A stretch of DNA of 64,000 nucleotides, from positions 62,001 through 126,000 of the forward strand of contig JAAERN010000009.1 in the NCBI GenBank assembly GCA_024230295.1. The letters run 5' to 3'. Source of the DNA: Planctomycetota bacterium. Lineage in GTDB: Bacteria; Planctomycetota; Phycisphaerae; Phycisphaerales; SM1A02. Made by a program: the position numbers and the translations under genes. How positions within the stretch are numbered: the stretch's first letter is position 1; each line of letters starts with the position of its first letter. This document shows positions 1 through 64,000 of this stretch, in pieces. A model generated the notes under the pieces. It was not told the origin of the DNA and searched no databases. It was given only the letters and a program-made list of their open reading frames with translations.

Positions 1-1716
1 GCGTCTGCGCGGACCGAGTTGGCTGGTGACGTCGCGGCGTGGCTCTCGCCAAAGGATGATGACGCGCACCTAGAGTACGTTGCGGACATCATCGAGGATC
101 GCGCCGCTGTCGGCGCCGGGGTCGGAGTGCTGTGTCCGACCAACGGCCAAGTTGCCGATCTCTCGCACGAACTTCGCATGCGTGGTGTGGCGGTCAGCGA
201 AGAGGGGGCGGGCGGCGCAGCCTCAATTCCTGCTGTGGCTGCGATGCTTGATGTCCTGCGATTTGCGTCGCATCCAGGGGATCGCGCCGCAGCCTTTCGT
301 GTGTCGCATTCACCGCTCGGCCCGATGATTGGATTGCATCCGCTGGAAACGATCGCTAAGAAGGAACGCGATGCCACGTTGGAGCGCATCTCGCTCGGTA
401 TTCGCTCTCGCATCGCCAAAGAGGGACTTAGTGAGACACTTGCCACACTGGTCCGACAGAGCGGGGATTCTTGCGATGCACGAGGACAGTTCAGCCTTCG
501 ACTGGTGGCGGATCGCGCCGCCGAGTGGGAGGAGGGTGGCCCGCGCGACACCATGGACTTTGTCCGCACCATCGAACAGACTGGGTTTGGCGCGCCGAGC
601 GATGCGGCAGTCCGCATCATGACGCAGCACAAGGCCAAAGGCCTCGAGTTCGATGAAGTCGTGCTTCCGTGGCTCGATCGACCGATGGCCAAGGCGAGGC
701 AGATGCCATGTTTCCCATTTTCAGGCGATCCACTCGAGCCGCCTCTGGCAATGGCGCCGGAGGTCTCACAGAAGCAGCGAGTACATGCGCCTGTGCTTGA
801 AGCGTTTCAGAATCAGAGTTGGGCCGCGGGTCTGGCTGATTCGCTATCGCTTCTCTATGTCTCGATCACACGCCCACGCACCGGCCTGCACCTGGTCTTC
901 AGGCCCTCAGACAAAGATCCTCAAGAACAACTGACGTCCGCAACTTTTCTCCGCGCCGCGATCGATGATCTCAACCGCAACTTCTCGAAGGCAGTGGACG
1001 AGATCGACACGCGGCCGAAGGAGCCGTTCTGGACGCGCTCTGGTGGTGCGTTTCAAACAAGTGGTGGGGGCGAGGCGTCGCAGGCTGCGGAGTCGGTGTC
1101 GCTGGTTCGCATCCGTGTAAGCGATGTACCGACCGTCCTAGCGCCCTCATCACACGAGCAGACGGGGTCCATCGCCGATCGCTGGCCGCTGTTGCCGGGC
1201 CGCGCGCGACGCGACGGCGTGATCCTGCATGAACTCTTCCGGCTGGTCCGATGGCTTGATGATGGTCCAGTGGATGACGCGGCGATTGAGCGGGCCTTCG
1301 ACGAAGCGGCACTGCAACTCGGACGTCCCGTCGGCAGCGACTTGCGGGCAGCGTTGCAGACGAGGTTCATGGAGTCACTGGGCGGCCCGGTCGGCGCCGC
1401 GCTTCGGCGGGAAATGCATGCCGCATGGAAGGTAGAGACGCTCGAAGCGATTCCCGAACATCCCATACTGGTGCAAACCGAAACCGGTGTCATCCGCGGC
1501 CGCATCGACCGGCTCGTGCTGGGCAAAGACTCCTCAGGCGCGGTCGTGCGCGCTGCCATCCTCGACTTCAAGACCGGTCACGCCGAAACAGAAGCCGAAC
1601 TACAGGCCGCTCGGGAGTGGTATCAACCTCAACTCGACCGCTACGCAGAAGGCGTTGCCGCGATCTATGGACTTCCTCTTGAGTCAATCGATACAGGATT
1701 GCTTTTCGTCGGGTAG
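1..1716 (+). CDS. AddA/UvrD-like ATP-dependent helicase-nuclease, C-terminal part (5' truncated by window edge)
   Basis: The frame is open from base 1, so the listed start at 19 is only an internal TTG and the gene begins outside the window. The visible part has the UvrD-family C-terminal helicase motifs: RIMTQHKAKGLEFDEVV (motif V-like) and LLYVSITRPRTGLHLVF (motif VI, where the usual VALTRA is VSITRP). Near the end IRGRIDRLV and AAILDFKTG match a RecB-type PD-(D/E)xK nuclease core, as in AddA. In that family the protein acts with AddB in double-strand break processing. No partner gene is visible. The helicase plus nuclease layout is clear; assignment to AddA rather than another UvrD-nuclease fusion is inferred. 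Confidence 0.85.
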   Translation, partial: ASARTELAGDVAAWLSPKDDDAHLEYVADIIEDRAAVGAGVGVLCPTNGQVADLSHELRMRGVAVSEEGAGGAASIPAVAAMLDVLRFASHPGDRAAAFRVSHSPLGPMIGLHPLETIAKKERDATLERISLGIRSRIAKEGLSETLATLVRQSGDSCDARGQFSLRLVADRAAEWEEGGPRDTMDFVRTIEQTGFGAPSDAAVRIMTQHKAKGLEFDEVVLPWLDRPMAKARQMPCFPFSGDPLEPPLAMAPEVSQKQRVHAPVLEAFQNQSWAAGLADSLSLLYVSITRPRTGLHLVFRPSDKDPQEQLTSATFLRAAIDDLNRNFSKAVDEIDTRPKEPFWTRSGGAFQTSGGGEASQAAESVSLVRIRVSDVPTVLAPSSHEQTGSIADRWPLLPGRARRDGVILHELFRLVRWLDDGPVDDAAIERAFDEAALQLGRPVGSDLRAALQTRFMESLGGPVGAALRREMHAAWKVETLEAIPEHPILVQTETGVIRGRIDRLVLGKDSSGAVVRAAILDFKTGHAETEAELQAAREWYQPQLDRYAEGVAAIYGLPLESIDTGLLFVG

Positions 1717-1952
1717 TTGGACGAATTCAATCTCTAAGGTCTTGCGACCAGCAACGTACTTCGGCCTGCAGTGCCATCGAAAGACATCCCAGTGCGGGCC
1801 CAGACCCGCTCATATTCGATGACCGCATCGGAATTCCCGTGGATGCGCGAGAACGCCCCGAAAGAGAGTTTCTCGCGCCTCATACACATGATGACCACCG
1901 GAGTCCCTCTGGAATCGCATTCAAGCGACCTCTTGTCTTAGAGTATTGCACG

Positions 1953-2888
1953 ATGTCCGCCGTGCCAAAGATAATTGTCACTGAACCTTTGACCGAGGAG
2001 GCGATGGATTGGCTTTCATCGCGAGCGATCGTGGCCACGATGCCAGCGGGCCATTGTGATTTCTCAGTGGAGATGGCGGATACGGACGGCCTTATTGTCC
2101 GGACCTACACGACGGTCGATACAGGACTTCTGGATCTGGCCCCTCGACTTCGGGTTGTGGGGCGTGCTGGGACTGGGCTTGACAATATTGATTCGGCAGC
2201 ATGTGCGGCGCGATCAATCAGGGTAGTACACACCCCGGACGCCAATCGGCAGGCGGTGGTTGAGTATGTCACATCCATTCTTATGAATACGATCCGGCCC
2301 CTTCCAGCAGCGGTTCCCGGCGGGCTGACCGACGAAGCATGGGCTGATGCCAGGCGGATGGCGATGGCACCGACACAACTCAGCGAGTGCACACTGGGGA
2401 TCCTTGGCATGGGTCGAATTGGCCGTCGCGTGGCCGAGGTCGCCCGCGCGATCGGGTGCCACGTCCAATACCACGATCTGTTGAGTATTCCGCCCAATGA
2501 ACGGCATGGAGCCGAGCCAGTGGCGCTGGATTTACTGCTCCAGACGAGCGACATTCTGAGTGTGCACGTCGATGGCCGCGCGAGCAACAAGCACTTTTTG
2601 GATGCAGCTCGGTTGTCAATGCTGAAACGCGGTGGCGTGCTCATCAATACAAGCCGCGGTTGTGTGATCGATGGGGCTGGCCTTGCGAGCGTGCTCACCA
2701 AACAGCCTGGCATGCGGGCTGTTCTGGATGTACACGAAGAGGAACCCATCCCCGGCGACGCCCCGCTGCTCCGCAGCCCGAACGCCTTACTGCTGCCGCA
2801 TGCGGCCAGCCGAACCGCGGCGGCCCAGCGGGCAATGTCGTGGGTCGTCAAAGATGTCTTGGAGGCCCTCGCCCGAGGAGCCTCATAA
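1953..2888 (+). CDS. D-isomer-specific 2-hydroxyacid dehydrogenase (phosphoglycerate dehydrogenase-like)
   Basis: This is a 311-residue NAD-dependent dehydrogenase. VVGRAGTGLDNID is the typical substrate-side signature, LGILGMGRIGRRVAEVA is the GxGxxG nucleotide-binding loop, NTSRGCVID carries the catalytic Arg, DVHEEEP the Glu and LLLPHAA the His of the family triad. The ORF track starts at a GTG at 1839, but homology begins at MSAVPKIIVTEP, so the ATG at 1953 is chosen; no strong ribosome site is visible there. The length fits short SerA-like enzymes without the C-terminal ACT domain. The substrate (3-phosphoglycerate, glyoxylate or another 2-oxoacid) cannot be decided from sequence. The gene stands alone, upstream of enolase on the same strand. 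Confidence 0.88.
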   Translation: MSAVPKIIVTEPLTEEAMDWLSSRAIVATMPAGHCDFSVEMADTDGLIVRTYTTVDTGLLDLAPRLRVVGRAGTGLDNIDSAACAARSIRVVHTPDANRQAVVEYVTSILMNTIRPLPAAVPGGLTDEAWADARRMAMAPTQLSECTLGILGMGRIGRRVAEVARAIGCHVQYHDLLSIPPNERHGAEPVALDLLLQTSDILSVHVDGRASNKHFLDAARLSMLKRGGVLINTSRGCVIDGAGLASVLTKQPGMRAVLDVHEEEPIPGDAPLLRSPNALLLPHAASRTAAAQRAMSWVVKDVLEALARGAS

Positions 2889-4554
<1,666 letters not shown>

Positions 4555-4558
4555 TGGA

Positions 4559-4885
4559 TCACAGCAGCGAGACCACCATCATGACGAAGACGAAGGTGAT
4601 TGGGATTGAAACGAAAATGGCGAGCGCCCATCGAAGTACACCACCCAATCGCTGAAACTTCTTCTTGGCGCGGATCCACAACCAGAAGATGGCCCAGAGG
4701 GCTACCGAAATGGTGTAGAGCGCGACGCTCTCAGGATTGATGACCCGGGAAATGAAGCTCTCTTGGGAAATCATTGTCGAGTCGATCAAGACGGCAATGG
4801 TGGGGATGGTTCCTCCCCCCGCCGTCATGCCGAGCATAGAGATTTGTGGCAGGTTGGACAGCACGTATTCGAGTGGTGGAGCCAT
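4559..4885 (-). CDS. Small membrane protein of unknown function
   Basis: This 108-residue ORF has two clear hydrophobic segments near its C-terminus, ALYTISVALWAIFWLWI and ALAIFVSIPITFVFVMMVV, separated by a basic stretch (RAKKKFQRLGG). The N-terminus is glycine-rich and less hydrophobic. No family is recognised. It lies 34 bases downstream of the zinc-ribbon membrane gene on the same strand, so the two may be co-transcribed, and it ends 4 bases from the enolase stop. No strong ribosome site precedes the ATG, so the exact start is uncertain. Confidence 0.5.
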   Translation of the reverse strand: MAPPLEYVLSNLPQISMLGMTAGGGTIPTIAVLIDSTMISQESFISRVINPESVALYTISVALWAIFWLWIRAKKKFQRLGGVLRWALAIFVSIPITFVFVMMVVSLL

Positions 4886-4919
4886 TCATTGAGGGCTTCG
4901 ATGACACGGTCGCCTGATG

Positions 4920-5393
4920 TCATCGCAGCACGACCAAAGTGCCAACAATCAATATGGCCGCAACGGAGATCCACACCAGTGTGCCCACGAGAACAGTCTT
5001 CGCAGCCTCGGACCTGGTAATGATGCCGCGATTTCGGATCCAGAAAACCAGGGTGGCGGCAGAAAATATCAGCAACACGAAGGGTGGAAGCCATGCCACT
5101 GGATTGTGGCGGCTGCTGGATGTTGCGATGGCATAACAAGTGAGAGTAAACGAGATGGCGATGATCAATGCCAGGCCAACGAGAACAACAAAGTGCCAGC
5201 GTGGCGGATCACCATCATCGTCGATAAGTCGTAATTGGAGTGGCACTCCACATTCGCTGCACCGAGGTTCCCGAACACCTGAAAGGTCATAGTTGCAGGC
5301 GGGGCAGGACAACGACGATGCTCGAATCACATGCGCCGCGAGGGCTGCGGTACTCAGATTGTCAGCATTCGTTCCTATGGAATAGTCATCCAC
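4920..5393 (-). CDS. Zinc-ribbon membrane protein
   Basis: This 157-residue protein has an N-terminal four-cysteine zinc ribbon, CPACNYDLSGVREPRCSECG (about residues 34-53), followed by three predicted membrane helices (about 70-90, 100-118 and 133-155). Zinc-ribbon proteins with the pattern C-P-x-C-x-Y-D-L-x-G...C-x-E-C-G are common in planctomycetes and largely uncharacterised. The cytoplasmic ribbon plus helices suggests a small membrane-anchored domain protein, but no reaction can be assigned. It lies downstream of the oligopeptide permease gene (72-base gap) and upstream of a second small membrane gene, all on the minus strand. Confidence 0.7.
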   Translation of the reverse strand: MDDYSIGTNADNLSTAALAAHVIRASSLSCPACNYDLSGVREPRCSECGVPLQLRLIDDDGDPPRWHFVVLVGLALIIAISFTLTCYAIATSSSRHNPVAWLPPFVLLIFSAATLVFWIRNRGIITRSEAAKTVLVGTLVWISVAAILIVGTLVVLR

Positions 5394-5465
5394 TCGGCAG
5401 GCTTACCCAATCTCATCACACCCGAATATACCCCTGTCCAGATCTAAGGCACCAGATTCATCTGC

Positions 5466-6437
5466 TCAATGCCCGTTCAACTGAATTCTTGGATCGACCC
5501 AGGCGTACATGACGTCGACAGCGAGATTGAGCAGGACGAGCATGGCCGAATACACCAGAACCACCCCCATGATCATTGTGAGATCCTTACCGAGTACAGC
5601 ATCGACGAAATGCATGCCAAGTCCGGGAATAGCGAAGACTTTCTCGATGACGAATGAACCGGTCAGGGCGGCGGCGGTTGCAGGCCCGAGATACGACAGC
5701 ACTGGGAGCAAGGCGTTCGGAAGAACGTGACGCACGACGACGACTTGTTGAGAGACTCCCTTGGCGCGGACGGCGCGAATGAAATCTGCATGCATGACCT
5801 CGATGACCCCTTGACGCGCCAGCCGTGCGATCCACGCTGCAAACGGAAGGCTGAGCGCCAATGACGGCAAGAGGATGTGTTTCCATGAACCCCAGCCGCC
5901 AATCGGTAACCACTGCAACCACACACCACCGAGCATCAAGAGCGCAGTTCCAATGACGAAGGCAGGGATGCTCACCCCGATGATGCTGACCGATCCGGTG
6001 ATCCGATCGGTCCAACTTCCGGGACGCAGCCCACCAAGCGTTCCCATTGTGATTCCAATGAGCAGTGCGAGCAGAATGGCCGAGAGTCCAACCGTCATGG
6101 AGACTGGCAATTGATCCGAAATGATGTCACCCACGGTCCAATTTTCGTGCCGAAGGCTCGGACCAAAGTCGATGACCGGCCCCGTCTGATCACCAAGCAA
6201 CCAGTTCACCCCCGTGATATCACCCAAATATGACCAGTAGAAGGACCATGGGTCATCGAGGTTCCACTGCGCCTGCATCGCGGTTGCAATCGCTTCAGGT
6301 GGTCTTCGCCCCTCATCTTTCTCGAGAGGGTTTCCGGGGATAAGCCACGCCAACGTGAACGTGATCGTGTACACCGCAAGCAGGATGAAAGGAACCTGAA
6401 CAAGCCGCATCACAATGAGTCGACGCATGCCTGTCAT
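5466..6437 (-). CDS. ABC transporter permease, DppB/OppB family
   Basis: This is a 323-residue inner-membrane permease of the peptide/nickel type. It has an N-terminal helix, a large periplasmic loop, and the EAA-type coupling segment DFIRAVRAKGVSQQVVV (about residues 217-233), followed by the family hallmark GSFVIEKVFAIPGLG and the C-terminal VDPRIQLN. Its start overlaps the stop of the upstream binding-protein gene by 4 bases (ATGA), so the two are translationally coupled. Importers of this family normally also need a DppC-type permease and one or two ATPases; none is present downstream, where a zinc-ribbon gene follows. The partners are probably encoded elsewhere. Confidence 0.93.
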   Translation of the reverse strand: MTGMRRLIVMRLVQVPFILLAVYTITFTLAWLIPGNPLEKDEGRRPPEAIATAMQAQWNLDDPWSFYWSYLGDITGVNWLLGDQTGPVIDFGPSLRHENWTVGDIISDQLPVSMTVGLSAILLALLIGITMGTLGGLRPGSWTDRITGSVSIIGVSIPAFVIGTALLMLGGVWLQWLPIGGWGSWKHILLPSLALSLPFAAWIARLARQGVIEVMHADFIRAVRAKGVSQQVVVVRHVLPNALLPVLSYLGPATAAALTGSFVIEKVFAIPGLGMHFVDAVLGKDLTMIMGVVLVYSAMLVLLNLAVDVMYAWVDPRIQLNGH

Positions 6438-8299
6438 GGTTCTTCACGCAGACATGTGACGTCTCCGAGGTATTGGATCAATCTCGGATGTGAAGTCATC
6501 CCACTGGTATCGGCGGGATCATGCATGGTTACTTCGACGATTTGGCAGATCGGCAAGAGCGGCATGTGCAAGTTGAAGATGTCGTGTTCGATGCTGCGAA
6601 GTTGTCGCATTCGAGTCGCAGTGTCAGATTCATGTTTGGCGGTGTCGAGCCTAGCATCAATGTCCGGGTTGTTGAATCCACGATCATTATTTCCATCGGT
6701 ACTTCGGAAGAGTTCCAAAAAGGTTGTTGGATCCCCCCAGTCTCCGTACCAGCGGCCCCGAGCAATCATGAAGTTACCAGCGCGAAGATCAACACTGAAA
6801 GCCTTGCTGTCCTTGCCAACCAGGTGAACGTCGATGCCAAGCAATTGCTGCCACTGGCTCCGAAGTGCTGCGGCGATACGGCGGTGACGCGCCGACGATG
6901 TTGTGTACAGGAGTTCGACTGGCGGGAATGGTCTACCGCTTTCATCGATCAGTTCGCCGGAGGTATTCCTTGTCCACCCAGCACTCGCTAATTCAGCGAC
7001 AGCCATAACAGGATCGAATCCAAGTCCATCTGGTGGTTCGTATCCCACAATCGCGTCCTGAGGAGTGAGCACACTGGCGATCGGTTCACGCAGGCCTGTG
7101 ACATGGTCGACGATTGCTTGCTTGTCGGTTGCCAATGCAAACGCTCGCCGCACAAGCGGGTTATGAAATGGGTTGTTCGCACCAGAGGACAGTTCTGGCC
7201 GACAGTTGAAACTAAAAAAGTCTGTTCCATAGGCGGGTACGGCGTGGATGGAACGGACCAAGCGTTCATCGTCGCGGCCACCTTCATCCGCTGCATCTAG
7301 GAGATCGCGGCGAACATCCGCTGACACCCCGGTTAACCAATCCAAGTCGCCCCGATCGAATGCCAGAAGGGCCGTGTTGGGATCTGGGTATGAGCGGATG
7401 AGAATGCTGCGAGGACTCCCGGGTCGGTGAGATCGGGCATTCGGGTTCTGAGCGAGCCGGAGGTCACGGCGATAACGCCACTCATCCAGGATGTATGGGC
7501 CATTGGAGATCATCAACTCCGGACGTGCCCAACTATGCTTGGATGTCAATCGTCCTGTTTCTGGCGAAATAGATGCGAACTGACGGTCTTCCCATGCCGG
7601 CGGATCAACCGCGTCCCAACCATTTTGACGAAGAACTTCTTGGTCCTCTATATGCAGAATCCATCCCTCAACAGTGGGGCGGTGTACAGGCAAGAGCGGC
7701 GCGAAGGCCAACAAATCTAAGAGGTATGGAACAGGTTGGGCGAGTTCAACCTCAAGCGTGTGATCGCCGATCGCCCGGATCCCAACGGTCTCAGCAAACA
7801 CGCTGTCGGTTTGATCCATGAGCGATTCAGCAGACCGGTTGCTTGGATCAAAGGAGGCCAACGCATCATTCCGCCAGTCCCAGAATTCCCGAGCTCCCAA
7901 GACGTCAAAGAGAAGGCCTGAGTAGTCGGCTGCAGTGTCGGGCGAAAGCAATCGCTTCCAACTCCAGACGAAGTCGTGCGCGGTCACAGGGCTACCATCG
8001 GACCACCGCGCCGACTCATCAAGCTCAAACCGCCAAGTAAGACCGTCGGGAGATGTCGTCCAACTGGTGGCAACAGCGGGCTCAATTGAGAAATCATCGG
8101 TATTCCACCGGACAAGACCCTCGAAGAGCGCATAGGCCATCCGCATATCGGTCAGCCAGCTCATTCGCTGGGGGTCGAGGGTGAAGACTTCATTTTCGCT
8201 CGCGATGACGAACTCGGCGTCATCACTGCCACGATCAAGTAACACGAGCGTGATGAGCGCGGCGAGTAGCACGACAATCGGAATAAGAAATCGCAGCAT
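6434..8299 (-). CDS. Oligopeptide-type ABC transporter substrate-binding protein (SBP family 5)
   Basis: This is a 621-residue extracytoplasmic binding protein. An N-terminal hydrophobic stretch, FLIPIVVLLAALITLVLL, acts as signal or anchor; there is no lipobox cysteine. The mature part has the OppA/DppA landmarks: FTLDPQRMSWLTDM near the start, EGLVRWN, LTWRFELDESARWSDG, VTAHDFVWSWKRLL, and the late FNNPDIDARLD. It probably captures peptides or similar solutes and delivers them to the overlapping OppB-like permease. The nearby 8347-9438 gene is upstream on the same strand with a 47-base gap and could share the transcript. The ligand cannot be read from sequence. Confidence 0.9.
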   Translation of the reverse strand: MLRFLIPIVVLLAALITLVLLDRGSDDAEFVIASENEVFTLDPQRMSWLTDMRMAYALFEGLVRWNTDDFSIEPAVATSWTTSPDGLTWRFELDESARWSDGSPVTAHDFVWSWKRLLSPDTAADYSGLLFDVLGAREFWDWRNDALASFDPSNRSAESLMDQTDSVFAETVGIRAIGDHTLEVELAQPVPYLLDLLAFAPLLPVHRPTVEGWILHIEDQEVLRQNGWDAVDPPAWEDRQFASISPETGRLTSKHSWARPELMISNGPYILDEWRYRRDLRLAQNPNARSHRPGSPRSILIRSYPDPNTALLAFDRGDLDWLTGVSADVRRDLLDAADEGGRDDERLVRSIHAVPAYGTDFFSFNCRPELSSGANNPFHNPLVRRAFALATDKQAIVDHVTGLREPIASVLTPQDAIVGYEPPDGLGFDPVMAVAELASAGWTRNTSGELIDESGRPFPPVELLYTTSSARHRRIAAALRSQWQQLLGIDVHLVGKDSKAFSVDLRAGNFMIARGRWYGDWGDPTTFLELFRSTDGNNDRGFNNPDIDARLDTAKHESDTATRMRQLRSIEHDIFNLHMPLLPICQIVEVTMHDPADTSGMTSHPRLIQYLGDVTCLREEP

Positions 8300-8346
8300 T
8301 GGGCTGCAAGACTATCGTCGGAGCATCCCCGTCTGCTGGAAAATGC

Positions 8347-9438
8347 TCAGCCGCCGTTTCCTTGCCCCCAGCGTTCTCGTCCTGCTTCCAGTGGTGCCCG
8401 GTCCCCCCTTGAGATCGCCTGGCCATAGGCGGGCGTTGCTGTGGCCGAGCCGCCTGCTATTTCGTTGTTCATCAGGACGATCATGACCTCCCCCTGATTG
8501 AGCATCCGTCCGGCGAGCGTGGCAGCCCCTTCGTTTTCCGCCAGTGCCTCCCAGTTGGCCAAGATGGCGTCATACAACCGTCCAAGCACCGGTCCAGTGG
8601 TCTTCGCAAACGACAGCAAGGTATCTGGATCGCGTTGGTCCAAGAACTGCTGTTGTACATGCTGCATCTGCGGTTCAAGCACCCGCAGCATGTCCAGATC
8701 GCCATTCTGGAGTCGTTGGATCACCGTGTAGAGCACCTCTGCTTGTGTTGCTTGCCCGCTATCCAACACTTCCGCACTGCCAGCCTCTTCAGATCGAGTG
8801 TTTTCGATGGCGGCCGCAAGAGTTACGAGCTGTTGCCTCAGTACCGACCAATCTGTTTCAGCCGAAGCGGCGCGTCCAAGGTCCCGAAGCACCCGAACAA
8901 TACGTGTAGGTGTGACATTCGATTGGTTGATAAGCGGCCTCAGGCTGGCTGCCGACCAAATCCGAGTACCCACATGGGGCTCTTGTTCGGGTGTCAAGTG
9001 ACGCGACAAGAAGGTCACTGCCGAATCGGTTCCAAGTTCACCGGCCACCTGACAACTCGCGATCGATTGTGGGGGACTCTTTTTGGCGAGAATGTCCTTC
9101 AGTTTCGGAAGCAGGATCTCCGCATAGGTTTCACGAAAGAAGGGCGTTGCGCGGTTTCCAGCGACACCATGCAGATCCATTATCAATTTTTGCCGTGCAG
9201 TGGAGTGAAGCGAAGCATCATCACCAGCGAGGTCTGCCGTGTAGCGATCGACAAATGTCCCAATCGAAGTCTTGTCGGCAGGGGTCATTGTGGTTTTCTT
9301 GACGAACTTGGCGAGGCTCTTCGGTGCGGGCTGCGCGAATGCGGTGGCCTGCCCGGTTGCTGCAAACGCAAGAATCATGGTCAGGGGTAGCCACGCTGAG
9401 CCGACAATGTGAGCAAGGATGGTTCTATTCTGAGGCAT
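8347..9438 (-). CDS. Secreted protein of unknown function, helical
   Basis: This 363-residue protein has a signal peptide (hydrophobic segment LPLTMILAFAATGQATAFAQ, probable cleavage after AFA). The rest is predominantly helical with segments such as ALLPKLKDILAKK-like repeats and TWSAASLRPLI-like helices that loosely resemble HEAT-type repeats, but no repeat consensus is firm. A glycine- and arginine-rich tail ends the protein. It precedes the oppA/oppB-like pair by 47 bases, so it may be the first gene of that transcript. No function is assigned. Confidence 0.7.
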   Translation of the reverse strand: MPQNRTILAHIVGSAWLPLTMILAFAATGQATAFAQPAPKSLAKFVKKTTMTPADKTSIGTFVDRYTADLAGDDASLHSTARQKLIMDLHGVAGNRATPFFRETYAEILLPKLKDILAKKSPPQSIASCQVAGELGTDSAVTFLSRHLTPEQEPHVGTRIWSAASLRPLINQSNVTPTRIVRVLRDLGRAASAETDWSVLRQQLVTLAAAIENTRSEEAGSAEVLDSGQATQAEVLYTVIQRLQNGDLDMLRVLEPQMQHVQQQFLDQRDPDTLLSFAKTTGPVLGRLYDAILANWEALAENEGAATLAGRMLNQGEVMIVLMNNEIAGGSATATPAYGQAISRGDRAPLEAGRERWGQGNGG

Positions 9439-9750
9439 GGAATGGTGTCGCTGAGTCCGGAACGGGGGTCTCGATGTGGGGTGAGCGGACGAGGATACGG
9501 GCCATGGCCCTTATGGGAAAGCGGATCCAAGAGGACCGAATTCGCGACGGTATCACCCCCCACAGACTCCTGTCAACGGATCGAGGTGGATGTCTGAGCA
9601 GGGGGCAAATCGATAAGACGACAATCCGCCGCGCGGGGAGTACCATCTCGACGCGATCTTCGGACATTCTCCCGCTTCGGGGGCGTGAAGACCCCATTGC
9701 AGGACCTGATGTGCCGATATGGGTCACAAGAATTATATCTGATTGAAGCC
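9439..9750. other. 312-base divergent intergenic region
   Basis: This separates the minus-strand secreted protein from the plus-strand TPR-type secreted protein. It presumably carries both promoters. ORFs listed across it show no recognisable protein features. AATTATATCT sits about 20 bases before the plus-strand ATG and is AT-rich relative to the surroundings, but it is too close to be assigned confidently as a -10 element. No RNA gene or repeat was seen. Confidence 0.4.
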
Positions 9751-12222
9751 ATGCCACGATTGACTCACCTTGTTCTGATTCTCCCGACGATGTTGCTTAC
9801 GGGCATTCTTTTTGGCCAGAACGTTGGGGCCGAGGGTGATTCTCAAGTCGCGCGGTCTCGTCTGGCGACTTGCTTGACCCGGTATGCCCGTGAAGTTCTG
9901 GGGACAGAGCCTTTGACAGTGCAGGGCCTCGCCGCCGGAATAAATTTCTTGGTTGATGCCACGGCGCTGGATCCGGATCTTGAAGTCGCTTGGAGGCTGC
10001 TGCTCGATGCTGCAGTATTGACTGAACGTGATGACTTGGTCGACCTCGCGCTGCCGAAGGTCGTCAGCCTGTCTCCTCAGAGTTCAGGCACCAGATTGCA
10101 ACGCTTGTGGCGAGCACTTGACCAGACGCACCGCCTCTCAAAAAAGTCAGCGATGATCGATCGTCTAATCGAACCGGCAAACCGAACAGTCGTTGGCGAC
10201 GCTGTTGCATCGAGACTGGCTCTGCGTTTGGCGCTTCTGCATCGACAGGCGGGGGATGAGAAGCTTTTCTGGAACTATGTCTCGCGGGCCATTCAGCTTG
10301 ACCCGGCAAACCAAGATGCCGTCTTACTAAGAACGGGTCTCGACCAGCATCTCGCGCAGTCCGATCCTGTGCAGTGGGCGAAACTTCTCCTCAACCTCTA
10401 TCGAATCAACCCGACCGATTCCAAGACGGCAGCCGAAATTGGCATGTTGCTTCTGCATCATGGTGCCTATGACTCCGCGGCCCGCATGCTGGGTATCGCA
10501 CGAGATTTGGAGCGGCAAGCCGGCCGAGATGCCGGCGGCGACTTCGATGCCGATTACTTGCTCGCATTGTGGGCCGCCGACAAGATTGACGAAGCAGATG
10601 ATCTCATGCTGGATCGTCAACAGCGGCTAAACAAGATATACAGACAATTGGCGATGCAAGAAGAGATCCCCCGGACCTCCACATTGGAACTTGCTTCGCT
10701 CGTTGCGCCACTGTCGCCCAAGCTCGCCGCCGCCGAGTGTCTCATGGCGCTTCGTAGCGATGATCCGCTTCGACTCAGCGACGCACTCGGGGAGGCCGAG
10801 CGGGCGATAAACGATCTTGATCGCCTTCGTGAATCAGATGGTATTGAGCCTGAACCACGGGCAAAAAATCTCAAGCGACTGTTGTGGCTTCTTCTTGTGT
10901 TGGATGGATCACCGGGATCAATTGAAGATGTGGCGCACCGTATCGACGCCCTCTCGCCACTCAGCTCGACCGAGCTTGCGCTGATTGGCGCAGCGACAAA
11001 GCCAGAGATTCCAATTGATCAAGTGGAAGCGAATCTCAGGGAAGCAGCAGGCACATCGGCCGTCGCAAGCGTGGTCTTGGCCAAGAGGCTTGAGCAGGCT
11101 GGTCGCAACAAAACCGCGGCGGAAGTACTTTTTTCGGCGTGGCAGCAGCATCCGGGATCAATGATGGGTGTACTGGCTGGCAAACGGCTTGGCGACATTC
11201 TCGGCGTGAATTTGCCCATGTCAGAAACCGCGGCAGCGATGTCCGCTCTGATCGATTCGGTACCAAGAGTGTTTGATCGGATTGCCAAAGAGTCATCGCT
11301 GTTCGTCACGCTCCGAGTGACGCCTCGAAGTACTGTGGTCGAGCCCTTTGAGCCGGTCATTTTTGATTTTGAAATAGCGAATCACACTGCAGAGCCTCTT
11401 GGAATCAACCCCAACGGCCCGATTGAAGATTTGCTGCTCGTGCAACCCGCAGCGGCCGTGCCATATGCAACGATCAGCGATGGGCCGCCGATCTTTTTGG
11501 ATCTTGGCCGTAATGTGGTCATCGAACCGCATGGCGAGCTCAATCTTTCGCTGGACTTGCGAACAACATGGGTTGGAAGTGTGCTTGACGCGCGTCCGCT
11601 GCACGGTGCTGTGATTGATGCCAAGGCGTTTCTCAATCCGCGTATTGCCACATCACCCACATCATTTAGTCCGGTTCCACGGCCAGGCCCACTCGGCGCG
11701 GCTGTTGAATCTGGGGAGATGCGGGTCAATGGGGTCCGCATCGATTCGACGTGGGTGGATGCGGCCCTGGTGCGATTGAAGAAGAGCGTTTCCAGCCGGG
11801 ATACCAAAACCATCGCTCTTCTGACGTTCGTCGCCAATGAACAACGCTCAGCAGAGGGTGCGATCGAATTGACCCCGGGGCAGTTGACGCAAATCGGCGC
11901 GACTGTTGCCGAGGCATGGCCCCAGTTGAGCGTTGTTTCACAGGCCTGGCTGACAATCCTGATGCCAAAGTCCATCCCCCTGAAATCCGTTTGGTCGCTT
12001 GTGGAGGGGAGCACTGATTCGCTCATTCACAGGATCTATCTGATGCGAATTGTCGCTGAGTATTCGGATCCAGGACAAGCTTTGAGCGAGCCGGCGGTTG
12101 TTGCTGGTCTTCTCTCGGACGATCAACAGGTTCGAGCATTGGCGGAGTGGGTCGAAGCGACCCTTCTGTTGCAGGCCGAAAATCAGTTTGGCGCTGAAGA
12201 AGATGCAGCAACAGGTCCCTGA
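9751..12222 (+). CDS. Large secreted TPR-like protein of unknown function
   Basis: This 823-residue protein begins with a signal peptide (LTHLVLILPTMLLTGILFG, cleavage likely near GAEG). Residues about 30 to 450 are rich in paired helices with TPR-like spacing, for example GMLLLHHGAYDSAARMLGIA and LAKRLEQAGRNKTAAEVLF. A beta-rich segment follows around residue 515 (TLRVTPRSTVVEPFEPVIFD), reminiscent of an Ig-like fold, and the C-terminus is again helical. The ORF track starts at a GTG at 9685; the ATG at 9751 is preferred because it begins the signal peptide. The next gene starts 20 bases before its stop. Function unknown; a scaffold or envelope role is only a guess. Confidence 0.75.
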   Translation: MPRLTHLVLILPTMLLTGILFGQNVGAEGDSQVARSRLATCLTRYAREVLGTEPLTVQGLAAGINFLVDATALDPDLEVAWRLLLDAAVLTERDDLVDLALPKVVSLSPQSSGTRLQRLWRALDQTHRLSKKSAMIDRLIEPANRTVVGDAVASRLALRLALLHRQAGDEKLFWNYVSRAIQLDPANQDAVLLRTGLDQHLAQSDPVQWAKLLLNLYRINPTDSKTAAEIGMLLLHHGAYDSAARMLGIARDLERQAGRDAGGDFDADYLLALWAADKIDEADDLMLDRQQRLNKIYRQLAMQEEIPRTSTLELASLVAPLSPKLAAAECLMALRSDDPLRLSDALGEAERAINDLDRLRESDGIEPEPRAKNLKRLLWLLLVLDGSPGSIEDVAHRIDALSPLSSTELALIGAATKPEIPIDQVEANLREAAGTSAVASVVLAKRLEQAGRNKTAAEVLFSAWQQHPGSMMGVLAGKRLGDILGVNLPMSETAAAMSALIDSVPRVFDRIAKESSLFVTLRVTPRSTVVEPFEPVIFDFEIANHTAEPLGINPNGPIEDLLLVQPAAAVPYATISDGPPIFLDLGRNVVIEPHGELNLSLDLRTTWVGSVLDARPLHGAVIDAKAFLNPRIATSPTSFSPVPRPGPLGAAVESGEMRVNGVRIDSTWVDAALVRLKKSVSSRDTKTIALLTFVANEQRSAEGAIELTPGQLTQIGATVAEAWPQLSVVSQAWLTILMPKSIPLKSVWSLVEGSTDSLIHRIYLMRIVAEYSDPGQALSEPAVVAGLLSDDQQVRALAEWVEATLLLQAENQFGAEEDAATGP

Positions 12223-13171
12223 CCGCCCCCTTTCGACCGGGGTCCGTTGGCATGTCTGGCGGGTGGTGGGTTCGGCCATCGGAATCGTGCTCGTGGTCTT
12301 GGCAATCTGGCTGGTTGTGTCACACACATCACAAGTCTCGCACGCTTGGTCTTCGTTGCGATCGCCGGACCCACTGACAATTTTTGTGCTGGCGGCGACC
12401 ATCATCGCCTCAATCCCCATTACGGCAGCCGTGCAACAATTCATGCTTCGTCGTATGGCTAGTGTTCATGTTGGCCTCGGTGAAATGTCCGGCCTTGTGT
12501 CGGTGGCAACCCTCCTGAACATGCTTCCACTTTGGCCAGGAGCGATCGGACGCATCGGATACCACCGTGTTGTTCACGGCGTGCATCCAGTTCGCGCCGG
12601 GATGGCGATCGTTGCGTCGCGGCTTCTTGCATGCGGGGCAGGGGCGGCGCTTCTTGCCGCTGCCCTGTTCATAGGAACCGGCGGCGTTCGGCCCCTTGCT
12701 GCAGCCTGGCTGGCATCATTGGCTACAATTCTGGTCATCAGTTGCTGGCCAGCCTTGCGATTGGCGAGTTTGGCTGCCGCATTTGTCTGGATTGACATGC
12801 TGGTGACGGCAGCGCGATACATGGCTGCCTTTCAATTGCTTGGCACACCACTCAGCGGCGAAACGGCGGCAGCGGTGGCGGGCGTTTCGGTAGTTGCTTC
12901 GAGTATTCCGTTTCTTGGAAGTGGTCCCGGCCTTCGAGAATGGGCCGTGGGTTGGATGGCCGCGCGGCTGGAGTATTTACCCGATGCGTTGGTCATCGGC
13001 GTCATGGCCGACCTGCTCGTGCGGGCCGCCACACTGGTGCTGTTGCTGCCAATCGGCGGCATTTCACTGCGGTGGCTCGGTCGAAATCTTCGGACCGCAG
13101 TCGAGGCTTCGCGGGCCAGTGAACCGGGAACTAATCCGAGTCTGGATCAATTCCAAGATCACGCACCGTGA
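12203..13171 (+). CDS. Flippase-like integral membrane protein (UPF0104/LPG synthase TM-region family)
   Basis: This is a 322-residue multi-pass membrane protein. Hydrophobic segments such as VVGSAIGIVLVVLAIWLVV, FVLAATIIASIPITAAV and LVLLLPIGGISL alternate with short loops, and the arrangement NMLPLWPGAIGRIGYHRV followed by ARAGMAIVASR-like sequence resembles the conserved core of the lysylphosphatidylglycerol synthase membrane-domain family. The ORF track begins at 12098, inside the previous gene; the ATG at 12203 with GAAGAAG nearby is preferred and gives a 20-base overlap. Its end overlaps the convergent pyrE by 41 bases. A second, clearer member of the family lies at 42796-43926. The transported lipid is unknown. 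Confidence 0.65.
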   Translation: MQQQVPDRPLSTGVRWHVWRVVGSAIGIVLVVLAIWLVVSHTSQVSHAWSSLRSPDPLTIFVLAATIIASIPITAAVQQFMLRRMASVHVGLGEMSGLVSVATLLNMLPLWPGAIGRIGYHRVVHGVHPVRAGMAIVASRLLACGAGAALLAAALFIGTGGVRPLAAAWLASLATILVISCWPALRLASLAAAFVWIDMLVTAARYMAAFQLLGTPLSGETAAAVAGVSVVASSIPFLGSGPGLREWAVGWMAARLEYLPDALVIGVMADLLVRAATLVLLLPIGGISLRWLGRNLRTAVEASRASEPGTNPSLDQFQDHAP

Positions 13172-13664
13172 AGAGTGCGTCGAAGTTGTATCCGGCCGAT
13201 TCGATCGTCTCCCGAGCCCCCTGAAGGCGGTCCACGACAGCAATGATGGCTGTGACGGTGGCGCCAGCATCTTCGATATCACGAGCCGCCTCAAGCACCT
13301 GGCCGCCCGTCGTGGCGACATCTTCCAACAAGACAACACAATCGCTGGCCTCCAGTGCGCCTTCGAATCGCTTGGCAGTACCGTAGTCCTTCTTCTGGTT
13401 GCGAACAAAGAGGCATGGAAGCCCCGAGGCCATAGAGGCGGTTGTAACTAGTGGAATGCCACCAAGTTCGGCGCCTGCAAGCAGCGTGGTTCCCTCGGGA
13501 ATCCGAGCGGCAAACAGGTGGCCGAGTTCCTTCAAAACGTCGGCCTGTGTCGAAAAGCGGTACTTGTCGATGTACCAAGTGCTTGTGCGGCCGCTACGGA
13601 GCGTGAAGTTCCCCCGAAGAACGGCGGTTTCGGCGATTCTCTCAGCGAGTGATGGGGTCGACAT
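13131..13664 (-). CDS. pyrE: Orotate phosphoribosyltransferase
   Basis: This enzyme joins orotate and PRPP to make orotidine monophosphate in pyrimidine synthesis. The 177-residue protein contains LRSGRTSTWYIDKYRF (substrate region), GAELGGIPLVT, a basic loop FVRNQKKDYG, and the PRPP-binding motif VVLLEDVATTGGQ. The ORF track gives a longer N-terminus from 13709; the ATG at 13664 (MSTPSLAERIAE) fits the family better. It is convergent with, and overlaps by 41 bases, the upstream flippase-like gene, and is divergent from the GH57 gene with a 73-base gap. The length is slightly short but complete. Confidence 0.93.
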   Translation of the reverse strand: MSTPSLAERIAETAVLRGNFTLRSGRTSTWYIDKYRFSTQADVLKELGHLFAARIPEGTTLLAGAELGGIPLVTTASMASGLPCLFVRNQKKDYGTAKRFEGALEASDCVVLLEDVATTGGQVLEAARDIEDAGATVTAIIAVVDRLQGARETIESAGYNFDALFTVRDLGIDPDSD

Positions 13665-13737
13665 GGCTGGGGAGCGTACACGACTGCCCCCACGCATGGT
13701 TTCCCCCACGGGCCGCTGCCGGTACCTTTTCCTCCCT

Positions 13738-14949
13738 ATGACATCGGTTTGCTTCTATTTTCAGATCCATCAGCCGTTCCGGCTCAGGCGGTACTCGGTT
13801 TTTCGCTCCGACCCGTTCTACTTTGACAGCGAGTCCAACCGCTCGATTATGGAGAAGGTCGCCGAGAAGTGTTACCGCCCGATGACGACCAAGTTGCTTG
13901 ATCTGATCAAACGGCACGACGGTCGCTTCAAGATTAGTTTCTCTGTGACCGGAACCGCCATTGAGCAAATGCAGGCTTGGGCGCCAGATGTGTTGGATCT
14001 GTTGCAGCAGTGCGCCGCGAGTGGATGCGCCGACTTCTTAGCTGAGACCAGTCACCACTCGCTGTGCGCGGTCTACGCTCCGAGCGAGTTTCAACAGCAG
14101 GTCGATCGGCATGTCTCGCTCATGCGGGATCTTTTCGATATCGAACCGATCGTATTTAGAAACACCGAACTGATTTACTCGGATCGGATCGCAAGCATGG
14201 TGGCGGAATCTGATCAGTTCAAGGGCATGGTGTGCGAGGGTGTGGACAGACTTCTCGGAGACCGCTCGCCAGCGTGGGTGTACGCGCCAACTGGCAGTGG
14301 CGACTATCTGCCTGCGGCACCGCTGCGATTGCTGCTCAAGAACTACCGACTCAGTGACGACATTGCGTTTCGGTTCTCAGACAAAAACTGGTCCGAGTGG
14401 CCGCTCGATGCATCGAGGTTCGCAGGATGGGTCGACTGTATTAATGGTGATGGGCACCTCTGCAACCTGTTCATGGACTACGAGACGTTCGGGGAGCACC
14501 AGTGGGCTGATAGTGGGATCTTCGAATTCATGGACGCTTTGCCAGGCAAGGTGTTTGACACCAATCCAGGTCAGAATGACTTCATCACCGTTCGTGAGGC
14601 GGTTTCAAAATTCGATCCAGTGGGGGTGTACAAGGCCCCAGATCCCATCTCATGGGCCGACTCTGAACGCGACCTGAGCGCCTGGATCGGCAACGCCATG
14701 CAGGAAAACGCGGCGGCAGAACTGTATCGGTTGGAGGGCCCTGTCAAGAAGGCCAGCGAGTCTGGCGACGACTGGATCCTCGAGGACTGGCGAAAGTTGA
14801 CGACATCGGACCATCTCTATTACATGTGTACGAAGTACTGGGCCGATGGTGATGTACACAAGTACTTCAGCCCGTATGACAGTCCATATGATGCCTACAT
14901 CAACTTCATGAACGTGCTGGACAATATTCGTGTGCGGTGCGAAAGTTGA
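13738..14949 (+). CDS. GH57-family glycoside hydrolase (alpha-amylase-like)
   Basis: This 403-residue protein starts with the family region 1 FYFQIHQPFRLRRY, contains FRNTELIYSD with the probable nucleophile Glu region, and LFMDYETFGEHQW, both typical of the GH57 alpha-amylase-like group. No signal peptide is seen, so it is probably cytoplasmic and acts on glycogen-like or malto-oligosaccharide substrates. The ORF track extends to 13399 across pyrE; the ATG at 13738 is chosen because homology begins there. The stop overlaps the gatB start (TGATG), implying translational coupling to an unrelated housekeeping gene. Exact specificity (amylase, branching or 4-alpha-glucanotransferase) is not decided by sequence alone. 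Confidence 0.9.
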   Translation: MTSVCFYFQIHQPFRLRRYSVFRSDPFYFDSESNRSIMEKVAEKCYRPMTTKLLDLIKRHDGRFKISFSVTGTAIEQMQAWAPDVLDLLQQCAASGCADFLAETSHHSLCAVYAPSEFQQQVDRHVSLMRDLFDIEPIVFRNTELIYSDRIASMVAESDQFKGMVCEGVDRLLGDRSPAWVYAPTGSGDYLPAAPLRLLLKNYRLSDDIAFRFSDKNWSEWPLDASRFAGWVDCINGDGHLCNLFMDYETFGEHQWADSGIFEFMDALPGKVFDTNPGQNDFITVREAVSKFDPVGVYKAPDPISWADSERDLSAWIGNAMQENAAAELYRLEGPVKKASESGDDWILEDWRKLTTSDHLYYMCTKYWADGDVHKYFSPYDSPYDAYINFMNVLDNIRVRCES

Positions 14950-16460
14950 TGATGGCCGTCGATATTGTCAGTACGCGGACCGTCATCGGCATGGAGATCC
15001 ATGTCGAACTCGCAACACGAACCAAGATGTTCTCGCGGACGCCGAATGTGGCGCATCCAGATTGGTATGACGCACCACCAAATTCGCTATGCGATCCAGT
15101 GTGCCTCGGGTTGCCCGGTGCCTTGCCAACGATGAACCGCCGTGCAGTTGAGATGTCCATGCTTGTGGGCATGGCGCTGGGCTGCCGCATTCCCGATCAA
15201 AGCAACTGGGATCGAAAGAACTACTTCTACCCCGATCTTCCCAAGGGCTACCAGATCAGCCAATACGAACACCCACTGTGCGCCGAGGGCGCCATCGATA
15301 TTCCGCTGGCATCCGGTGGTACAGGGACAATCCGAATTACGCGGGCCCATCTTGAAGAGGACACCGCGAAGTCGGGTCACGAACTTCCAGGTGGTGTCGA
15401 GACCGAGGGAACGATCGTCGACTACAACCGCGCTGGCACGCCGCTGCTGGAGATCGTGACGGAGCCTGACTTCAGTTGCGCCGACGATGCCGTGACATTC
15501 GGCCGCGAACTTCGCGCTATCTGCAGGGCGCTCGGTGTGACCGAGGGCATCATGCAGCGGGGCCACATGCGGTTTGAGCCGAACATTAATGTTGTGATGA
15601 CGCTCAAGGATGGCCGTGAGATCGCCACACCTATCGCCGAGATTAAGAATCTCAACTCGTTCCGTGCGGTGCACGGCGCCATTGAGTACGAGGCGAAGCG
15701 GCAAGTCGAACAGTGGCTGGAAGATGGTCTCGAGATGGGGCCGGGTGCCAAGTCGACGCGAGGATGGGATGACGCCAAGTGCGTCACCGTGATGCAGCGA
15801 TCTAAGGAGGACGCGCACGACTATCGCTACTTTCCTGAGCCAGACCTCGTACCCGTCGAAGTGGACGACGTGTGGCGCGAGCGGATTCGGTCCCAGATCC
15901 CTGAACTTCCGATGCAGCGGCGAATCCGATATCAGAATGACTGGGGCATTTCGGCCAAGGATGCAGCGGCGCTCACTGAAGAGCCGGCAATGGCGGTGTT
16001 CTTCGACGAATGTGTTGCTGCAGCGACGGCTGGTGGGGAAGGGGCGGCGTTGGCGACCGCAAAGTACCTCCTCAATACCGGTGTTCGGGTCGCGCGCGAG
16101 CGAGATCGATCGGCGCATGACTGCGGAATTACGCCCATGCAGGTGGCTGGCATTCTTGCGATGTTGGAGGATGGCGATATCGGATCATCATCCGCGACTT
16201 CGCTCTTCGGACTGCTCTGCGATTCAGATGACGAAGCAGGCGTGGTGGCCGAGCGGGAGCAACTTCTGCAAGTAAGCGATACTGCTTCACTGGATAGTTG
16301 GATCGACGAGGCGCTGGCCGCGCAGCCTCAGGCTGCGGAAGACTTCGCAGCGGGCAAGGATGCAGCAGTCGGTCGAATCATGGGCCACGTGATGAAAGCC
16401 AGTGGCGGGGCAGCCGATGCGGGCCTTGTTCGGGCGCGATTGGTTGAGCGGCTTCGCTGA
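14949..16460 (+). CDS. gatB: Asp-tRNA(Asn)/Glu-tRNA(Gln) amidotransferase subunit B
   Basis: GatB, with GatA and GatC, amidates misacylated Glu-tRNA(Gln) and Asp-tRNA(Asn). The 503-residue protein carries VIGMEIHVELATRTKMFS at the N-terminus, the family signature DRKNYFYPDLPKGYQISQYE, EIKNLNSFRAV, and the C-terminal helical YqeY-like tail (GKDAAVGRIMGHVMKAS). The start is taken as the ATG at 14949, which shares a base with the preceding stop; a GTG at 14937 is the ORF-track alternative. Neither gatA nor gatC is in the window. The presence of this route suggests that at least one of Gln-tRNA or Asn-tRNA is formed indirectly. Confidence 0.97.
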   Translation: MMAVDIVSTRTVIGMEIHVELATRTKMFSRTPNVAHPDWYDAPPNSLCDPVCLGLPGALPTMNRRAVEMSMLVGMALGCRIPDQSNWDRKNYFYPDLPKGYQISQYEHPLCAEGAIDIPLASGGTGTIRITRAHLEEDTAKSGHELPGGVETEGTIVDYNRAGTPLLEIVTEPDFSCADDAVTFGRELRAICRALGVTEGIMQRGHMRFEPNINVVMTLKDGREIATPIAEIKNLNSFRAVHGAIEYEAKRQVEQWLEDGLEMGPGAKSTRGWDDAKCVTVMQRSKEDAHDYRYFPEPDLVPVEVDDVWRERIRSQIPELPMQRRIRYQNDWGISAKDAAALTEEPAMAVFFDECVAAATAGGEGAALATAKYLLNTGVRVARERDRSAHDCGITPMQVAGILAMLEDGDIGSSSATSLFGLLCDSDDEAGVVAEREQLLQVSDTASLDSWIDEALAAQPQAAEDFAAGKDAAVGRIMGHVMKASGGAADAGLVRARLVERLR

Positions 16461-16474
16461 ATTTCCAGATCTTC

Positions 16475-16939
16475 CTACGCCGTCACTGAAACCATGTTGA
16501 TCGGGCTCAGTGGTCGATCGCCACCATCGGTCTCGGTTGCACCAATTTTGCGAACGACATCGAGCCCGTCGGTCACCTTACCGAAAGCTGTGTATTGCCC
16601 ATCAAGGTGCTGGCAGTGATCTCGGCCAAGACAGATAAAGAACTGGCTTCCAGCAGAGTTTGGGTCGCTCGTCCGCGCCATCGACAGAACACCCTCATCG
16701 TGCTTGCGGTCATTGAACTCGGCGTCTACTGACCAGCCCGGACCACCGGTGCCGGTTCCATCGGGACACCCACCCTGAATCATGAAACCCTCAATAATTC
16801 GGTGGAATCCCGTGTCGTTGTAGAACCCATCACGGGCGAGTTTCTGGAAGTTCTCGACGTGCTTCGGGGCGACGTCATCCCAGAGTTCTAGGGTGAGAGG
16901 TCCGAGGGTGGTTTCGACGGCGGCGGTTGGATAGCTCAT
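16475..16939 (-). CDS. Cyclophilin-type peptidyl-prolyl cis-trans isomerase
   Basis: This is a 154-residue single-domain cyclophilin without a signal peptide, so a cytoplasmic folding catalyst. The family core is visible: HVENFQKLARDGFYNDTGFHRII, FMIQGGCPDGTGTGGPG, LSMARTSDPNSAGSQFFI and YTAFGKVTDGLDVV, including the active-site Arg in FHRI and the FMIQGG segment. It is convergent with gatB (14-base gap) and downstream of the diadenylate cyclase gene by 42 bases on the same strand. Confidence 0.95.
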   Translation of the reverse strand: MSYPTAAVETTLGPLTLELWDDVAPKHVENFQKLARDGFYNDTGFHRIIEGFMIQGGCPDGTGTGGPGWSVDAEFNDRKHDEGVLSMARTSDPNSAGSQFFICLGRDHCQHLDGQYTAFGKVTDGLDVVRKIGATETDGGDRPLSPINMVSVTA

Positions 16940-16981
16940 ACGGGCAGTGTACCGGTCCCGCCCGTGGTCCTGTCAACACGC

Positions 16982-17854
16982 CTACCGCCGCCCCGGTTCA
17001 AGTGACGCAACCATCTGCCCAGCACGCCAAATGCGAACGGTTCCATCACTGGAACTGACAGTGAGCGCGATCGACCGCGTGGAGTCTGTAATGCCAGCCG
17101 CGGCCGCATGGCGAGCACCAAGCCCAGCTTCGATCTGATGGCGTGATGTTGCCAAGAGTCGTGTCCCTGCTGATTCGACTACACCGTTTCCTCGAATGAG
17201 AATGGCACCGTCGAGTTGTGAATACTCCCGAATCGTCTCTGTCATCCGTTGATCCAAAATGTTTCGAGACTTCTCGGGGTATCCCTGGAATGGATTCAAG
17301 ATCATCTGCTCGGACTTGGTCAGTACCTCCGACGTATCACCAACCACAAGAAGTGCTCCGATGTGCCGGCCTTCTCGGCCGTGCGCGCCGAGGTGCAGAG
17401 CCAGATCAAGGGAACGTTGAAAGACGGTCCGCTTGATGTGTTCGGCGATTGATGGTTGATCTGATGCATGGAGCAATTCATATTCGGCGCCGAGATGCAG
17501 CACGATCAGGCTGTCAAGGAGACCGCGGTAGGGACCCGTCAAAAAGACAGCCGTGTCGGCGAGGTCGAGCAACCGCCGCGATACCGCCACAAGCGCTGCC
17601 AACTTGACCTGTCCGAGGCGGTCGAGTTCCACATCCGGAACACTCAAAATCTGTTGTGGTGGAATTCGAAGTCGGTCTGCTCGCCTTTGATCGTCAACCC
17701 GTCTCGTTAGGAGAATGGTTCCTTCGGGAGGCTCGGTCCCCTCGGGCAGTGCTTCGGCTGCCACCAGTACCGCCTTGGCACCGGACGCTCGGGCGATTCC
17801 GGCGGCAGCTTCGACAAGCAGATTGGCTGTCATGGCAGGGTCGGGCACGGGCAC
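16982..17854 (-). CDS. Diadenylate cyclase, DacZ-like (c-di-AMP synthase)
   Basis: The C-terminal half (about residues 150-285) is a DisA_N/DAC domain. It has EGRHIGALLVVGD, NPFQGYPEK, the catalytic DGA in YSQLDGAILI (215-217) and the nucleotide-binding GARHAAAAGIT (246-256), matching the RHR-type motif except that the second Arg is Ala. The enzyme family condenses two ATP into cyclic di-AMP. The N-terminal half (ARASGAKAVLVAAEAL) resembles the pyruvate-kinase-like alpha/beta domain of archaeal DacZ rather than the membrane CdaA or DNA-binding DisA layouts. No membrane helix is seen, so it is probably soluble. A lipoprotein gene lies 43 bases upstream. An ATG at 17836 is an alternative start. 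Confidence 0.85.
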   Translation of the reverse strand: MPVPDPAMTANLLVEAAAGIARASGAKAVLVAAEALPEGTEPPEGTILLTRRVDDQRRADRLRIPPQQILSVPDVELDRLGQVKLAALVAVSRRLLDLADTAVFLTGPYRGLLDSLIVLHLGAEYELLHASDQPSIAEHIKRTVFQRSLDLALHLGAHGREGRHIGALLVVGDTSEVLTKSEQMILNPFQGYPEKSRNILDQRMTETIREYSQLDGAILIRGNGVVESAGTRLLATSRHQIEAGLGARHAAAAGITDSTRSIALTVSSSDGTVRIWRAGQMVASLEPGRR

Positions 17855-17897
17855 GCTCCGAGTAGTTGCGGTGTGCAGTCAACGGTCGGTGTGGTGG

Positions 17898-18707
17898 CTA
17901 TCTGCTGAAGTTAGGACGGCTCTTGAACTTCGAGATTCCAGTTGGCACAAGGAACGTGTGGCCTCGATACCTCGTGAGCGATCCGCTGAGTAGGACCGGC
18001 TTGCGATAGTCGGTTCCTTTGCCGGATCGAATCAGCTTTGTGAGTGTCGGAGAGGGGAGCAGTACAGCCGGTTCGTCTTCCATGCCCCAGGCGTCCGAGT
18101 CGTACACGAAGACCCAAGCACCATGACGACCTCGAAGAAGGCGACCGCGGCGTGAGAGAATCAGTGTTCCATCCAACGGCCCGCTTCGAGGCGAAGCTTC
18201 ATCGCCGCGATCTACGGTTGTTGGCAGTGTCGGGACGGATTGTTGCAGCCGCGCAACAATGTCGGCCACACTGTCTCCCTCGGCAGTTCCGCTTCGCATC
18301 TCATCGTCTGGATCTCGCTGCACCACATCCGGTACGTTGCGTGGTGCGATGGAGGTCTGCACTTCGGCATGCTTTGGCATGAGCCAATTGCGGCTCTCGA
18401 AGACTGTGACGTCGCCCGAGACTGTAAATGTTGGCGGGGATTCCTCAGACGCCTGCCATCGTTCCATGTCTTCCAGCACCCGGTTTGGCAGGAGCAAGAA
18501 GTCTCGAGTTCGTCCTTCTGGGTCGGCGGCATCGCCGATCAGTCTGAGGACCCAGGGCGACCACTCGTCGTCCCTCACCATGATCCCATCAACACGCGTC
18601 AGAACCGCCCCGTTGGGAACCAGAGGAGCTGGTCCGGCGGTGGGAGGAGAAGATTCCGAACCCAAAAGGCACGCCGATATTGCCAAGGCCAATGCAGTCA
18701 TGCCCAC
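17898..18707 (-). CDS. Lipoprotein of unknown function
   Basis: This is a 269-residue protein whose N-terminus, MGMTALALAISACLLGSES, is a short lipoprotein signal with the lipobox ISAC, so it is probably lipid-anchored in the envelope. The mature part has a beta-rich C-terminal segment (GAWVFVYDSDAWG, PVLLSGSLTRYRGHTFLVP) and a middle region rich in acidic and proline residues. No family is recognised. It is immediately upstream of the diadenylate cyclase (43 bases) on the same strand, and 140 bases from a divergent tRNA-Cys gene. Confidence 0.7.
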   Translation of the reverse strand: MGMTALALAISACLLGSESSPPTAGPAPLVPNGAVLTRVDGIMVRDDEWSPWVLRLIGDAADPEGRTRDFLLLPNRVLEDMERWQASEESPPTFTVSGDVTVFESRNWLMPKHAEVQTSIAPRNVPDVVQRDPDDEMRSGTAEGDSVADIVARLQQSVPTLPTTVDRGDEASPRSGPLDGTLILSRRGRLLRGRHGAWVFVYDSDAWGMEDEPAVLLPSPTLTKLIRSGKGTDYRKPVLLSGSLTRYRGHTFLVPTGISKFKSRPNFSR

Positions 18708-18847
18708 CAGCGTACCCAGCAGGCCGCCAAAAAACTGCGACGGCCGTGATCCTGCCGAACTTTCGCCCCGATCGCACCGCCAGGTCTCTATCTGCTCGCT
18801 TGCGCCTTTGCCCCAAAGGTCGCTCGCAGGTATCCTTGTCTACCTCT

Positions 18848-18921
18848 GGCCGAGTGCCCAAGTGGACTAAGGGACCGGATTGCAAATCCGGCATTCGTGG
18901 GTTCGAATCCCACCTCGGCCT
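18848..18921 (+). tRNA. tRNA-Cys (anticodon GCA)
   Basis: The acceptor stem GGCCGAG (18848-18854) pairs with CTCGGCC (18914-18920). The D arm is CCC...GGG, the anticodon arm is CCGGA-TTGCAAA-TCCGG with anticodon GCA, and the T arm is GTGGG-TTCGAAT-CCCAC. The discriminator base is T, typical of tRNA-Cys. No CCA is encoded. The gene lies between the divergent lipoprotein gene and the two-component regulator. Confidence 0.97.
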
Positions 18922-19011
18922 TTGACCGCCAGATGACACCGACCCACCCACTGTGCTAATCACATGCTTAGGCAGTGACGAATCGCAACTCGGAGAGAGT
19001 CGAATCCTCCA

Positions 19012-19716
19012 ATGTCCATGCCTCCTCACATTCTGATTGTTGAAGACGAGTGTGAAATTGGTGAACTTGTGCGGCTGCATGTTGAGAAGGCTGGCTATCG
19101 CACGAAGCTTGTTGAGTCTGGTGAGTCCGCGCTTCAGCATGCCCAGGGAAATGCGGTCGATTTGATCATTCTCGACCTGATGCTTCCCGGTATCGACGGC
19201 CTAGAGGTCTGTAAGCGTCTTCAGTGGGAGAAGTCTACGCGGCACATCCCAGTCATCATGTTGACCGCCCGTGGCGAGGACGCGGATATTGTCACGGGTC
19301 TTGAACTCGGAGCGGTCGATTACATCGTCAAGCCATTCAGCGCCAAGGTGCTGGTTGCGAGAATCCGAAACGCACTGCGCCGCGGTGACGACGTGATTTC
19401 GGACGGCGATCTGGAACATGCGCACGGCATCGAAATCAACGAAGATCGATTCGAAATCCACGTTCATGGAGAGCCAATTGAGGTAACGGTCAGCGAGTTT
19501 CACATCCTCAGGTTTTTGGCCTCTCGCCCCGGATTTGTCCGAACCAGAGAACAGATCATCGACGCAACACACGGCCCCCGCGTCGTGATGTCCAACCGCA
19601 CAATTGACGTTCACATCACATCACTGCGGCGCAAGTTGGGGTCAGCTGGTGATCTCATTGAAACGGTTCGTGGAGTTGGGTATCGACTCGACGACGGCGG
19701 GCCGGCGAGCCTATGA
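19012..19716 (+). CDS. OmpR/PhoB-family response regulator
   Basis: This 234-residue regulator has an N-terminal receiver domain with acidic pair EDE (11-13), phosphoacceptor Asp55 in LIILDLMLPG, Thr85 in VIMLTARG and Lys107 in YIVKPFS. It is followed by a winged-helix DNA-binding domain (about 135-230), with VSEFHILRFLASRPGFVRTREQ-type sequence and the C-terminal GVGYRLDD. It overlaps the kinase gene by 4 bases (ATGA). With the Na/phosphate transporter and PhoU-like gene downstream it is most likely a PhoB-type regulator of phosphate starvation. This role is inferred from context, since OmpR-family members look alike. Confidence 0.93.
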   Translation: MSMPPHILIVEDECEIGELVRLHVEKAGYRTKLVESGESALQHAQGNAVDLIILDLMLPGIDGLEVCKRLQWEKSTRHIPVIMLTARGEDADIVTGLELGAVDYIVKPFSAKVLVARIRNALRRGDDVISDGDLEHAHGIEINEDRFEIHVHGEPIEVTVSEFHILRFLASRPGFVRTREQIIDATHGPRVVMSNRTIDVHITSLRRKLGSAGDLIETVRGVGYRLDDGGPASL

Positions 19717-21167
19717 ATACCAATCGGTCCACCAGGGGTTTGTTGTGTCGAACAGCACTCCCGATCGTGGCCGCGCAAATCGTCGTGTTGGCTGGCTTGG
19801 CGTGGGCTATCGCCACCATGATCGATCCTGCGAAATACGGCGCAGTGCTTGGGATTGTGGCTGTCGGTGCTGTGCTGTCGTTGCTTGCAACCACAGTAAT
19901 CACGGTGTGGATCGCCAAACGCACTGAACGGCAGATTCACAGCATGGCCATGACAGCAGCGCGTCTCGCCGAAGGCGACCTTGTGAGTCGGTTCGAACTA
20001 GATCTTCCTGGCGCACTGGGTGGGCTGTCGGAATCTCTCAATCAAGTGGCCACTTATCAGGGTGATCGAATTAGACAGCTTGGATTGCAACAGAACGAGA
20101 TGCAGGGAATCCTTCACGCCATGAGCACGGGCGTCATCGCGATGGCGTTGGATGGTCGAGTCATCAGTATGAATCCGGCGGCGGTGAACATGCTTGCAGT
20201 CGGCGAGATGGATGTCAGGGGCCGTGATATTGGCGAGATCGGCGTTGATCCCGAGCTCGTTCAATTTGCGACATCTGTCACATCTCAAGGCGGACACGGA
20301 GAAACAGAGCTAGCGATCGGCGGATCGACAGGGCAACGCCTTGTTGCCCGCAGTGAATCCATTCACGACAACCAATCGGCTCTTGTCGGCATCGTTTTGC
20401 TTCTTGATGATGTCACGCGGCTCCGCCAGTTGGAGCACATGCGGGTCGATTTTGCAGCCAACGTATCACACGAGTTGCGCACGCCCATCACATCCATTCA
20501 CGGCTACGCCGAACTGATGGTCGATGAGAAGGATGGATCTGATCGCTTGCGGTATGCAGAAGTCATTCTCAGGAGTTCCGCAAGGCTCTCGTCGATTATC
20601 GATGACCTTCTCTCGCTTGCAAGACTCGAGGATCCACTGAGGGCACAACTGCAGGAACGAGAGTTAGTACAGATTCATGAGTTACTGGACGAGGTTGTCA
20701 GAGCCTGCTCGGCAGAGGCGGAGAAGGGCAGGGTGATCCTGAAGATTGAGTGTCACGAACACCTCGAGTGTCACGGCAGTCGACAGCTCTTGGAGCAAGC
20801 CGTGGGCAACTTGGTTGTCAACGCGATCCGGTACGGCCCCGAGGACTCTTCGGTCACACTGTCCGCGCAGGCGATCGCTGGGGGTCAGATACAGATCAGC
20901 GTTTCGGATCATGGCCCCGGGATCGAATCTTCCCACCGCGAGCGCATTTTCGAGCGGTTCTACCGCGTCGACAAGGGTCGCAGCCGCGAAGTGGGGGGGA
21001 CCGGCCTTGGTTTGGCAATCGTCAAACACATTGCACTGGCGCATGGTGGCCATGTCGAGTTGAAAAGTGGTGTGGGACAGGGATCTGTATTTCGCATCAC
21101 GCTCCCCGTTTCCGCGCCGGCAAGATCTCCTGAACACGATCTTAACACGACACACATACATTCTTAG
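19713..21167 (+). CDS. PhoR-like sensor histidine kinase
   Basis: This 484-residue membrane kinase has two N-terminal helices (LPIVAAQIVVLAGLAWAIA and LGIVAVGAVLSLLATTVIT) with a very short loop between them. It continues with a HAMP-like segment, a PAS-type domain (MQGILHAMSTGVIAMALDGRV), a HisKA dimer domain with H253 in NVSHELRTPITSIHGY, and an HATPase domain with N box (VGNLVVNAIRYGP), DHGPGI and GGTGLGLAIVKH. The tiny extracytoplasmic loop suggests sensing through other proteins, as for PhoR with PhoU. It is translationally coupled to the response regulator and 62 bases upstream of the phosphate transporter. Confidence 0.93.
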   Translation: MNTNRSTRGLLCRTALPIVAAQIVVLAGLAWAIATMIDPAKYGAVLGIVAVGAVLSLLATTVITVWIAKRTERQIHSMAMTAARLAEGDLVSRFELDLPGALGGLSESLNQVATYQGDRIRQLGLQQNEMQGILHAMSTGVIAMALDGRVISMNPAAVNMLAVGEMDVRGRDIGEIGVDPELVQFATSVTSQGGHGETELAIGGSTGQRLVARSESIHDNQSALVGIVLLLDDVTRLRQLEHMRVDFAANVSHELRTPITSIHGYAELMVDEKDGSDRLRYAEVILRSSARLSSIIDDLLSLARLEDPLRAQLQERELVQIHELLDEVVRACSAEAEKGRVILKIECHEHLECHGSRQLLEQAVGNLVVNAIRYGPEDSSVTLSAQAIAGGQIQISVSDHGPGIESSHRERIFERFYRVDKGRSREVGGTGLGLAIVKHIALAHGGHVELKSGVGQGSVFRITLPVSAPARSPEHDLNTTHIHS

Positions 21168-21229
21168 GGGGCGTGCATTCCCATGCACATCGTCATCGCT
21201 GGGCAAGAATCCGGCGATGAGGGGTGCCG

Positions 21230-22408
21230 ATGCAGACTGAACTAAACCAACGCCAAGCTCGCCCGTTCTGGCTCCACGCGCTGCTAGCCCTGCTATCGCT
21301 CTACTTCTTCCTCTCCGCGATCAACGTCATGGGTTCCGGGCTCAAGGCGATCGGCAAGGAGACGACATGGCTGGCAGATGCGATCGCGCAGGGGGACAAC
21401 CCGCTCGTCGCGCTCATGGCCTCCGTACTTGTTACGTCGGTTGTTCAGAGTTCGTCGTTTACCACATCACTCATCATTACACTGGTTGCAGCCGGAGAAC
21501 TGAGTCCGGGTACAGCGGTGTTTGCTGTCATGGGTGCCAACATCGGCACCAGTATCACGGGAATCATCGTGTCTCTCGGCACACTACGCATCAAGCGGCA
21601 GTTCCGGCGCGCCTACGCCACCGCCTTGATGCACGCGATCCCAAACGTTCTGACCGTTGTGTTGTTATTTCCACTCGAGTGGGCGACCAGTTCGACAGGT
21701 GCGGACGGATTTACGGGTGGAATTCTGACCAGAACAGCCAGATGGATCACATCAATGCTCGATCTTGGATCTGGCGAGAAGATGTTCAATCCAATCAAGG
21801 CGATCACCAAGCCGATTGTGACGGCGGTCAAAGAAGGAGCGGGGTGGATTTCGGGTGACAACACGACGCTTGCGGCCACACTCGTCGCGGCTATTGGATT
21901 GCTAATCCTCTTCATGGCCCTCATCGGTCTCGTTAAGAATCTGAAGGACGCGCTGCTCAAACGAATCGAAGGTCTGTTTACAGTTCTGATCTTCCGAAAC
22001 GATCTGCTCGCATGGATATCGGGAATCTTCTCGACCGTGGCTGTGCAGTCCAGTTCGGTTACAACGAGCCTCATGGTTCCGATTGCCGGTGCGGGCGCGG
22101 TGAAGTTGCGCCGGGTCTTCCCATTTATGCTTGGTTGCAACATCGGCACGACTGTGACCGGCGTGATTGCAGCAACGGCCAATCCAACGGCTGGCGCTGT
22201 CATCGTGGCCATATCCCATGTAATCTTCAATCTGACCGACAATGCGATCTGGTATCCACTGAGAATCATTCCGATTCGACTGGCGAAGTGGTACAGCTCG
22301 CTTGCCGCCCGGCGGCGGAAGTATGCGTTCATCTTCCTGGCTACCGTGTTTCTCGTTGTTCCGACTGTGGCACTGCTTATCTCGGAACTGTTTTTCTTCA
22401 GCGACTGA
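21230..22408 (+). CDS. Na+/phosphate cotransporter family protein (PNaS/NptA-like)
   Basis: This is a 392-residue membrane transporter of the Na/Pi-cotransporter II family. The family's inverted repeat of QSSS motifs is visible: TSVVQSSSFTTSLIITLVAAG with GANIGTSITGIIV in the first half, and STVAVQSSSVTTSLMVP with GCNIGTTVTGVIAA in the second. These segments line the substrate path in the family. The ATG at 21230 follows GAGGGG at a 5-base spacing and is preferred over the GTG at 21224. It sits between the PhoBR-type pair and a PhoU-like gene, so inorganic phosphate is the probable substrate. Confidence 0.93.
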   Translation: MQTELNQRQARPFWLHALLALLSLYFFLSAINVMGSGLKAIGKETTWLADAIAQGDNPLVALMASVLVTSVVQSSSFTTSLIITLVAAGELSPGTAVFAVMGANIGTSITGIIVSLGTLRIKRQFRRAYATALMHAIPNVLTVVLLFPLEWATSSTGADGFTGGILTRTARWITSMLDLGSGEKMFNPIKAITKPIVTAVKEGAGWISGDNTTLAATLVAAIGLLILFMALIGLVKNLKDALLKRIEGLFTVLIFRNDLLAWISGIFSTVAVQSSSVTTSLMVPIAGAGAVKLRRVFPFMLGCNIGTTVTGVIAATANPTAGAVIVAISHVIFNLTDNAIWYPLRIIPIRLAKWYSSLAARRRKYAFIFLATVFLVVPTVALLISELFFFSD

Positions 22409-22422
22409 CGGAGTGATTCAAC

Positions 22423-23106
22423 ATGTTTGGGCAGCTGATTGCGGCGTTGAAATCAGGCGATCAACTTGATATTGCATTTGCGGAGTTTCTGCAGATGGTC
22501 GATGCGTCCGAGTGGATGTTTCACGAGGCGAACGATGTTCTTCGGGGCAAGAAGCGAGAGCAGGACGTTGCCGAGGCGCTCTACAGCAAGGATCAGGAAA
22601 TCAACCGACTCCTTCGGTCGGTACGAACCGGCATCTTGACGCACTTGAGCGTCAATCCAGTTGCAGACATCCCTGGCTGTCTGGCGCTCATGAGCGTTGC
22701 CAAGGATGCCGAGCGAATCGGCGACTACTGCAAGAATGTGTTCGAGGTGGGGCGGTACTACGAGGACGACTACAGCATTGAGCGGTATCACGATCCGCTT
22801 GAGGACATTCGAAGCCGGACGGGCGAATTGTTCGGGGTCGTTCATGAAGCATTTGCCGAGTCGAGCGTGAAGAAGGCCAAGGCCTCGATCAAAGCAGCCG
22901 ATCGGATTCGAGGCGAGTGTGATGCGGTTGAAGAAACACTGCTTCGAGATCGCCGCGAGGTGCAGACGCACGTGGCAGTGGCGTATTCGCTGCTCGCAAG
23001 GCATTACAAGCGGGTAGCCTCACACCTCGCAAATATCGCGACGGCCGTGTTTGGGCGCATCGAAGACCTCGACTTCCGCAAGCCCAAGAAAGGCGATGGC
23101 GGTTGA
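22423..23106 (+). CDS. PhoU-domain protein
   Basis: This 227-residue all-helical protein resembles PhoU. The helix SVAKDAERIGDYCKNVFEVG contains the E/DxxxD metal-binding pattern of the family, and the C-terminal helix SLLARHYKRVASHLANIATAV carries a related pattern. It is 14 bases after the phosphate transporter. PhoU-like proteins paired with Na/Pi transporters are thought to modulate transport or signal to PhoR; that function here is inferred from the neighbours. It ends the phosphate block; the next gene is convergent. Confidence 0.88.
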   Translation: MFGQLIAALKSGDQLDIAFAEFLQMVDASEWMFHEANDVLRGKKREQDVAEALYSKDQEINRLLRSVRTGILTHLSVNPVADIPGCLALMSVAKDAERIGDYCKNVFEVGRYYEDDYSIERYHDPLEDIRSRTGELFGVVHEAFAESSVKKAKASIKAADRIRGECDAVEETLLRDRREVQTHVAVAYSLLARHYKRVASHLANIATAVFGRIEDLDFRKPKKGDGG

Positions 23107-23160
23107 CTTCTATTCGATTACCTGCCAGCACCAATTGATGGCTCTCTTGTGTGTGGCCAA

Positions 23161-24759
23161 TCAGCAGACCAGATTGAATGTGTCCGGGCTCGCTTGTGAG
23201 AGCCACCCACTCCACTTTGGACTCGTGGTGTTTTCGAGCAACTCGCCCTGCTCTAGGAAGTCGTAGATCTTGTTGTATTGCCACACATCGGTCGGCGAGA
23301 CGCGTCGGGCAATGTGTATGGGCGAGAACTCGTTCGGGTGCATGAGCCCGGCCGCCGCCGTGACCTCGGCGAGCGCTTCGAGTGTATTGCAGTGGAAGTT
23401 CTTGACGCGTTCCGTTTTATCTGCAACATCCAATCCCCTGAACAGCGTCGGATTCTGTGTCGCGACGCCAACAGGACAGGTGTTGTTCTGGCAGCGCTTG
23501 GCTTGAATACATCCAACCGCGAACATGAATGCGCGAGCCGCGTTGCACCAATCAGCGCCGATGGCCATGCGCTGCGCGATATTGAATGCGGTCGCGACCT
23601 TCCCACTGGCGGCGAGGCGGACCTTGTCACGCACGCCCATGCCCACGAGCGCATTTTGCGCAAAGAGGAGTCCTTCGGTGAGCGGCACGCCCATGTGGTC
23701 GAGGAACTCCACCGGACCGGCGCCAGTTCCGCCTTCAGCGCCATCGATGACGATGAAGTCTGGATAGATTTCCGTTGTAATCATCGCCTTGCAGACAGCA
23801 AGGAACTCGTGAGGTCGGCCGATACACAACTTGAATCCGGATGGCTTGCCGCCGCTCAGGTCACGGAGTTGGGCGACAAACTCAAGCAGGCCAGTCGGAG
23901 TTGAAAATGCAGTGTGATAAGCAGGGGAAATGCAATCCTTACCGACCGGAATATGCCGAACCCGAGCGATCTCCTTGTCGACCTTGGCGGCGGGAAGGAC
24001 ACCACCGTGGCCGGCCTTCGCCCCCTGCGAAATCTTGATTTCGACCATCTTGATTTGCTCAAGTGAGGACGTCTCTTTGAACAGGCCCGGGTCGAAGTCA
24101 CCATTATCGTTCCGGGATCCGAAATAGCCGGTGCCAATCTCCCAGACCAGATCGCCGCCGTTCTTCTTGTGGTACGGGCTGACACCACCTTCCCCGGTAT
24201 CGTGATAGAAGCCGCCCTTTTTGGCGCCTGCGTTCAAAGCGAGCAGGGCGTGTGGGCTCACCGCGCCGAATGACATGGCCGAGATGTTGAGCACGCTCGC
24301 GTCGTAGTGATGTTTGCACTGATCATTGCCCACCTTGACCGTGAAGTTGTGCTTTTGTTTTGGTTTTGGAGCGATGGAGTGGGAGATGAACTCGTACTCG
24401 GTGCTGTAGACATCAAGGTCCGTTCCGAACGGCTTGACATCATCCTGATTCTTGGCTCGTCCATAGACGGCGGTTCGGCGAACACGGTCGTATGGTTTGC
24501 CACCCTCGTCAGTTTCGACGAAGTACTGCATCATCTCGGGCCGAATGCTCTCGAAGAAGAAGCGAAGATGACCAAGCAGCGGGTAGTTTCGAAGAATGCT
24601 GTGATGCTTCTGGGTCAGATCCCAGATCCCCACGCAGGCTGTCGGTACTGACCAGAGCAATCCAGACAGCCAATAACCAGAAACGATGACACCGAGCACA
24701 ATGAATACAGCGGTTACCAGCACGGCGACGGCGACCAACAAAAGACTCAGTGTGCGCAT
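23161..24759 (-). CDS. FMN-binding glutamate synthase-family protein (GltB central-domain-like)
   Basis: This is a 532-residue protein with an N-terminal membrane segment (LLLVAVAVLVTAVFIVLGVIV) followed by the glutamate synthase FMN domain: LNISAMSFGAVSPHALLALN, HDTGEGGVSPYH, KISQGAKAGHGGVLP, VIDGAEGGTGAGPVEF and an iron-sulfur type CIQAKRCQNNTCPVG with three cysteines as in the 3Fe-4S cluster. The N-terminal glutaminase and C-terminal GXGXG domains of true GltB are absent, so it may not be an ordinary GOGAT. AGGAGGGT precedes the ATG by a few bases, lying next to the end of the downstream-listed hydrolase gene, which is actually its upstream neighbour (10-base gap). Confidence 0.9.
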   Translation of the reverse strand: MRTLSLLLVAVAVLVTAVFIVLGVIVSGYWLSGLLWSVPTACVGIWDLTQKHHSILRNYPLLGHLRFFFESIRPEMMQYFVETDEGGKPYDRVRRTAVYGRAKNQDDVKPFGTDLDVYSTEYEFISHSIAPKPKQKHNFTVKVGNDQCKHHYDASVLNISAMSFGAVSPHALLALNAGAKKGGFYHDTGEGGVSPYHKKNGGDLVWEIGTGYFGSRNDNGDFDPGLFKETSSLEQIKMVEIKISQGAKAGHGGVLPAAKVDKEIARVRHIPVGKDCISPAYHTAFSTPTGLLEFVAQLRDLSGGKPSGFKLCIGRPHEFLAVCKAMITTEIYPDFIVIDGAEGGTGAGPVEFLDHMGVPLTEGLLFAQNALVGMGVRDKVRLAASGKVATAFNIAQRMAIGADWCNAARAFMFAVGCIQAKRCQNNTCPVGVATQNPTLFRGLDVADKTERVKNFHCNTLEALAEVTAAAGLMHPNEFSPIHIARRVSPTDVWQYNKIYDFLEQGELLENTTSPKWSGWLSQASPDTFNLVC

Positions 24760-24769
24760 ATGACCCTCC

Positions 24770-27235
24770 TCAGGGGTGAGATCCTACCGACCCCGCCTGT
24801 GATGCGGTGGAGGCTCGGCGCCAGGCCGAATCGCCGCGTTTGAGTGCCCAATCAGAACCAAAGAATCCGAGACCCACAACACCCTCCTTGCCTGAACGTA
24901 GTGAGGCGGACTCAATCACAATCCAATCGGGCCAACCGACGCCTGAGAAGAAGAAGGGGAGGGTTGCTGCCGAACGCTCGCCGGGACCCAGTGTTCCTGT
25001 CACTGTGGCAACACTTGCGACGTTGCTTCCAGGTCTCGGGCGAACAAAGGCGACAGCAAGATCACCCTCAATCGTCTTCTCCCCGACACGTACCCGATCC
25101 TGCCATACTTGGATCGGCGAGTCACCAAAGAGAATATTCCACGCCGCATTCGAGTCGGCGCGACCGTACAGCATGACGCCTCGATCTGGCTCACTCTGGG
25201 CATCAAAGTCGATGTCGTCAACAATCTCGACAAGTCCGTTTCCTCGATACCACCAACGCTCAGCGTCCTGACGAGCCCGCGCACGATTCCATGCAGTCTC
25301 TTCGTTAGTTCCCGTCGTTCCGACGACGAGTATGACATTGTTGTTCCAGGCGCTTCGGAGACGCCCACCCCGAGCAGGGTTCTTTGTATTTGGATCGACT
25401 GCATCGGTCGTGACCCACCGATTGTTCTCCGACTTGGACAGATGAATCTCTCCCCCGGCCGCCACTGTGAGCGGCGTTTGGTTATCCAACACAATCTCAA
25501 TGACACGCTCTGCGCCAATGTCGGGATGCGATGGATCGATGGCGAGTCTCGACACATTCGCCGTGGTTCCTACGACTTGGATGCTGTCCTCAACTCGGTT
25601 TATGTTCAAGTCGACGCGGCTGAGGTCTAAGCTCCGCTCCTGCTGCTCAATCGTGACCCAGTCACACTGGGATGATGCAGATGGATCGACTGTGACGAAA
25701 GTCAGGTGGCTGCGATCGCCGCCCGTGCCACGAGTCCGCTGTTTGAGAAAGTCCATGAGCGGCGGCCAATCCATGCACTCGTCACCCCACCAATGTCCTG
25801 CACCCGGTCGTTCGTAGTACGCGAAGTCGGAATGTGATGTGCCAAGGAGTTTCCGCATTGCGCGTGCCTCCGTAACCGGCACGCTGTCATCCTTGTCGCC
25901 ATGAAGGATGTAGATCCCAAAGCGGTCCGCGTTGGGGGTCAACAACTCGGTATCACTTGGGCTTGCCGCGCGCCGTAGCATGCCCTGCACGCCACCATCA
26001 TTCTCATATCGCTTGTGATCGCCGTAGGTCCAGAAACTGCGCCAACCAGCACTTGGTGCAATGGCGGCGAATCGATCCGGCAGGGTTAGGCCGAGATTCC
26101 ACGTGCCGTGGCCACCCATGGAATGTCCCGTGAGCCAGGCGCGGCTCGGGTCATTGTCGTACCGGGTTTGCGCATCAGCCATCGCTTCGAGCGCATCGAC
26201 TCGCCCCCATTCCTCCCAATCGAATCCATATGGCCGACGATTGGTTGGCGCGACCAGCATGCACCACGGTTGATTGCGATAACAAGACGCCTGCTTTCCC
26301 CCCCTGACCGAAGCGCCGTGAAGTGAGAGGACTGTGCCCGGAACCCCCTCCGACACTTCGGCAGGCGGGACGAATCCGTAGTACTGCACGCTACTATCGA
26401 TATTGCTTCGGAATGTGTTTTGACGCCATTGATATGGCGTTCGGACCCGAATGGATAGCGGGTCTTCATCCAGGGTGGTGCCACTTGAGTCACGCAACCG
26501 AAGTTGCATGGTGATCTCGCCAGCTGCCGCAGCTGGCGCGCGGAGTTGTACAGGCACCTTGAGAAATGACAAGGGCGGAATCGTGGGGACAGGTGTCTGT
26601 GTCACGAGTCCCACGACCTCGGCATCAAGCCAGCAGCCAACAAGTGGCTCGGTGTTGACGTTGTAGATCAAGACAGCGCCCCACTCGTCAAAGGACTCGC
26701 CCTCGATTGCATCCGGGAGGGTTTGATCCGATGTTCCAAGCAGCGCGATCCGTGGCGCGCCCGGCGTACCTTCAAGTTCAGCAAGTGCCTTGGCAGTCCA
26801 CACCTTGGGCGAGGGTGTGCCTCTGCCTGATCGAAGTAGCACTTCATTGCGCCCCTTGCGAAGCAAGAATGGAAGCCGCGTGTTTCCGTTCCCATAGATA
26901 TCGCCGCCGCGGGGGAGGCCGTTGATCCAAGCATCTCCAAATGCACTTGCGTCGAACAGAGCCGGACCATCTTGATCTGACTCGAACACAAAGAGCCCCC
27001 AGCCGCCCTTCGGGATGGTGTAGTTCCCGCCCTCATCGGCCTCGATGACGGACCAGTGAGGGGCCCCCATCATCTTGGAGGTCATGGGCTTTCCAGAGAC
27101 GATCCACGCCTCGACTTCGTCGGTATGAACGGGACGTCTCCATGCATCACGGACGTCGCCTGTGGCAAGTGCCGTCGTTGGAGTCATCGGCGCAGCCGTG
27201 GTGGCGAGTAGGAGCGGGATGATCATGATGAGCAT
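24770..27235 (-). CDS. Secreted alpha/beta-hydrolase (prolyl-oligopeptidase/esterase-like)
   Basis: This is an 821-residue protein with a signal peptide (MLIMIIPLLLATTAAP). A beta-rich N-terminal region is followed by an alpha/beta-hydrolase core with nucleophile Ser372 in AWLTGHSMGGHGTWN, an acid region in ILHGDKDDSVPV and the His in RPGAGHWWGDE. This matches secreted esterases or peptidases of the S9/PHB-depolymerase type. A large C-terminal beta domain follows. The ORF track begins at 27313; the ATG at 27235 is chosen because it starts the signal peptide. The gene is followed after 10 bases by the FMN glutamate-synthase-like gene. Substrate unknown. Confidence 0.8.
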   Translation of the reverse strand: MLIMIIPLLLATTAAPMTPTTALATGDVRDAWRRPVHTDEVEAWIVSGKPMTSKMMGAPHWSVIEADEGGNYTIPKGGWGLFVFESDQDGPALFDASAFGDAWINGLPRGGDIYGNGNTRLPFLLRKGRNEVLLRSGRGTPSPKVWTAKALAELEGTPGAPRIALLGTSDQTLPDAIEGESFDEWGAVLIYNVNTEPLVGCWLDAEVVGLVTQTPVPTIPPLSFLKVPVQLRAPAAAAGEITMQLRLRDSSGTTLDEDPLSIRVRTPYQWRQNTFRSNIDSSVQYYGFVPPAEVSEGVPGTVLSLHGASVRGGKQASCYRNQPWCMLVAPTNRRPYGFDWEEWGRVDALEAMADAQTRYDNDPSRAWLTGHSMGGHGTWNLGLTLPDRFAAIAPSAGWRSFWTYGDHKRYENDGGVQGMLRRAASPSDTELLTPNADRFGIYILHGDKDDSVPVTEARAMRKLLGTSHSDFAYYERPGAGHWWGDECMDWPPLMDFLKQRTRGTGGDRSHLTFVTVDPSASSQCDWVTIEQQERSLDLSRVDLNINRVEDSIQVVGTTANVSRLAIDPSHPDIGAERVIEIVLDNQTPLTVAAGGEIHLSKSENNRWVTTDAVDPNTKNPARGGRLRSAWNNNVILVVGTTGTNEETAWNRARARQDAERWWYRGNGLVEIVDDIDFDAQSEPDRGVMLYGRADSNAAWNILFGDSPIQVWQDRVRVGEKTIEGDLAVAFVRPRPGSNVASVATVTGTLGPGERSAATLPFFFSGVGWPDWIVIESASLRSGKEGVVGLGFFGSDWALKRGDSAWRRASTASQAGSVGSHP

Positions 27236-27288
27236 GGTGAGTCCTTCTGATCTGGGGTATGTGAACAGTACGGGATGATGCCATGCAA

Positions 27289-27322
27289 CAGGCCCTCTTG
27301 GCGGGGAAGCCAAGAGGGCCTG
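27289..27322 (-). terminator. Strong hairpin terminator-like element
   Basis: CAGGCCCTCTTGGC (27289-27302) and GCCAAGAGGGCCTG (27309-27322) form a perfect 14-bp stem around GGGGAA. It lies 30 bases after the stop of the minus-strand dockerin-like gene and before the next minus-strand gene. The following minus-strand bases (TTGCATGG) are only weakly T-rich, so it may slow or process the transcript rather than act as a classic intrinsic terminator. Confidence 0.75.
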
Positions 27323-27352
27323 CGAAGGTTGATCGCCTTGAATGAGGGCCAG

Positions 27353-29377
27353 TTACTCGATCGTGAGTGTGCCAGATCCGGTTTCACCATTCCATCCACC
27401 GAGTCGGATGAAGTAGGTGGACCCCTCAGTTACATCCAAATCGATGGCCGAGTAGTACGACTGACAATCGGTGTCGCCACTGCTGTCACCATTGCAAGCG
27501 ACCTGGTTGTCGCAACTGTTCTCGTAGATCGCCATCGATGTGTCATAACTCGTGGCGTCGCAGGTTGTGAAGTGAATGAGTTCCGTCGTGGCCGCGGTCC
27601 AACTGAACCAGACGTCTTGACTTCCGCCCCAGTCGAGGTATGTGCCTGAGCACATCGCGTCGTCTGGCTCGGGAGAACTCGGCGTCGCTGAACCTGTGTC
27701 GAACGCATTTTCACCCATGATGGCAGCGAAGGCGGTGTTGCACTCATCGCCAGCACCGGCCACCGGGCAGTCGGTGTCTTCGCACGTCACACCTTCACCT
27801 TGGAAGGTGCCGCCAGAGGCAGCACAATCAACGGACATGACTACAGTGCACGAACCGTCGTCCGCGCAGCAGGCGCCGGGTTCGGGACATTCAGCAGAAT
27901 CACAGGCGGTGTCTTCGCCACCCCAGTCGCCGGACGCAGTATTGCAGTCGTCCTCCGAGAGTTCGACGCATCCGCCAGTGGGCAGGCAGCAGGCGCCGAT
28001 GGGCGTGCAGTCCATGCCCCACACCGCAATGAGTTGCAGAAGGTCATCGACGTTTACGCAGCAGTCGCCATTGACATCGCCCGCTGGGCGGAACGTACCG
28101 TCGCCACACAGGCCGAAAGAACCAAGTCCGGCCAGCATGTCATCGACATCGACCACATGGTTGCCGTCGATGTCTTCCGGGCAGAAGCCAAGCGGAATGT
28201 CACACGGATCAACCGGGGCTGCCGGAGGCGCGAGTGTGTTGACCGAGGCCGAAGCGCCGCCGCCGGGCCTGAATGTACCGACTACAACGTCAGACATGGC
28301 CGGCGCGACATTGGCATCAAACCGGAAGTTGTACATGGAGGCCCACCGAATCGCGTTGGCGTTCGGGTTGGCACTGTAACTCTGGGTCTCCCAGGTAATG
28401 AAACCGGGGGTTACCGTCGCGGTCCAGTCTGTGCCGTCGTACACCTCGCCACTGTGGTAGTCCACATCATGAAAGTCGATGTTCAAGGCAGTTGCACTGA
28501 CAGGCAGTGGGACGCTGAACGACCCAGCACCAGCATGACAGTTGTGATTGAAGACGGCATATTCGTAGTGCCAGTTGCCGCCGCCGAGATCCGTCACCTT
28601 CGCTCCGACGAGGAAGAAGCCGTCTCCGGCGACGTGCGCTTCATTGAGATCAACACCAGCATCTTCGATAGCCCATTTGCGAATTGCTTGCTCGCCGACT
28701 TCGGTGTTTCCGATCGAACTGACACTTGAGGGGCTGGTGAAGACAACCTCTCGCCACGATGCGTTGTTGGCATGGTTTCCGGCGGGAGCATCATCGGTAC
28801 TCATGTAGTAGCCCTCGAAGAAGTAGCGGGCGCCACTATTCATCGAGGGTTCAACGTCGTCGTTGTGAATCTGAAGATTGCCACGGATCGAAGACGGCCC
28901 GTTGTTCGATATGTTGAACGGATAGTCGTAGTAGCCCGAGAAGGCGTCAACATCTGAGCGGGGTCCGCTCGGGTTTGCGTTGAGACCAGCGCCGTAGGTG
29001 TCGGCACAGCCGATACCGAGCGTTTCACAGCCAGTGCTCTGGCAGTCTCCACAGCCACTCTCGCTCAACGCGCAGAACGAATGCTTGAGCCACGAGAGCC
29101 CGATCTGTTCAAAGCGTCCATCTTTGAGCCGGTAGGCGTTTTGACCGATCAGCGGCGTGTTGTTCGTGCCGGCGTACCAATCTGCCTCTTGGTCACCGTA
29201 GTTACAGGATGTCGTGCCGAAGGAATAGCCGCCGATACCCCCAGATGCCCCGTGGTACTGAATGTCATTGGCGACGTAGAAAGCAACGACGTCGGGTCCT
29301 GTCGCGTCAGCGATCGCAATGCCAGAAGCAGCAGCAACGGCGGCCACCGCCACGGCTTGGGTTAGAGCGTTGTTCAC
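27353..29377 (-). CDS. Large secreted protein with dockerin-like repeats and GACC cysteine repeats
   Basis: This is a 674-residue secreted protein. A GTG start at 29377 is preferred because it follows GAGAGGA at a good distance and begins a signal peptide (ALTQAVAVAAVAAASGIAIA). Residues about 40 to 380 form a beta-rich region with cysteine pairs. Then comes a dockerin-like pair of calcium loops (DIDGNHVVDVDDMLAGL and DVNGDCCVNVDDLLQLI), two cysteine-rich repeats beginning GACCLPTGGC and GACCADDGSC, and a C-terminal beta domain of the pre-peptidase C-like kind (DVWFSWTA, STYFIRLGGWNGETGSG). No enzymatic motif is recognised. A long hairpin follows the stop. Confidence 0.85.
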   Translation of the reverse strand: MNNALTQAVAVAAVAAASGIAIADATGPDVVAFYVANDIQYHGASGGIGGYSFGTTSCNYGDQEADWYAGTNNTPLIGQNAYRLKDGRFEQIGLSWLKHSFCALSESGCGDCQSTGCETLGIGCADTYGAGLNANPSGPRSDVDAFSGYYDYPFNISNNGPSSIRGNLQIHNDDVEPSMNSGARYFFEGYYMSTDDAPAGNHANNASWREVVFTSPSSVSSIGNTEVGEQAIRKWAIEDAGVDLNEAHVAGDGFFLVGAKVTDLGGGNWHYEYAVFNHNCHAGAGSFSVPLPVSATALNIDFHDVDYHSGEVYDGTDWTATVTPGFITWETQSYSANPNANAIRWASMYNFRFDANVAPAMSDVVVGTFRPGGGASASVNTLAPPAAPVDPCDIPLGFCPEDIDGNHVVDVDDMLAGLGSFGLCGDGTFRPAGDVNGDCCVNVDDLLQLIAVWGMDCTPIGACCLPTGGCVELSEDDCNTASGDWGGEDTACDSAECPEPGACCADDGSCTVVMSVDCAASGGTFQGEGVTCEDTDCPVAGAGDECNTAFAAIMGENAFDTGSATPSSPEPDDAMCSGTYLDWGGSQDVWFSWTAATTELIHFTTCDATSYDTSMAIYENSCDNQVACNGDSSGDTDCQSYYSAIDLDVTEGSTYFIRLGGWNGETGSGTLTIE

Positions 29378-29707
29378 TTGAAATCCTCTCTGGTTACTTG
29401 TTCTGTGGAGGGCCAGAAACCCCACATACGGCCTCCACGCGATTCTCCAAGACTAAGTGCTACACAGTCTCTCGCAAGCAGAAACCGGGATTTAAGGGTG
29501 TCCTCCTAGAGACGAGGTTCGGTTTGGGTAGGGTTTGGATGCAGTTCATCTCATGAATACCACCAAGATCGTTGCTGGTATGGGTTGATGGAGGGCTGAA
29601 TTGGTGGTTCGGGGGCGAACTTCGGTAGAAGCAGTAGACCGCCATGGGGCCCGTTTCGCAGACCTGTGCACAGTGCCTTTTGACTCGGTGCACCGTATTG
29701 TGGCGGC
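29378..29707. other. 330-base divergent intergenic region
   Basis: This lies between the minus-strand dockerin-like gene and the plus-strand sulfatase and must hold both promoters. The only clear element is the ribosome site GAGAGGA for the minus gene at its left end. No convincing promoter boxes, repeat or RNA gene was identified, and the short ORFs listed here look like shadows. Confidence 0.4.
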
Positions 29708-31207
29708 ATGGACGGTCTGATCATCTTGTGGGTGGCCCTCGGTGCTTTCTCGGGGGGCGGGGACGCGAGTCCGGACCGCCCGAACGTGGTTCTGATCATG
29801 GCCGACGATCTTGGGTGGGGTGAGGTGGGTTGTCAGGGGCAGACCAAGATTCCCACACCCGCGATTGACATGGTGGCGGCCGAGGGTACCCGGCTGACGA
29901 GTCACTGGTCAGGCAGCCCTGTCTGCGCTCCGTCGCGGTGCGTACTGCTCACCGGCAAACATCCAGGGCAAGGTGTGGTTCGCAACAACATGGAGAACGG
30001 AGGCTGGGGACCCAATCAGCCCGAGGGGCAGTACCCGCTGCCTGACGCTGAGATCACGCTTGGTGAGATCCTCCAAGATCATGGTTACACGACATGTGCC
30101 ATAGGAAAGTGGGGCCTCGGCGGACCCGGCACTGAGGGACACCCCAACAGGCAGGGGTTCGATCACTGGTTCGGCTACCTGTGTCAACGCCAAGCCCACA
30201 ACTACTACCCCACACATCTGTGGCGTAACGATGAGAAGGTGCCGCTGGCTGGCAACGAGTGGTTTTCGGCACACCAGAAGATTGAGGCGCCGCTTGAATC
30301 AGAGAGCGACTACTGGAATCGATTTCAAGGCACGACCTTTGCGCCCGATGCGATGCGTGACGAAGCGGTGTCGTTTATCGAGTCGCGGGTGGGCGAGCAG
30401 CCGTTTTTTCTCTACTACGCCAGTCCGGTGCCGCACGTCGCGTTACAGGTTCCGCCGGATCGACTTGAGGCCTTTCCTCGTGATTGGGACAAGGTGCCCT
30501 ATCTCGGCCAGAAGGGCTACGTACCGCACCCGAGACCACGAGCCGCGTACGCAGCGATGATCGCGGGCTTTGACGACGAGGTTGCCGCCATCATGGCCGC
30601 GCTTGAGCGGGTGGGTCATTTGGACGACACGATTGTCATCGTCACCAGTGACAACGGTCCGACCTGGGCGGGCGGAGTTGATCACACGTTCTTTGAAAGT
30701 AGCGGCCCATATCGCGGCCTCAAGGGGAGCGTTTTCGAGGGCGGGCTTCGTGTTCCGATGATTGTGCGTTGGCCAGGCCGTGTACTTGCAGGCGCCGTCA
30801 TGGACCTGCCGAGCGGTTTCGAAGATCACATGCCAACGATCTGCGAATGGACAGGCGTGCCGCGTCCAGACGGCATCGACGGGGTATCGCTTTCATCCGC
30901 GCTCTTGGGTGGCAGTTTGCCAAAACGCGAGTGGCTCTACCGCGAGCTCGGCGGCCAACAAGCGCTTCGTTGGGGAAAGTGGAAGGGTGTACGGCGGAAA
31001 CTCAAACAAGGCGACGACTCGATCATGCTGTTTGATCTTGAAGCGGATCCCGCCGAGTCGATGAATGTTGCGGCCGCCAATCCTGAAGTCATCGCGAAGA
31101 TCGCTGCGATGATGGCTGATGCGCATGAGCCATCAAAGGTGTTTCCACTTCCGCTGATTGACGATCCCAAAATCGAAGAGCAGACAGTGACTACCCCGCC
31201 GTCTTGA
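29708..31207 (+). CDS. Sulfatase, arylsulfatase A family (formylglycine type)
   Basis: This is a 499-residue sulfatase with a short N-terminal hydrophobic segment consistent with export. Metal ligands are in NVVLIMADDLGWGEVG, and the active-site motif is CAPSR (Cys73 to Arg77) in SPVCAPSRCVLLTG, where Cys is converted to formylglycine. GKWGLGG and the later VTSDNGP provide further conserved active-site residues. Such enzymes cleave sulfate esters, in marine planctomycetes often from algal polysaccharides; the specific substrate cannot be read. The last 17 bases overlap the convergent thioredoxin-like gene. No maturase gene is visible in the window. Confidence 0.95.
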   Translation: MDGLIILWVALGAFSGGGDASPDRPNVVLIMADDLGWGEVGCQGQTKIPTPAIDMVAAEGTRLTSHWSGSPVCAPSRCVLLTGKHPGQGVVRNNMENGGWGPNQPEGQYPLPDAEITLGEILQDHGYTTCAIGKWGLGGPGTEGHPNRQGFDHWFGYLCQRQAHNYYPTHLWRNDEKVPLAGNEWFSAHQKIEAPLESESDYWNRFQGTTFAPDAMRDEAVSFIESRVGEQPFFLYYASPVPHVALQVPPDRLEAFPRDWDKVPYLGQKGYVPHPRPRAAYAAMIAGFDDEVAAIMAALERVGHLDDTIVIVTSDNGPTWAGGVDHTFFESSGPYRGLKGSVFEGGLRVPMIVRWPGRVLAGAVMDLPSGFEDHMPTICEWTGVPRPDGIDGVSLSSALLGGSLPKREWLYRELGGQQALRWGKWKGVRRKLKQGDDSIMLFDLEADPAESMNVAAANPEVIAKIAAMMADAHEPSKVFPLPLIDDPKIEEQTVTTPPS

Positions 31208-32453
31208 GAATTTCATCGATCGTCGCGTTGAGCCTCTTCTTCGTTGCATCCTTGCCCATGAAACCGATATCGACCGAACGGACGACGCCCTGTGGATCGA
31301 TGACGACTGTGTGGGGGATTCCACCAACGCCGTACTTCGATGCGACCTTGCCTTTGGCGTCAAGCAGCACGGAAAGAGTCCACTTCCTCTTCGTGAGGAA
31401 AGCACTGACTTTCTTCTTGGCCTCATCGAGATCAACTGCCCAGAGCACGACGCCATCGTTCTTTCGAGCGTCCGCGACTTCCATCAGAACCGGCAGGCCC
31501 TGACGGCAGGGGCCGCACCACGTTGCCCAGAAATCGAGAATGACCGTTTTGCCCTTGAGGCTCGCCAGCGAGACATCGGTGCCGACAAGATTAGGAAGCG
31601 TAAAGTCTGGCGCGGCCTTGCCGACCATGGCGTGGTCCGCTTCAAGGTCGCCGGGTCCGTCCATGCCAGTACCGTCAGGCATGCCTTCCATCATGGCTGC
31701 CATGAGATCTTCGACCTGTTTCCAGTCTTCGGGCGCAGTCCAAGAGAACATCTTCTTGGCCTCTGGGGTTGACTCCAGTTTCTTCCAGTCGTTGAAGTCA
31801 AAGACCATCTCGCTGGGCATGCCGGGCATCAACTGCTCGGACGGAAGCGTGATGGAAAGCCGTTTGACCCACGGGGCCGTAGCTGGACCGATCGTGAACG
31901 TGACGGGAATGGATCCCATCATGTCATCATCACCTGCGGTGAATCGAAGCAGCTCGTTGTCACCATCCTTGCCGACGTACTCGACTGACTGGAACTCCTC
32001 CATGATCGATGCGCGGGCATCAGCCCCAAACAGATCGAGTACAAAACTCGCCGGACCAACCATTTGCATGAGCATGAGGTCTTCGACATCGAGATTCTTG
32101 GGCGCATCGCCCTTGGACCAAAGTTTCATGTCCGGCAGGCCCTGCACAAGTGTTGTGCCATTGCTTGCCAGAATCGGTGTTGCCATCCCCATCATGCTTG
32201 GCGGACCAGAGGAGTCGTCTCGAATGACAAAGAGATTGGGTTTGAGCACCGCGACAACGGCCTTGGATTTCACCGGCGGCACACCTGGCATTTCTATATT
32301 TTGGACAACAACGGTCGATGCTCCGGGAATCTGCTGATACCAGGCCAACATCCCATCGAGTACCTCGGCTGCTTTGGGCGTCATATCGGCGAGGGCGAGG
32401 GTGGATGTGGTCAGTGTTGCGACGGTAATGGCAATGGTGGCGAAAGCGCGCAT
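31191..32453 (-). CDS. TlpA-type thioredoxin fused to a secreted DUF2092-like domain
   Basis: This 420-residue protein starts with a signal peptide (FATIAITVATLTTSTLALA). Residues about 25 to 245 form a beta-rich domain of the DUF2092/LolA-like kind (for example VVAVLKPNLFVIRDD and VTFTIGPATAPWVKRLSI). A linker leads to a TlpA-type thioredoxin domain from about 275, with APDFTLPNLVG, VILDFWATWCGPCRQG (active-site CGPC, WCGPC at 312-316) and VGGIPHTVVIDPQG including the cis-Pro. It is probably a periplasmic or surface thiol-disulfide protein. It is convergent with the sulfatase, overlapping it by 17 bases. Confidence 0.9.
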   Translation of the reverse strand: MRAFATIAITVATLTTSTLALADMTPKAAEVLDGMLAWYQQIPGASTVVVQNIEMPGVPPVKSKAVVAVLKPNLFVIRDDSSGPPSMMGMATPILASNGTTLVQGLPDMKLWSKGDAPKNLDVEDLMLMQMVGPASFVLDLFGADARASIMEEFQSVEYVGKDGDNELLRFTAGDDDMMGSIPVTFTIGPATAPWVKRLSITLPSEQLMPGMPSEMVFDFNDWKKLESTPEAKKMFSWTAPEDWKQVEDLMAAMMEGMPDGTGMDGPGDLEADHAMVGKAAPDFTLPNLVGTDVSLASLKGKTVILDFWATWCGPCRQGLPVLMEVADARKNDGVVLWAVDLDEAKKKVSAFLTKRKWTLSVLLDAKGKVASKYGVGGIPHTVVIDPQGVVRSVDIGFMGKDATKKRLNATIDEILKTAG

Positions 32454-32503
32454 TGGAGTCTCCTTGGTGTCGAAGGAGGATAGCCACCGCCGTACACTGT
32501 GGT

Positions 32504-32589
32504 GGGCCCGTGGCGGAATTGGCAGACGCAGCGGCCTTAAAAGCCGCAGTCCCGTACGGGACGTGTGGGTTCGAGTCCCACCGGGCCCA
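32504..32589 (+). tRNA. tRNA-Leu (anticodon UAA)
   Basis: The acceptor GGGCCCG (32504-32510) pairs with CGGGCCC (32582-32588), followed by discriminator A. The anticodon arm is GCGGC-CTTAAAA-GCCGC with anticodon TAA. A long variable arm (AGTCCCGTACGGGACG) marks a class II tRNA, and the T arm is GTGGG-TTCGAGT-CCCAC. No CCA is encoded. A hairpin follows immediately. Confidence 0.97.
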
Positions 32590-32590
32590 C

Positions 32591-32615
32591 ATCGGCCCGC
32601 CCTTGGCGGGCCGAT
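32591..32615. terminator. Perfect hairpin between tRNA-Leu and a convergent gene
   Basis: ATCGGCCCGCC (32591-32601) and GGCGGGCCGAT (32605-32615) form an 11-bp perfect stem with a CTT loop, one base after the tRNA. The next gene ends 12 bases further on the opposite strand, so the hairpin could serve both transcripts. It lacks a run of T on either side. Confidence 0.7.
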
Positions 32616-32627
32616 GAGATTAGGCGA

Positions 32628-33056
32628 TCATGAGAGCAGGGGGACTCGGCTGAGCAGGATGAAGTCTTTACCCTCGCGTCCGAATTCGAGCGTGCTTGCC
32701 AGCATGGCGATAATCGGCGCGAGTCTTGGGCCGTTCGGGGACTCGAACGTCTTGCGCCGCTGGGTGCTCCAAGTACGGATGGTTTGCTGATCAGCCGCCG
32801 AGGCGGATCTGTCAATATCGATTATCTGCGAGTGGAACTGCCACACGAACGGGCGTGCTTGCTCAAAGATCGTCTCAACGACGGCGGAGATGCAGCGCTT
32901 GCCAATTGATATCGTCGGTTTGGACCGGACGAGTACGGCTCGGCTTCGACTCAGGCGGAACCGTAGTCCAGTGCTCAGTGCTGCTGTCTGCCGATTGAAG
33001 GCGGCGGCGTAGATTTCAGGAACGGTCGTGAGAGGGGTGGGCATGATGTCGGTCAT
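32628..33056 (-). CDS. Hypothetical protein
   Basis: This is a 142-residue ORF of unknown family. TCAAGGAGATGTCC precedes the second ATG at 33056 with a 6-base gap from AAGGAG, while the ORF-track start at 33062 lies directly on the ribosome site, so 33056 is preferred. The protein is basic in its first half (RLSRSRAVLVRSKPTISIGKR) with a central aromatic segment (PFVWQFHSQIIDID) and no signal or membrane helix. The good ribosome site is the main sign that it is real. It ends opposite the tRNA-Leu hairpin and is divergent from the transporter gene. Confidence 0.55.
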   Translation of the reverse strand: MTDIMPTPLTTVPEIYAAAFNRQTAALSTGLRFRLSRSRAVLVRSKPTISIGKRCISAVVETIFEQARPFVWQFHSQIIDIDRSASAADQQTIRTWSTQRRKTFESPNGPRLAPIIAMLASTLEFGREGKDFILLSRVPLLS

Positions 33057-33227
33057 GGACATCTCCTTGATGGGGGTTGGCCTGCTTCGCAGTCGTGGCG
33101 CCTCAGGATGGGACCATCAGGATCCCATGCCCGCCTCCCGACTCAAAGGGGGTAATTGTGGATCCCGAGGACCGTGCTGATCTGGCACCGGTCTGTACGG
33201 GTTGTGCGGCCGTATCCTGCTTGCCAC

Positions 33228-34496
33228 ATGCTCGAAGGCAACTCACTCAACCAGCCAGCTCCGCCCCGAGGATTCAAGGCGCTGCTCGTCACCATGACCT
33301 GCGGCGCGGTTAACGACAATCTCCTTCGCGGAGCTCTGCTTCTGAGTGTCGCGGAGGGAGGGATGTGGGGAGGCAAACTCGGCGAGGGGGGGACCGGGTG
33401 GATCACAGTGATGCTCTACCTGCCATTTGTGCTGCTGCTGGGCGTGACAGGGCAGATGGCCGATCGATACAGCAAGCGGACCATTATTGTGTGGACTCGT
33501 ATCGCCGAAGTGCTGCTCGCCACAGGCGTCGCAATCGCATTCTGGTTTGGTAGTTTCTATGTGACGACTGCACTGTTCGTATTGCTTGCGGCCCAGAGCG
33601 CGTTCTTCAGCCCAGCCAAATATGGATCCGTACCAGAACTCGTTCCCGACGCCCGGCTCGGCTGGGCAAACGGCTTGCTCAGCCTATTGACCAACGCGGC
33701 GATCATTCTTGGTGTGGCGGCTGCTGGAATCATGCTGGGCGCTGGCCCGGTGTTTCTTGGATTCTCCATGATCGGCGTGGCGATCATCGGCTTGATCAGC
33801 AGTATCCAGATTGCATCACAGCCTGCCGCCGATCCAACTCTCTCGCTTTCAATGCGGACCTTTACTGCGCATCTCCGAGTGATCCATCGGATGCGGGGGA
33901 CGCCGCTACTTAGCACGACTCTTGCGTGGTGCTGGTTCTATGCAGTGGGGTCCCTTGTCATCACGATTATCCCCTTACTGAGAGAGCCCATGGAGTTGTC
34001 CGACGCCGCGGCGGGCGCACTTTTGGCGGCCCCCGGACTCGGAATCGGAATCGGAGGTCTTGTTGCTGGCGTCTTGTCGAGAACGGGCATCCTCGCGAGT
34101 TTGATTCCAATCGGGGCGATCGGTATGACGGTGACTTTTGTGTTGCTTGCGATTATGCCGGAGTCTTGGATGACATCCATCATCCTTCTGGGAATCGTCG
34201 GATTCTTCGCGGGCTTCTACGTTGTTCCAATTCTGGCACTTCTTCAACACATGCCTGTGCCGAGCTTCCGAGCGCGGACTGTTGGAACCGCAAACTTCAT
34301 GACCTACATAGCGATGATGGCTTCTGCGCTTGGATTCGCTGTGCTGGCTCCCGTCATCGGTGACGATCCCCACCTGTGGTTCTCGATCTGTGCCGGTGGC
34401 ATGCTGCTGGTATTCATTGGCGCAATGTTGCAGCGAACCACGATGCGGGCCGCCGCGGCGCCAGAGTTGTTTGCGACAATCGGGGGCGAGGTATGA
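33228..34496 (+). CDS. MFS transporter, LplT-like
   Basis: This 422-residue protein has about twelve membrane segments. The segments VNDNLLRGALLL near the N-terminus, LGVTGQMADRYSKRTII and especially AAQSAFFSPAKYGSVPELVP followed by NGLLSLLTNAAIILG resemble the lysophospholipid transporter LplT and the transporter half of Aas fusions. Family knowledge would suggest a role in flipping or recycling lysophospholipids, but the substrate here is not proven. The ATG at 33228 is used rather than 33156. Its stop overlaps the next gene by 4 bases, the first of four such junctions in this cluster. Confidence 0.85.
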   Translation: MLEGNSLNQPAPPRGFKALLVTMTCGAVNDNLLRGALLLSVAEGGMWGGKLGEGGTGWITVMLYLPFVLLLGVTGQMADRYSKRTIIVWTRIAEVLLATGVAIAFWFGSFYVTTALFVLLAAQSAFFSPAKYGSVPELVPDARLGWANGLLSLLTNAAIILGVAAAGIMLGAGPVFLGFSMIGVAIIGLISSIQIASQPAADPTLSLSMRTFTAHLRVIHRMRGTPLLSTTLAWCWFYAVGSLVITIIPLLREPMELSDAAAGALLAAPGLGIGIGGLVAGVLSRTGILASLIPIGAIGMTVTFVLLAIMPESWMTSIILLGIVGFFAGFYVVPILALLQHMPVPSFRARTVGTANFMTYIAMMASALGFAVLAPVIGDDPHLWFSICAGGMLLVFIGAMLQRTTMRAAAAPELFATIGGEV

Positions 34497-35179
34497 CGAG
34501 AGAATGCCCAGACATCATGCTCTTTGATCTTGATGGGACACTCATCGATTCGGTGCCCGACATCGCAGCCGCAGTCAATGCCATGCGGTCGGAGTTTGGC
34601 ATGGCTGCCGCTTCAGTTGATCAGGTGCGAAGTTGGGTCGGTCGAGGTCTATCGATGCTCATGCATCGCGCGCTCACGGATGATGCTGAGGGAATCGCTG
34701 AGGTTGGCCAGCACGAGGAATCGATTCGGATCTTTCGGAGTCACTACCAGAACTGCTGCACGCACCAGACGGTTGTGTTCGATGGAGGGCGCCCGCTCTT
34801 GGAGTGGCTGGCGGCATCCGATATCAAGGTTGCCATTGTTACGAATAAGCCGGTTCACTTTGCGAAGCAGATCGCCGAATCACTGGAGATTGGCTGCCAC
34901 TGCGATCTGATCATCGGCGCCGAGTCGCATCGTCCACTCAAGCCCGACCCCGCGTCAATCATCGAAGCGGTGGAACAACTCGGCGGCGGGTGCGCATGGA
35001 TGGTTGGAGACACGGTGTTCGATCGCGATGCCGCTCGGGCCGCAGGAGTCCCGTTTGTCGGCGTTCAGCTCGAGGGTGATCAGGGACGCAACATCTCTGA
35101 GATTACTTCCAAGGACGAACCGGTGTTCGACTCACTCACATCACTTCACCGATGGATCGAGTCCGGGTTTGAATCATGA
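34493..35179 (+). CDS. HAD-family phosphatase, phosphoglycolate phosphatase-like
   Basis: This is a 228-residue HAD hydrolase with motif I LFDLDGTLIDSVPD (nucleophile and acid Asp), a helical cap, motif II VAIVTNKP, motif III Lys in HRPLKPDPAS and motif IV MVGDTVFDRDAARAAG. This pattern and length match Gph/PGPase-type enzymes, which remove phosphate from 2-phosphoglycolate or related small phosphoesters. The start is the ATG at 34493 in the ATGA overlap with the transporter stop, with GGGGCGAGG upstream; the ORF-track start at 34376 is inside the transporter gene. The stop overlaps a 60-residue ORF by 4 bases. Confidence 0.9.
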   Translation: MTRECPDIMLFDLDGTLIDSVPDIAAAVNAMRSEFGMAAASVDQVRSWVGRGLSMLMHRALTDDAEGIAEVGQHEESIRIFRSHYQNCCTHQTVVFDGGRPLLEWLAASDIKVAIVTNKPVHFAKQIAESLEIGCHCDLIIGAESHRPLKPDPASIIEAVEQLGGGCAWMVGDTVFDRDAARAAGVPFVGVQLEGDQGRNISEITSKDEPVFDSLTSLHRWIESGFES

Positions 35180-35358
35180 GCGACAAAATTCACAAGCGGT
35201 TTGATCGTGTTGCCTCAGCGCAGGCTGCGCACTGGTTTGACATGAGTGGCTTCGCTGCCGAGGCGGTGATGATCGCGGGCTTGTATCTTGCTCAAGCGGA
35301 TGGCCAGTGGCGAATCAATCAAACGGGCTACGGTCCCGTGTCAGGAGTGACATTATGA
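35176..35358 (+). CDS. Small protein of unknown function (60 aa), operonic
   Basis: The ATG lies in an ATGA overlap with the phosphatase stop, and its own stop overlaps the next small ORF in the same way. The protein has a basic N-terminus (MSDKIHKRFDRVAS), an aromatic HWFDMSG, and a mildly hydrophobic AAEAVMIAGLYLAQ that could be a short helix. No family is recognised. The two exact 4-base overlaps are the main argument that it is translated. It could be a regulator, a small subunit or a decaying gene fragment. Confidence 0.6.
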   Translation: MSDKIHKRFDRVASAQAAHWFDMSGFAAEAVMIAGLYLAQADGQWRINQTGYGPVSGVTL

Positions 35359-35513
35359 ATCGTTTCGGAATTATTGGCGGAGCGGCGCTGATCGTAGAGG
35401 GATTTGGAGCCTTGGCGCTTGCGCAGGATCATCCCCTAGGTGACACACCGCAGAAGAAGATGATGAAAACTATGCAGACGTGGGGCGAGCACTTGGACCA
35501 TCTAGGACGATGA
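35355..35513 (+). CDS. Small possibly exported protein (52 aa), operonic
   Basis: The start is the ATG at 35355 in an ATGA overlap with the preceding 60-residue ORF; the ORF track begins at 35307. The first 24 residues (MNRFGIIGGAALIVEGFGAL plus ALAQ) look like a signal peptide with a possible cut after ALA, leaving a mature part of under 30 residues rich in Lys, Met and His (KKMMKTMQTWGEHLDHLG). Its stop overlaps the UPF0173 gene by 4 bases. No family is recognised. Confidence 0.55.
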   Translation: MNRFGIIGGAALIVEGFGALALAQDHPLGDTPQKKMMKTMQTWGEHLDHLGR

Positions 35514-36187
35514 CGCTTGAACTGACATGGCTCGGACATAGCGCCTTCTTGCTCTCGGACGGCACATGCACCGTCGCGGTTGATCCGTTTCTGACGGGCA
35601 ACCCCACCGCCCCGTGCGTTGCTGCTGACATCAAGTGCAGTCACATTGCGCTCACGCACGGACATGAAGATCATGTTGGCGACACGATCGAGATTGCCAA
35701 AGCCAACGGCGCTCCGGTCATCGCGGCATTTGAGATCACCAACTGGGTCCAGTCCCAGGGCCACGATCTGGTTGAGCCGGGGAACCCCGGCGGACGCATT
35801 GACCTCGGCGGGGATTGCTGGGTGGCGTTCACGCAGGCCCTTCACTCGTCTTCATATGGCGGGCAGTACATGGGCATGCCCTGTGGACTGATGCTGCATG
35901 TCGGTGGCAAGACGGTCTATCACTGCGGCGACACCGGGCTCTTCGGCGACATGGCCTTGCTTGGTGAGATCTACAAGCCAGACGTTGCGATCATTCCGAT
36001 CGGTGATCGGTTCACGATGGGTCCGGAACTCGCCTCCCGCGCGGCGGACCTCATCGGCGCGCCGATCGCAGTGCCGTGCCATTACGACACGTGGCCGCCC
36101 ATTGAAGTCGATGTCTCACGATTCACACCCCAGTTCGCGGCCGTGCAAGTGATGGATCCGGGAGTGGCGTGGAGTGTCACAACCTGA
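35510..36187 (+). CDS. UPF0173 metal-dependent hydrolase (metallo-beta-lactamase fold)
   Basis: This 225-residue protein begins MTLELTWLGHSAFLLSDG and has VDPFLTGNP, the metal-binding THGHEDHVGD (HxHxDH type) and later YHCGDTGLFGD and PCHYDTWPPIE, all typical of the UPF0173 branch of the metallo-beta-lactamase superfamily. The reaction is not established for most members. The ATG at 35510 is in a 4-base overlap with the 52-residue ORF and replaces the ORF-track start at 35480. It is the last gene of the overlapping five-gene run. Confidence 0.92.
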   Translation: MTLELTWLGHSAFLLSDGTCTVAVDPFLTGNPTAPCVAADIKCSHIALTHGHEDHVGDTIEIAKANGAPVIAAFEITNWVQSQGHDLVEPGNPGGRIDLGGDCWVAFTQALHSSSYGGQYMGMPCGLMLHVGGKTVYHCGDTGLFGDMALLGEIYKPDVAIIPIGDRFTMGPELASRAADLIGAPIAVPCHYDTWPPIEVDVSRFTPQFAAVQVMDPGVAWSVTT

Positions 36188-36293
36188 CAATCCGAGAACA
36201 CCCCGACAAGCCAGAGGCAGCGTGTCGAGGTGGTGTGCTACGGAGGGGACGGTCAACACGGACCCTGTGTGCCCAAGAACAGGCCGCTCAGAA

Positions 36294-37142
36294 TCAGCGA
36301 ATGATCGCTGTCACGATGACCGATGCTGCCAGCGCGGCGGTCGTTGCGGCGATCCAGAAGACCTGCTGACCTGCGGAGGGCTTCGGCATAACGTGCCCAT
36401 GATGTTCGGTCGGACTGTCCATGTTCGGCATCGCCCCGTGCTGGTGAGCCGCATGATCCATGTGCTTATGATCGTGTTCGGCTGGCGAATCTGCTTTCGC
36501 AGGAATAGTCATGCACCCGTGCTTGAATCCGCGCGACACCAGCCAGTGGTTGATGGGGTAGGCGGTGAGTCCACCAGCGACCGTGGCGATGCCCATCCTG
36601 AACCAGAAGGACCAGTGCCATGGCACCATGCTCTCGGGCCACGCCACGGCGAGCGGCACCATGACGGGGATCATGCCAACCATGCACATATTCATCGACA
36701 CGGTCTCAGCAAAGATGGTTCGCTTTACGGCTTCGCCATAACTGGCGAACATGCTCCGCATCATCATGGCTTGGAAAATGAACAGGCCTGTGATGTACGC
36801 CCCGATGTACTCGATGCCGATCTCGTAGCCCCAGGGAAAAGTGAAGGTCGAGAGCACGGCAGCGGTGATGATGATGCCCGTTGCGTCGCCAGCAATACAG
36901 TGCATCTCACTATTGACAGACTGTTTCCATAGAACCTTGGTGAACACATCATGCAACCCTTCGCCGGGGTTGCGACATGCCAGCAGGTAAACAAACAGCC
37001 CGACAGGGCCGGTGTAGACGATTACGAGTCCCCACGCGAGTTTTTGGACCCACGACACGGGCGTGTTGTTGAAATCGAGCAACACAAAGAGCAAGGAGCC
37101 GCCCGTTAGGGTGAACCAGACAATCATGGCGCCAGCCAGCAT
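36294..37142 (-). CDS. DUF4396 membrane protein with His/Met-rich loop
   Basis: This is a 282-residue membrane protein of the DUF4396 type: conserved EMHCIAGDATGI and a following multi-helix region, with FGCM-like FKHGCMTIPA. Between the last core helix and the C-terminal helix lies a hydrophilic loop, HDHKHMDHAAHQHGAMPNMD, very rich in His and Met, which suggests metal binding, perhaps copper. The ATG at 37142 follows AAGGGAAC and is preferred over the TTG at 37166. The gene is divergent from the HD hydrolase, 41 bases away. Function of the family is unknown. Confidence 0.8.
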   Translation of the reverse strand: MLAGAMIVWFTLTGGSLLFVLLDFNNTPVSWVQKLAWGLVIVYTGPVGLFVYLLACRNPGEGLHDVFTKVLWKQSVNSEMHCIAGDATGIIITAAVLSTFTFPWGYEIGIEYIGAYITGLFIFQAMMMRSMFASYGEAVKRTIFAETVSMNMCMVGMIPVMVPLAVAWPESMVPWHWSFWFRMGIATVAGGLTAYPINHWLVSRGFKHGCMTIPAKADSPAEHDHKHMDHAAHQHGAMPNMDSPTEHHGHVMPKPSAGQQVFWIAATTAALAASVIVTAIIR

Positions 37143-37183
37143 GGTGTTCCCTTTTTCTGTATCCAATCTGGGATACTGCGGAC

Positions 37184-37711
37184 ATGAATATCACACACGA
37201 TACGGTCGCGGGGGACTGGGGTCTTGTTTGCCGCGCAGCGGCGATTGCGGCGGCAGCCCACGAGGGACAGGAGCGGAAAAACGGGACGCCCTATATACAG
37301 CATCCAGCGAGGGTTGCGGCGCTGCTTGCGTGGGCAGGCGGGGATGATTCGCTCATTGCAGCAGGATTTCTGCATGACGTGATCGAAGATGGGCCGACCG
37401 ACTACGACGACATTCTCGAAGCGTGCGGCGAAGATGTCGCCGACTGGGTGGTGCTGATGACCAAGGACATGCGCCTCCGCGAGGACATTCGTGAGCCCGC
37501 CTACATCAAGCAACTCACAGACGGAGCGTGGCAAGGCCGTGCAGTCAAACTCGCCGATCAGATCGACAACTGGCAAGACGGCTTGACTGACACCGCGACG
37601 CTTGAGAAGCGCCGCGACAAGGCCGAGTGGGCGATTCAGATTGCTGAGCAGGACGGTGAGTTGGTGATCGCTGCGCTTCGCGATCGGCTTGAGGCGCTTA
37701 TTGCGATGTAA
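37184..37711 (+). CDS. HD-domain phosphohydrolase, MESH1/SpoT-hydrolase-like
   Basis: This 175-residue protein is a stand-alone HD hydrolase. AAAAHEGQERKNGTPYIQHPARVA and AAGFLHDVIEDGP give the His, HD and ED residues of RelA/SpoT-type hydrolase domains, and VKLADQIDNW supplies the later Asp. Family members of this size (small alarmone hydrolases, MESH1) degrade (p)ppGpp or remove phosphate from NADPH. No synthetase or TGS domain is present. The substrate is inferred. Its start is 41 bases from the divergent DUF4396 gene, and it is convergent with rmuC. Confidence 0.87.
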   Translation: MNITHDTVAGDWGLVCRAAAIAAAAHEGQERKNGTPYIQHPARVAALLAWAGGDDSLIAAGFLHDVIEDGPTDYDDILEACGEDVADWVVLMTKDMRLREDIREPAYIKQLTDGAWQGRAVKLADQIDNWQDGLTDTATLEKRRDKAEWAIQIAEQDGELVIAALRDRLEALIAM

Positions 37712-37791
37712 CAATCAAGTGCAAAAGACCGCGTGTGAAGCGAATCCAATCCACAGTCCGTAACCGATGGCGATCGGGCCAGAGCCCCGCT

Positions 37792-39078
37792 TTATGCGTC
37801 CGCGTCGCTGCTGTCCGGAATCGCCGAGATTTCAACCGATGAGGCGGGAAGCTGCGGCGTAATGTTGATGGTGGTCGGATCACTGATCGCCTCGCCCTGC
37901 ACGCCCAGTTCGCTGAGCCGCTTGCCGGAGACGAGCAGGCGGCGCTCCATCGAGCCAACTGACTTGTTGTAGGACTTGACGGCCGCTTCGAGCTTCTTGC
38001 CGAGTGAACCATGATGCTGTGCAAACGCAGTGAGCCGCTCGTAGAGTTCTTTGCCCACATCAGCGATCTCGCGGGCATTCTTGGCGAGTGCCTCCTGTCG
38101 CCATCCGAACTCGATTGATCGGAGCAAGCCGACAAGAAGCGTCGGCGTGGCGATCAATACTTTTTCGGCCATCGCGTCGGCGTGCATGGTCGGTTTATAT
38201 TCCAGCGCCGCCATGAGCGCCGATTCAATCGGGATGAACATAACGACGAGTTCGGGTGATCCTTCGAGTTTGTCCCAGTAGGACCGCTTGGCGAGTTCCT
38301 TCCAACGTTGTTGAACCGCATCGGCGTGGGCCGCGCGGCGAGCCTCACGTTGACTTGGGTCGTCAACGGCATCGAGGTAGGCGTCGAGCGGGACCTTTGA
38401 ATCAACCGCGATGCGGCCACCACCAGGAAGGAAAACTGTGAGGTCAGGCCTGGAGTACGAATCTTCGCTACGTACTGTTTGCTGCTCGGCGAAGTCACAG
38501 TGCTCGGTCATTCCTGCGAGTTCAACAACGCGGCGGAGTTGTACCTCACCCCAACGCCCCCGCTGATCGGGCCTGCGGAGCGCGGTCGTGAGTTTGCTTG
38601 TCTCGGCGCTGAGCAGTCGGTGTGAATCGAGCACATGCTTAAGTGTTTCACCGATTTGTCCAAAGCCCTTCTGTCGCTCCTTGGCGAGGTCGGTGACGAG
38701 TTTCTCTTGCTTCTCGAGTTGTTCCCGAAGCGGCTTCATCCGCTCGGCAGCCTGCTGCATGAATCGTTCGCTGTTGTCTTGGAGCGCTTTGCGACTCGAT
38801 GCGTCGAAGGTTTCGAGTAGTTGCTTGCGCATGTCCTCGATGCTTACTCGCTGTTCTTCGAAGCGAGCCTGCAACTGCAACTCGCGCTCGGTGAGCGTGG
38901 CGAGATCTCTCTCGGCCTGTTCTCGGCGGCTTTGCTCAGAGTCCCGCTCGGCCAGAAGCGCGTCGCGGTGCTCCCGAATTGCCTGTTCGCCGCCCCCACC
39001 CCGCCGAGCGACCACGGCGATCGTGGCTCCCAACACGCCTCCGATCACAATCCCCACAATGACGCTGACCGCATCCAT
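37792..39078 (-). CDS. rmuC: DNA recombination protein RmuC
   Basis: This 428-residue protein has an N-terminal membrane anchor (SVIVGIVIGGVLGATIAVVA), a long coiled-coil region rich in Glu, Arg and Gln (about residues 30-140), and the RmuC core with DQRGRWGEVQLRRVVELAG, SYSRPDLTVFLPGGGRIAVDSKVPLDAY and later PIESALMAALEY. Family members limit inversion recombination at short inverted repeats and have a restriction-endonuclease-like fold. The ATG at 39078 is preferred over the ORF-track start at 39138. It is convergent with the HD hydrolase gene. Confidence 0.93.
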   Translation of the reverse strand: MDAVSVIVGIVIGGVLGATIAVVARRGGGGEQAIREHRDALLAERDSEQSRREQAERDLATLTERELQLQARFEEQRVSIEDMRKQLLETFDASSRKALQDNSERFMQQAAERMKPLREQLEKQEKLVTDLAKERQKGFGQIGETLKHVLDSHRLLSAETSKLTTALRRPDQRGRWGEVQLRRVVELAGMTEHCDFAEQQTVRSEDSYSRPDLTVFLPGGGRIAVDSKVPLDAYLDAVDDPSQREARRAAHADAVQQRWKELAKRSYWDKLEGSPELVVMFIPIESALMAALEYKPTMHADAMAEKVLIATPTLLVGLLRSIEFGWRQEALAKNAREIADVGKELYERLTAFAQHHGSLGKKLEAAVKSYNKSVGSMERRLLVSGKRLSELGVQGEAISDPTTINITPQLPASSVEISAIPDSSDADA

Positions 39079-39248
39079 AAACCGCATCGTACAACAGGAT
39101 GGAACGCTAGTTACTTTATATCCTTCTGCCACAGGCACTTACGCCTTTTCGCATTTGCATAAGCCGTTGCTGCTGCGAGAGATAAAGTGACCGGTGGTCG
39201 GTGCTACAGTGCGCGTCTTTACTTCAGTTTGTCCAGGAGGCTGTTTTG

Positions 39249-40421
39249 ATGTTTGTTGAAGTTGCAATGGTGGCCCTGCTCTGCGGTGGCCCGGAGGCTG
39301 GTGAGTGCCCCCACACAGGGAACAAGACCGCTGAGTCAAGCCCAACGCCTTCAGCATCCGCCGGGTCAGGCGCCATTGGCCGCGCCGTTCAATTGACGTT
39401 CGGCCAGGAGTTCGTCAAGGCTGGCGAATCCTATATTTCGCCGGATGGTTCGAAGGTGATCTTTCAGGCTGTCGAGCAACCCGCCCAAGGACAGGACGCC
39501 GATGAACATTACGCGATGTACCTCGGCGACCTGCATCACCAGAATGGGTCATGGCGATTGGACAATGTGCGCCGCCTGACGCCAGAGAACTCCGCCAATA
39601 CGTGTGGTTGGTTCCATCCAACCGACCCCCAGAAAGTGATTTTCGCCAGTACCGTTACCGAGCCACTCGGTGGAGATACGCCCGGCTATCAGCGGGGTAC
39701 CAGCAAGTACAAGTGGTCCTACCCGCCGAAAATGCGCATTGTTGAAGCCCGCATTGATGGCGAGTTTCCTCCGGCGTTGACAGAGCTCGAGGGTGATCAG
39801 GACGCATACCAAGCAGAGTGCTCGATCAGCCCCGACGGTAGGCACCTTCTTTATACATCGCACGAAACTGGCGATGGTGATATCTACATCCGTGACATGA
39901 AGACTGGCGCACGCCACCTCGTCGTCGGTGCTCCAGGCTACGACGGAGGCCCGTTCTTTTCACCGGATGGCAGGCGCATCACCTACCGAAGCGACCGCAA
40001 CAAGGACAATCTCTTGCAGGTGTTTGTGGGCGAACTCGCATTTGACGAGAACGGCACTATGGTCGGGCTGGAAAATGAAATTCAGCTCACCAACAACGAG
40101 CATGTGAACTGGGCACCATTCTGGCATCCAGACAATGCCCGGCTTGTGTACGCCACGAGTGAAGCGGGGCACGACAACTATGAAGTCTTCGAAGTAGAAG
40201 CTGCCGAGGGCGGTGGTGTCGGCAAGCCAGCCAAGTATGGAACTGGTAAACGCCGCATTACAGACGTCACAGGTTTTGACGGCTTGCCAGCATTCAATGC
40301 CACCGGTGATCTCATGATCTGGACGAGCCAGCAGGGGGGCGACGGAAGCCAGTTGTGGATTGCACCCTTTGATGTGCCCGTCGGCGCAAAGACGAACGCC
40401 GAGTGCCCAGTTGCTCACTAA
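39249..40421 (+). CDS. Secreted PD40/TolB-like beta-propeller protein
   Basis: This 390-residue protein has a short signal-like N-terminus (MFVEVAMVALLCGGPEAG) and repeated propeller blades: AGESYISPDGSKVIFQA, AECSISPDGRHLLYTS, GGPFFSPDGRRITYRSDR and NWAPFWHPDNARLVYAT. These are PD40/WD40-like repeats of the TolB type. AGGAGG sits 8 bases before the ATG at 39249, deciding the start over 39201. The next gene, an S9 peptidase, also has a propeller-type N-terminal region, so the pair may act together. The stop codon overlaps the first base pairs of a palindrome-like element. Confidence 0.87.
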   Translation: MFVEVAMVALLCGGPEAGECPHTGNKTAESSPTPSASAGSGAIGRAVQLTFGQEFVKAGESYISPDGSKVIFQAVEQPAQGQDADEHYAMYLGDLHHQNGSWRLDNVRRLTPENSANTCGWFHPTDPQKVIFASTVTEPLGGDTPGYQRGTSKYKWSYPPKMRIVEARIDGEFPPALTELEGDQDAYQAECSISPDGRHLLYTSHETGDGDIYIRDMKTGARHLVVGAPGYDGGPFFSPDGRRITYRSDRNKDNLLQVFVGELAFDENGTMVGLENEIQLTNNEHVNWAPFWHPDNARLVYATSEAGHDNYEVFEVEAAEGGGVGKPAKYGTGKRRITDVTGFDGLPAFNATGDLMIWTSQQGGDGSQLWIAPFDVPVGAKTNAECPVAH

Positions 40422-40453
40422 GAGGTCCGGTGCCGCCTCGACGGCACGCCGTT
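40420..40453. repeat. Degenerate palindrome related to the 42748 element
   Basis: AAGAGGTCCGGTGCCGCCTCG (40420-40440) matches the left half of the perfect palindrome at 42748 at 18 of 21 positions. The right arm is only partly preserved: GTGCCG pairs with CGGCAC around CCTCGA. It starts within the stop codon of the propeller gene and precedes the S9 peptidase. The similarity suggests an older copy of the same element. Confidence 0.5.
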
Positions 40454-40508
40454 TTCTGTCCTTAGGAACCTAGCCATGCCCCCATTCCAGGAAGAGGAGT
40501 CCGATCCA

Positions 40509-42737
40509 ATGATGCTTGAAGCCATGATTATTGCAGGTGCTGCTGCGGCCCAAGATGCCGCAGCGACGCCCACTACCGATGATCTCATCCCACGCGAGGT
40601 GCTCTTTGGAAACCCCGAACGCTCCAGTGTGTCCATCAGTCCCGATGGATCGATGCTCGCGTTCCGCGCGCCAGTCGACGGCGTGATGAATGCGTGGGTG
40701 CAGCCGGTCGAGGGTGGTGAGCCCCGCGCGCTGACAAGTTTCACCGACCGACCCATCAGTGGCCTCGTTTGGTCGTGGAATGGCGAGCAACTGCTCTTTA
40801 CCAAGGACTCAGGGGGTGATGAGAATTATCACGTGTATACCGTTGATGTGGCCGGGGGCGAACCACGGGACCTGACGCCCATCGACGGTGTGCGAGCGAG
40901 CATCAGCGACACATCCAGAGACCGCCCGGATGAAGTTGTCATCAATATGAACGACACGAATCCCCAGTTCATGAATGTCTACAAGGTCAATACACGGACG
41001 GGCGAGCGCACACTCCTGCAGGAGAACGACGGATATCTCGGATACACCCTCGACGACGATTGGAATGTTCGCGTCCGCGCCAAGATGAATGACGACGGAG
41101 GTTTCATCACCGATCTTCGCGATGTGGGAAGCGACGAGTGGTATGAGTTCATGACCACTCCGCCTGATGAGATTATGACGACGCAGGTTGCCGGGTTCAA
41201 CAAGAAGGGTGACCGACTCTATGGCACATCCTCGCTTGGCCGCGACAAGGCGGCGCTTGTTTGGTGGAATCCTGAGAGGGGTGGCGCTGACAATCCAACC
41301 GTTGTATTCGAGTCAAAAAAAGCCGATGTGTCCGGTGGGATCGGTAACCCAGAAACGAACGAGCCCGAAGCGGTGATCGTGAACTATCTCAGGCCGGAGT
41401 GGCACATTCTTGATGAGTCTCTGGCGACCGACATTGATGGTCTCAAGAAGCTCGATCAGGGCGACTTCAGCATCACCGATCGCACGCGGGACAATCGCAC
41501 GTGGGTCGTGGCTTACAACCGTGACAGCGGCCCGCCGCGGTATTGGTTGTGGGATCGAGACAAGCAGCACGGGCGATTTCTCTTTACGACGTGGCCCGCG
41601 CTCGAGGGAAAACCACTTGCCGAAATGCAGACAGTGGAGATTCCAACGCGCGATGGTCTCGTCATGCCTTCGTATCTGACACTCCCCGAGGGTTCGGATG
41701 GCAAGAACCTGCCGATGATTCTCTTTGTGCACGGCGGCCCGTGGGCACGTGACGGGTGGGGCTACAACCCGTACCACCAGTGGCTCGCCAACCGTGGCTA
41801 TGCGGTTCTCAGTCCAAACTTCCGTGGCTCGACCGGATTCGGCAAGAACTTTGCTAATGCCGGAAACCGCGAGTGGTACGGCAAGATGCAGGATGATCTC
41901 AACGATGCCGTCGATTGGGCGGTTGCGAAGGGTGTTGTTGATCCGAAGCGTGTTGCCATCATGGGTGGCTCCTATGGTGGATATGCGACACTGGCCGGCC
42001 TGACGCGTGATCCCGAGAAGTTCGCGTGCGGCGTCGACATCGTCGGACCTTCCCATGTCAGAACGCTTATCAGTTCGGCGCCGCCGTACTGGAAGCCGAT
42101 GATGAAGATGTTTGAAGACCGCATCGGATCGATGGATGAACCGGCCTACCTCGACGCGATTTCACCACTGACACACGTGGAGTACATCAACAAGCCGCTA
42201 TTGATCGGGCAAGGTGCCAATGATCCGCGGGTCAAGGTCGCCGAGAGCGATCAGATCGTGGAGGCGATGAACATGCGGGCGTTGCCGGTGACCTATGTCG
42301 TCTTTCCGGACGAGGGCCACGGCTTCCGCAATCCCAAGAACAACTTGGCGTTCAACGCTGTGACCGAGGCGTTCCTAGCAGAGCATCTCGGCGGCCGCGC
42401 CGAGCCAGTTGGCGACGATCTGGTTGACTCGACTGCGCAGGTTCGGGACAAGGGTGGCCTCGACTTGGCGGTTGAGACCCATGTTGCGGTGGCTGGCGAA
42501 GACGAGTCGGCACCCATCGAAGCAGTGGCGATCGACGAGCTCTCCCCGGCTGAGCAGAAGCAAGTCGAGATGGTTCTGACCCAACTCGAACAGATACCAG
42601 TTGAACAGCTTCCATTGGCTCGCGATCAGATGATGCAGCAGCGAGCCATGGCGCCGCCCGAGGCAGTCAAACTCATTGACTACATCATCCAGCAACTCGA
42701 CGAGAAGATTGAACAGTCGACCAAAGAAAGCGGCTGA
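40509..42737 (+). CDS. S9-family peptidase (prolyl oligopeptidase/acylaminoacyl peptidase-like)
   Basis: This secreted-type serine peptidase starts at the ATG at 40509, chosen because GAAGAGGAG precedes it and MMLEAMIIAGAAAAQ looks like a short signal peptide; the ORF-track start at 40476 is an alternative. An N-terminal propeller region (SSVSISPDGSMLAFRAPVDG, ISGLVWSWNGEQLLFTKDSG) leads to the catalytic domain with Ser488 in IMGGSYGGYATLAGL, the acid region in GQGANDPRVKVAES and the His in FPDEGHGFRNP. About 110 extra residues follow the usual end of the family: an acidic linker and a Gln/Glu-rich helical tail. The neighbouring propeller gene may be functionally linked. Confidence 0.93.
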   Translation: MMLEAMIIAGAAAAQDAAATPTTDDLIPREVLFGNPERSSVSISPDGSMLAFRAPVDGVMNAWVQPVEGGEPRALTSFTDRPISGLVWSWNGEQLLFTKDSGGDENYHVYTVDVAGGEPRDLTPIDGVRASISDTSRDRPDEVVINMNDTNPQFMNVYKVNTRTGERTLLQENDGYLGYTLDDDWNVRVRAKMNDDGGFITDLRDVGSDEWYEFMTTPPDEIMTTQVAGFNKKGDRLYGTSSLGRDKAALVWWNPERGGADNPTVVFESKKADVSGGIGNPETNEPEAVIVNYLRPEWHILDESLATDIDGLKKLDQGDFSITDRTRDNRTWVVAYNRDSGPPRYWLWDRDKQHGRFLFTTWPALEGKPLAEMQTVEIPTRDGLVMPSYLTLPEGSDGKNLPMILFVHGGPWARDGWGYNPYHQWLANRGYAVLSPNFRGSTGFGKNFANAGNREWYGKMQDDLNDAVDWAVAKGVVDPKRVAIMGGSYGGYATLAGLTRDPEKFACGVDIVGPSHVRTLISSAPPYWKPMMKMFEDRIGSMDEPAYLDAISPLTHVEYINKPLLIGQGANDPRVKVAESDQIVEAMNMRALPVTYVVFPDEGHGFRNPKNNLAFNAVTEAFLAEHLGGRAEPVGDDLVDSTAQVRDKGGLDLAVETHVAVAGEDESAPIEAVAIDELSPAEQKQVEMVLTQLEQIPVEQLPLARDQMMQQRAMAPPEAVKLIDYIIQQLDEKIEQSTKESG

Positions 42738-42747
42738 TCGCACTACA

Positions 42748-42782
42748 AAGGGGTCAGGTACCGCCTCGGTACCTGACCCCTT
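42748..42782. repeat. Perfect palindrome, REP/RAYT-associated type
   Basis: AAGGGGTCAGGTACCG (42748-42763) and CGGTACCTGACCCCTT (42767-42782) form a perfect 16-bp stem around CCT. It lies between the S9 peptidase stop and the flippase-like gene. The core GGGGTCAGGTACC resembles palindromes found scattered near REP-associated transposases in many bacteria (recalled, not checked). It may also end transcription of the peptidase gene. A degenerate relative lies at 40420. Confidence 0.75.
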
Positions 42783-42795
42783 ATCCTCTTCCACA

Positions 42796-43926
42796 ATGCT
42801 CCGGCACGTCTTTACTGCCATCCGTGTATTGCTTGTGCTTGCAGCCGTCGCGATCGTTGTGCTGGTGGTCAACTGGCGGACGATACTGGTCATTCCGGCG
42901 GGCGAGCCGGGGCTTGATGGTTCTACCAGAGAAATACCAACTACCTATGTACTGACTTCGGTCGAGGATGCTGCCCCCGGCGCCGTGTGGGTGAAGACCG
43001 AGTCTGGACTCGCTGGTGAAGTCGGGGTCAATCTCGTGAAACCCGGCATGCTCGATGTCTTTGCCGGAGCAAATGGTTGGTGGCTGCTGATCGGACTTGG
43101 TTTGGTTGGATGCATCTATCCGCTTCAGGCGACACGGTGGTGGATTCTGATGCGGTGCCGCGGCCTTTCAGCAGCGTGGCCTCGAACGCTCCGCCTTGTG
43201 CTGGTTGGTGCCTTCTGCAACTTCTTTCTGCCTGGGACCGAGGGCGGCGACATCGTCAAAGCGTGGGCCGCTGCCAAGAGATCGGACAGACGCGTTGAAG
43301 CGGTGATGAGTGTTGTGTTTGACCGCATCACAGGTCTCGTCGGTCTCATCATCCTCGCGGCAGTCGTTGGCATCTTCTTGGCGGAATCCGAACAAGCGCA
43401 GCAGATCGGCGCATGGGCTGGCTGGGGCATGGTTGCGATTGGCGCGATTGCCGTCATCGCCTTCTTCATAGCGACCCGTGGATGGCTTCGACTCCCGGAA
43501 ATATCGCGGACGTTCGGCGGCGGTCTGCCCGCGCGAATGATCACGGCCGCCCGGGCCTACGCGCAACATCCTGGGGCGGTACTCAGTGCAACGATCGTCT
43601 CGGTTGGCGTACAAGTACTACTGGCTTCCGCAGCGGGCTGCGCCGCGTGGTCGCTCGGTGTGACCCACGATCTCACGGTCGTGCTTGCGGTGATGCCGAT
43701 CCTCTTCCTCGCCGCTGCGGTGCCATTTACTTGGCAAGGTGTTGGCGTCATGGAGATGCTCGGGATTGCCCTTCTTGCTGTACCCGGTGTTGCAAGCGTC
43801 AACCAAATTATTGGGCTCCTCTTGTTGTATCGGGGGTTTGAGCTTGCGTGGGGAGGAGTGGGAGCATTGCTGATGTTGGGGACAGGAATTAGGCTCCATC
43901 CAGAGTGGAATCACACTGCGCCCTGA
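42796..43926 (+). CDS. Flippase-like integral membrane protein (UPF0104/LPG synthase TM-region family)
   Basis: This 376-residue membrane protein has an N-terminal helix, a short exposed domain with VEDAAPGAVWVKTE, and then the family core: YPLQATRWWILMRCRGL, GAFCNFFLPGTEGGDIVKAW, VMSVVFDRITGLVGLIILA and FTWQGVGVMEMLGIALL. These are the hallmarks of the lysylphosphatidylglycerol-synthase membrane-domain family. The ATG at 42796 is preferred to the ORF-track start at 42676, which lies in the peptidase gene. It is 29 bases upstream of arnB on the same strand, so it may be the first gene of the Ara4N transcript and could move a lipid-linked intermediate across the membrane in place of ArnE/ArnF. 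That role is inference. Confidence 0.87.
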   Translation: MLRHVFTAIRVLLVLAAVAIVVLVVNWRTILVIPAGEPGLDGSTREIPTTYVLTSVEDAAPGAVWVKTESGLAGEVGVNLVKPGMLDVFAGANGWWLLIGLGLVGCIYPLQATRWWILMRCRGLSAAWPRTLRLVLVGAFCNFFLPGTEGGDIVKAWAAAKRSDRRVEAVMSVVFDRITGLVGLIILAAVVGIFLAESEQAQQIGAWAGWGMVAIGAIAVIAFFIATRGWLRLPEISRTFGGGLPARMITAARAYAQHPGAVLSATIVSVGVQVLLASAAGCAAWSLGVTHDLTVVLAVMPILFLAAAVPFTWQGVGVMEMLGIALLAVPGVASVNQIIGLLLLYRGFELAWGGVGALLMLGTGIRLHPEWNHTAP

Positions 43927-43955
43927 TATCATGGCGCGGACAGGATCCTCCATTA

Positions 43956-45131
43956 ATGCGCACAGAATTTCTTCCATTTGCCAAACCCTCAATCAGCGAG
44001 GAGGACGTGGCAGCCGTATTGGAGACCCTCCGAAGCGGCTGGATCACGACAGGGGCAAAGTGCGCAGCCTTTGAAGAAGCACTCTGCGATCGCCTCGGAT
44101 GCAAGACCGCCGTAGCGGTCACAAGTGGGACTGCTGCCATGCAGTTGGCCCTTCATGCGATTGATATTGGCCCAGGCGATGAGGTCATCACACCTTCGAT
44201 GACATGGGTCTCGACACCAAACCTCATCACGATGCGTGGGGCAACCCCAGTTTTTGTCGACGTCGATCGTGACACACTCATGGCCTCACCCGACGCAGTC
44301 GCTTCGGCTGTTACCGACCGCACACGTGCCATTATTCCGGTCGATTATGCAGGAGCCGCGCTGGATTTGCAGCCGATGCGCACACTTTCCTCAGAACGTG
44401 GGATTCCACTCATCGAAGATGCGGCCCATGCGATCGGTACGGTGCGTGCTGCGGGAGAAGTAGTTGGCTCGCAAGGAACGGCCATCTTCAGTTTGCATCC
44501 AATCAAGACGATCACCAGTGGCGAGGGCGGTGTGTTGGTGAGCGACGATGAAGAACTTGGTAATCGAATTCGACGGCTTCGATTCCACGGGCTCGGCGTT
44601 GATGCGTGGCAGCGTGGTCAGCAGGGACGTGCTCCGCAGGCTGAAGTCATCGAGCCAGGTTACAAGTGCAATCTTCCAGACATGAACGCAGTACTTGGGC
44701 TGAAACAACTCAAGCGTCTCGATGCATTTATCGAACGCCGAACTGAACTCGCCATGCGGTATCGTGAACAACTTGCCGATATTCCAGGTGTGACGCCGCT
44801 CAGCGACTCCGCCGAGACCCAGCGTCACAGTTGGCACCTGTTTATCGTTCGCGTGGATCCCGACACATCAGGCATTGACCGTGATGGGTTCATGGAAGGC
44901 CTCAAGGCGAGAAACATCGGAACAGGTATTCACTTCCGCGCTGCCCATTCCCACGCGTGGTATCGCAACAATGGCGATATGTGGCGAGCGGATGACTTAT
45001 CCAACACCGAATGGAACAACGATCGAATCTGTTCGATACCTCTCTTCCCCGATATGACCGACGCCGATCAGTGTGATGTGATGGACGCGATTCGTGCCGT
45101 GGTACCCGCCGTAGAAGGTGTGCAGACATGA
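43956..45131 (+). CDS. arnB: UDP-4-amino-4-deoxy-L-arabinose aminotransferase
   Basis: ArnB is a PLP enzyme that transfers an amino group from glutamate to UDP-4-keto-pentose. The 391-residue protein begins [17 protein letters not shown] and has [44 protein letters not shown], the PLP Lys184 in [25 protein letters not shown] and [16 protein letters not shown]. These follow enterobacterial ArnB closely, more so than generic DegT/DnrJ enzymes. The ORF-track start at 43905 is replaced by the ATG at 43956. Its stop overlaps arnC by 4 bases. The flippase-like gene lies 29 bases upstream. Confidence 0.93.
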
Positions 45132-46132
45132 ACATGTCCGTTTCTATTGTGATTCCGGTCTATAACGAAGCCGAAAACATCGACGCTCTTGTGCGGCGGG
45201 TGAGCGAAGCGTGCAACGAGTTGAATGGACCTTGGGAAGTGATATTGGTCGATGACGGAAGCCGAGATGGCTCCATCGAGAAACTTGAGGCCGCGGCCGA
45301 GCGGTGGGACGGAAAGATCCAAGCGATCATTCTCAACCGAAATTATGGCCAGCACGCAGCGATTATGTGCGGCTTCGGGCACGCGAGCGGCGACATGATC
45401 ATCACGCTCGATGCGGATCTGCAGAATCCACCCGAAGAGATTCCCCGGCTGGCAGAGATGATTGAGCAAGGCAACGATGTCGTGGGGACCATTCGGCGGA
45501 ATCGACAGGACACGTTATTCAGGCGATTCGCTTCGGGCCGCATCAACTGGATGGTCAAAAAGGCAACCGGCGTCGGCATGAGCGATTACGGCTGCATGCT
45601 TCGGGCTTATCGAAAACCCGTCGTTGAAGCGATGCTGCAGTGCCGCGAGCGGAGCACATTTATACCGGTGCTTGCCAACAGTTTCGCGAAGCGAGCGATT
45701 GAGATCGAAGTCGCACACGCCGAACGGGCGGCAGGAGAATCGAAGTACAGCGTCTGGAAACTCGTCAATCTCCAGTTTGACCTGCTTACCAGCATGACGA
45801 CTACACCGCTTCGAATGCTGTCCTGGTTTGGTGTTGCAATTGCTGCGGGGGGGGTCGGATTCGGCCTCCTCTTGCTCATCGGTCGGGTGCTCTTTGGTGC
45901 GGAGTGGGCGGCCGAGGGCGTCTTCACGCTCTTTGCGATCCTGTTTATCTTCATCGGTGCGCAGTTTGTCGCCATGGGCCTTCTTGGCGAATATTTAGGA
46001 CGCGTGTATCACGACGTTCGCGGGCGGCCTCGATATTTTATAGATCACATCGCCGGGCATTCGAGCCTCGGCGGAAGCGATGCTGGCGAAACGGCCGCAT
46101 CAGCCGCCCTTGAAAGGCAGATTCAGACATGA
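45128..46132 (+). CDS. arnC: Undecaprenyl-phosphate 4-deoxy-4-formamido-L-arabinose transferase
   Basis: ArnC moves the formylated sugar from UDP onto undecaprenyl phosphate at the inner membrane. This 334-residue GT2 enzyme has [24 protein letters not shown], the catalytic [14 protein letters not shown], a segment [20 protein letters not shown] typical of DPM1/ArnC-type enzymes, and two C-terminal membrane helices ([19 protein letters not shown] and [19 protein letters not shown]). Start and stop both lie in ATGA overlaps with arnB and arnA. On its own it could be another polyprenyl-phosphate glycosyltransferase; its position makes ArnC the clear choice. Confidence 0.93.
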
Positions 46133-48138
46133 AGATCGTACTCTTTGCGTACCACGAAATCGGCGTCGCAGCACTTGAAGCAATGCTTCGGAGTGGTATT
46201 GAGATCGCCGCTGTGTTCACGCACACAGATGACCCAGCAGAAGGGGGCTGGTACCGGTCAGTCGCTCGGGTGGCCGCCCAAGAGGGTATTCCTGTGTTCG
46301 CCCCGGAGAATCCCAACCATCCAATTTGGGTGGATCGGATTCAACAGTGGGACCCCGACGCGATCTTCTCGGCGCATTATCGCAGCATGATTGGTTCGAA
46401 AATCCTCGATCTGTGCCCGGATGCATGCTTCAACATTCACGCTTCACTTCTTCCAAAGTACCGGGGGCGGTGTCCCATCAACTGGGTCATCATCAATGGT
46501 GAATCTGAGACTGGTGTCACGCTGCATCACATGACGTCCGTTGCGGATGCGGGTGACATCGTGGCGCAGCAGAAGATCACGATCGACGAAGATGAAACCG
46601 CGGCCACATTGACTTCGCGTCTCGTGAAGGCTACCGGTGCCATGCTGGACGACGCGATTCCCGCGATGCAGCGGGGGGATTCAACGAGAACGCTACAGGA
46701 TGCATCGAGGGCTACGACCTATCCCGGCAGATGCCCGGAAGATGGCCGCATCGACTGGTCTGATTCCGCGACGGCCATCCAGAGTCTTGTTCGCGGCGTG
46801 ACGTATCCTTGGCCAGGAGCATTCTCCTTTGCTGGCGATCGTAAGATCTTGGTGTGGCAGGCAACGGTGATGCCTGGCGCGCCGGGGACAAGTCCAGGCA
46901 CGGTTCTATCAACCACACCCCTGACTGTGTCGTGTGGCGAAGACGCCCTGCAGATTGATGCCGGGCAGGACGAGGATGGCGTTTGGTCGAGCGGATCACA
47001 CTTGGCCAAGGAACTGAACCTCGTTGATGGAATGCGACTGGGCAAGTCTGATCCTGTGGCGGCACCGCGGAAGCGATCGGTGCTCATCCTTGGAGTCAAC
47101 GGGTTCATTGGAAGCCACCTCTCAGAGCAACTCCTCGCAAATGACTATGAAGTGTTCGGGATGGATCTTCGCTCGACAAATGTGGCGCATCTTGTCGACC
47201 GGCCGGGATTTCATTACCTCGAAGGCGATATCGCCATCAACCGTGAGTGGGTCGAGTACCACGTCCGTAAGTGTGACGTAGTTCTCCCCCTCGTTGCGAT
47301 TGCCACGCCGATTGAATACGTTCGCAATCCACTTCGGGTCTTCGAATTGGACTTTGAGCAGAATCTTCAGGTTGTTCGTGACTGTGTGAAATATGGTCGA
47401 CGAATCATCTTCCCGTCTACAAGCGAGGTGTACGGGATGTGTACCGATATGGCCTTCGATGAAGATGAATCGAATCTGGTGCTGGGGCCGATCAGTAAAC
47501 AGCGTTGGATCTACTCGTGTTCCAAACAGTTGCTCGATCGTGTGATATGGGCGTACGGCGTGAAGGAGGGCCTAGACTTCACGCTCTTCCGACCATTCAA
47601 CTGGATCGGTCCACGTCTCGACACACTCGATGCAGCGAGAGTCGGCTCGTCGCGGGCGATCACCCAACTCATTCTGAATCTCGTTGAAGGAACGCCCATC
47701 CAACTTGTGGATGGCGGTGAGCAAAAGCGATGTTTCACAGATGTCAACGAAGGCGTCGATTGCCTGTTCAGAATGATTGACGACACGACGGGTCGGAGTA
47801 CCTCACAGATCATTAATGTGGGCAACCCTGATAATGAAGCGAGCATCAAGGAACTTGCGGAGATGATCGTTGCCCGCTTCGACAAGCATCCACTAAGGCA
47901 TCGGTTCCCGCCGTTTGCGGGATACCGTATCGTTGAGAGTGGGAAGTACTACGGCAAGGGATATCAGGATGTGCAGCACCGCCGTCCATCGATTCGCAAT
48001 GCCACCCGTACTTTGGATTGGGTTCCGACCATCTCTACCGAGGAGTCCGTCGCGAGAACCGTTGACTGGTTCATCGAGGATCATGTGCGGGCGCTTGGTG
48101 CGGCACAAATCACATCGGAGGCTCCGACAGGCGCATGA
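46129..48138 (+). CDS. arnA: Bifunctional UDP-L-Ara4N formyltransferase / UDP-glucuronate decarboxylase
   Basis: ArnA carries two activities: oxidative decarboxylation of UDP-glucuronate (C-terminal) and N-10-formyl-THF-dependent formylation of UDP-Ara4N (N-terminal). In the 669-residue protein the formyltransferase catalytic residues are Asn102 and His104 in [14 protein letters not shown] and Asp140 in SVADAGDIV, at the same numbers as I recall for the E. coli enzyme. The decarboxylase half starts near 315 ([18 protein letters not shown]) and has [11 protein letters not shown] with Ser430/Glu431, [18 protein letters not shown] with Tyr460/Lys464, and the C-terminal [15 protein letters not shown]. 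The match to enterobacterial ArnA is strikingly close across the C-terminal half. Both ends lie in ATGA overlaps. Confidence 0.97.
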
Positions 48139-49007
48139 GACTCGCCCTGCGTATCGATGTCGATACGTACCGGGGAACCCGCGACGGCTTGCCCGTCCTG
48201 CGAAAGATGCTGCACGCGCGTGGGATCCAAGCTTCCTTCTTTTTGAGTTGCGGTCCAGACAATATGGGCCGACACATTCGCCGGCTGATTCGTCCGGCGT
48301 TTCTATCGAAGATGCTCCGGTCCGGTGCTCCGAGCATGTATGGATGGGACATCGTGTTGCGGGGGACGATATGGCCGGGACCAGTGATTCACCGCCACTT
48401 AGCGTCCCAGATGAAGTCCGTTGCCGACGACGGGCATGAAATCGGCGTGCACGCATGGGACCACTACTGGTGGCAAACGTCTGCCCATTCGGCATCTCCT
48501 GAACGGATGTCAGAGGAAATGGCACGTGCGCATGAGGCGATAGCAGACGTGATCGGGCGCGAACCAACGTGCGCCGCGGCGCCGGGGTGGATATGCACCC
48601 CCGACATGCTTCATCTGCGAGATCAATTCAATTATGAATACGTGAGTGACTGCCGAGGGCAAGGAGTCTTTCAGCCAGTAGGTGGACCGCCGCAAGTAAG
48701 TGTCAACCTCCCAACATGGGACGAAGTGGTTGGTCGGGACGGTGTTACTGATTCCAACTTCAATGAATATTTGATGGGGTGTTTGCGGCGGGATGGGTTT
48801 GACGTGTTGACGATCCATGCCGAGTCTGAGGGCGGTGTCAAGGCCCGTCTATTTGAAGACTTCCTCGATCGAGCACTGGCAGACGGTCTCAATATCGTGC
48901 CGCTGAGCACACTTGTGGAATCAAATGTACCCACGGGTCAGTTGGGCCGCGGAGTTGTGCCGGGCCGTGAAGGATGGGTTGCTGTACGGGAGGACACGCC
49001 CGAATGA
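48135..49007 (+). CDS. arnD: 4-deoxy-4-formamido-L-arabinose-phosphoundecaprenol deformylase
   Basis: ArnD removes the formyl group from the lipid-linked sugar, committing it to transfer. The 290-residue protein is a NodB-type deacetylase with [65 protein letters not shown] and [11 protein letters not shown], followed by [10 protein letters not shown] and GREGWVAV at the end. All of these are ArnD-specific features. No signal peptide is evident. Start and stop are in ATGA overlaps with arnA and arnT. Confidence 0.96.
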
Positions 49008-50740
49008 AACAACTAAGTGCTCAGCGTGCGGAAAGCCGTCGGTTTACGCGGTGGGCCATCATCGGACTCATCGTGATATTCATTGGTATCTACGTACTTC
49101 CACTTGGCCTACGGCCCATGGTTGTTCCCGACGAGGCCCGCTACGCGGCGATCCCCGCTGAGATGATTCGAACTGGTGAGTGGACTGTCCCACACCTAGC
49201 TGGAATTCGGTACTTCGAAAAACCCGTGCTTGGCTACTGGATGACTGCGGCATCGTTTCTTGCCTTTGGTGAAAACACCGAAGCGCTGAGGCTGCCTTCA
49301 GCTGTGATGTCCGGCCTCGCCATCATCATGATTTTGCTGTTCGTTCGGCGTTGGACGGGGCGCTGGGACATAGCAACACTCTCTGGTGTCGTTCTGGCAA
49401 CCTGCCTCGAACCAGTGATCTTGGGAACAACCGCCATTTTGGATGCTCCCTTTGCAGCTTGTGTGACCGCGACCATTGTGTGTTTCTATCTCGGATGGCG
49501 AAGTCAAAGCAGTTCCAAATATGGCTGGTTAATTAGTGCGGGTGTGGCATGCGGTGCTGCGTTTCTCATCAAGGGATTTCTGGCAGTCGCACTGCCAACG
49601 ATGGTGCTGGCGCCATGGCTGGCGTGGAGTGGCCGGTGGAAGGATCTTGTGACACTACCGTGGTTGCCGGCTGCTGCCGCCATTGCGACAGCACTTCCAT
49701 GGTCGATTGCGGTTCATGGCGCGTCACCAGAGTATTGGGATTACTTCTTCTGGGTTGAGCATATTCAACGATTCACGGGAGGTGCGGAGGCACAACACCC
49801 CGAGCCATGGTGGTTCTTCGCCCCCATCTTGGTGGTGGGCTTGATTCCATGGCTCTTCGCATCGCCCCTGGCGGTGATGGGGCTTGCAAGGCGGGGCTTT
49901 GGATCTCCGGAGAGCCGCCTGCTCCTGTGTTGGGCAGTTCTACCGCTGATCTTCTTCTCGGTGTCGTCCGGGAAGTTGCCGACCTACATTCTTCCGTGCT
50001 TCCCACCATTCGCGGCTTTGATAACGGTCGGGCTTATTGAGCACTTTGGTTCTGTGGACAACCATCGCCGTGTTGGTCAACTCATTCCTGGTTCAATTCT
50101 CGCGGTGATCGGGATAGTTGCGATTGTGTCTTCGCCATTTATTCCAACAGATTCGGTGCATGGCGGCCCATGGGAAGATGGTGGCACATGGCGGTTGGCC
50201 ATAGTTGGCCTGACGCTCCTTTTTTGGGGCGGTACAGATTGGGTCTCATGTAGATCGGACGATGGTCTCCGGCGAGTTTTCATAGGTGGTATCGGCGCTG
50301 CAGCATTCCTAGCCATCATGCCGAGCCTTCTTCCAACAGGATGGATGAAAATATCCAAGGCCCCGATGGCGTGGCTTCATCAGTGGACACCATTGGCCGA
50401 GCGATCGACCGTCTTGGCCGATCGCGATCTGATCCACGCCGGATACTGGATCTGGCCCAACGCTGATGTGCACCTTTTTGGTAACCCCGGCGAGATGAAG
50501 TGGGGGGTGATGAACTTCAAAGAGCATGCTGAGGCGCACATCCAGACCTCTGATCTGGCCAAGGCGGTGCAGGCGGCCTCGCTAGAGCAACCGGTCATTT
50601 TGGTAGTGACTCGTCCTGATCAGTATCAAAAAATCATCGGCCGACTTGTTGGTATCAATCACATTTCTGAGCCCGCCACCAAATCCGATCGAGATGTCCT
50701 GTTGGCAGTTTGGCCGGCCGAGGCGATGCCCGCGAATTAG
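49004..50740 (+). CDS. arnT: Undecaprenyl phosphate-alpha-L-Ara4N transferase (GT83)
   Basis: ArnT is the inner-membrane enzyme that transfers Ara4N from the lipid carrier to lipid A. The 578-residue protein has about twelve membrane segments and the family's first-loop motif VVPDEARYAAIPAEMIRTGE followed by GIRYFEKPVLGYWMTAASFLAFGE, then WRSQSSSKYGW and SSGKLPTYILPCFP, typical of PMT_2-type glycosyltransferases. The ATG at 49004 is in a 4-base overlap with the arnD stop; the ORF-track start at 48974 is upstream. A soluble C-terminal part follows. The acceptor in this organism is assumed to be lipid A but not shown. Confidence 0.92.
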   Translation: MKQLSAQRAESRRFTRWAIIGLIVIFIGIYVLPLGLRPMVVPDEARYAAIPAEMIRTGEWTVPHLAGIRYFEKPVLGYWMTAASFLAFGENTEALRLPSAVMSGLAIIMILLFVRRWTGRWDIATLSGVVLATCLEPVILGTTAILDAPFAACVTATIVCFYLGWRSQSSSKYGWLISAGVACGAAFLIKGFLAVALPTMVLAPWLAWSGRWKDLVTLPWLPAAAAIATALPWSIAVHGASPEYWDYFFWVEHIQRFTGGAEAQHPEPWWFFAPILVVGLIPWLFASPLAVMGLARRGFGSPESRLLLCWAVLPLIFFSVSSGKLPTYILPCFPPFAALITVGLIEHFGSVDNHRRVGQLIPGSILAVIGIVAIVSSPFIPTDSVHGGPWEDGGTWRLAIVGLTLLFWGGTDWVSCRSDDGLRRVFIGGIGAAAFLAIMPSLLPTGWMKISKAPMAWLHQWTPLAERSTVLADRDLIHAGYWIWPNADVHLFGNPGEMKWGVMNFKEHAEAHIQTSDLAKAVQAASLEQPVILVVTRPDQYQKIIGRLVGINHISEPATKSDRDVLLAVWPAEAMPAN

Positions 50741-50838
50741 CAGCCGCATCGCCAATCGACAGCGCCGATTTGGATCAAACTGTTGATATCATTCGCGGTC
50801 TGCCTAAAGCGGGCAAAGCCATGGAGGAACAACACACA

Positions 50839-51459
50839 ATGAGTACTTGTTGCAGCACCGGACTTAGTGTACTTGTCACACAAGAAGCACCAGATTTCAC
50901 AGCCCAGACTGTCATGGCCGACGGAACGATTGGTGACTTGACACTCTCGTCATTCCGCGGAGAGTACGTCGTACTCTTCTTCTGGCCGCTTGACAACACA
51001 TTTGTGTGTCCGACCGAAATCATTGCGTTTGACAAGCGATACGACAAATTCAAGGAACGTGGATGTGAAGTGGTTGGCGTGAGCATCGACTCACCCTTCT
51101 CCCACATTGCATGGCGAGAGAAGCCTGTTGCCGAGGGCGGCATCGGACCAATTTCATATCCGATGGTGGCTGACATCAAACAGGAGATCTGCCGCGCGTA
51201 TGGTGTGCAGCACCCGAACGGACCGGCGCTTCGTGGGACATTTCTGATTGATCGCGACGGCGTTGTACGGCACCAAGTTGTCAACGACCTTCCACTTGGC
51301 CGGAATATCGACGAGACACTTCGCATGGTCGACGCACTGAAGTTCTTCGAGGCCAATGGCGAGGTGTGCCCGGCCGGATGGAGCGAAGGCGATTCCGCGA
51401 TGAAGCCAAATGCCGAGGGCGTTGCTGACTATCTCGCGACCAATGCGGGATCGCTTTGA
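50839..51459 (+). CDS. 2-Cys peroxiredoxin (AhpC/TSA family)
   Basis: This is a 206-residue peroxiredoxin with peroxidatic Cys57 in DNTFVCPTEI and resolving Cys177 in EVCPAGWSEGD, plus FFWPLDNTF and GTFLIDRDGVVRH typical of the family. It reduces peroxides using thiols. The ATG at 50839 follows GGAGGA at about 10 bases and is preferred over 50821 or 50710. The N-terminus MSTCCST contains two extra cysteines. It lies 98 bases after arnT on the same strand and is convergent with the glycosyltransferase gene (10-base gap). Confidence 0.95.
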   Translation: MSTCCSTGLSVLVTQEAPDFTAQTVMADGTIGDLTLSSFRGEYVVLFFWPLDNTFVCPTEIIAFDKRYDKFKERGCEVVGVSIDSPFSHIAWREKPVAEGGIGPISYPMVADIKQEICRAYGVQHPNGPALRGTFLIDRDGVVRHQVVNDLPLGRNIDETLRMVDALKFFEANGEVCPAGWSEGDSAMKPNAEGVADYLATNAGSL

Positions 51460-51469
51460 TCTCTAGGAT

Positions 51470-52327
51470 TCAACTCCCAGGCAGTCCACGCTCGATTCGC
51501 TGCGTTTCCTTGACCTTCAAGACGATCATGTATTCATACATGGCCTGCAGGCGGCAGTAGGTAAATCCGGCTGCGCCGTCCATAAATCCTCGCTTCAAGA
51601 AGTACATGTACAAGAACTTCAAGAGCGGCCTGAAAGGCATGCGGAAGCTGAGGTTCTTGAGTTCATACCGCCGAGTCATCGCGTCTCTCGATAAGAGATT
51701 GCTCAGTTGCATTGGGCGATCTTTGAGCGACTTCATTGTCTCTTCGGCTTCATAAGTTGCGTACTTGTTGTGCCGCGTGAACCACTCATTGAGCCCCTTG
51801 CTGAAATTGAAGTGCAGAAAGTGTTCGCGGAGATATCCAACTTCCCCATCGATCGTGGGGATGGGGTTCGCCTTTCGAGCAAAGCGAATGTGCGGCGGTT
51901 GAAAGAAACGCATGATGAGTCCCGGTGGCATCGAGTGCTTGAGCCAACGACCGCGGAAGTAGTTCTTTCGCCCACAGTAGTACGCCACGGGCGCCTTGGT
52001 GTCTCGATTCAAATCACCCGAGTCCCATCTCTCAGCAACGGCCTCGATTTCGGCCCGAAGTTCAGGTGTCATGTGCTCATCAGCATCGAGGTAGAACACC
52101 CAACGATGCTTGAAGTCGATGTTCTCCATGGCCCAGTTCTGATGCGTACCCCGACCGTCGTATGTTCGCTCGAAGAACCTTGCTCCCCGCTCGTTGCAGA
52201 TTTCTTCGGTGCGATCGGTGGAGTATGAATCAAGTACGACGATGTCATCGCAGAAGGAGACCGAGTCGAGACAGGACGGGAGGTTGTCCTCTTCGTTGAG
52301 TGTTTGGATGAAGATAGAGACAGGCAT
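51470..52327 (-). CDS. GT2 glycosyltransferase, WaaE/KdtX-like
   Basis: This is a 285-residue GT2 enzyme with SIFIQTLNEEDNLPSCL, VVLDSYSTDRTEEI and the divalent-metal motif in VFYLDADEHM. The second half contains YLREHFLHFNFSKGLNEWF and RYELKNLSFRMPFRPLLKFLYMYF, typical of the WaaE (beta-1,4-glucosyltransferase) group acting in LPS core or surface glycan synthesis. It is the last gene of a minus-strand block with the propeller protein (8-base gap) and the acetyltransferase. The acceptor is unknown. Confidence 0.88.
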   Translation of the reverse strand: MPVSIFIQTLNEEDNLPSCLDSVSFCDDIVVLDSYSTDRTEEICNERGARFFERTYDGRGTHQNWAMENIDFKHRWVFYLDADEHMTPELRAEIEAVAERWDSGDLNRDTKAPVAYYCGRKNYFRGRWLKHSMPPGLIMRFFQPPHIRFARKANPIPTIDGEVGYLREHFLHFNFSKGLNEWFTRHNKYATYEAEETMKSLKDRPMQLSNLLSRDAMTRRYELKNLSFRMPFRPLLKFLYMYFLKRGFMDGAAGFTYCRLQAMYEYMIVLKVKETQRIERGLPGS

Positions 52328-52335
52328 CGGTTGAA

Positions 52336-53655
52336 TCAGGCTCCGGTGATCGATGAAACGTCGACCATGTATATGCGACGACGGCCTTCCATGGCCGAGT
52401 CGATGCAGACGCGCGAGGCATCGTCGTTGAAACGGGGGTGGAGGTCCACCCGAATGTCATTATCAAGCGTTCGCGGCGTGGACCAACGGCCTACCTCGTA
52501 GCCGATGTCTTCCTGAGTATCCCAGAGGAAGAGTGGCTGCCGCGACTTGAGGTCCGGATAGCCGTCCGTGACGACCCAGCGATTCGGATGTGTCCCGCCC
52601 CGCGCGTACGTGCAGTGGCCATCGCATGTCAGCTCACCCACAGCAAATGAGTCTGGTGACTTGGCATCAGCGCCCCGAACATCCACATCATGAATGAGCA
52701 GATAACTGTCCTTCATAATCTTGTTCATGAGGATGCGCGGTTTGCCGAGCGCGTAGTACACGGGTTTGAGTGTGCGCCGGGCGATCGTCATGAGACGCTG
52801 CTTCGCGGTCTTGGGCTGGTTCCCGCTCCCAAGCAACGATCGCTTACCGCCCCAGGCAAGAATTGTTCCATCGTCCGCCCAGTCGTAGTGACTGCACATG
52901 CCCTCGAAAAGAAGACGTACATCGTTGCCAGATGTGTCCGATGTAAGCAGCCGCGACTGGAGGATTCCGTCACGCCGGTCAAAGCGGTGCATGAAACAGA
53001 ATCGAGTTCCAGAAGGATTGAACATGATGTGGTTGAGGTGCTGGTGAAGGCCGTCTCCAGCTCGGTCGCTGCCGTCGCTGGTCATTTGGTCGACAGAATC
53101 CATCGAAACGATTAGTTGCGGTTCACCGTCAACCAGCATGGCAATGCCATCGTTCGCTGGGGAAGCCTCTTCGGGGTTCGCATCAACCACCGCGGGATAC
53201 CCGTATTCCGGACGAAGCCGACTTAGGCGGCCAAAGGACAACGTCGCCATTTCACAGCCTGTGTTGATTGAGTACACCGGCGATTCGATGCGATTGATCT
53301 CATCGCCCGCCAAGTTAACGATTCGAAAGATCGGAGAACCGTCCTCAAGATCATTGAAGCCGATGCAGACCTGCCCAGCGCAGGTGTCGTGCCAACGCAG
53401 CATGGCGCCCTGTTGCCAGTTCCAGGCGCGAGTCTCCCCGACTCGGTGAAACTCCGGGCTTGAACCGTCCCATCCAGTGACGAATCCCACTTCGGCAATG
53501 TCGTTGGTTGTCGGAAATCGGTCACAGAAGCGAGCGCGATGAGCCAAGAGCATCGTCTCGTCGGCCGACAGCGGGTTCTTGTCGTAATACCCGAACCAAT
53601 AATGCCAGTCATCGTCCGGCGTGGCTGCCGCAATGGGGCAGGGCTTCTTGATCAT
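52336..53655 (-). CDS. Beta-propeller protein of polysaccharide clusters, function unknown
   Basis: This 439-residue protein shows propeller-like blades, for example DWHYWFGYYDKNPLSADET near the start, HLNHIMFNPSGTRFCFMHR in the middle and IRVDLHPRFNDDASRVCID near the end. Similar proteins, loosely related to oligogalacturonate lyase propellers, occur in surface polysaccharide gene clusters. No signal peptide is seen and no catalytic residues can be named. Its start overlaps the acetyltransferase stop by 4 bases (ATGA), and the glycosyltransferase follows 8 bases on, so it is firmly part of the glycan operon. Confidence 0.75.
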   Translation of the reverse strand: MIKKPCPIAAATPDDDWHYWFGYYDKNPLSADETMLLAHRARFCDRFPTTNDIAEVGFVTGWDGSSPEFHRVGETRAWNWQQGAMLRWHDTCAGQVCIGFNDLEDGSPIFRIVNLAGDEINRIESPVYSINTGCEMATLSFGRLSRLRPEYGYPAVVDANPEEASPANDGIAMLVDGEPQLIVSMDSVDQMTSDGSDRAGDGLHQHLNHIMFNPSGTRFCFMHRFDRRDGILQSRLLTSDTSGNDVRLLFEGMCSHYDWADDGTILAWGGKRSLLGSGNQPKTAKQRLMTIARRTLKPVYYALGKPRILMNKIMKDSYLLIHDVDVRGADAKSPDSFAVGELTCDGHCTYARGGTHPNRWVVTDGYPDLKSRQPLFLWDTQEDIGYEVGRWSTPRTLDNDIRVDLHPRFNDDASRVCIDSAMEGRRRIYMVDVSSITGA

Positions 53656-54260
53656 GACGCGGCGTCGTCCGGTCGCTCGCCTGCGGGAAGATTCGCGTGC
53701 GGGGTTGCCTCGCCGACGACGCGATCCTTGATCGGTTTGGCGGGACTGCCAACGCAGATTTTCCCACTAGGCAAGTCACCAAAGACACTGCTTCGAGCAC
53801 CAACGACTGTGCGGTCACCGATCGTGACGCCTGGCGCTACGTACACATCGGCTGCGACCCAGCAGCCCGACCCGATCGTGATCGGATACGGCTCCAGGGG
53901 AAACCGAGGATGCGTGTGGTCATGGGTCGCGCCGCACAAGTAGGAGTACTGGCTGATCGTCGTGTGAGAGCCGATCTTGATCGGCGCCACGCAGTAAACA
54001 TCGACGTCATCCGAAATCGTCGAGTGCTCGCCCATCTCAAGATTCCATGGTCCCCAGATTCTTGCCCGGGGCCCGACTTTGGCCCCCGGAGCCATCGTGG
54101 CACCGAAGGTCTTCAGTAGAAACCGCCTCCAGCGGCGACATGGTCTGGGGCTCATTCGAAAGAGTGTGCCCTGCACCAGGCCCCAGCACATTCGGGCGAT
54201 GCGATTCCCGCGAGAGTGCGGGCTCGGTTTGTTGGCGATGCTGATTTTCGATTCGGTCAC
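53652..54260 (-). CDS. WcaF-like acetyltransferase (left-handed beta-helix)
   Basis: This is a 202-residue hexapeptide-repeat acetyltransferase. The repeats are clear: APGAKVGPRARIWGPWNLEMG, ISDDVDVYCVAPIKIGSHTTIS, HDHTHPRFPLEPYPITIGSG with the probable catalytic His, and VTIGDRTVVGARSSVFGDLP, ending PAKPIKDR. This pattern is that of colanic-acid-type WcaF enzymes, which acetylate a sugar in an exopolysaccharide. The start is the GTG at 54260 as given; no strong ribosome site is visible. It is the first recognised gene of the minus-strand glycan block. Confidence 0.9.
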   Translation of the reverse strand: MTESKISIANKPSPHSRGNRIARMCWGLVQGTLFRMSPRPCRRWRRFLLKTFGATMAPGAKVGPRARIWGPWNLEMGEHSTISDDVDVYCVAPIKIGSHTTISQYSYLCGATHDHTHPRFPLEPYPITIGSGCWVAADVYVAPGVTIGDRTVVGARSSVFGDLPSGKICVGSPAKPIKDRVVGEATPHANLPAGERPDDAAS

Positions 54261-54410
54261 GGCTGGCGGTGATCCATTGGTTCGAGCGGGTCAAGGGCGG
54301 CGACTTCATATCAATCGGCACGCCATCGGCATCCCTGAACCCATTTGATGCCAAATCGGCGCTCATGGGCGAGAAACAGCGGAGGGAATCATATTAGTCC
54401 CAAAGTGAGT

Positions 54411-54442
54411 GAGAGCCCCCTACGGGTGCGCGGGGGGCTCTC
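54411..54442. terminator. Hairpin terminator
   Basis: GAGAGCCCCC (54411-54420) and GGGGGCTCTC (54433-54442) form a 10-bp stem with a 12-base loop, followed on the plus strand by CTTTA. It lies about 70 bases after the stop of the minus-strand CBM2 gene and upstream of the acetyltransferase gene, so it probably separates these two units. Confidence 0.75.
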
Positions 54443-54513
54443 CTTTAGACGCGACCATGGTGCCACGTTCGACGAGAAGGGAATGATTTCATAACTACAT
54501 AATGCATAAGTGT

Positions 54514-56769
54514 TTAGCCATCTTGACCGCACAGCCCAAACGCATTGAGCAACGCCAAGAGGTCATCGGCATCGACGCTGCCATCGGCGTCAAAGTCTCC
54601 AGGGCATGGTGAACTGCCCTCACAACTGCCCCATGCCGAGATCAGGGCCAGTAAGTCCATGATGTCAATGGCGTTGTCTCCTGTGAGGTCATGCAGGCAC
54701 TCCTCGGATGGCAGGAGCACTGGATCAGAGAGATATCGCTGCACCAGCGTGACCCACCACCCACCGTCCGTGGGCTCGCCGTCCGTGGTGTCGCTGCGGG
54801 GTGTTCCCTGGGTGCTCGTTCCGACGCCCGCGCCAAACATGACCGCTACCACACCCGCATCGGCCGTTGCTTGCATGTGGGCGCCCCAACTCACCCGATT
54901 ACCCTCGGAAGAGACGAGCGGATCCTCAGATTCATTGCTGGCGAAGTGTGTGAGCCGCGCTCCGGTTGTGCTGAATGAATCACCAAGAAAGAAGGTTCCC
55001 GCCGAGTCTTCCCAGTGCTGATGCGTGTTGTCAAGCACCGGGAATGCGTCTCCATCTGCATCTACCGCCTCGCTCGTATTGATGTGTCCAACCGGAATCT
55101 GCCAGAGAACCGTGGATGTCTCGCCAATCCGGCCAACCGCTTCGGTGATCGACAAGTAGTTCAGCCAGTGATCGTTGTTCCAGAACCAGGCCGATGATGC
55201 CGGATCATCCGCCGCCGATCCGGTCGTTCCACCAGCGTCGAGACCATACTTATCGAGCGAAATAAAGTCGGCGCCGCGCCGCATGACGCCCGCGTCCACG
55301 TACCACTGCGCCATTGCCTCGGCCTCGGCCACGATAGCGGCGCGGCCGGCAGGGATTCCCATCGAATCACTGACGTGGACCAGTCCTGTCCCCGGAATAC
55401 CGATGTTCGTATGCCCACCAGCCGGTGAAGCCCACAAGTTGAACTGCCAACCAAAGATCGCGCTGGGAAGATCCCGATCAATGAGGTAGTTGATTGCCTC
55501 GACGAGACCGTCAATCGAATCCCCGAATGCCGGGTCCGCTGCGGTGAGAATCGGATCGCCATCAAACCCCGTTGCCGTGTACGCCGTGTTGACCTGCGGA
55601 GACCCTGTGATACCGACCGACCACTCCTCCTGATCCGGTGAGAGCCCAGCCTGCGCGAAGTACCCCAACAAATCAGGCTCAATCACAATCATGACCGGCC
55701 AGCCGTCCTCCGTTTCAGCACGCGCCAAGTCGAGCATGAGATCAAGATCTCGCCAATAGGCTTCCATGTACGAAGCATCAAAGAGATGCTCGCTGTCGGT
55801 CCAGTACGACTCGCCGCCATCCGGAATGTTGTACCACACCAGACAAGGAATCATTCCGAGCTGCTTGCTGTTGCGAATGTACCGGCTTACCCGCGCACCC
55901 TCCTCAGAGGTCCACGTGCGCCAACCCATGAACGGTCCACCATTGATGTAGATGTACCGAATGTCTGTGCGGCGATTCTCATCACCCTCGCCAAACCCCC
56001 TGAAGAAGGACAAGTGAGACGGCGCATCTTCACTCACACTTCCGACCGCCAGATGTTCGGGCAGCCCAGGCATCGAACCGTCTTGATTGCGAACCGCAAT
56101 ACCAATCCATGCCGACTCGCCGCTCACGGCGTCGTCCACGCGGATCGAGGCATAACCCGAACCCGTCGTGGCGACAACAACCTCGTCTTCTTCAAGCGAC
56201 ACTTGAATGATGTTCGGCGCGTTTGTCAGAACGGACAACTCGGCATCCTCGTCATGCAAGACCTCAAGCCGCGTTGTCCCCATGTCGATGACAATCGATA
56301 CATCGTCAGCATCGAGTTCACCAAACCCCAACGAGCCGGTCGCACCCCCGGAATCCCCTCCGGAATCTCCTCCAGATCCACCGTCCCCAACCGTTACATC
56401 GATGGGAGTGCCATTGAAGGAATACTCTGGAAATGAAGGTGGCCATACGCCGTCAGCGGTGAAGCCAATACTGCACGACCCGCCCGCAGCGATCACACCA
56501 TTCCACGACTCATTCGAGACGGTCCTTGTGTCACCATCCACAGTCAAAAGTCCGTTCCAAAGGCTCTGTGGTTCAAGGCCGCCTTGCCACGACATGCTCC
56601 ACCCCTCGATCAAAGGTTGGTCGACAGGGTTCTCAATCACGAAGAATCCCGAATATCCACCACTCCAATAAGAATCCTGCTGCACCTGAACCGTTGGTGC
56701 GGCAGCGAGCAGCCCCGGGACGGTCGTGATTCCAAGGGCCGCAAAGAGGACAGATGGCTGAAAAGTCAT
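54514..56769 (-). CDS. Secreted CBM2-type protein with dockerin-like repeats
   Basis: This 751-residue secreted protein has a signal peptide (SVLFAALGITTVPGLLAAA), an N-terminal CBM2-like domain (SYWSGGYSGFFVIENPV, GWSMSWQGGLEPQSLWNG), a Gly/Asp/Ser linker, an Ig-like segment, and a large alpha/beta domain (IPCLVWYNIPDGGES, MIVIEPDLLGYFAQAG, AIFGWQFNLWASP) resembling a glycoside hydrolase barrel, with candidate catalytic Glu in VIEPDLLG. It ends with two dockerin-like loops (DLTGDNAIDIMDLLALI and DFDADGSVDADDLLALL). The ATG at 56769 follows GGAGAA and is preferred to 56799. A hydrolase of cellulose-like glycans is likely but the family is not settled. Confidence 0.82.
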   Translation of the reverse strand: MTFQPSVLFAALGITTVPGLLAAAPTVQVQQDSYWSGGYSGFFVIENPVDQPLIEGWSMSWQGGLEPQSLWNGLLTVDGDTRTVSNESWNGVIAAGGSCSIGFTADGVWPPSFPEYSFNGTPIDVTVGDGGSGGDSGGDSGGATGSLGFGELDADDVSIVIDMGTTRLEVLHDEDAELSVLTNAPNIIQVSLEEDEVVVATTGSGYASIRVDDAVSGESAWIGIAVRNQDGSMPGLPEHLAVGSVSEDAPSHLSFFRGFGEGDENRRTDIRYIYINGGPFMGWRTWTSEEGARVSRYIRNSKQLGMIPCLVWYNIPDGGESYWTDSEHLFDASYMEAYWRDLDLMLDLARAETEDGWPVMIVIEPDLLGYFAQAGLSPDQEEWSVGITGSPQVNTAYTATGFDGDPILTAADPAFGDSIDGLVEAINYLIDRDLPSAIFGWQFNLWASPAGGHTNIGIPGTGLVHVSDSMGIPAGRAAIVAEAEAMAQWYVDAGVMRRGADFISLDKYGLDAGGTTGSAADDPASSAWFWNNDHWLNYLSITEAVGRIGETSTVLWQIPVGHINTSEAVDADGDAFPVLDNTHQHWEDSAGTFFLGDSFSTTGARLTHFASNESEDPLVSSEGNRVSWGAHMQATADAGVVAVMFGAGVGTSTQGTPRSDTTDGEPTDGGWWVTLVQRYLSDPVLLPSEECLHDLTGDNAIDIMDLLALISAWGSCEGSSPCPGDFDADGSVDADDLLALLNAFGLCGQDG

Positions 56770-56963
56770 GTGCTGTGTTCTCCGTGGGCCCTCCCGCACT
56801 GCGCAGTGATGGCCAGATCCCGGGAAGGCCTACGTAAACCCGCCGTCAGGGTTCGCGCAGACCTTCAGGGAAGGGCTGCGAGGTGAAATTTCAGCCCACC
56901 GTCCCGGTATGATCGCTCAACCCACGTATTCCTCACACATCCACCACCACCCTGGGGCCGCCC

Positions 56964-57680
56964 ATGCCATTGACGCTTAACCTGATTCTCGCCGGGGCAC
57001 TCTGTGCTGGGTCCGCAGTAGAACCAACGCCACGAGATGGTTGGCACGCGGAGCGGCACGAGGCAATCAACGCCAAAGTGGCTTCCGCAAAGGGGCAGGT
57101 AGACGTCGTTTTTGTCGGCGACTCAATTACACAAGGGTGGGAGCGTGCGGGCGCCGATGTGTGGAACCAGCACTTTGCGGATCGCAAGGCAATCAATCTG
57201 GGGATCAGCGGCGATCGAACAGAGCACGTGCTGTGGCGGCTGGACAACGGGAACATGGAGGCAATCACTCCGAAGGTGGCGGTCGTCATGATCGGCACCA
57301 ACAACATCGGGCACGGCGGGCAGAGCACAGCGGATGTACTTGCTGGCGTACAGCGGGTCGTGAATCGAATTGGCGAGATCAGCCCTACGACGCAAGTGCT
57401 GCTTCTGGACATCTTCCCAAGAGGCTTTCAGTTCAACGAGGCCCGAGGGAGAATCACGCAAATCAATCAGGCGCTTGCCCGATTGCACGACGATGACAAA
57501 GTTGTGTTTTTGCCGATCGGCCAAGTCTTCGTGGAGGATGACGGATCCATCAGCCCCGAAATCATGCCCGATGCCCTTCACCTCTCGGCTGAGGGATATC
57601 AACGGTGGGCTGATGCCATCGAACCAACCCTGCGGCGGATGCTTGCGAGAGACAATGAGCGCAGCGGGGTGGCATCTTGA
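56964..57680 (+). CDS. Secreted SGNH/GDSL hydrolase
   Basis: This is a 238-residue SGNH hydrolase with a short signal peptide (LTLNLILAGALCAGSA). The four blocks are present: Ser in VVFVGDSITQGW, Gly in NLGISGDRTEHV, Asn in VMIGTNNIGHGG, and Asp/His in PDALHLSAEGY. It resembles the PAF-acetylhydrolase-like or carbohydrate esterase group and probably removes acyl groups from glycans or lipids. Its stop overlaps the methyltransferase by 4 bases. It is divergent from the CBM2 gene (194-base gap). Confidence 0.92.
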   Translation: MPLTLNLILAGALCAGSAVEPTPRDGWHAERHEAINAKVASAKGQVDVVFVGDSITQGWERAGADVWNQHFADRKAINLGISGDRTEHVLWRLDNGNMEAITPKVAVVMIGTNNIGHGGQSTADVLAGVQRVVNRIGEISPTTQVLLLDIFPRGFQFNEARGRITQINQALARLHDDDKVVFLPIGQVFVEDDGSISPEIMPDALHLSAEGYQRWADAIEPTLRRMLARDNERSGVAS

Positions 57681-58300
57681 GCGGTGGACCGCGCGGTGGA
57701 CCGCGATTTTCTGAACGCATCAAGTGGGCATCGAAGTTCTTGACCCATGGACGCAATATCGCCAGTCTGACTCCGTCGAGTCGATGGCTCTCAAGGGCCA
57801 TGTGCCGAGAAGTTGATCCAGAGAAACCACAGTGCATTCTCGAACTCGGCGCTGGCACGGGACCGGTGACCGAAGTGATTCGTAGTCGCATGCATCCAGA
57901 CAGCCACATCATCGCCGTTGAGATCGATCCCGAGTTACACGCCATCGTGAGCCGCCGATGCCCCGATGTCGATGTTGTCCTTGGAAGCGCCGGAGACATT
58001 GACGACATTCTTGATGAGCGTGACATCGAGGCGGCTGACTGCATCGTGTCTTGCCTTCCGGTGCCAAGTCTTCCAAAGGAAGTGAATCGATCGATTTTCG
58101 ATGCGTGGTCGCGACGGTGCCGCTCCGAGGTCTTCACGCAGATCACACAGATTCCCTGGTACTTCATGCCGATGTATCAGCGGTTGTTTCACGACGTCGA
58201 ATTCCAACTCATCACCATGAACCTGCCGCCGGCTGGCGTGTATCACTGCAGCAATCTGCGCTCAGATTACGACGCGCCTGAGCGGCTTGCCGGGAAGTAG
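57677..58300 (+). CDS. SAM-dependent methyltransferase, phospholipid N-methyltransferase-like
   Basis: This is a 207-residue methyltransferase starting at a TTG within the 4-base overlap with the preceding gene. Motif I is CILELGAGTGPVTEVIR, followed by IIAVEIDPELHAIV and the DCIVSCLPVPSLP block, and the N-terminal FLTHGRNIASLTPSSRWLSR resembles the PmtA group. This suggests methylation of phosphatidylethanolamine or a similar amine, though rRNA dimethyltransferase-like relatives cannot be excluded. The unusual TTG start and coupling to an SGNH hydrolase point to co-regulation. Confidence 0.82.
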   Translation: MSGGPRGGPRFSERIKWASKFLTHGRNIASLTPSSRWLSRAMCREVDPEKPQCILELGAGTGPVTEVIRSRMHPDSHIIAVEIDPELHAIVSRRCPDVDVVLGSAGDIDDILDERDIEAADCIVSCLPVPSLPKEVNRSIFDAWSRRCRSEVFTQITQIPWYFMPMYQRLFHDVEFQLITMNLPPAGVYHCSNLRSDYDAPERLAGK

Positions 58301-58303
58301 ATT

Positions 58304-59140
58304 GTGGCAATCACCATGCGGCTACTGTGCGCGCTGTTGATCCTCTGCGGGTGCGATCGTGGCAATGAGAACGCTCGTGGCTTGCCACCACAGCAGCCCG
58401 GCGAGATTCGGATCGTCAGCCTGAGTCCGGCGATGACATCAACGCTGCAGCAAGTTGGCCTTGGGCCTCACCTGGTTGGACGCTCGGCGTTCTGCCGCGA
58501 TGTCGATCACCTTCCGGTGGCCGGCGATCTGGATCGGACCAATGTGGAATGTCTGGTACGTCTTCGTCCGACGCATGTATTTGCCCAGGGGCATGAGCGG
58601 GGAGGCCACGTTGATCTACGCGGCCTTGCCAAGAAACATGGTTGGACGCTCGCTATCCATCCACTGGTCGATATTGATGATGTGCAACAGTTTCTCCTTC
58701 GGATCGGGACGCTTCTTCCCCAGACGAAAGCACCGTGTGAAGGGCTGCGCCAAGATCTGCAATTGGCCATGAGACCGAGATCGCTCCCACGGCCAACATC
58801 TGTGCTGATCGTTAGTCCGGGCGCGAGCCCGCTGGCATGGGGGAGCGATACATATCTGGGGCAGTTGGCTGTGGCGGCAGGCCTTGAGAATCTCGCCATG
58901 TCCCCCCAATGGCAAGCACTCTCGTTGGAAGATGTATCTCGGCTCAATGCAGATCTTGTATTGGTTCCGGTCGATGGCGACGTGCCGGATTTCGGCGCGT
59001 TGGCGACAGCAGTTCCACAGGATCGATTTCGGGTGCTCGCGCATCCTGGCATCGACTTACCGGGACCACACCTGGCGAAGGTGTCCAGAGCCATAGATGA
59101 AATCGCCCAATCTTTCCATCGTGACACAGACGCGCCGTGA
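58304..59140 (+). CDS. BtuF-like substrate-binding lipoprotein
   Basis: This is a 278-residue protein with a lipoprotein signal (LLCALLILCGC, lipobox-like LCGC) and the helical-backbone receptor fold: IRIVSLSPAMTSTLQQVGLG, LVGRSAFCRDVDHLPVAGD, LRPTHVFAQG and a C-terminal domain with WQALSLEDVSRLNADLVL. Family members bind cobalamin, haem or iron-siderophore complexes for ABC import. The GTG at 58304 has GGGAAG upstream; the ATG at 58316 is an alternative. No permease or ATPase is nearby. Its stop shares a base with the rmlA start. Confidence 0.87.
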   Translation: MAITMRLLCALLILCGCDRGNENARGLPPQQPGEIRIVSLSPAMTSTLQQVGLGPHLVGRSAFCRDVDHLPVAGDLDRTNVECLVRLRPTHVFAQGHERGGHVDLRGLAKKHGWTLAIHPLVDIDDVQQFLLRIGTLLPQTKAPCEGLRQDLQLAMRPRSLPRPTSVLIVSPGASPLAWGSDTYLGQLAVAAGLENLAMSPQWQALSLEDVSRLNADLVLVPVDGDVPDFGALATAVPQDRFRVLAHPGIDLPGPHLAKVSRAIDEIAQSFHRDTDAP

Positions 59141-60006
59141 TGACGCGCAAGGGAATTATTCTCGCGGGTGGATCGGGCACTCGACTCAAGCCGGTGACAA
59201 ACGTCATCAGTAAGCAACTGCTTCCTGTCTACGACAAACCGATGATCTACTACCCACTTTCGGTATTGATGCTCGCCGGCATACGTGAAGTGCTCATTAT
59301 CTCAACGCCGTCGGACCTACCGAGGTTTCGTGACCTTCTTGGGACAGGAGCGTCGTGGGGACTCACATTCTCATATGAAGTGCAGCACCGCCCAGAGGGA
59401 ATCGCGAGTGCACTAGTCTTGGCGGAAGACTATCTCGCTGGAGCACCGAGCTCGCTGGTTCTTGGCGACAATATTTTTTTCGGAAACGGTTTTGGGGAGA
59501 GGCTTCGGTGCGCTTGCCAGCGCGAAGAAGGTGCCACGGTGTTCGCGTATCCCGTCGCCAATCCAAGCGACTTTGGAGTCGTCGAGTTGAATCCCGATGG
59601 AGAGGCTGTGCAAATCTCTGAAAAACCGGAGCATCCATCATCGAATCTCGCCGTGACCGGCTTGTATTTCTACGATGCTCAGGCCCCCCAGATTGCGAAA
59701 GATGCCGTGGCATCCCCTCGGGGTGAGTACGAGATATCCACTGTGAACCAAGCGTACTTGAAGGCTGGAAAACTTCGAGTCGAACAATTGGGACGAGGCG
59801 ACGCGTGGCTGGATACCGGAACGCATCAGCGACTTCTCCAGGCATCGATGTTTGTTGAGACCATCGAATCACGCCAAGGATTGAAGGTCGCATGCCCCGA
59901 AGAGATCGCTTGGCGGCAAGGATGGATTGATGATGGCAGACTCGAAACACTTGCTGCGGCGATGCCGGGAAACTCGTACGGGGACTACCTTCGCACGCTG
60001 GCATGA
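59140..60006 (+). CDS. rmlA: Glucose-1-phosphate thymidylyltransferase
   Basis: RmlA makes dTDP-glucose, the first step to dTDP-rhamnose and related sugars. The 288-residue protein has KGIILAGGSGTRLKPVT, KQLLPVYDKPMIYYPLSVLM, VLGDNIFFGNG, VQISEKPEHPSSNLAVTGLY and GRGDAWLDTGTHQRLL. The ATG at 59140 lies in a TGATG junction with the lipoprotein stop; a GTG at 59137 is the ORF-track start. rmlB is convergent 50 bases downstream, and rmlC and rmlD are not in the window. Confidence 0.95.
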   Translation: MTRKGIILAGGSGTRLKPVTNVISKQLLPVYDKPMIYYPLSVLMLAGIREVLIISTPSDLPRFRDLLGTGASWGLTFSYEVQHRPEGIASALVLAEDYLAGAPSSLVLGDNIFFGNGFGERLRCACQREEGATVFAYPVANPSDFGVVELNPDGEAVQISEKPEHPSSNLAVTGLYFYDAQAPQIAKDAVASPRGEYEISTVNQAYLKAGKLRVEQLGRGDAWLDTGTHQRLLQASMFVETIESRQGLKVACPEEIAWRQGWIDDGRLETLAAAMPGNSYGDYLRTLA

Positions 60007-60055
60007 AGAAGCTCTCGTAGGACCGCGGGCTTTCCCCTGCCTATCTGGTTTGACA

Positions 60056-61051
60056 TCAACGCGCTTTGAAGTCGCCAAATCGTGACTTGGATCGGATCGC
60101 TTGCCACCAATCATGATGGCGTTGGTACCAGTCGATTGTGCTGAGCAGACCCTCTTGCCAACTGCGTGATCGTATCCATCCGAGTGATTCAGCTTTAGAT
60201 GGATCGACTTCGTACCGGTAATCGTGACCGATGCGATCGTCTGTGAATGTCAGATGGTCATTCGAAAGACCGATGTGTTTCAGAATGGCGTCAGCGACAT
60301 CCAACCCGGATATCTGAAGTCTTGCGCCAAGGTTGTAGATGCCACCAGAGACACCATTGTGCAGAACGCACTCGATTCCCGCGCAGTGGTCATCGACATG
60401 GAGATAGTCGCGAACGGCTGTACCGTCTCCGTACACAGGAAGGGAGAGACCCTCCATCGCTTGGGTGGTGAATAGTGGAATGATCTTCTCGGGGTACTGC
60501 CACGGGCCGTAGGTATTGGAGCCCCGTGTGATTACTGTGTTCAAGCCGAAGGACGCATGCGCGGCCTGGACAAGGTGTTCTGCTGCGGCCTTTGATGCCG
60601 CATACGGATTGCGGGGCCGCAGGGGATCCGACTCCAGCGAACAACGGGATGTACTCCCAAGGTCTCCGTACACCTCATCGGTGGAGATCTGAAGAAATCG
60701 TCGGACATCATGCCGCCGGCAAGCATCAAGCAGCACCTGAACACCTAGAACATTGGAGTGCACGAAGGGTCTGCTATCCACCAGGCTCCGATCGACATGG
60801 CTCTCCGCGGCAAAATTGATGATCGTGTCGCAGTCCGGAACGACCGCGTCCAAGACCGCTGGGTCGGCGATGTCGCCCTGTGTAAACTCGATTCGACCCT
60901 CAAGATCGGCCAAATTGGCCATATTGCCGCTATAGGTCAGAAGATCGAGGACTCGAATCGTACATTTGGGGTGATCCTGAGCGATGCTTCTGACGTAGTT
61001 GGAGCCAATGAACCCCGCACCACCCGTGACTAGGACCGTGGAAATCGACAT
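60056..61051 (-). CDS. rmlB: dTDP-glucose 4,6-dehydratase
   Basis: RmlB converts dTDP-glucose to dTDP-4-keto-6-deoxyglucose. The 331-residue protein starts at the ATG at 61051 with GAGAGG upstream, not at the ORF-track start 61408. It has VLVTGGAGFIGSNYVR (NAD-binding), NFAAESHVDRSL, ISTDEVYGDLG, the catalytic NPYAASKAAAEH with YxxxK, RGSNTYGPWQYPEKIIPLF and YGDGTAVRDYLHVDDH. The gene is convergent with rmlA and divergent from the large secreted protein. Confidence 0.96.
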   Translation of the reverse strand: MSISTVLVTGGAGFIGSNYVRSIAQDHPKCTIRVLDLLTYSGNMANLADLEGRIEFTQGDIADPAVLDAVVPDCDTIINFAAESHVDRSLVDSRPFVHSNVLGVQVLLDACRRHDVRRFLQISTDEVYGDLGSTSRCSLESDPLRPRNPYAASKAAAEHLVQAAHASFGLNTVITRGSNTYGPWQYPEKIIPLFTTQAMEGLSLPVYGDGTAVRDYLHVDDHCAGIECVLHNGVSGGIYNLGARLQISGLDVADAILKHIGLSNDHLTFTDDRIGHDYRYEVDPSKAESLGWIRSRSWQEGLLSTIDWYQRHHDWWQAIRSKSRFGDFKAR

Positions 61052-61246
61052 GGATCGGCCTCTCTGGAGCTCGTGATGGTATCTGTTGTACAGAATGAAC
61101 CGATGATTTTCGAAGATTCGACCGAAACTCACAGGGTAGAATTGGGTTTCCCGAATATTGGATTGGCATTGAGCTGAATCCTCACCGTTGGGGTTTCTAT
61201 TCGGGCAAGATTGTGCCTGCGTGCAGGCTTGGAGGATGCCCTGACC

Positions 61247-63739
61247 ATGACCACCACCCGCCTCGTTATTCAATGCTCCCAAGTCGTAGCGATCGGCTGT
61301 GTATTTGTATTGACCAGAGCTGCTACGGCGGCGATGGAGCGGATGGCCGACTTTGGTCATTCGGCATGGGACAGCACTCAAGATGGAACGCCAGATCTGT
61401 TGTTCCACGATAAACGCGCAGACGAAACGATCATCTTATTTCTACATCCGACACTCGACCGAGTTCTCACCCCGGCGGACTTGAACGCGCTTGGCGGTGA
61501 GTTTTATGGGCCGGGCACTATCGGTGCTGTCAATCTGGTTGGTGTGACCGGAGAACTCACCGTTGGAGATGACGCTGGAACGATTCATGTTGATGATTGG
61601 GGAACCGGTGGTTCGGGCTTTGCGGCCTCGTACACCGTAGAAGGCCCCGTTGTGGAAATTGAGATTCTGGATGGTGGCCAGGGCTTCGATTCGAGCGTGT
61701 TGGGGTATTTTGATATCGATGAGACAGAGACCGGGGGTTCCGGACTCGACATCTTCTACACAGCCTTGCCCGGAACACCGGGCGAAGTTCGTGAAGTACG
61801 CGTAGCGGATGGCGGCAGCGGATATGAGCCGGGATCCCAACACACGGTTATTGGCTACAACTTCCTTCCCGGAGCGTTGCCTCTCACCGGCACGGCGTAC
61901 GTCGATGACGAGGGTGTCATTGATCGTGTGGATATCCTTACTCGGGGTGAAGGATTCACTCAGACTCCGAATGTTGGATTTGTTGTAGCGCCTGATCAGG
62001 GCTCCGGCGCTGAATTTCTCGCGTTCATGGCGGGGGGGATCGATCGAATCTTCTTTCAGCCCGGCAATCCTGATGCGGGCGGAACCGGATACACGAAGAA
62101 TCCAGTGATCACGCCGATTGGCGACGGGACTGGGTTTCAGTACAGCATGGCTCGCCAGGGTGAGATTGCAGAGATTGATATTGAGAATCCAGGAGGGGGC
62201 TATGTAGTCGCACCTCGCCTGGGCCTTGATGTCGAGGGGTTCGAGCAGCACATGGAGGCGGTTCTGTGGACCGATCTCGATACGGCGAATCAACTCGTCG
62301 GTGACACGACCGGTCGCGTCGTTGTGACGTCCGCGGGGGGACAACCCATGAGGCTCTACACCGACGACTGGCGTGCATTTGTCGGTGATCTGGATGGCGA
62401 CCTCGACCTTGACCTGATGTGGCGAAAGCCACTTGGTTCTCGTGGCGACGATCGAATGCGGATCTGGCTGATGGATGGCACGACGGTTGAGAAGGCCATC
62501 GAACTCGACAGTCCTGGGCCGAACTGGACCGCATGGCAGATCGCCGACCTGGATGGTGATTACAAGGACGATCTCGTTTGGTGGAATCGTGCGACCGGCG
62601 ACATCGCTATTTGGGACTTCGACCCTTCTGTGGATGGCGGTGTTGCAGATGGCTGGATCTCCGACAATGGAATGAATAGCCGCCGCTGGCGACCCTATGT
62701 TCCGGTTCCTGCCGTGACTGGCGAGAACGATCGGATTCTCTGGCGGAATGACTCATCGCGGCGACTGGCCGTGGCGGACTACGCCGAATTGGATCCAAGC
62801 AGACTCGCGTCATGGCTCGATGTCATCGATTCCGAGGGTGCGGTGGTTGTGCCCGACTCGGGGTTCTATCCGTTACTCATGGGCAATCTCAACGGCGATG
62901 GCGACAAGCGAGATCTGCTTGGCTATGACAAGTCGAGCAAGCGGGTCGGTGTTTGGCAGATGTCAGATCGCACCGTGCTGCACGGTGGATACGTCGCCTA
63001 TAGAGGCGATGAGATTTACAGTAGAGAGTGGCCCCGTGGAATGGCGACGCACAGTGAAGAAGGGCAGGTTTCGATCGCCGCCTCGCGGGGTGGATTGATG
63101 TCACTCTCGACTCGAACCTTAACACCGCTAGAACCATCCGCTGCCGATTTCGACTCGCTGTTTGAAATGGTGGCCGAGCTTTCGGAAGCCGAGGCCAGCG
63201 ATCAGCCAGACTTGCTGCAGGACATCCTCGACTTTCTTGGTTCGACCCCGACACTGGTCGAGTACCTCAGCAATCCCGTCCACGCGTGGCACGCCTTCAA
63301 TACATTGACCCCCTACCTTCGTCATACGATCGAGACCCGGGTGGCCGAACTGGTCAGGCGGGAGACTGTGATCGATACGCTCAATACCTACGCACTGTCC
63401 GAATACCGCATTGCCAAGGACGACGGCATCATCGAAGACGCTGTGCCCACGCTCCAGCCCGAAGAAGAAGGCCCGGCAGGCGGCGGCGGCAGCGGTGGCG
63501 GTAGCGGCGGCGATGCTGGTGATGGCAGTGGCTCAGGGGGCAATTCTGGAGGCAGTGGTGGTGCTGGAGACGGCAGCGGTGGTGGTGATGGTGGTGATGA
63601 CGGAGGGTCCACCCCCGGTTCCGGTGGAGGAAGCGGAGGCTTGCCCGACGACTTCGATCCCAATGATCCCACGACATGGCCTGCTGGAGTCGAGACGTTT
63701 GAAGAACTTCTCCAGTGGCTGATCAATAATCCTCAATAG
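61247..63739 (+). CDS. Large secreted repeat protein with Gly/Ser-rich tail
   Basis: This 830-residue protein has a signal peptide (LVIQCSQVVAIGCVFVLTRA), with GGAGG before the ATG at 61247. Residues about 90 to 350 contain at least five beta repeats of the type V-x-I-x-D-x-G-x-G-Y/F, seen in VEIEILDGGQGFDSS, VREVRVADGGSGYEP, IDRVDILTRGEGFTQTP and IAEIDIENPGGGYVVAP. A region of FG-GAP-like units follows (FVGDLDGDLDLDLMWRK, IADLDGDYKDDLVWW). A helical segment leads to a roughly 60-residue Gly/Ser/Asp-rich tail and a short acidic end. No catalytic motif is seen; a structural or adhesive surface role is possible. A hairpin terminator follows the stop. Confidence 0.8.
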   Translation: MTTTRLVIQCSQVVAIGCVFVLTRAATAAMERMADFGHSAWDSTQDGTPDLLFHDKRADETIILFLHPTLDRVLTPADLNALGGEFYGPGTIGAVNLVGVTGELTVGDDAGTIHVDDWGTGGSGFAASYTVEGPVVEIEILDGGQGFDSSVLGYFDIDETETGGSGLDIFYTALPGTPGEVREVRVADGGSGYEPGSQHTVIGYNFLPGALPLTGTAYVDDEGVIDRVDILTRGEGFTQTPNVGFVVAPDQGSGAEFLAFMAGGIDRIFFQPGNPDAGGTGYTKNPVITPIGDGTGFQYSMARQGEIAEIDIENPGGGYVVAPRLGLDVEGFEQHMEAVLWTDLDTANQLVGDTTGRVVVTSAGGQPMRLYTDDWRAFVGDLDGDLDLDLMWRKPLGSRGDDRMRIWLMDGTTVEKAIELDSPGPNWTAWQIADLDGDYKDDLVWWNRATGDIAIWDFDPSVDGGVADGWISDNGMNSRRWRPYVPVPAVTGENDRILWRNDSSRRLAVADYAELDPSRLASWLDVIDSEGAVVVPDSGFYPLLMGNLNGDGDKRDLLGYDKSSKRVGVWQMSDRTVLHGGYVAYRGDEIYSREWPRGMATHSEEGQVSIAASRGGLMSLSTRTLTPLEPSAADFDSLFEMVAELSEAEASDQPDLLQDILDFLGSTPTLVEYLSNPVHAWHAFNTLTPYLRHTIETRVAELVRRETVIDTLNTYALSEYRIAKDDGIIEDAVPTLQPEEEGPAGGGGSGGGSGGDAGDGSGSGGNSGGSGGAGDGSGGGDGGDDGGSTPGSGGGSGGLPDDFDPNDPTTWPAGVETFEELLQWLINNPQ

Positions 63740-63776
63740 TGCACTGAATCATTTCAACGACTCAGTACACAAAGCC

Positions 63777-63801
63777 AAAAGGCCCGCAAAGCGGGCCTTT
63801 T
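63777..63801 (+). terminator. Rho-independent terminator
   Basis: AAAAGGCCCGC (63777-63787) and GCGGGCCTTTT (63791-63801) form an 11-bp stem around AAA, ending in a T run. It is 38 bases after the stop of the large secreted repeat protein and should end its transcript. The symmetrical A and T tracts would also allow function on the other strand. Confidence 0.88.
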
Positions 63802-63950
63802 GCGGTTAACTGCGCTGCTGCTCTTCTCCACCCCACACCCATGAAGAGCCCGCGACCCACCAGCGGACTTCTGATTCACGCCGCAGGTTCCGGTATGCCG
63901 GCGACTCTGGTCCGGTTAGAATCCACGGTTTCCCGTGGAGGTATTCGCAT

Positions 63951-64000
63951 ATGGCCAATCAGCCCGTCCCACTGCTCGACCTCAAGGCTCAATATGATTC
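63951..64000 (+). CDS. DegT/DnrJ/EryC1-family aminotransferase, N-terminal start only (3' truncated)
   Basis: The ATG at 63951 follows GTGGAGG at a suitable distance and encodes MANQPVPLLDLKAQYD before the window ends. The LLDLKAQY opening is characteristic of PLP-dependent sugar aminotransferases in surface glycan synthesis. With only 16 residues visible the assignment rests on this motif and on the neighbouring rml and glycan genes. Confidence 0.65.
   Translation, partial: MANQPVPLLDLKAQYD

Follow-up and report, generated by a model that had tools for sequence, protein, structure and literature searches.

The window analysed here, a stretch of 64,000 nucleotides, is part of contig C9 (296,237 bases) of a 2.70-Mb planctomycete genome and carries a gene for a protein in which an N-terminal pyruvate-kinase-like region is joined to a C-terminal diadenylate cyclase (DAC) domain, flanked by a gene for a protein of two related modules and by one for a prolyl isomerase (Table 1). 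The initial annotation, made from the letters of the sequence, had described a DAC protein with DGA and GARHAAA motifs lying 43 bases from an upstream gene, and both statements are confirmed by the open reading frame, the Pfam matches and the residue positions; in particular, the DGA and GARHAAAAGIT (residues 246–256) motifs are intact, and the gap extends from 17855 to 17897. The dacZ frame begins with GTG, a plausible start codon because the proteins of two Phycisphaerales relatives, 78–79% identical to the window protein, begin within two residues of the same point; close named relatives are Phycisphaerales MAGs. A scan for promoters and terminators gave nothing exceeding chance.

Table 1. 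Features of the dacZ locus, in positions of the window
Feature	Position	Strand	Basis
dacZ-type diadenylate cyclase gene, 290 aa	16982..17854	-	ORF; PF02457 and PF21755; AlphaFold2 model, pLDDT 91.7; tree
DacZ_P domain, residues 13-128, pyruvate-kinase C-terminal-like alpha/beta fold, probable allosteric sensor	17471..17818	-	PF21755, E 1.6e-6; PK_C in 21/52 relatives; fold search
DAC catalytic domain, residues 156-280	17015..17389	-	PF02457, E 1.2e-19; whole-model fold search
DGA catalytic motif, residues 215-217	17204..17212	-	sequence; D and G invariant in 52/52 relatives
R248-H249-A250, RH(R) motif with Ala as third residue	17105..17113	-	R and H invariant in 52/52 relatives; third residue variable
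Neighbouring gene, 269 aa, two related modules (about residues 27-116 and 178-258)	17898..18707	-	module matches in relatives; synteny without DacZ
Cyclophilin-type peptidyl-prolyl isomerase gene, 42 bases downstream of dacZ	16475..16939	-	ORF; family named from sequence; conserved neighbour of the 17898-18707 gene

The N-terminal domain of the window protein matches Pfam DacZ_P, which is described as a "probable sensor domain", with 28.2 bits against a cut-off of 27.4; DacZ_P is matched by 51 of the 52 aligned relatives and PK_C by 21 of them (best E 2.9e-5). The AlphaFold2 model of the whole protein, obtained from a 52-row alignment, has a mean pLDDT of 91.7 and that of residues 1–130 alone a mean of 90.8. 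When the latter was compared with the PDB by Foldseek, the 50 best matches were all pyruvate kinases (E 1.5e-5 to 9e-5, query TM-score 0.57–0.66), and a profile of the domain retrieved the C-terminal domain of pyruvate kinase (residues 420–526) with an E value of 0.004; the whole model, through its DAC half, matched the structures of CdaA, DacM, and DisA (E 1e-7 to 2e-6). The alpha/beta domain of pyruvate kinase type that had been proposed for the N-terminus is thus borne out by the Pfam families and by both the profile and the fold comparison suggested as its check. Three residues of this domain, R79, G107, and D114, are invariant in the 52 relatives and make the question of its ligand testable; the effector loop of pyruvate kinase is, in our reading of the profile alignment, not recognisably retained, so that the ligand is not necessarily a sugar phosphate. 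Domains of this kind are reportedly described in Galperin's review of DAC architectures. A reading of the PF21755 matches in frames of 480–540 aa as pyruvate kinases was dropped, because several of these frames also contain a DAC domain.

In the catalytic half, the alignment of the 52 relatives shows D215, G216, R248, H249, A252, S267, and G279 as invariant and A217 as nearly so. Residue 250, the place of the second Arg of the RHR motif, is instead occupied by at least 12 residue types (Ala in 16 proteins, Ile in 8, Glu in 6, His in 5, Met in 5, Gly in 4, and others), with Arg in just two, and two haloarchaeal DacZ proteins have RHH; for these reasons RHx is the rule in the DacZ class, where the second Arg is not conserved. 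The replacement of this Arg by Ala in the window protein, pointed out in the initial annotation, is therefore real and yet not a peculiarity: judging from the alignment, it is an ordinary change at a position that is free within the family.

The assignment to the DacZ class relies on a maximum-likelihood tree built from 66 DAC domains, of which two are from haloarchaeal DacZ, 39 from bacterial DacZ-like proteins, 20 from planctomycete CdaA, and five from planctomycete DisA. In this tree the bacterial DacZ-like and the haloarchaeal DacZ domains are joined at 99/97, and the window protein groups with its Phycisphaerales relatives (100/100 and 100/96), at a large distance from CdaA and DisA; its root is not trustworthy, since, as a program warning notes, the long branch of DisA joins on the DacZ side. 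Among all NCBIfam DAC models the one for DacZ gives the best score for the DAC part, 104 bits versus 36.5 for CdaM, 35.6 for CdaA, and 20.9 for DisA, although it stays below the equivalog cut-off of 430. Both lines agree with the earlier placement in the DacZ class rather than with CdaA or DisA. Some Phycisphaerae genomes (loci L054 and L057, used in the tree only) encode a DAC protein of the DacZ branch of about 200–220 aa that lacks the DacZ_P domain.

Among the GTDB species genomes at least 518 confirmed relatives were detected, the best 80 of which belong, by the MAG labels as given, to Planctomycetota, Thermodesulfobacteriota and other former Deltaproteobacteria, Nitrospinota, Nitrospirota, Aminicenantota, Verrucomicrobiota, and others; since no part of the broad alignment A1 was sufficiently conserved to scan genomes with, a narrower alignment was used instead. 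The viral contigs scanned yielded no relative. Full-length DacZ occurs in 21 of the 198 genomes of the class and in two of the 11 of the family, a sporadic distribution which indicates that it is dispensable in most of the class. DacZ-branch proteins whose N-termini model as PK_C have been described in Planctomycetales, Myxococcales, and Gemmatimonadales (Braun et al. 2019, PMC6741144). The architecture that was indicated as best known from archaeal DacZ is present as stated; it is, however, common in bacteria and already published for planctomycetes, and the window DacZ is a member of a known family with an architecture that is not new. Sequence, predicted fold, and phylogeny make the PK-C-type diadenylate cyclases a broad bacterial group and not an archaeal speciality.

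Taken together, these data make it very probable that the window gene encodes a soluble diadenylate cyclase of the DacZ class with a PK-C-like N-terminal domain, which most likely makes c-di-AMP and has a predicted sensor role. By analogy with characterised DACs, we infer that two DAC domains would meet head to head, each holding one ATP by the DGA and RH motifs, and would join the two ATP molecules into cyclic di-AMP. By the example of pyruvate kinase, in which this domain takes up an allosteric effector, the DacZ_P domain most likely has a small metabolite as its ligand, and this binding would set the activity of the cyclase or its oligomeric state; the sensing role is suggested by fold and conservation. 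The genome of origin also encodes a second DAC of CdaA type, a 7TMR-HDED protein as in PgpH, two DHH proteins, and TrkA_C proteins and, judged by family membership, is likely to have a c-di-AMP circuit, in which the product of DacZ would feed the PgpH-type and DHH phosphodiesterases and the TrkA_C transport proteins.

The activity of the enzyme has to be weighed against two residues that are unusual in the family: residue 268 is Ser, which occurs there in two of the 52 relatives, most of them having Glu (32) or Gln (12), as CdaA also has Glu in its SEE motif, and Ile is found at residue 218, where Phe is present in 48 of the 52. With these substitutions the activity may be weak or altered. Together with the presence of a second DAC in the genome, they are the points in favour of a degenerate DAC in which the binding of ATP or c-di-AMP has outlasted synthesis and which would act as sensor or decoy alongside the CdaA of the genome. 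This reading is quite unlikely, because DGA, R248, H249, and S267 are intact and conserved, the 78–79% identity is kept in two other Phycisphaerales, and the altered DGA sits in the other DAC of the genome and not in DacZ. In Leptospira CdaA, mutation of the Asp of DGA or of the first Arg of RHR kills the activity and S222A merely lowers it (PMC12974146); both of these essential residues are present in the window DacZ.

The CdaA of the same genome (L001, C39:28614–28967) has HDLG in place of the expected HDGA, DGA being near-universal. This variant is general in the class Phycisphaerae, where CdaA-type loci (among them L001, L058–L062, and L225–L264) have D[L/M][G/A] in 45 of 46 cases and DGA in one, versus DGA in all 28 unambiguous CdaA loci from other classes of the phylum; GxRH and SEE are retained in the variant, and a literature search for D[L/M][G/A] CdaA found no paper. 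Roughly 100 out of 150 Phycisphaerae genomes, the majority of which lack DacZ, keep a 7TMR-HDED protein, and it can be argued on this basis that the variant CdaA still makes a cyclic dinucleotide. A division of labour, in which DacZ would provide canonical c-di-AMP under the control of a central-carbon metabolite bound to its PK-like domain and the D[L/M][G/A] CdaA would have a changed activity or product, is a quite improbable arrangement. The gene following the CdaA of the genome looked by eye like a likely YbbR/CdaR partner, which is not claimed, as it had no Pfam match.

The gene upstream of dacZ was considered as a possible partner of the cyclase. Its product has no Pfam or NCBIfam match, and the label of lipoprotein previously given to it is doubtful, because its lipobox (AISAC) is weak and comes after 13 initial residues with no positive charge among them, and because the counterpart in L116, 57% identical, has no Cys at that place; the protein belongs to a secreted-looking family whose gene adjoins that of a prolyl isomerase in several genomes. 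It has been proposed that this gene is functionally tied to c-di-AMP signalling, which in its full form would mean that signals from the envelope reach the cyclase through a protein that is secreted or anchored in the membrane, the two forming one functional unit. The 43-base spacing on one strand and the gene order shared with L115 and L116, the two closest relatives, speak in favour of this unit, and in L117–L121 the counterpart still lies about 2 kb from dacZ, with isomerase genes between them. However, the synteny of the isomerase with a gene of this type, found in L115–L121, exists without DacZ in L064 and L067. In G409, a genome of the same family, the order GatB, isomerase, upstream-gene counterpart, and response regulator is kept, with no dacZ between isomerase and counterpart and none elsewhere in that genome; in L067 too the isomerase gene and the counterpart are adjacent. 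In addition, 118 of 198 Phycisphaerae genomes have a member of the upstream family versus 21 for full-length DacZ, the upstream-gene counterpart and dacZ are 65 kb apart in G397, and 19 other DacZ neighbourhoods in the class contain no member of the upstream family. The order in G409, the separation in G397, and the absence from the 19 neighbourhoods indicate that the upstream gene belongs to the isomerase neighbourhood and that dacZ lies beside it by chance. A relay from the envelope is thus very unlikely and the proposed tie to c-di-AMP signalling is not supported; as far as the genomic evidence goes, the upstream gene does not appear to be part of a cyclase unit, and the analysis of the neighbours takes away a misleading operon link. 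Further along the window, at 19012–23106, a two-component pair precedes one gene resembling Na/Pi cotransporters and another resembling PhoU; this cluster of phosphate-type regulation, named from sequence only, recurs entirely or partly next to dacZ in L115 and L116.

In other genomes dacZ has different neighbours. In a Nitrospirae MAG (L139) a TrkA_N/DHH/DHHA1 gene (3595–4983) overlaps the start of dacZ (4983–5897), and this overlap is good context evidence for c-di-AMP metabolism; a DHH/DHHA1 gene and dacZ so placed are likely to be a cyclase–phosphodiesterase pair. A DHH/DHHA1 protein adjoins or overlaps dacZ in L139, L138, and L171, in the last by clustering only. Syntrophaceae and related MAGs have dacZ between a divergent rpoH (sigma-32) and clpB, a heat-shock neighbourhood seen in L148, L153, L158, L160, L163, L176, L178, L183, L184, L186, L187, L189–L191, and others; the clpB cluster lies at most two genes from dacZ in 20 of 64 loci. 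A gene for an mgtE-type magnesium transporter adjoins dacZ in L138 (3168–4538, NCBIfam) and, by inspection of the sequence, a second dacZ in L113 (7197–8568).

Among the known systems, the window protein is closest to DacZ/CdaZ (DacY), such as H. volcanii DacZ, whose synthesis of c-di-AMP is Mn2+-dependent, and Methanocaldococcus jannaschii CdaZ, with which it has in common the PK-C-like N-terminal domain, the C-terminal DAC domain, and the DGA and RHx motifs. It differs from these archaeal proteins in being bacterial, in having an N-domain of the Pfam DacZ_P type, for which the H. volcanii and M. jannaschii control genomes gave no match, and in its coexistence with a CdaA. Haloarchaeal dacZ has an MscS gene next door, whereas the window dacZ does not and the MscS genes of its genome are on contigs C113 and C76; the MscS operon is a trait of haloarchaeal dacZ and not of the whole class. 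Characterised DacZ/CdaZ proteins of this architecture, H. volcanii DacZ included, produce c-di-AMP (PMC6741144), and the haloarchaeal enzymes likewise have RHH in place of RHR, so a cyclic dinucleotide other than c-di-AMP is an extremely improbable product of the window enzyme, the indirect points in its favour being a substrate choice that is unreadable from sequence and an RHR motif incomplete as in most DacZ. The bacterial DacZ homologues of Braun et al. 2019 (PMC6741144) and of PF21755 have an identical two-domain make-up, of which the window protein is a diverged member. CdaA (DacA) has a similar DAC fold and DGA/RH chemistry but carries N-terminal transmembrane helices and HDGA and forms a separate clade; in the window protein the N-terminus is, according to the model, a folded alpha/beta domain and the motif reads LDGA. 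DisA is alike in the DAC domain and in the hydrophobic residue ahead of DGA (MDGA in DisA, LDGA in the window protein); in contrast, its DAC domain is N-terminal and is followed by a linker and a helix-hairpin-helix DNA-binding C-terminal part, and it too forms a separate clade.
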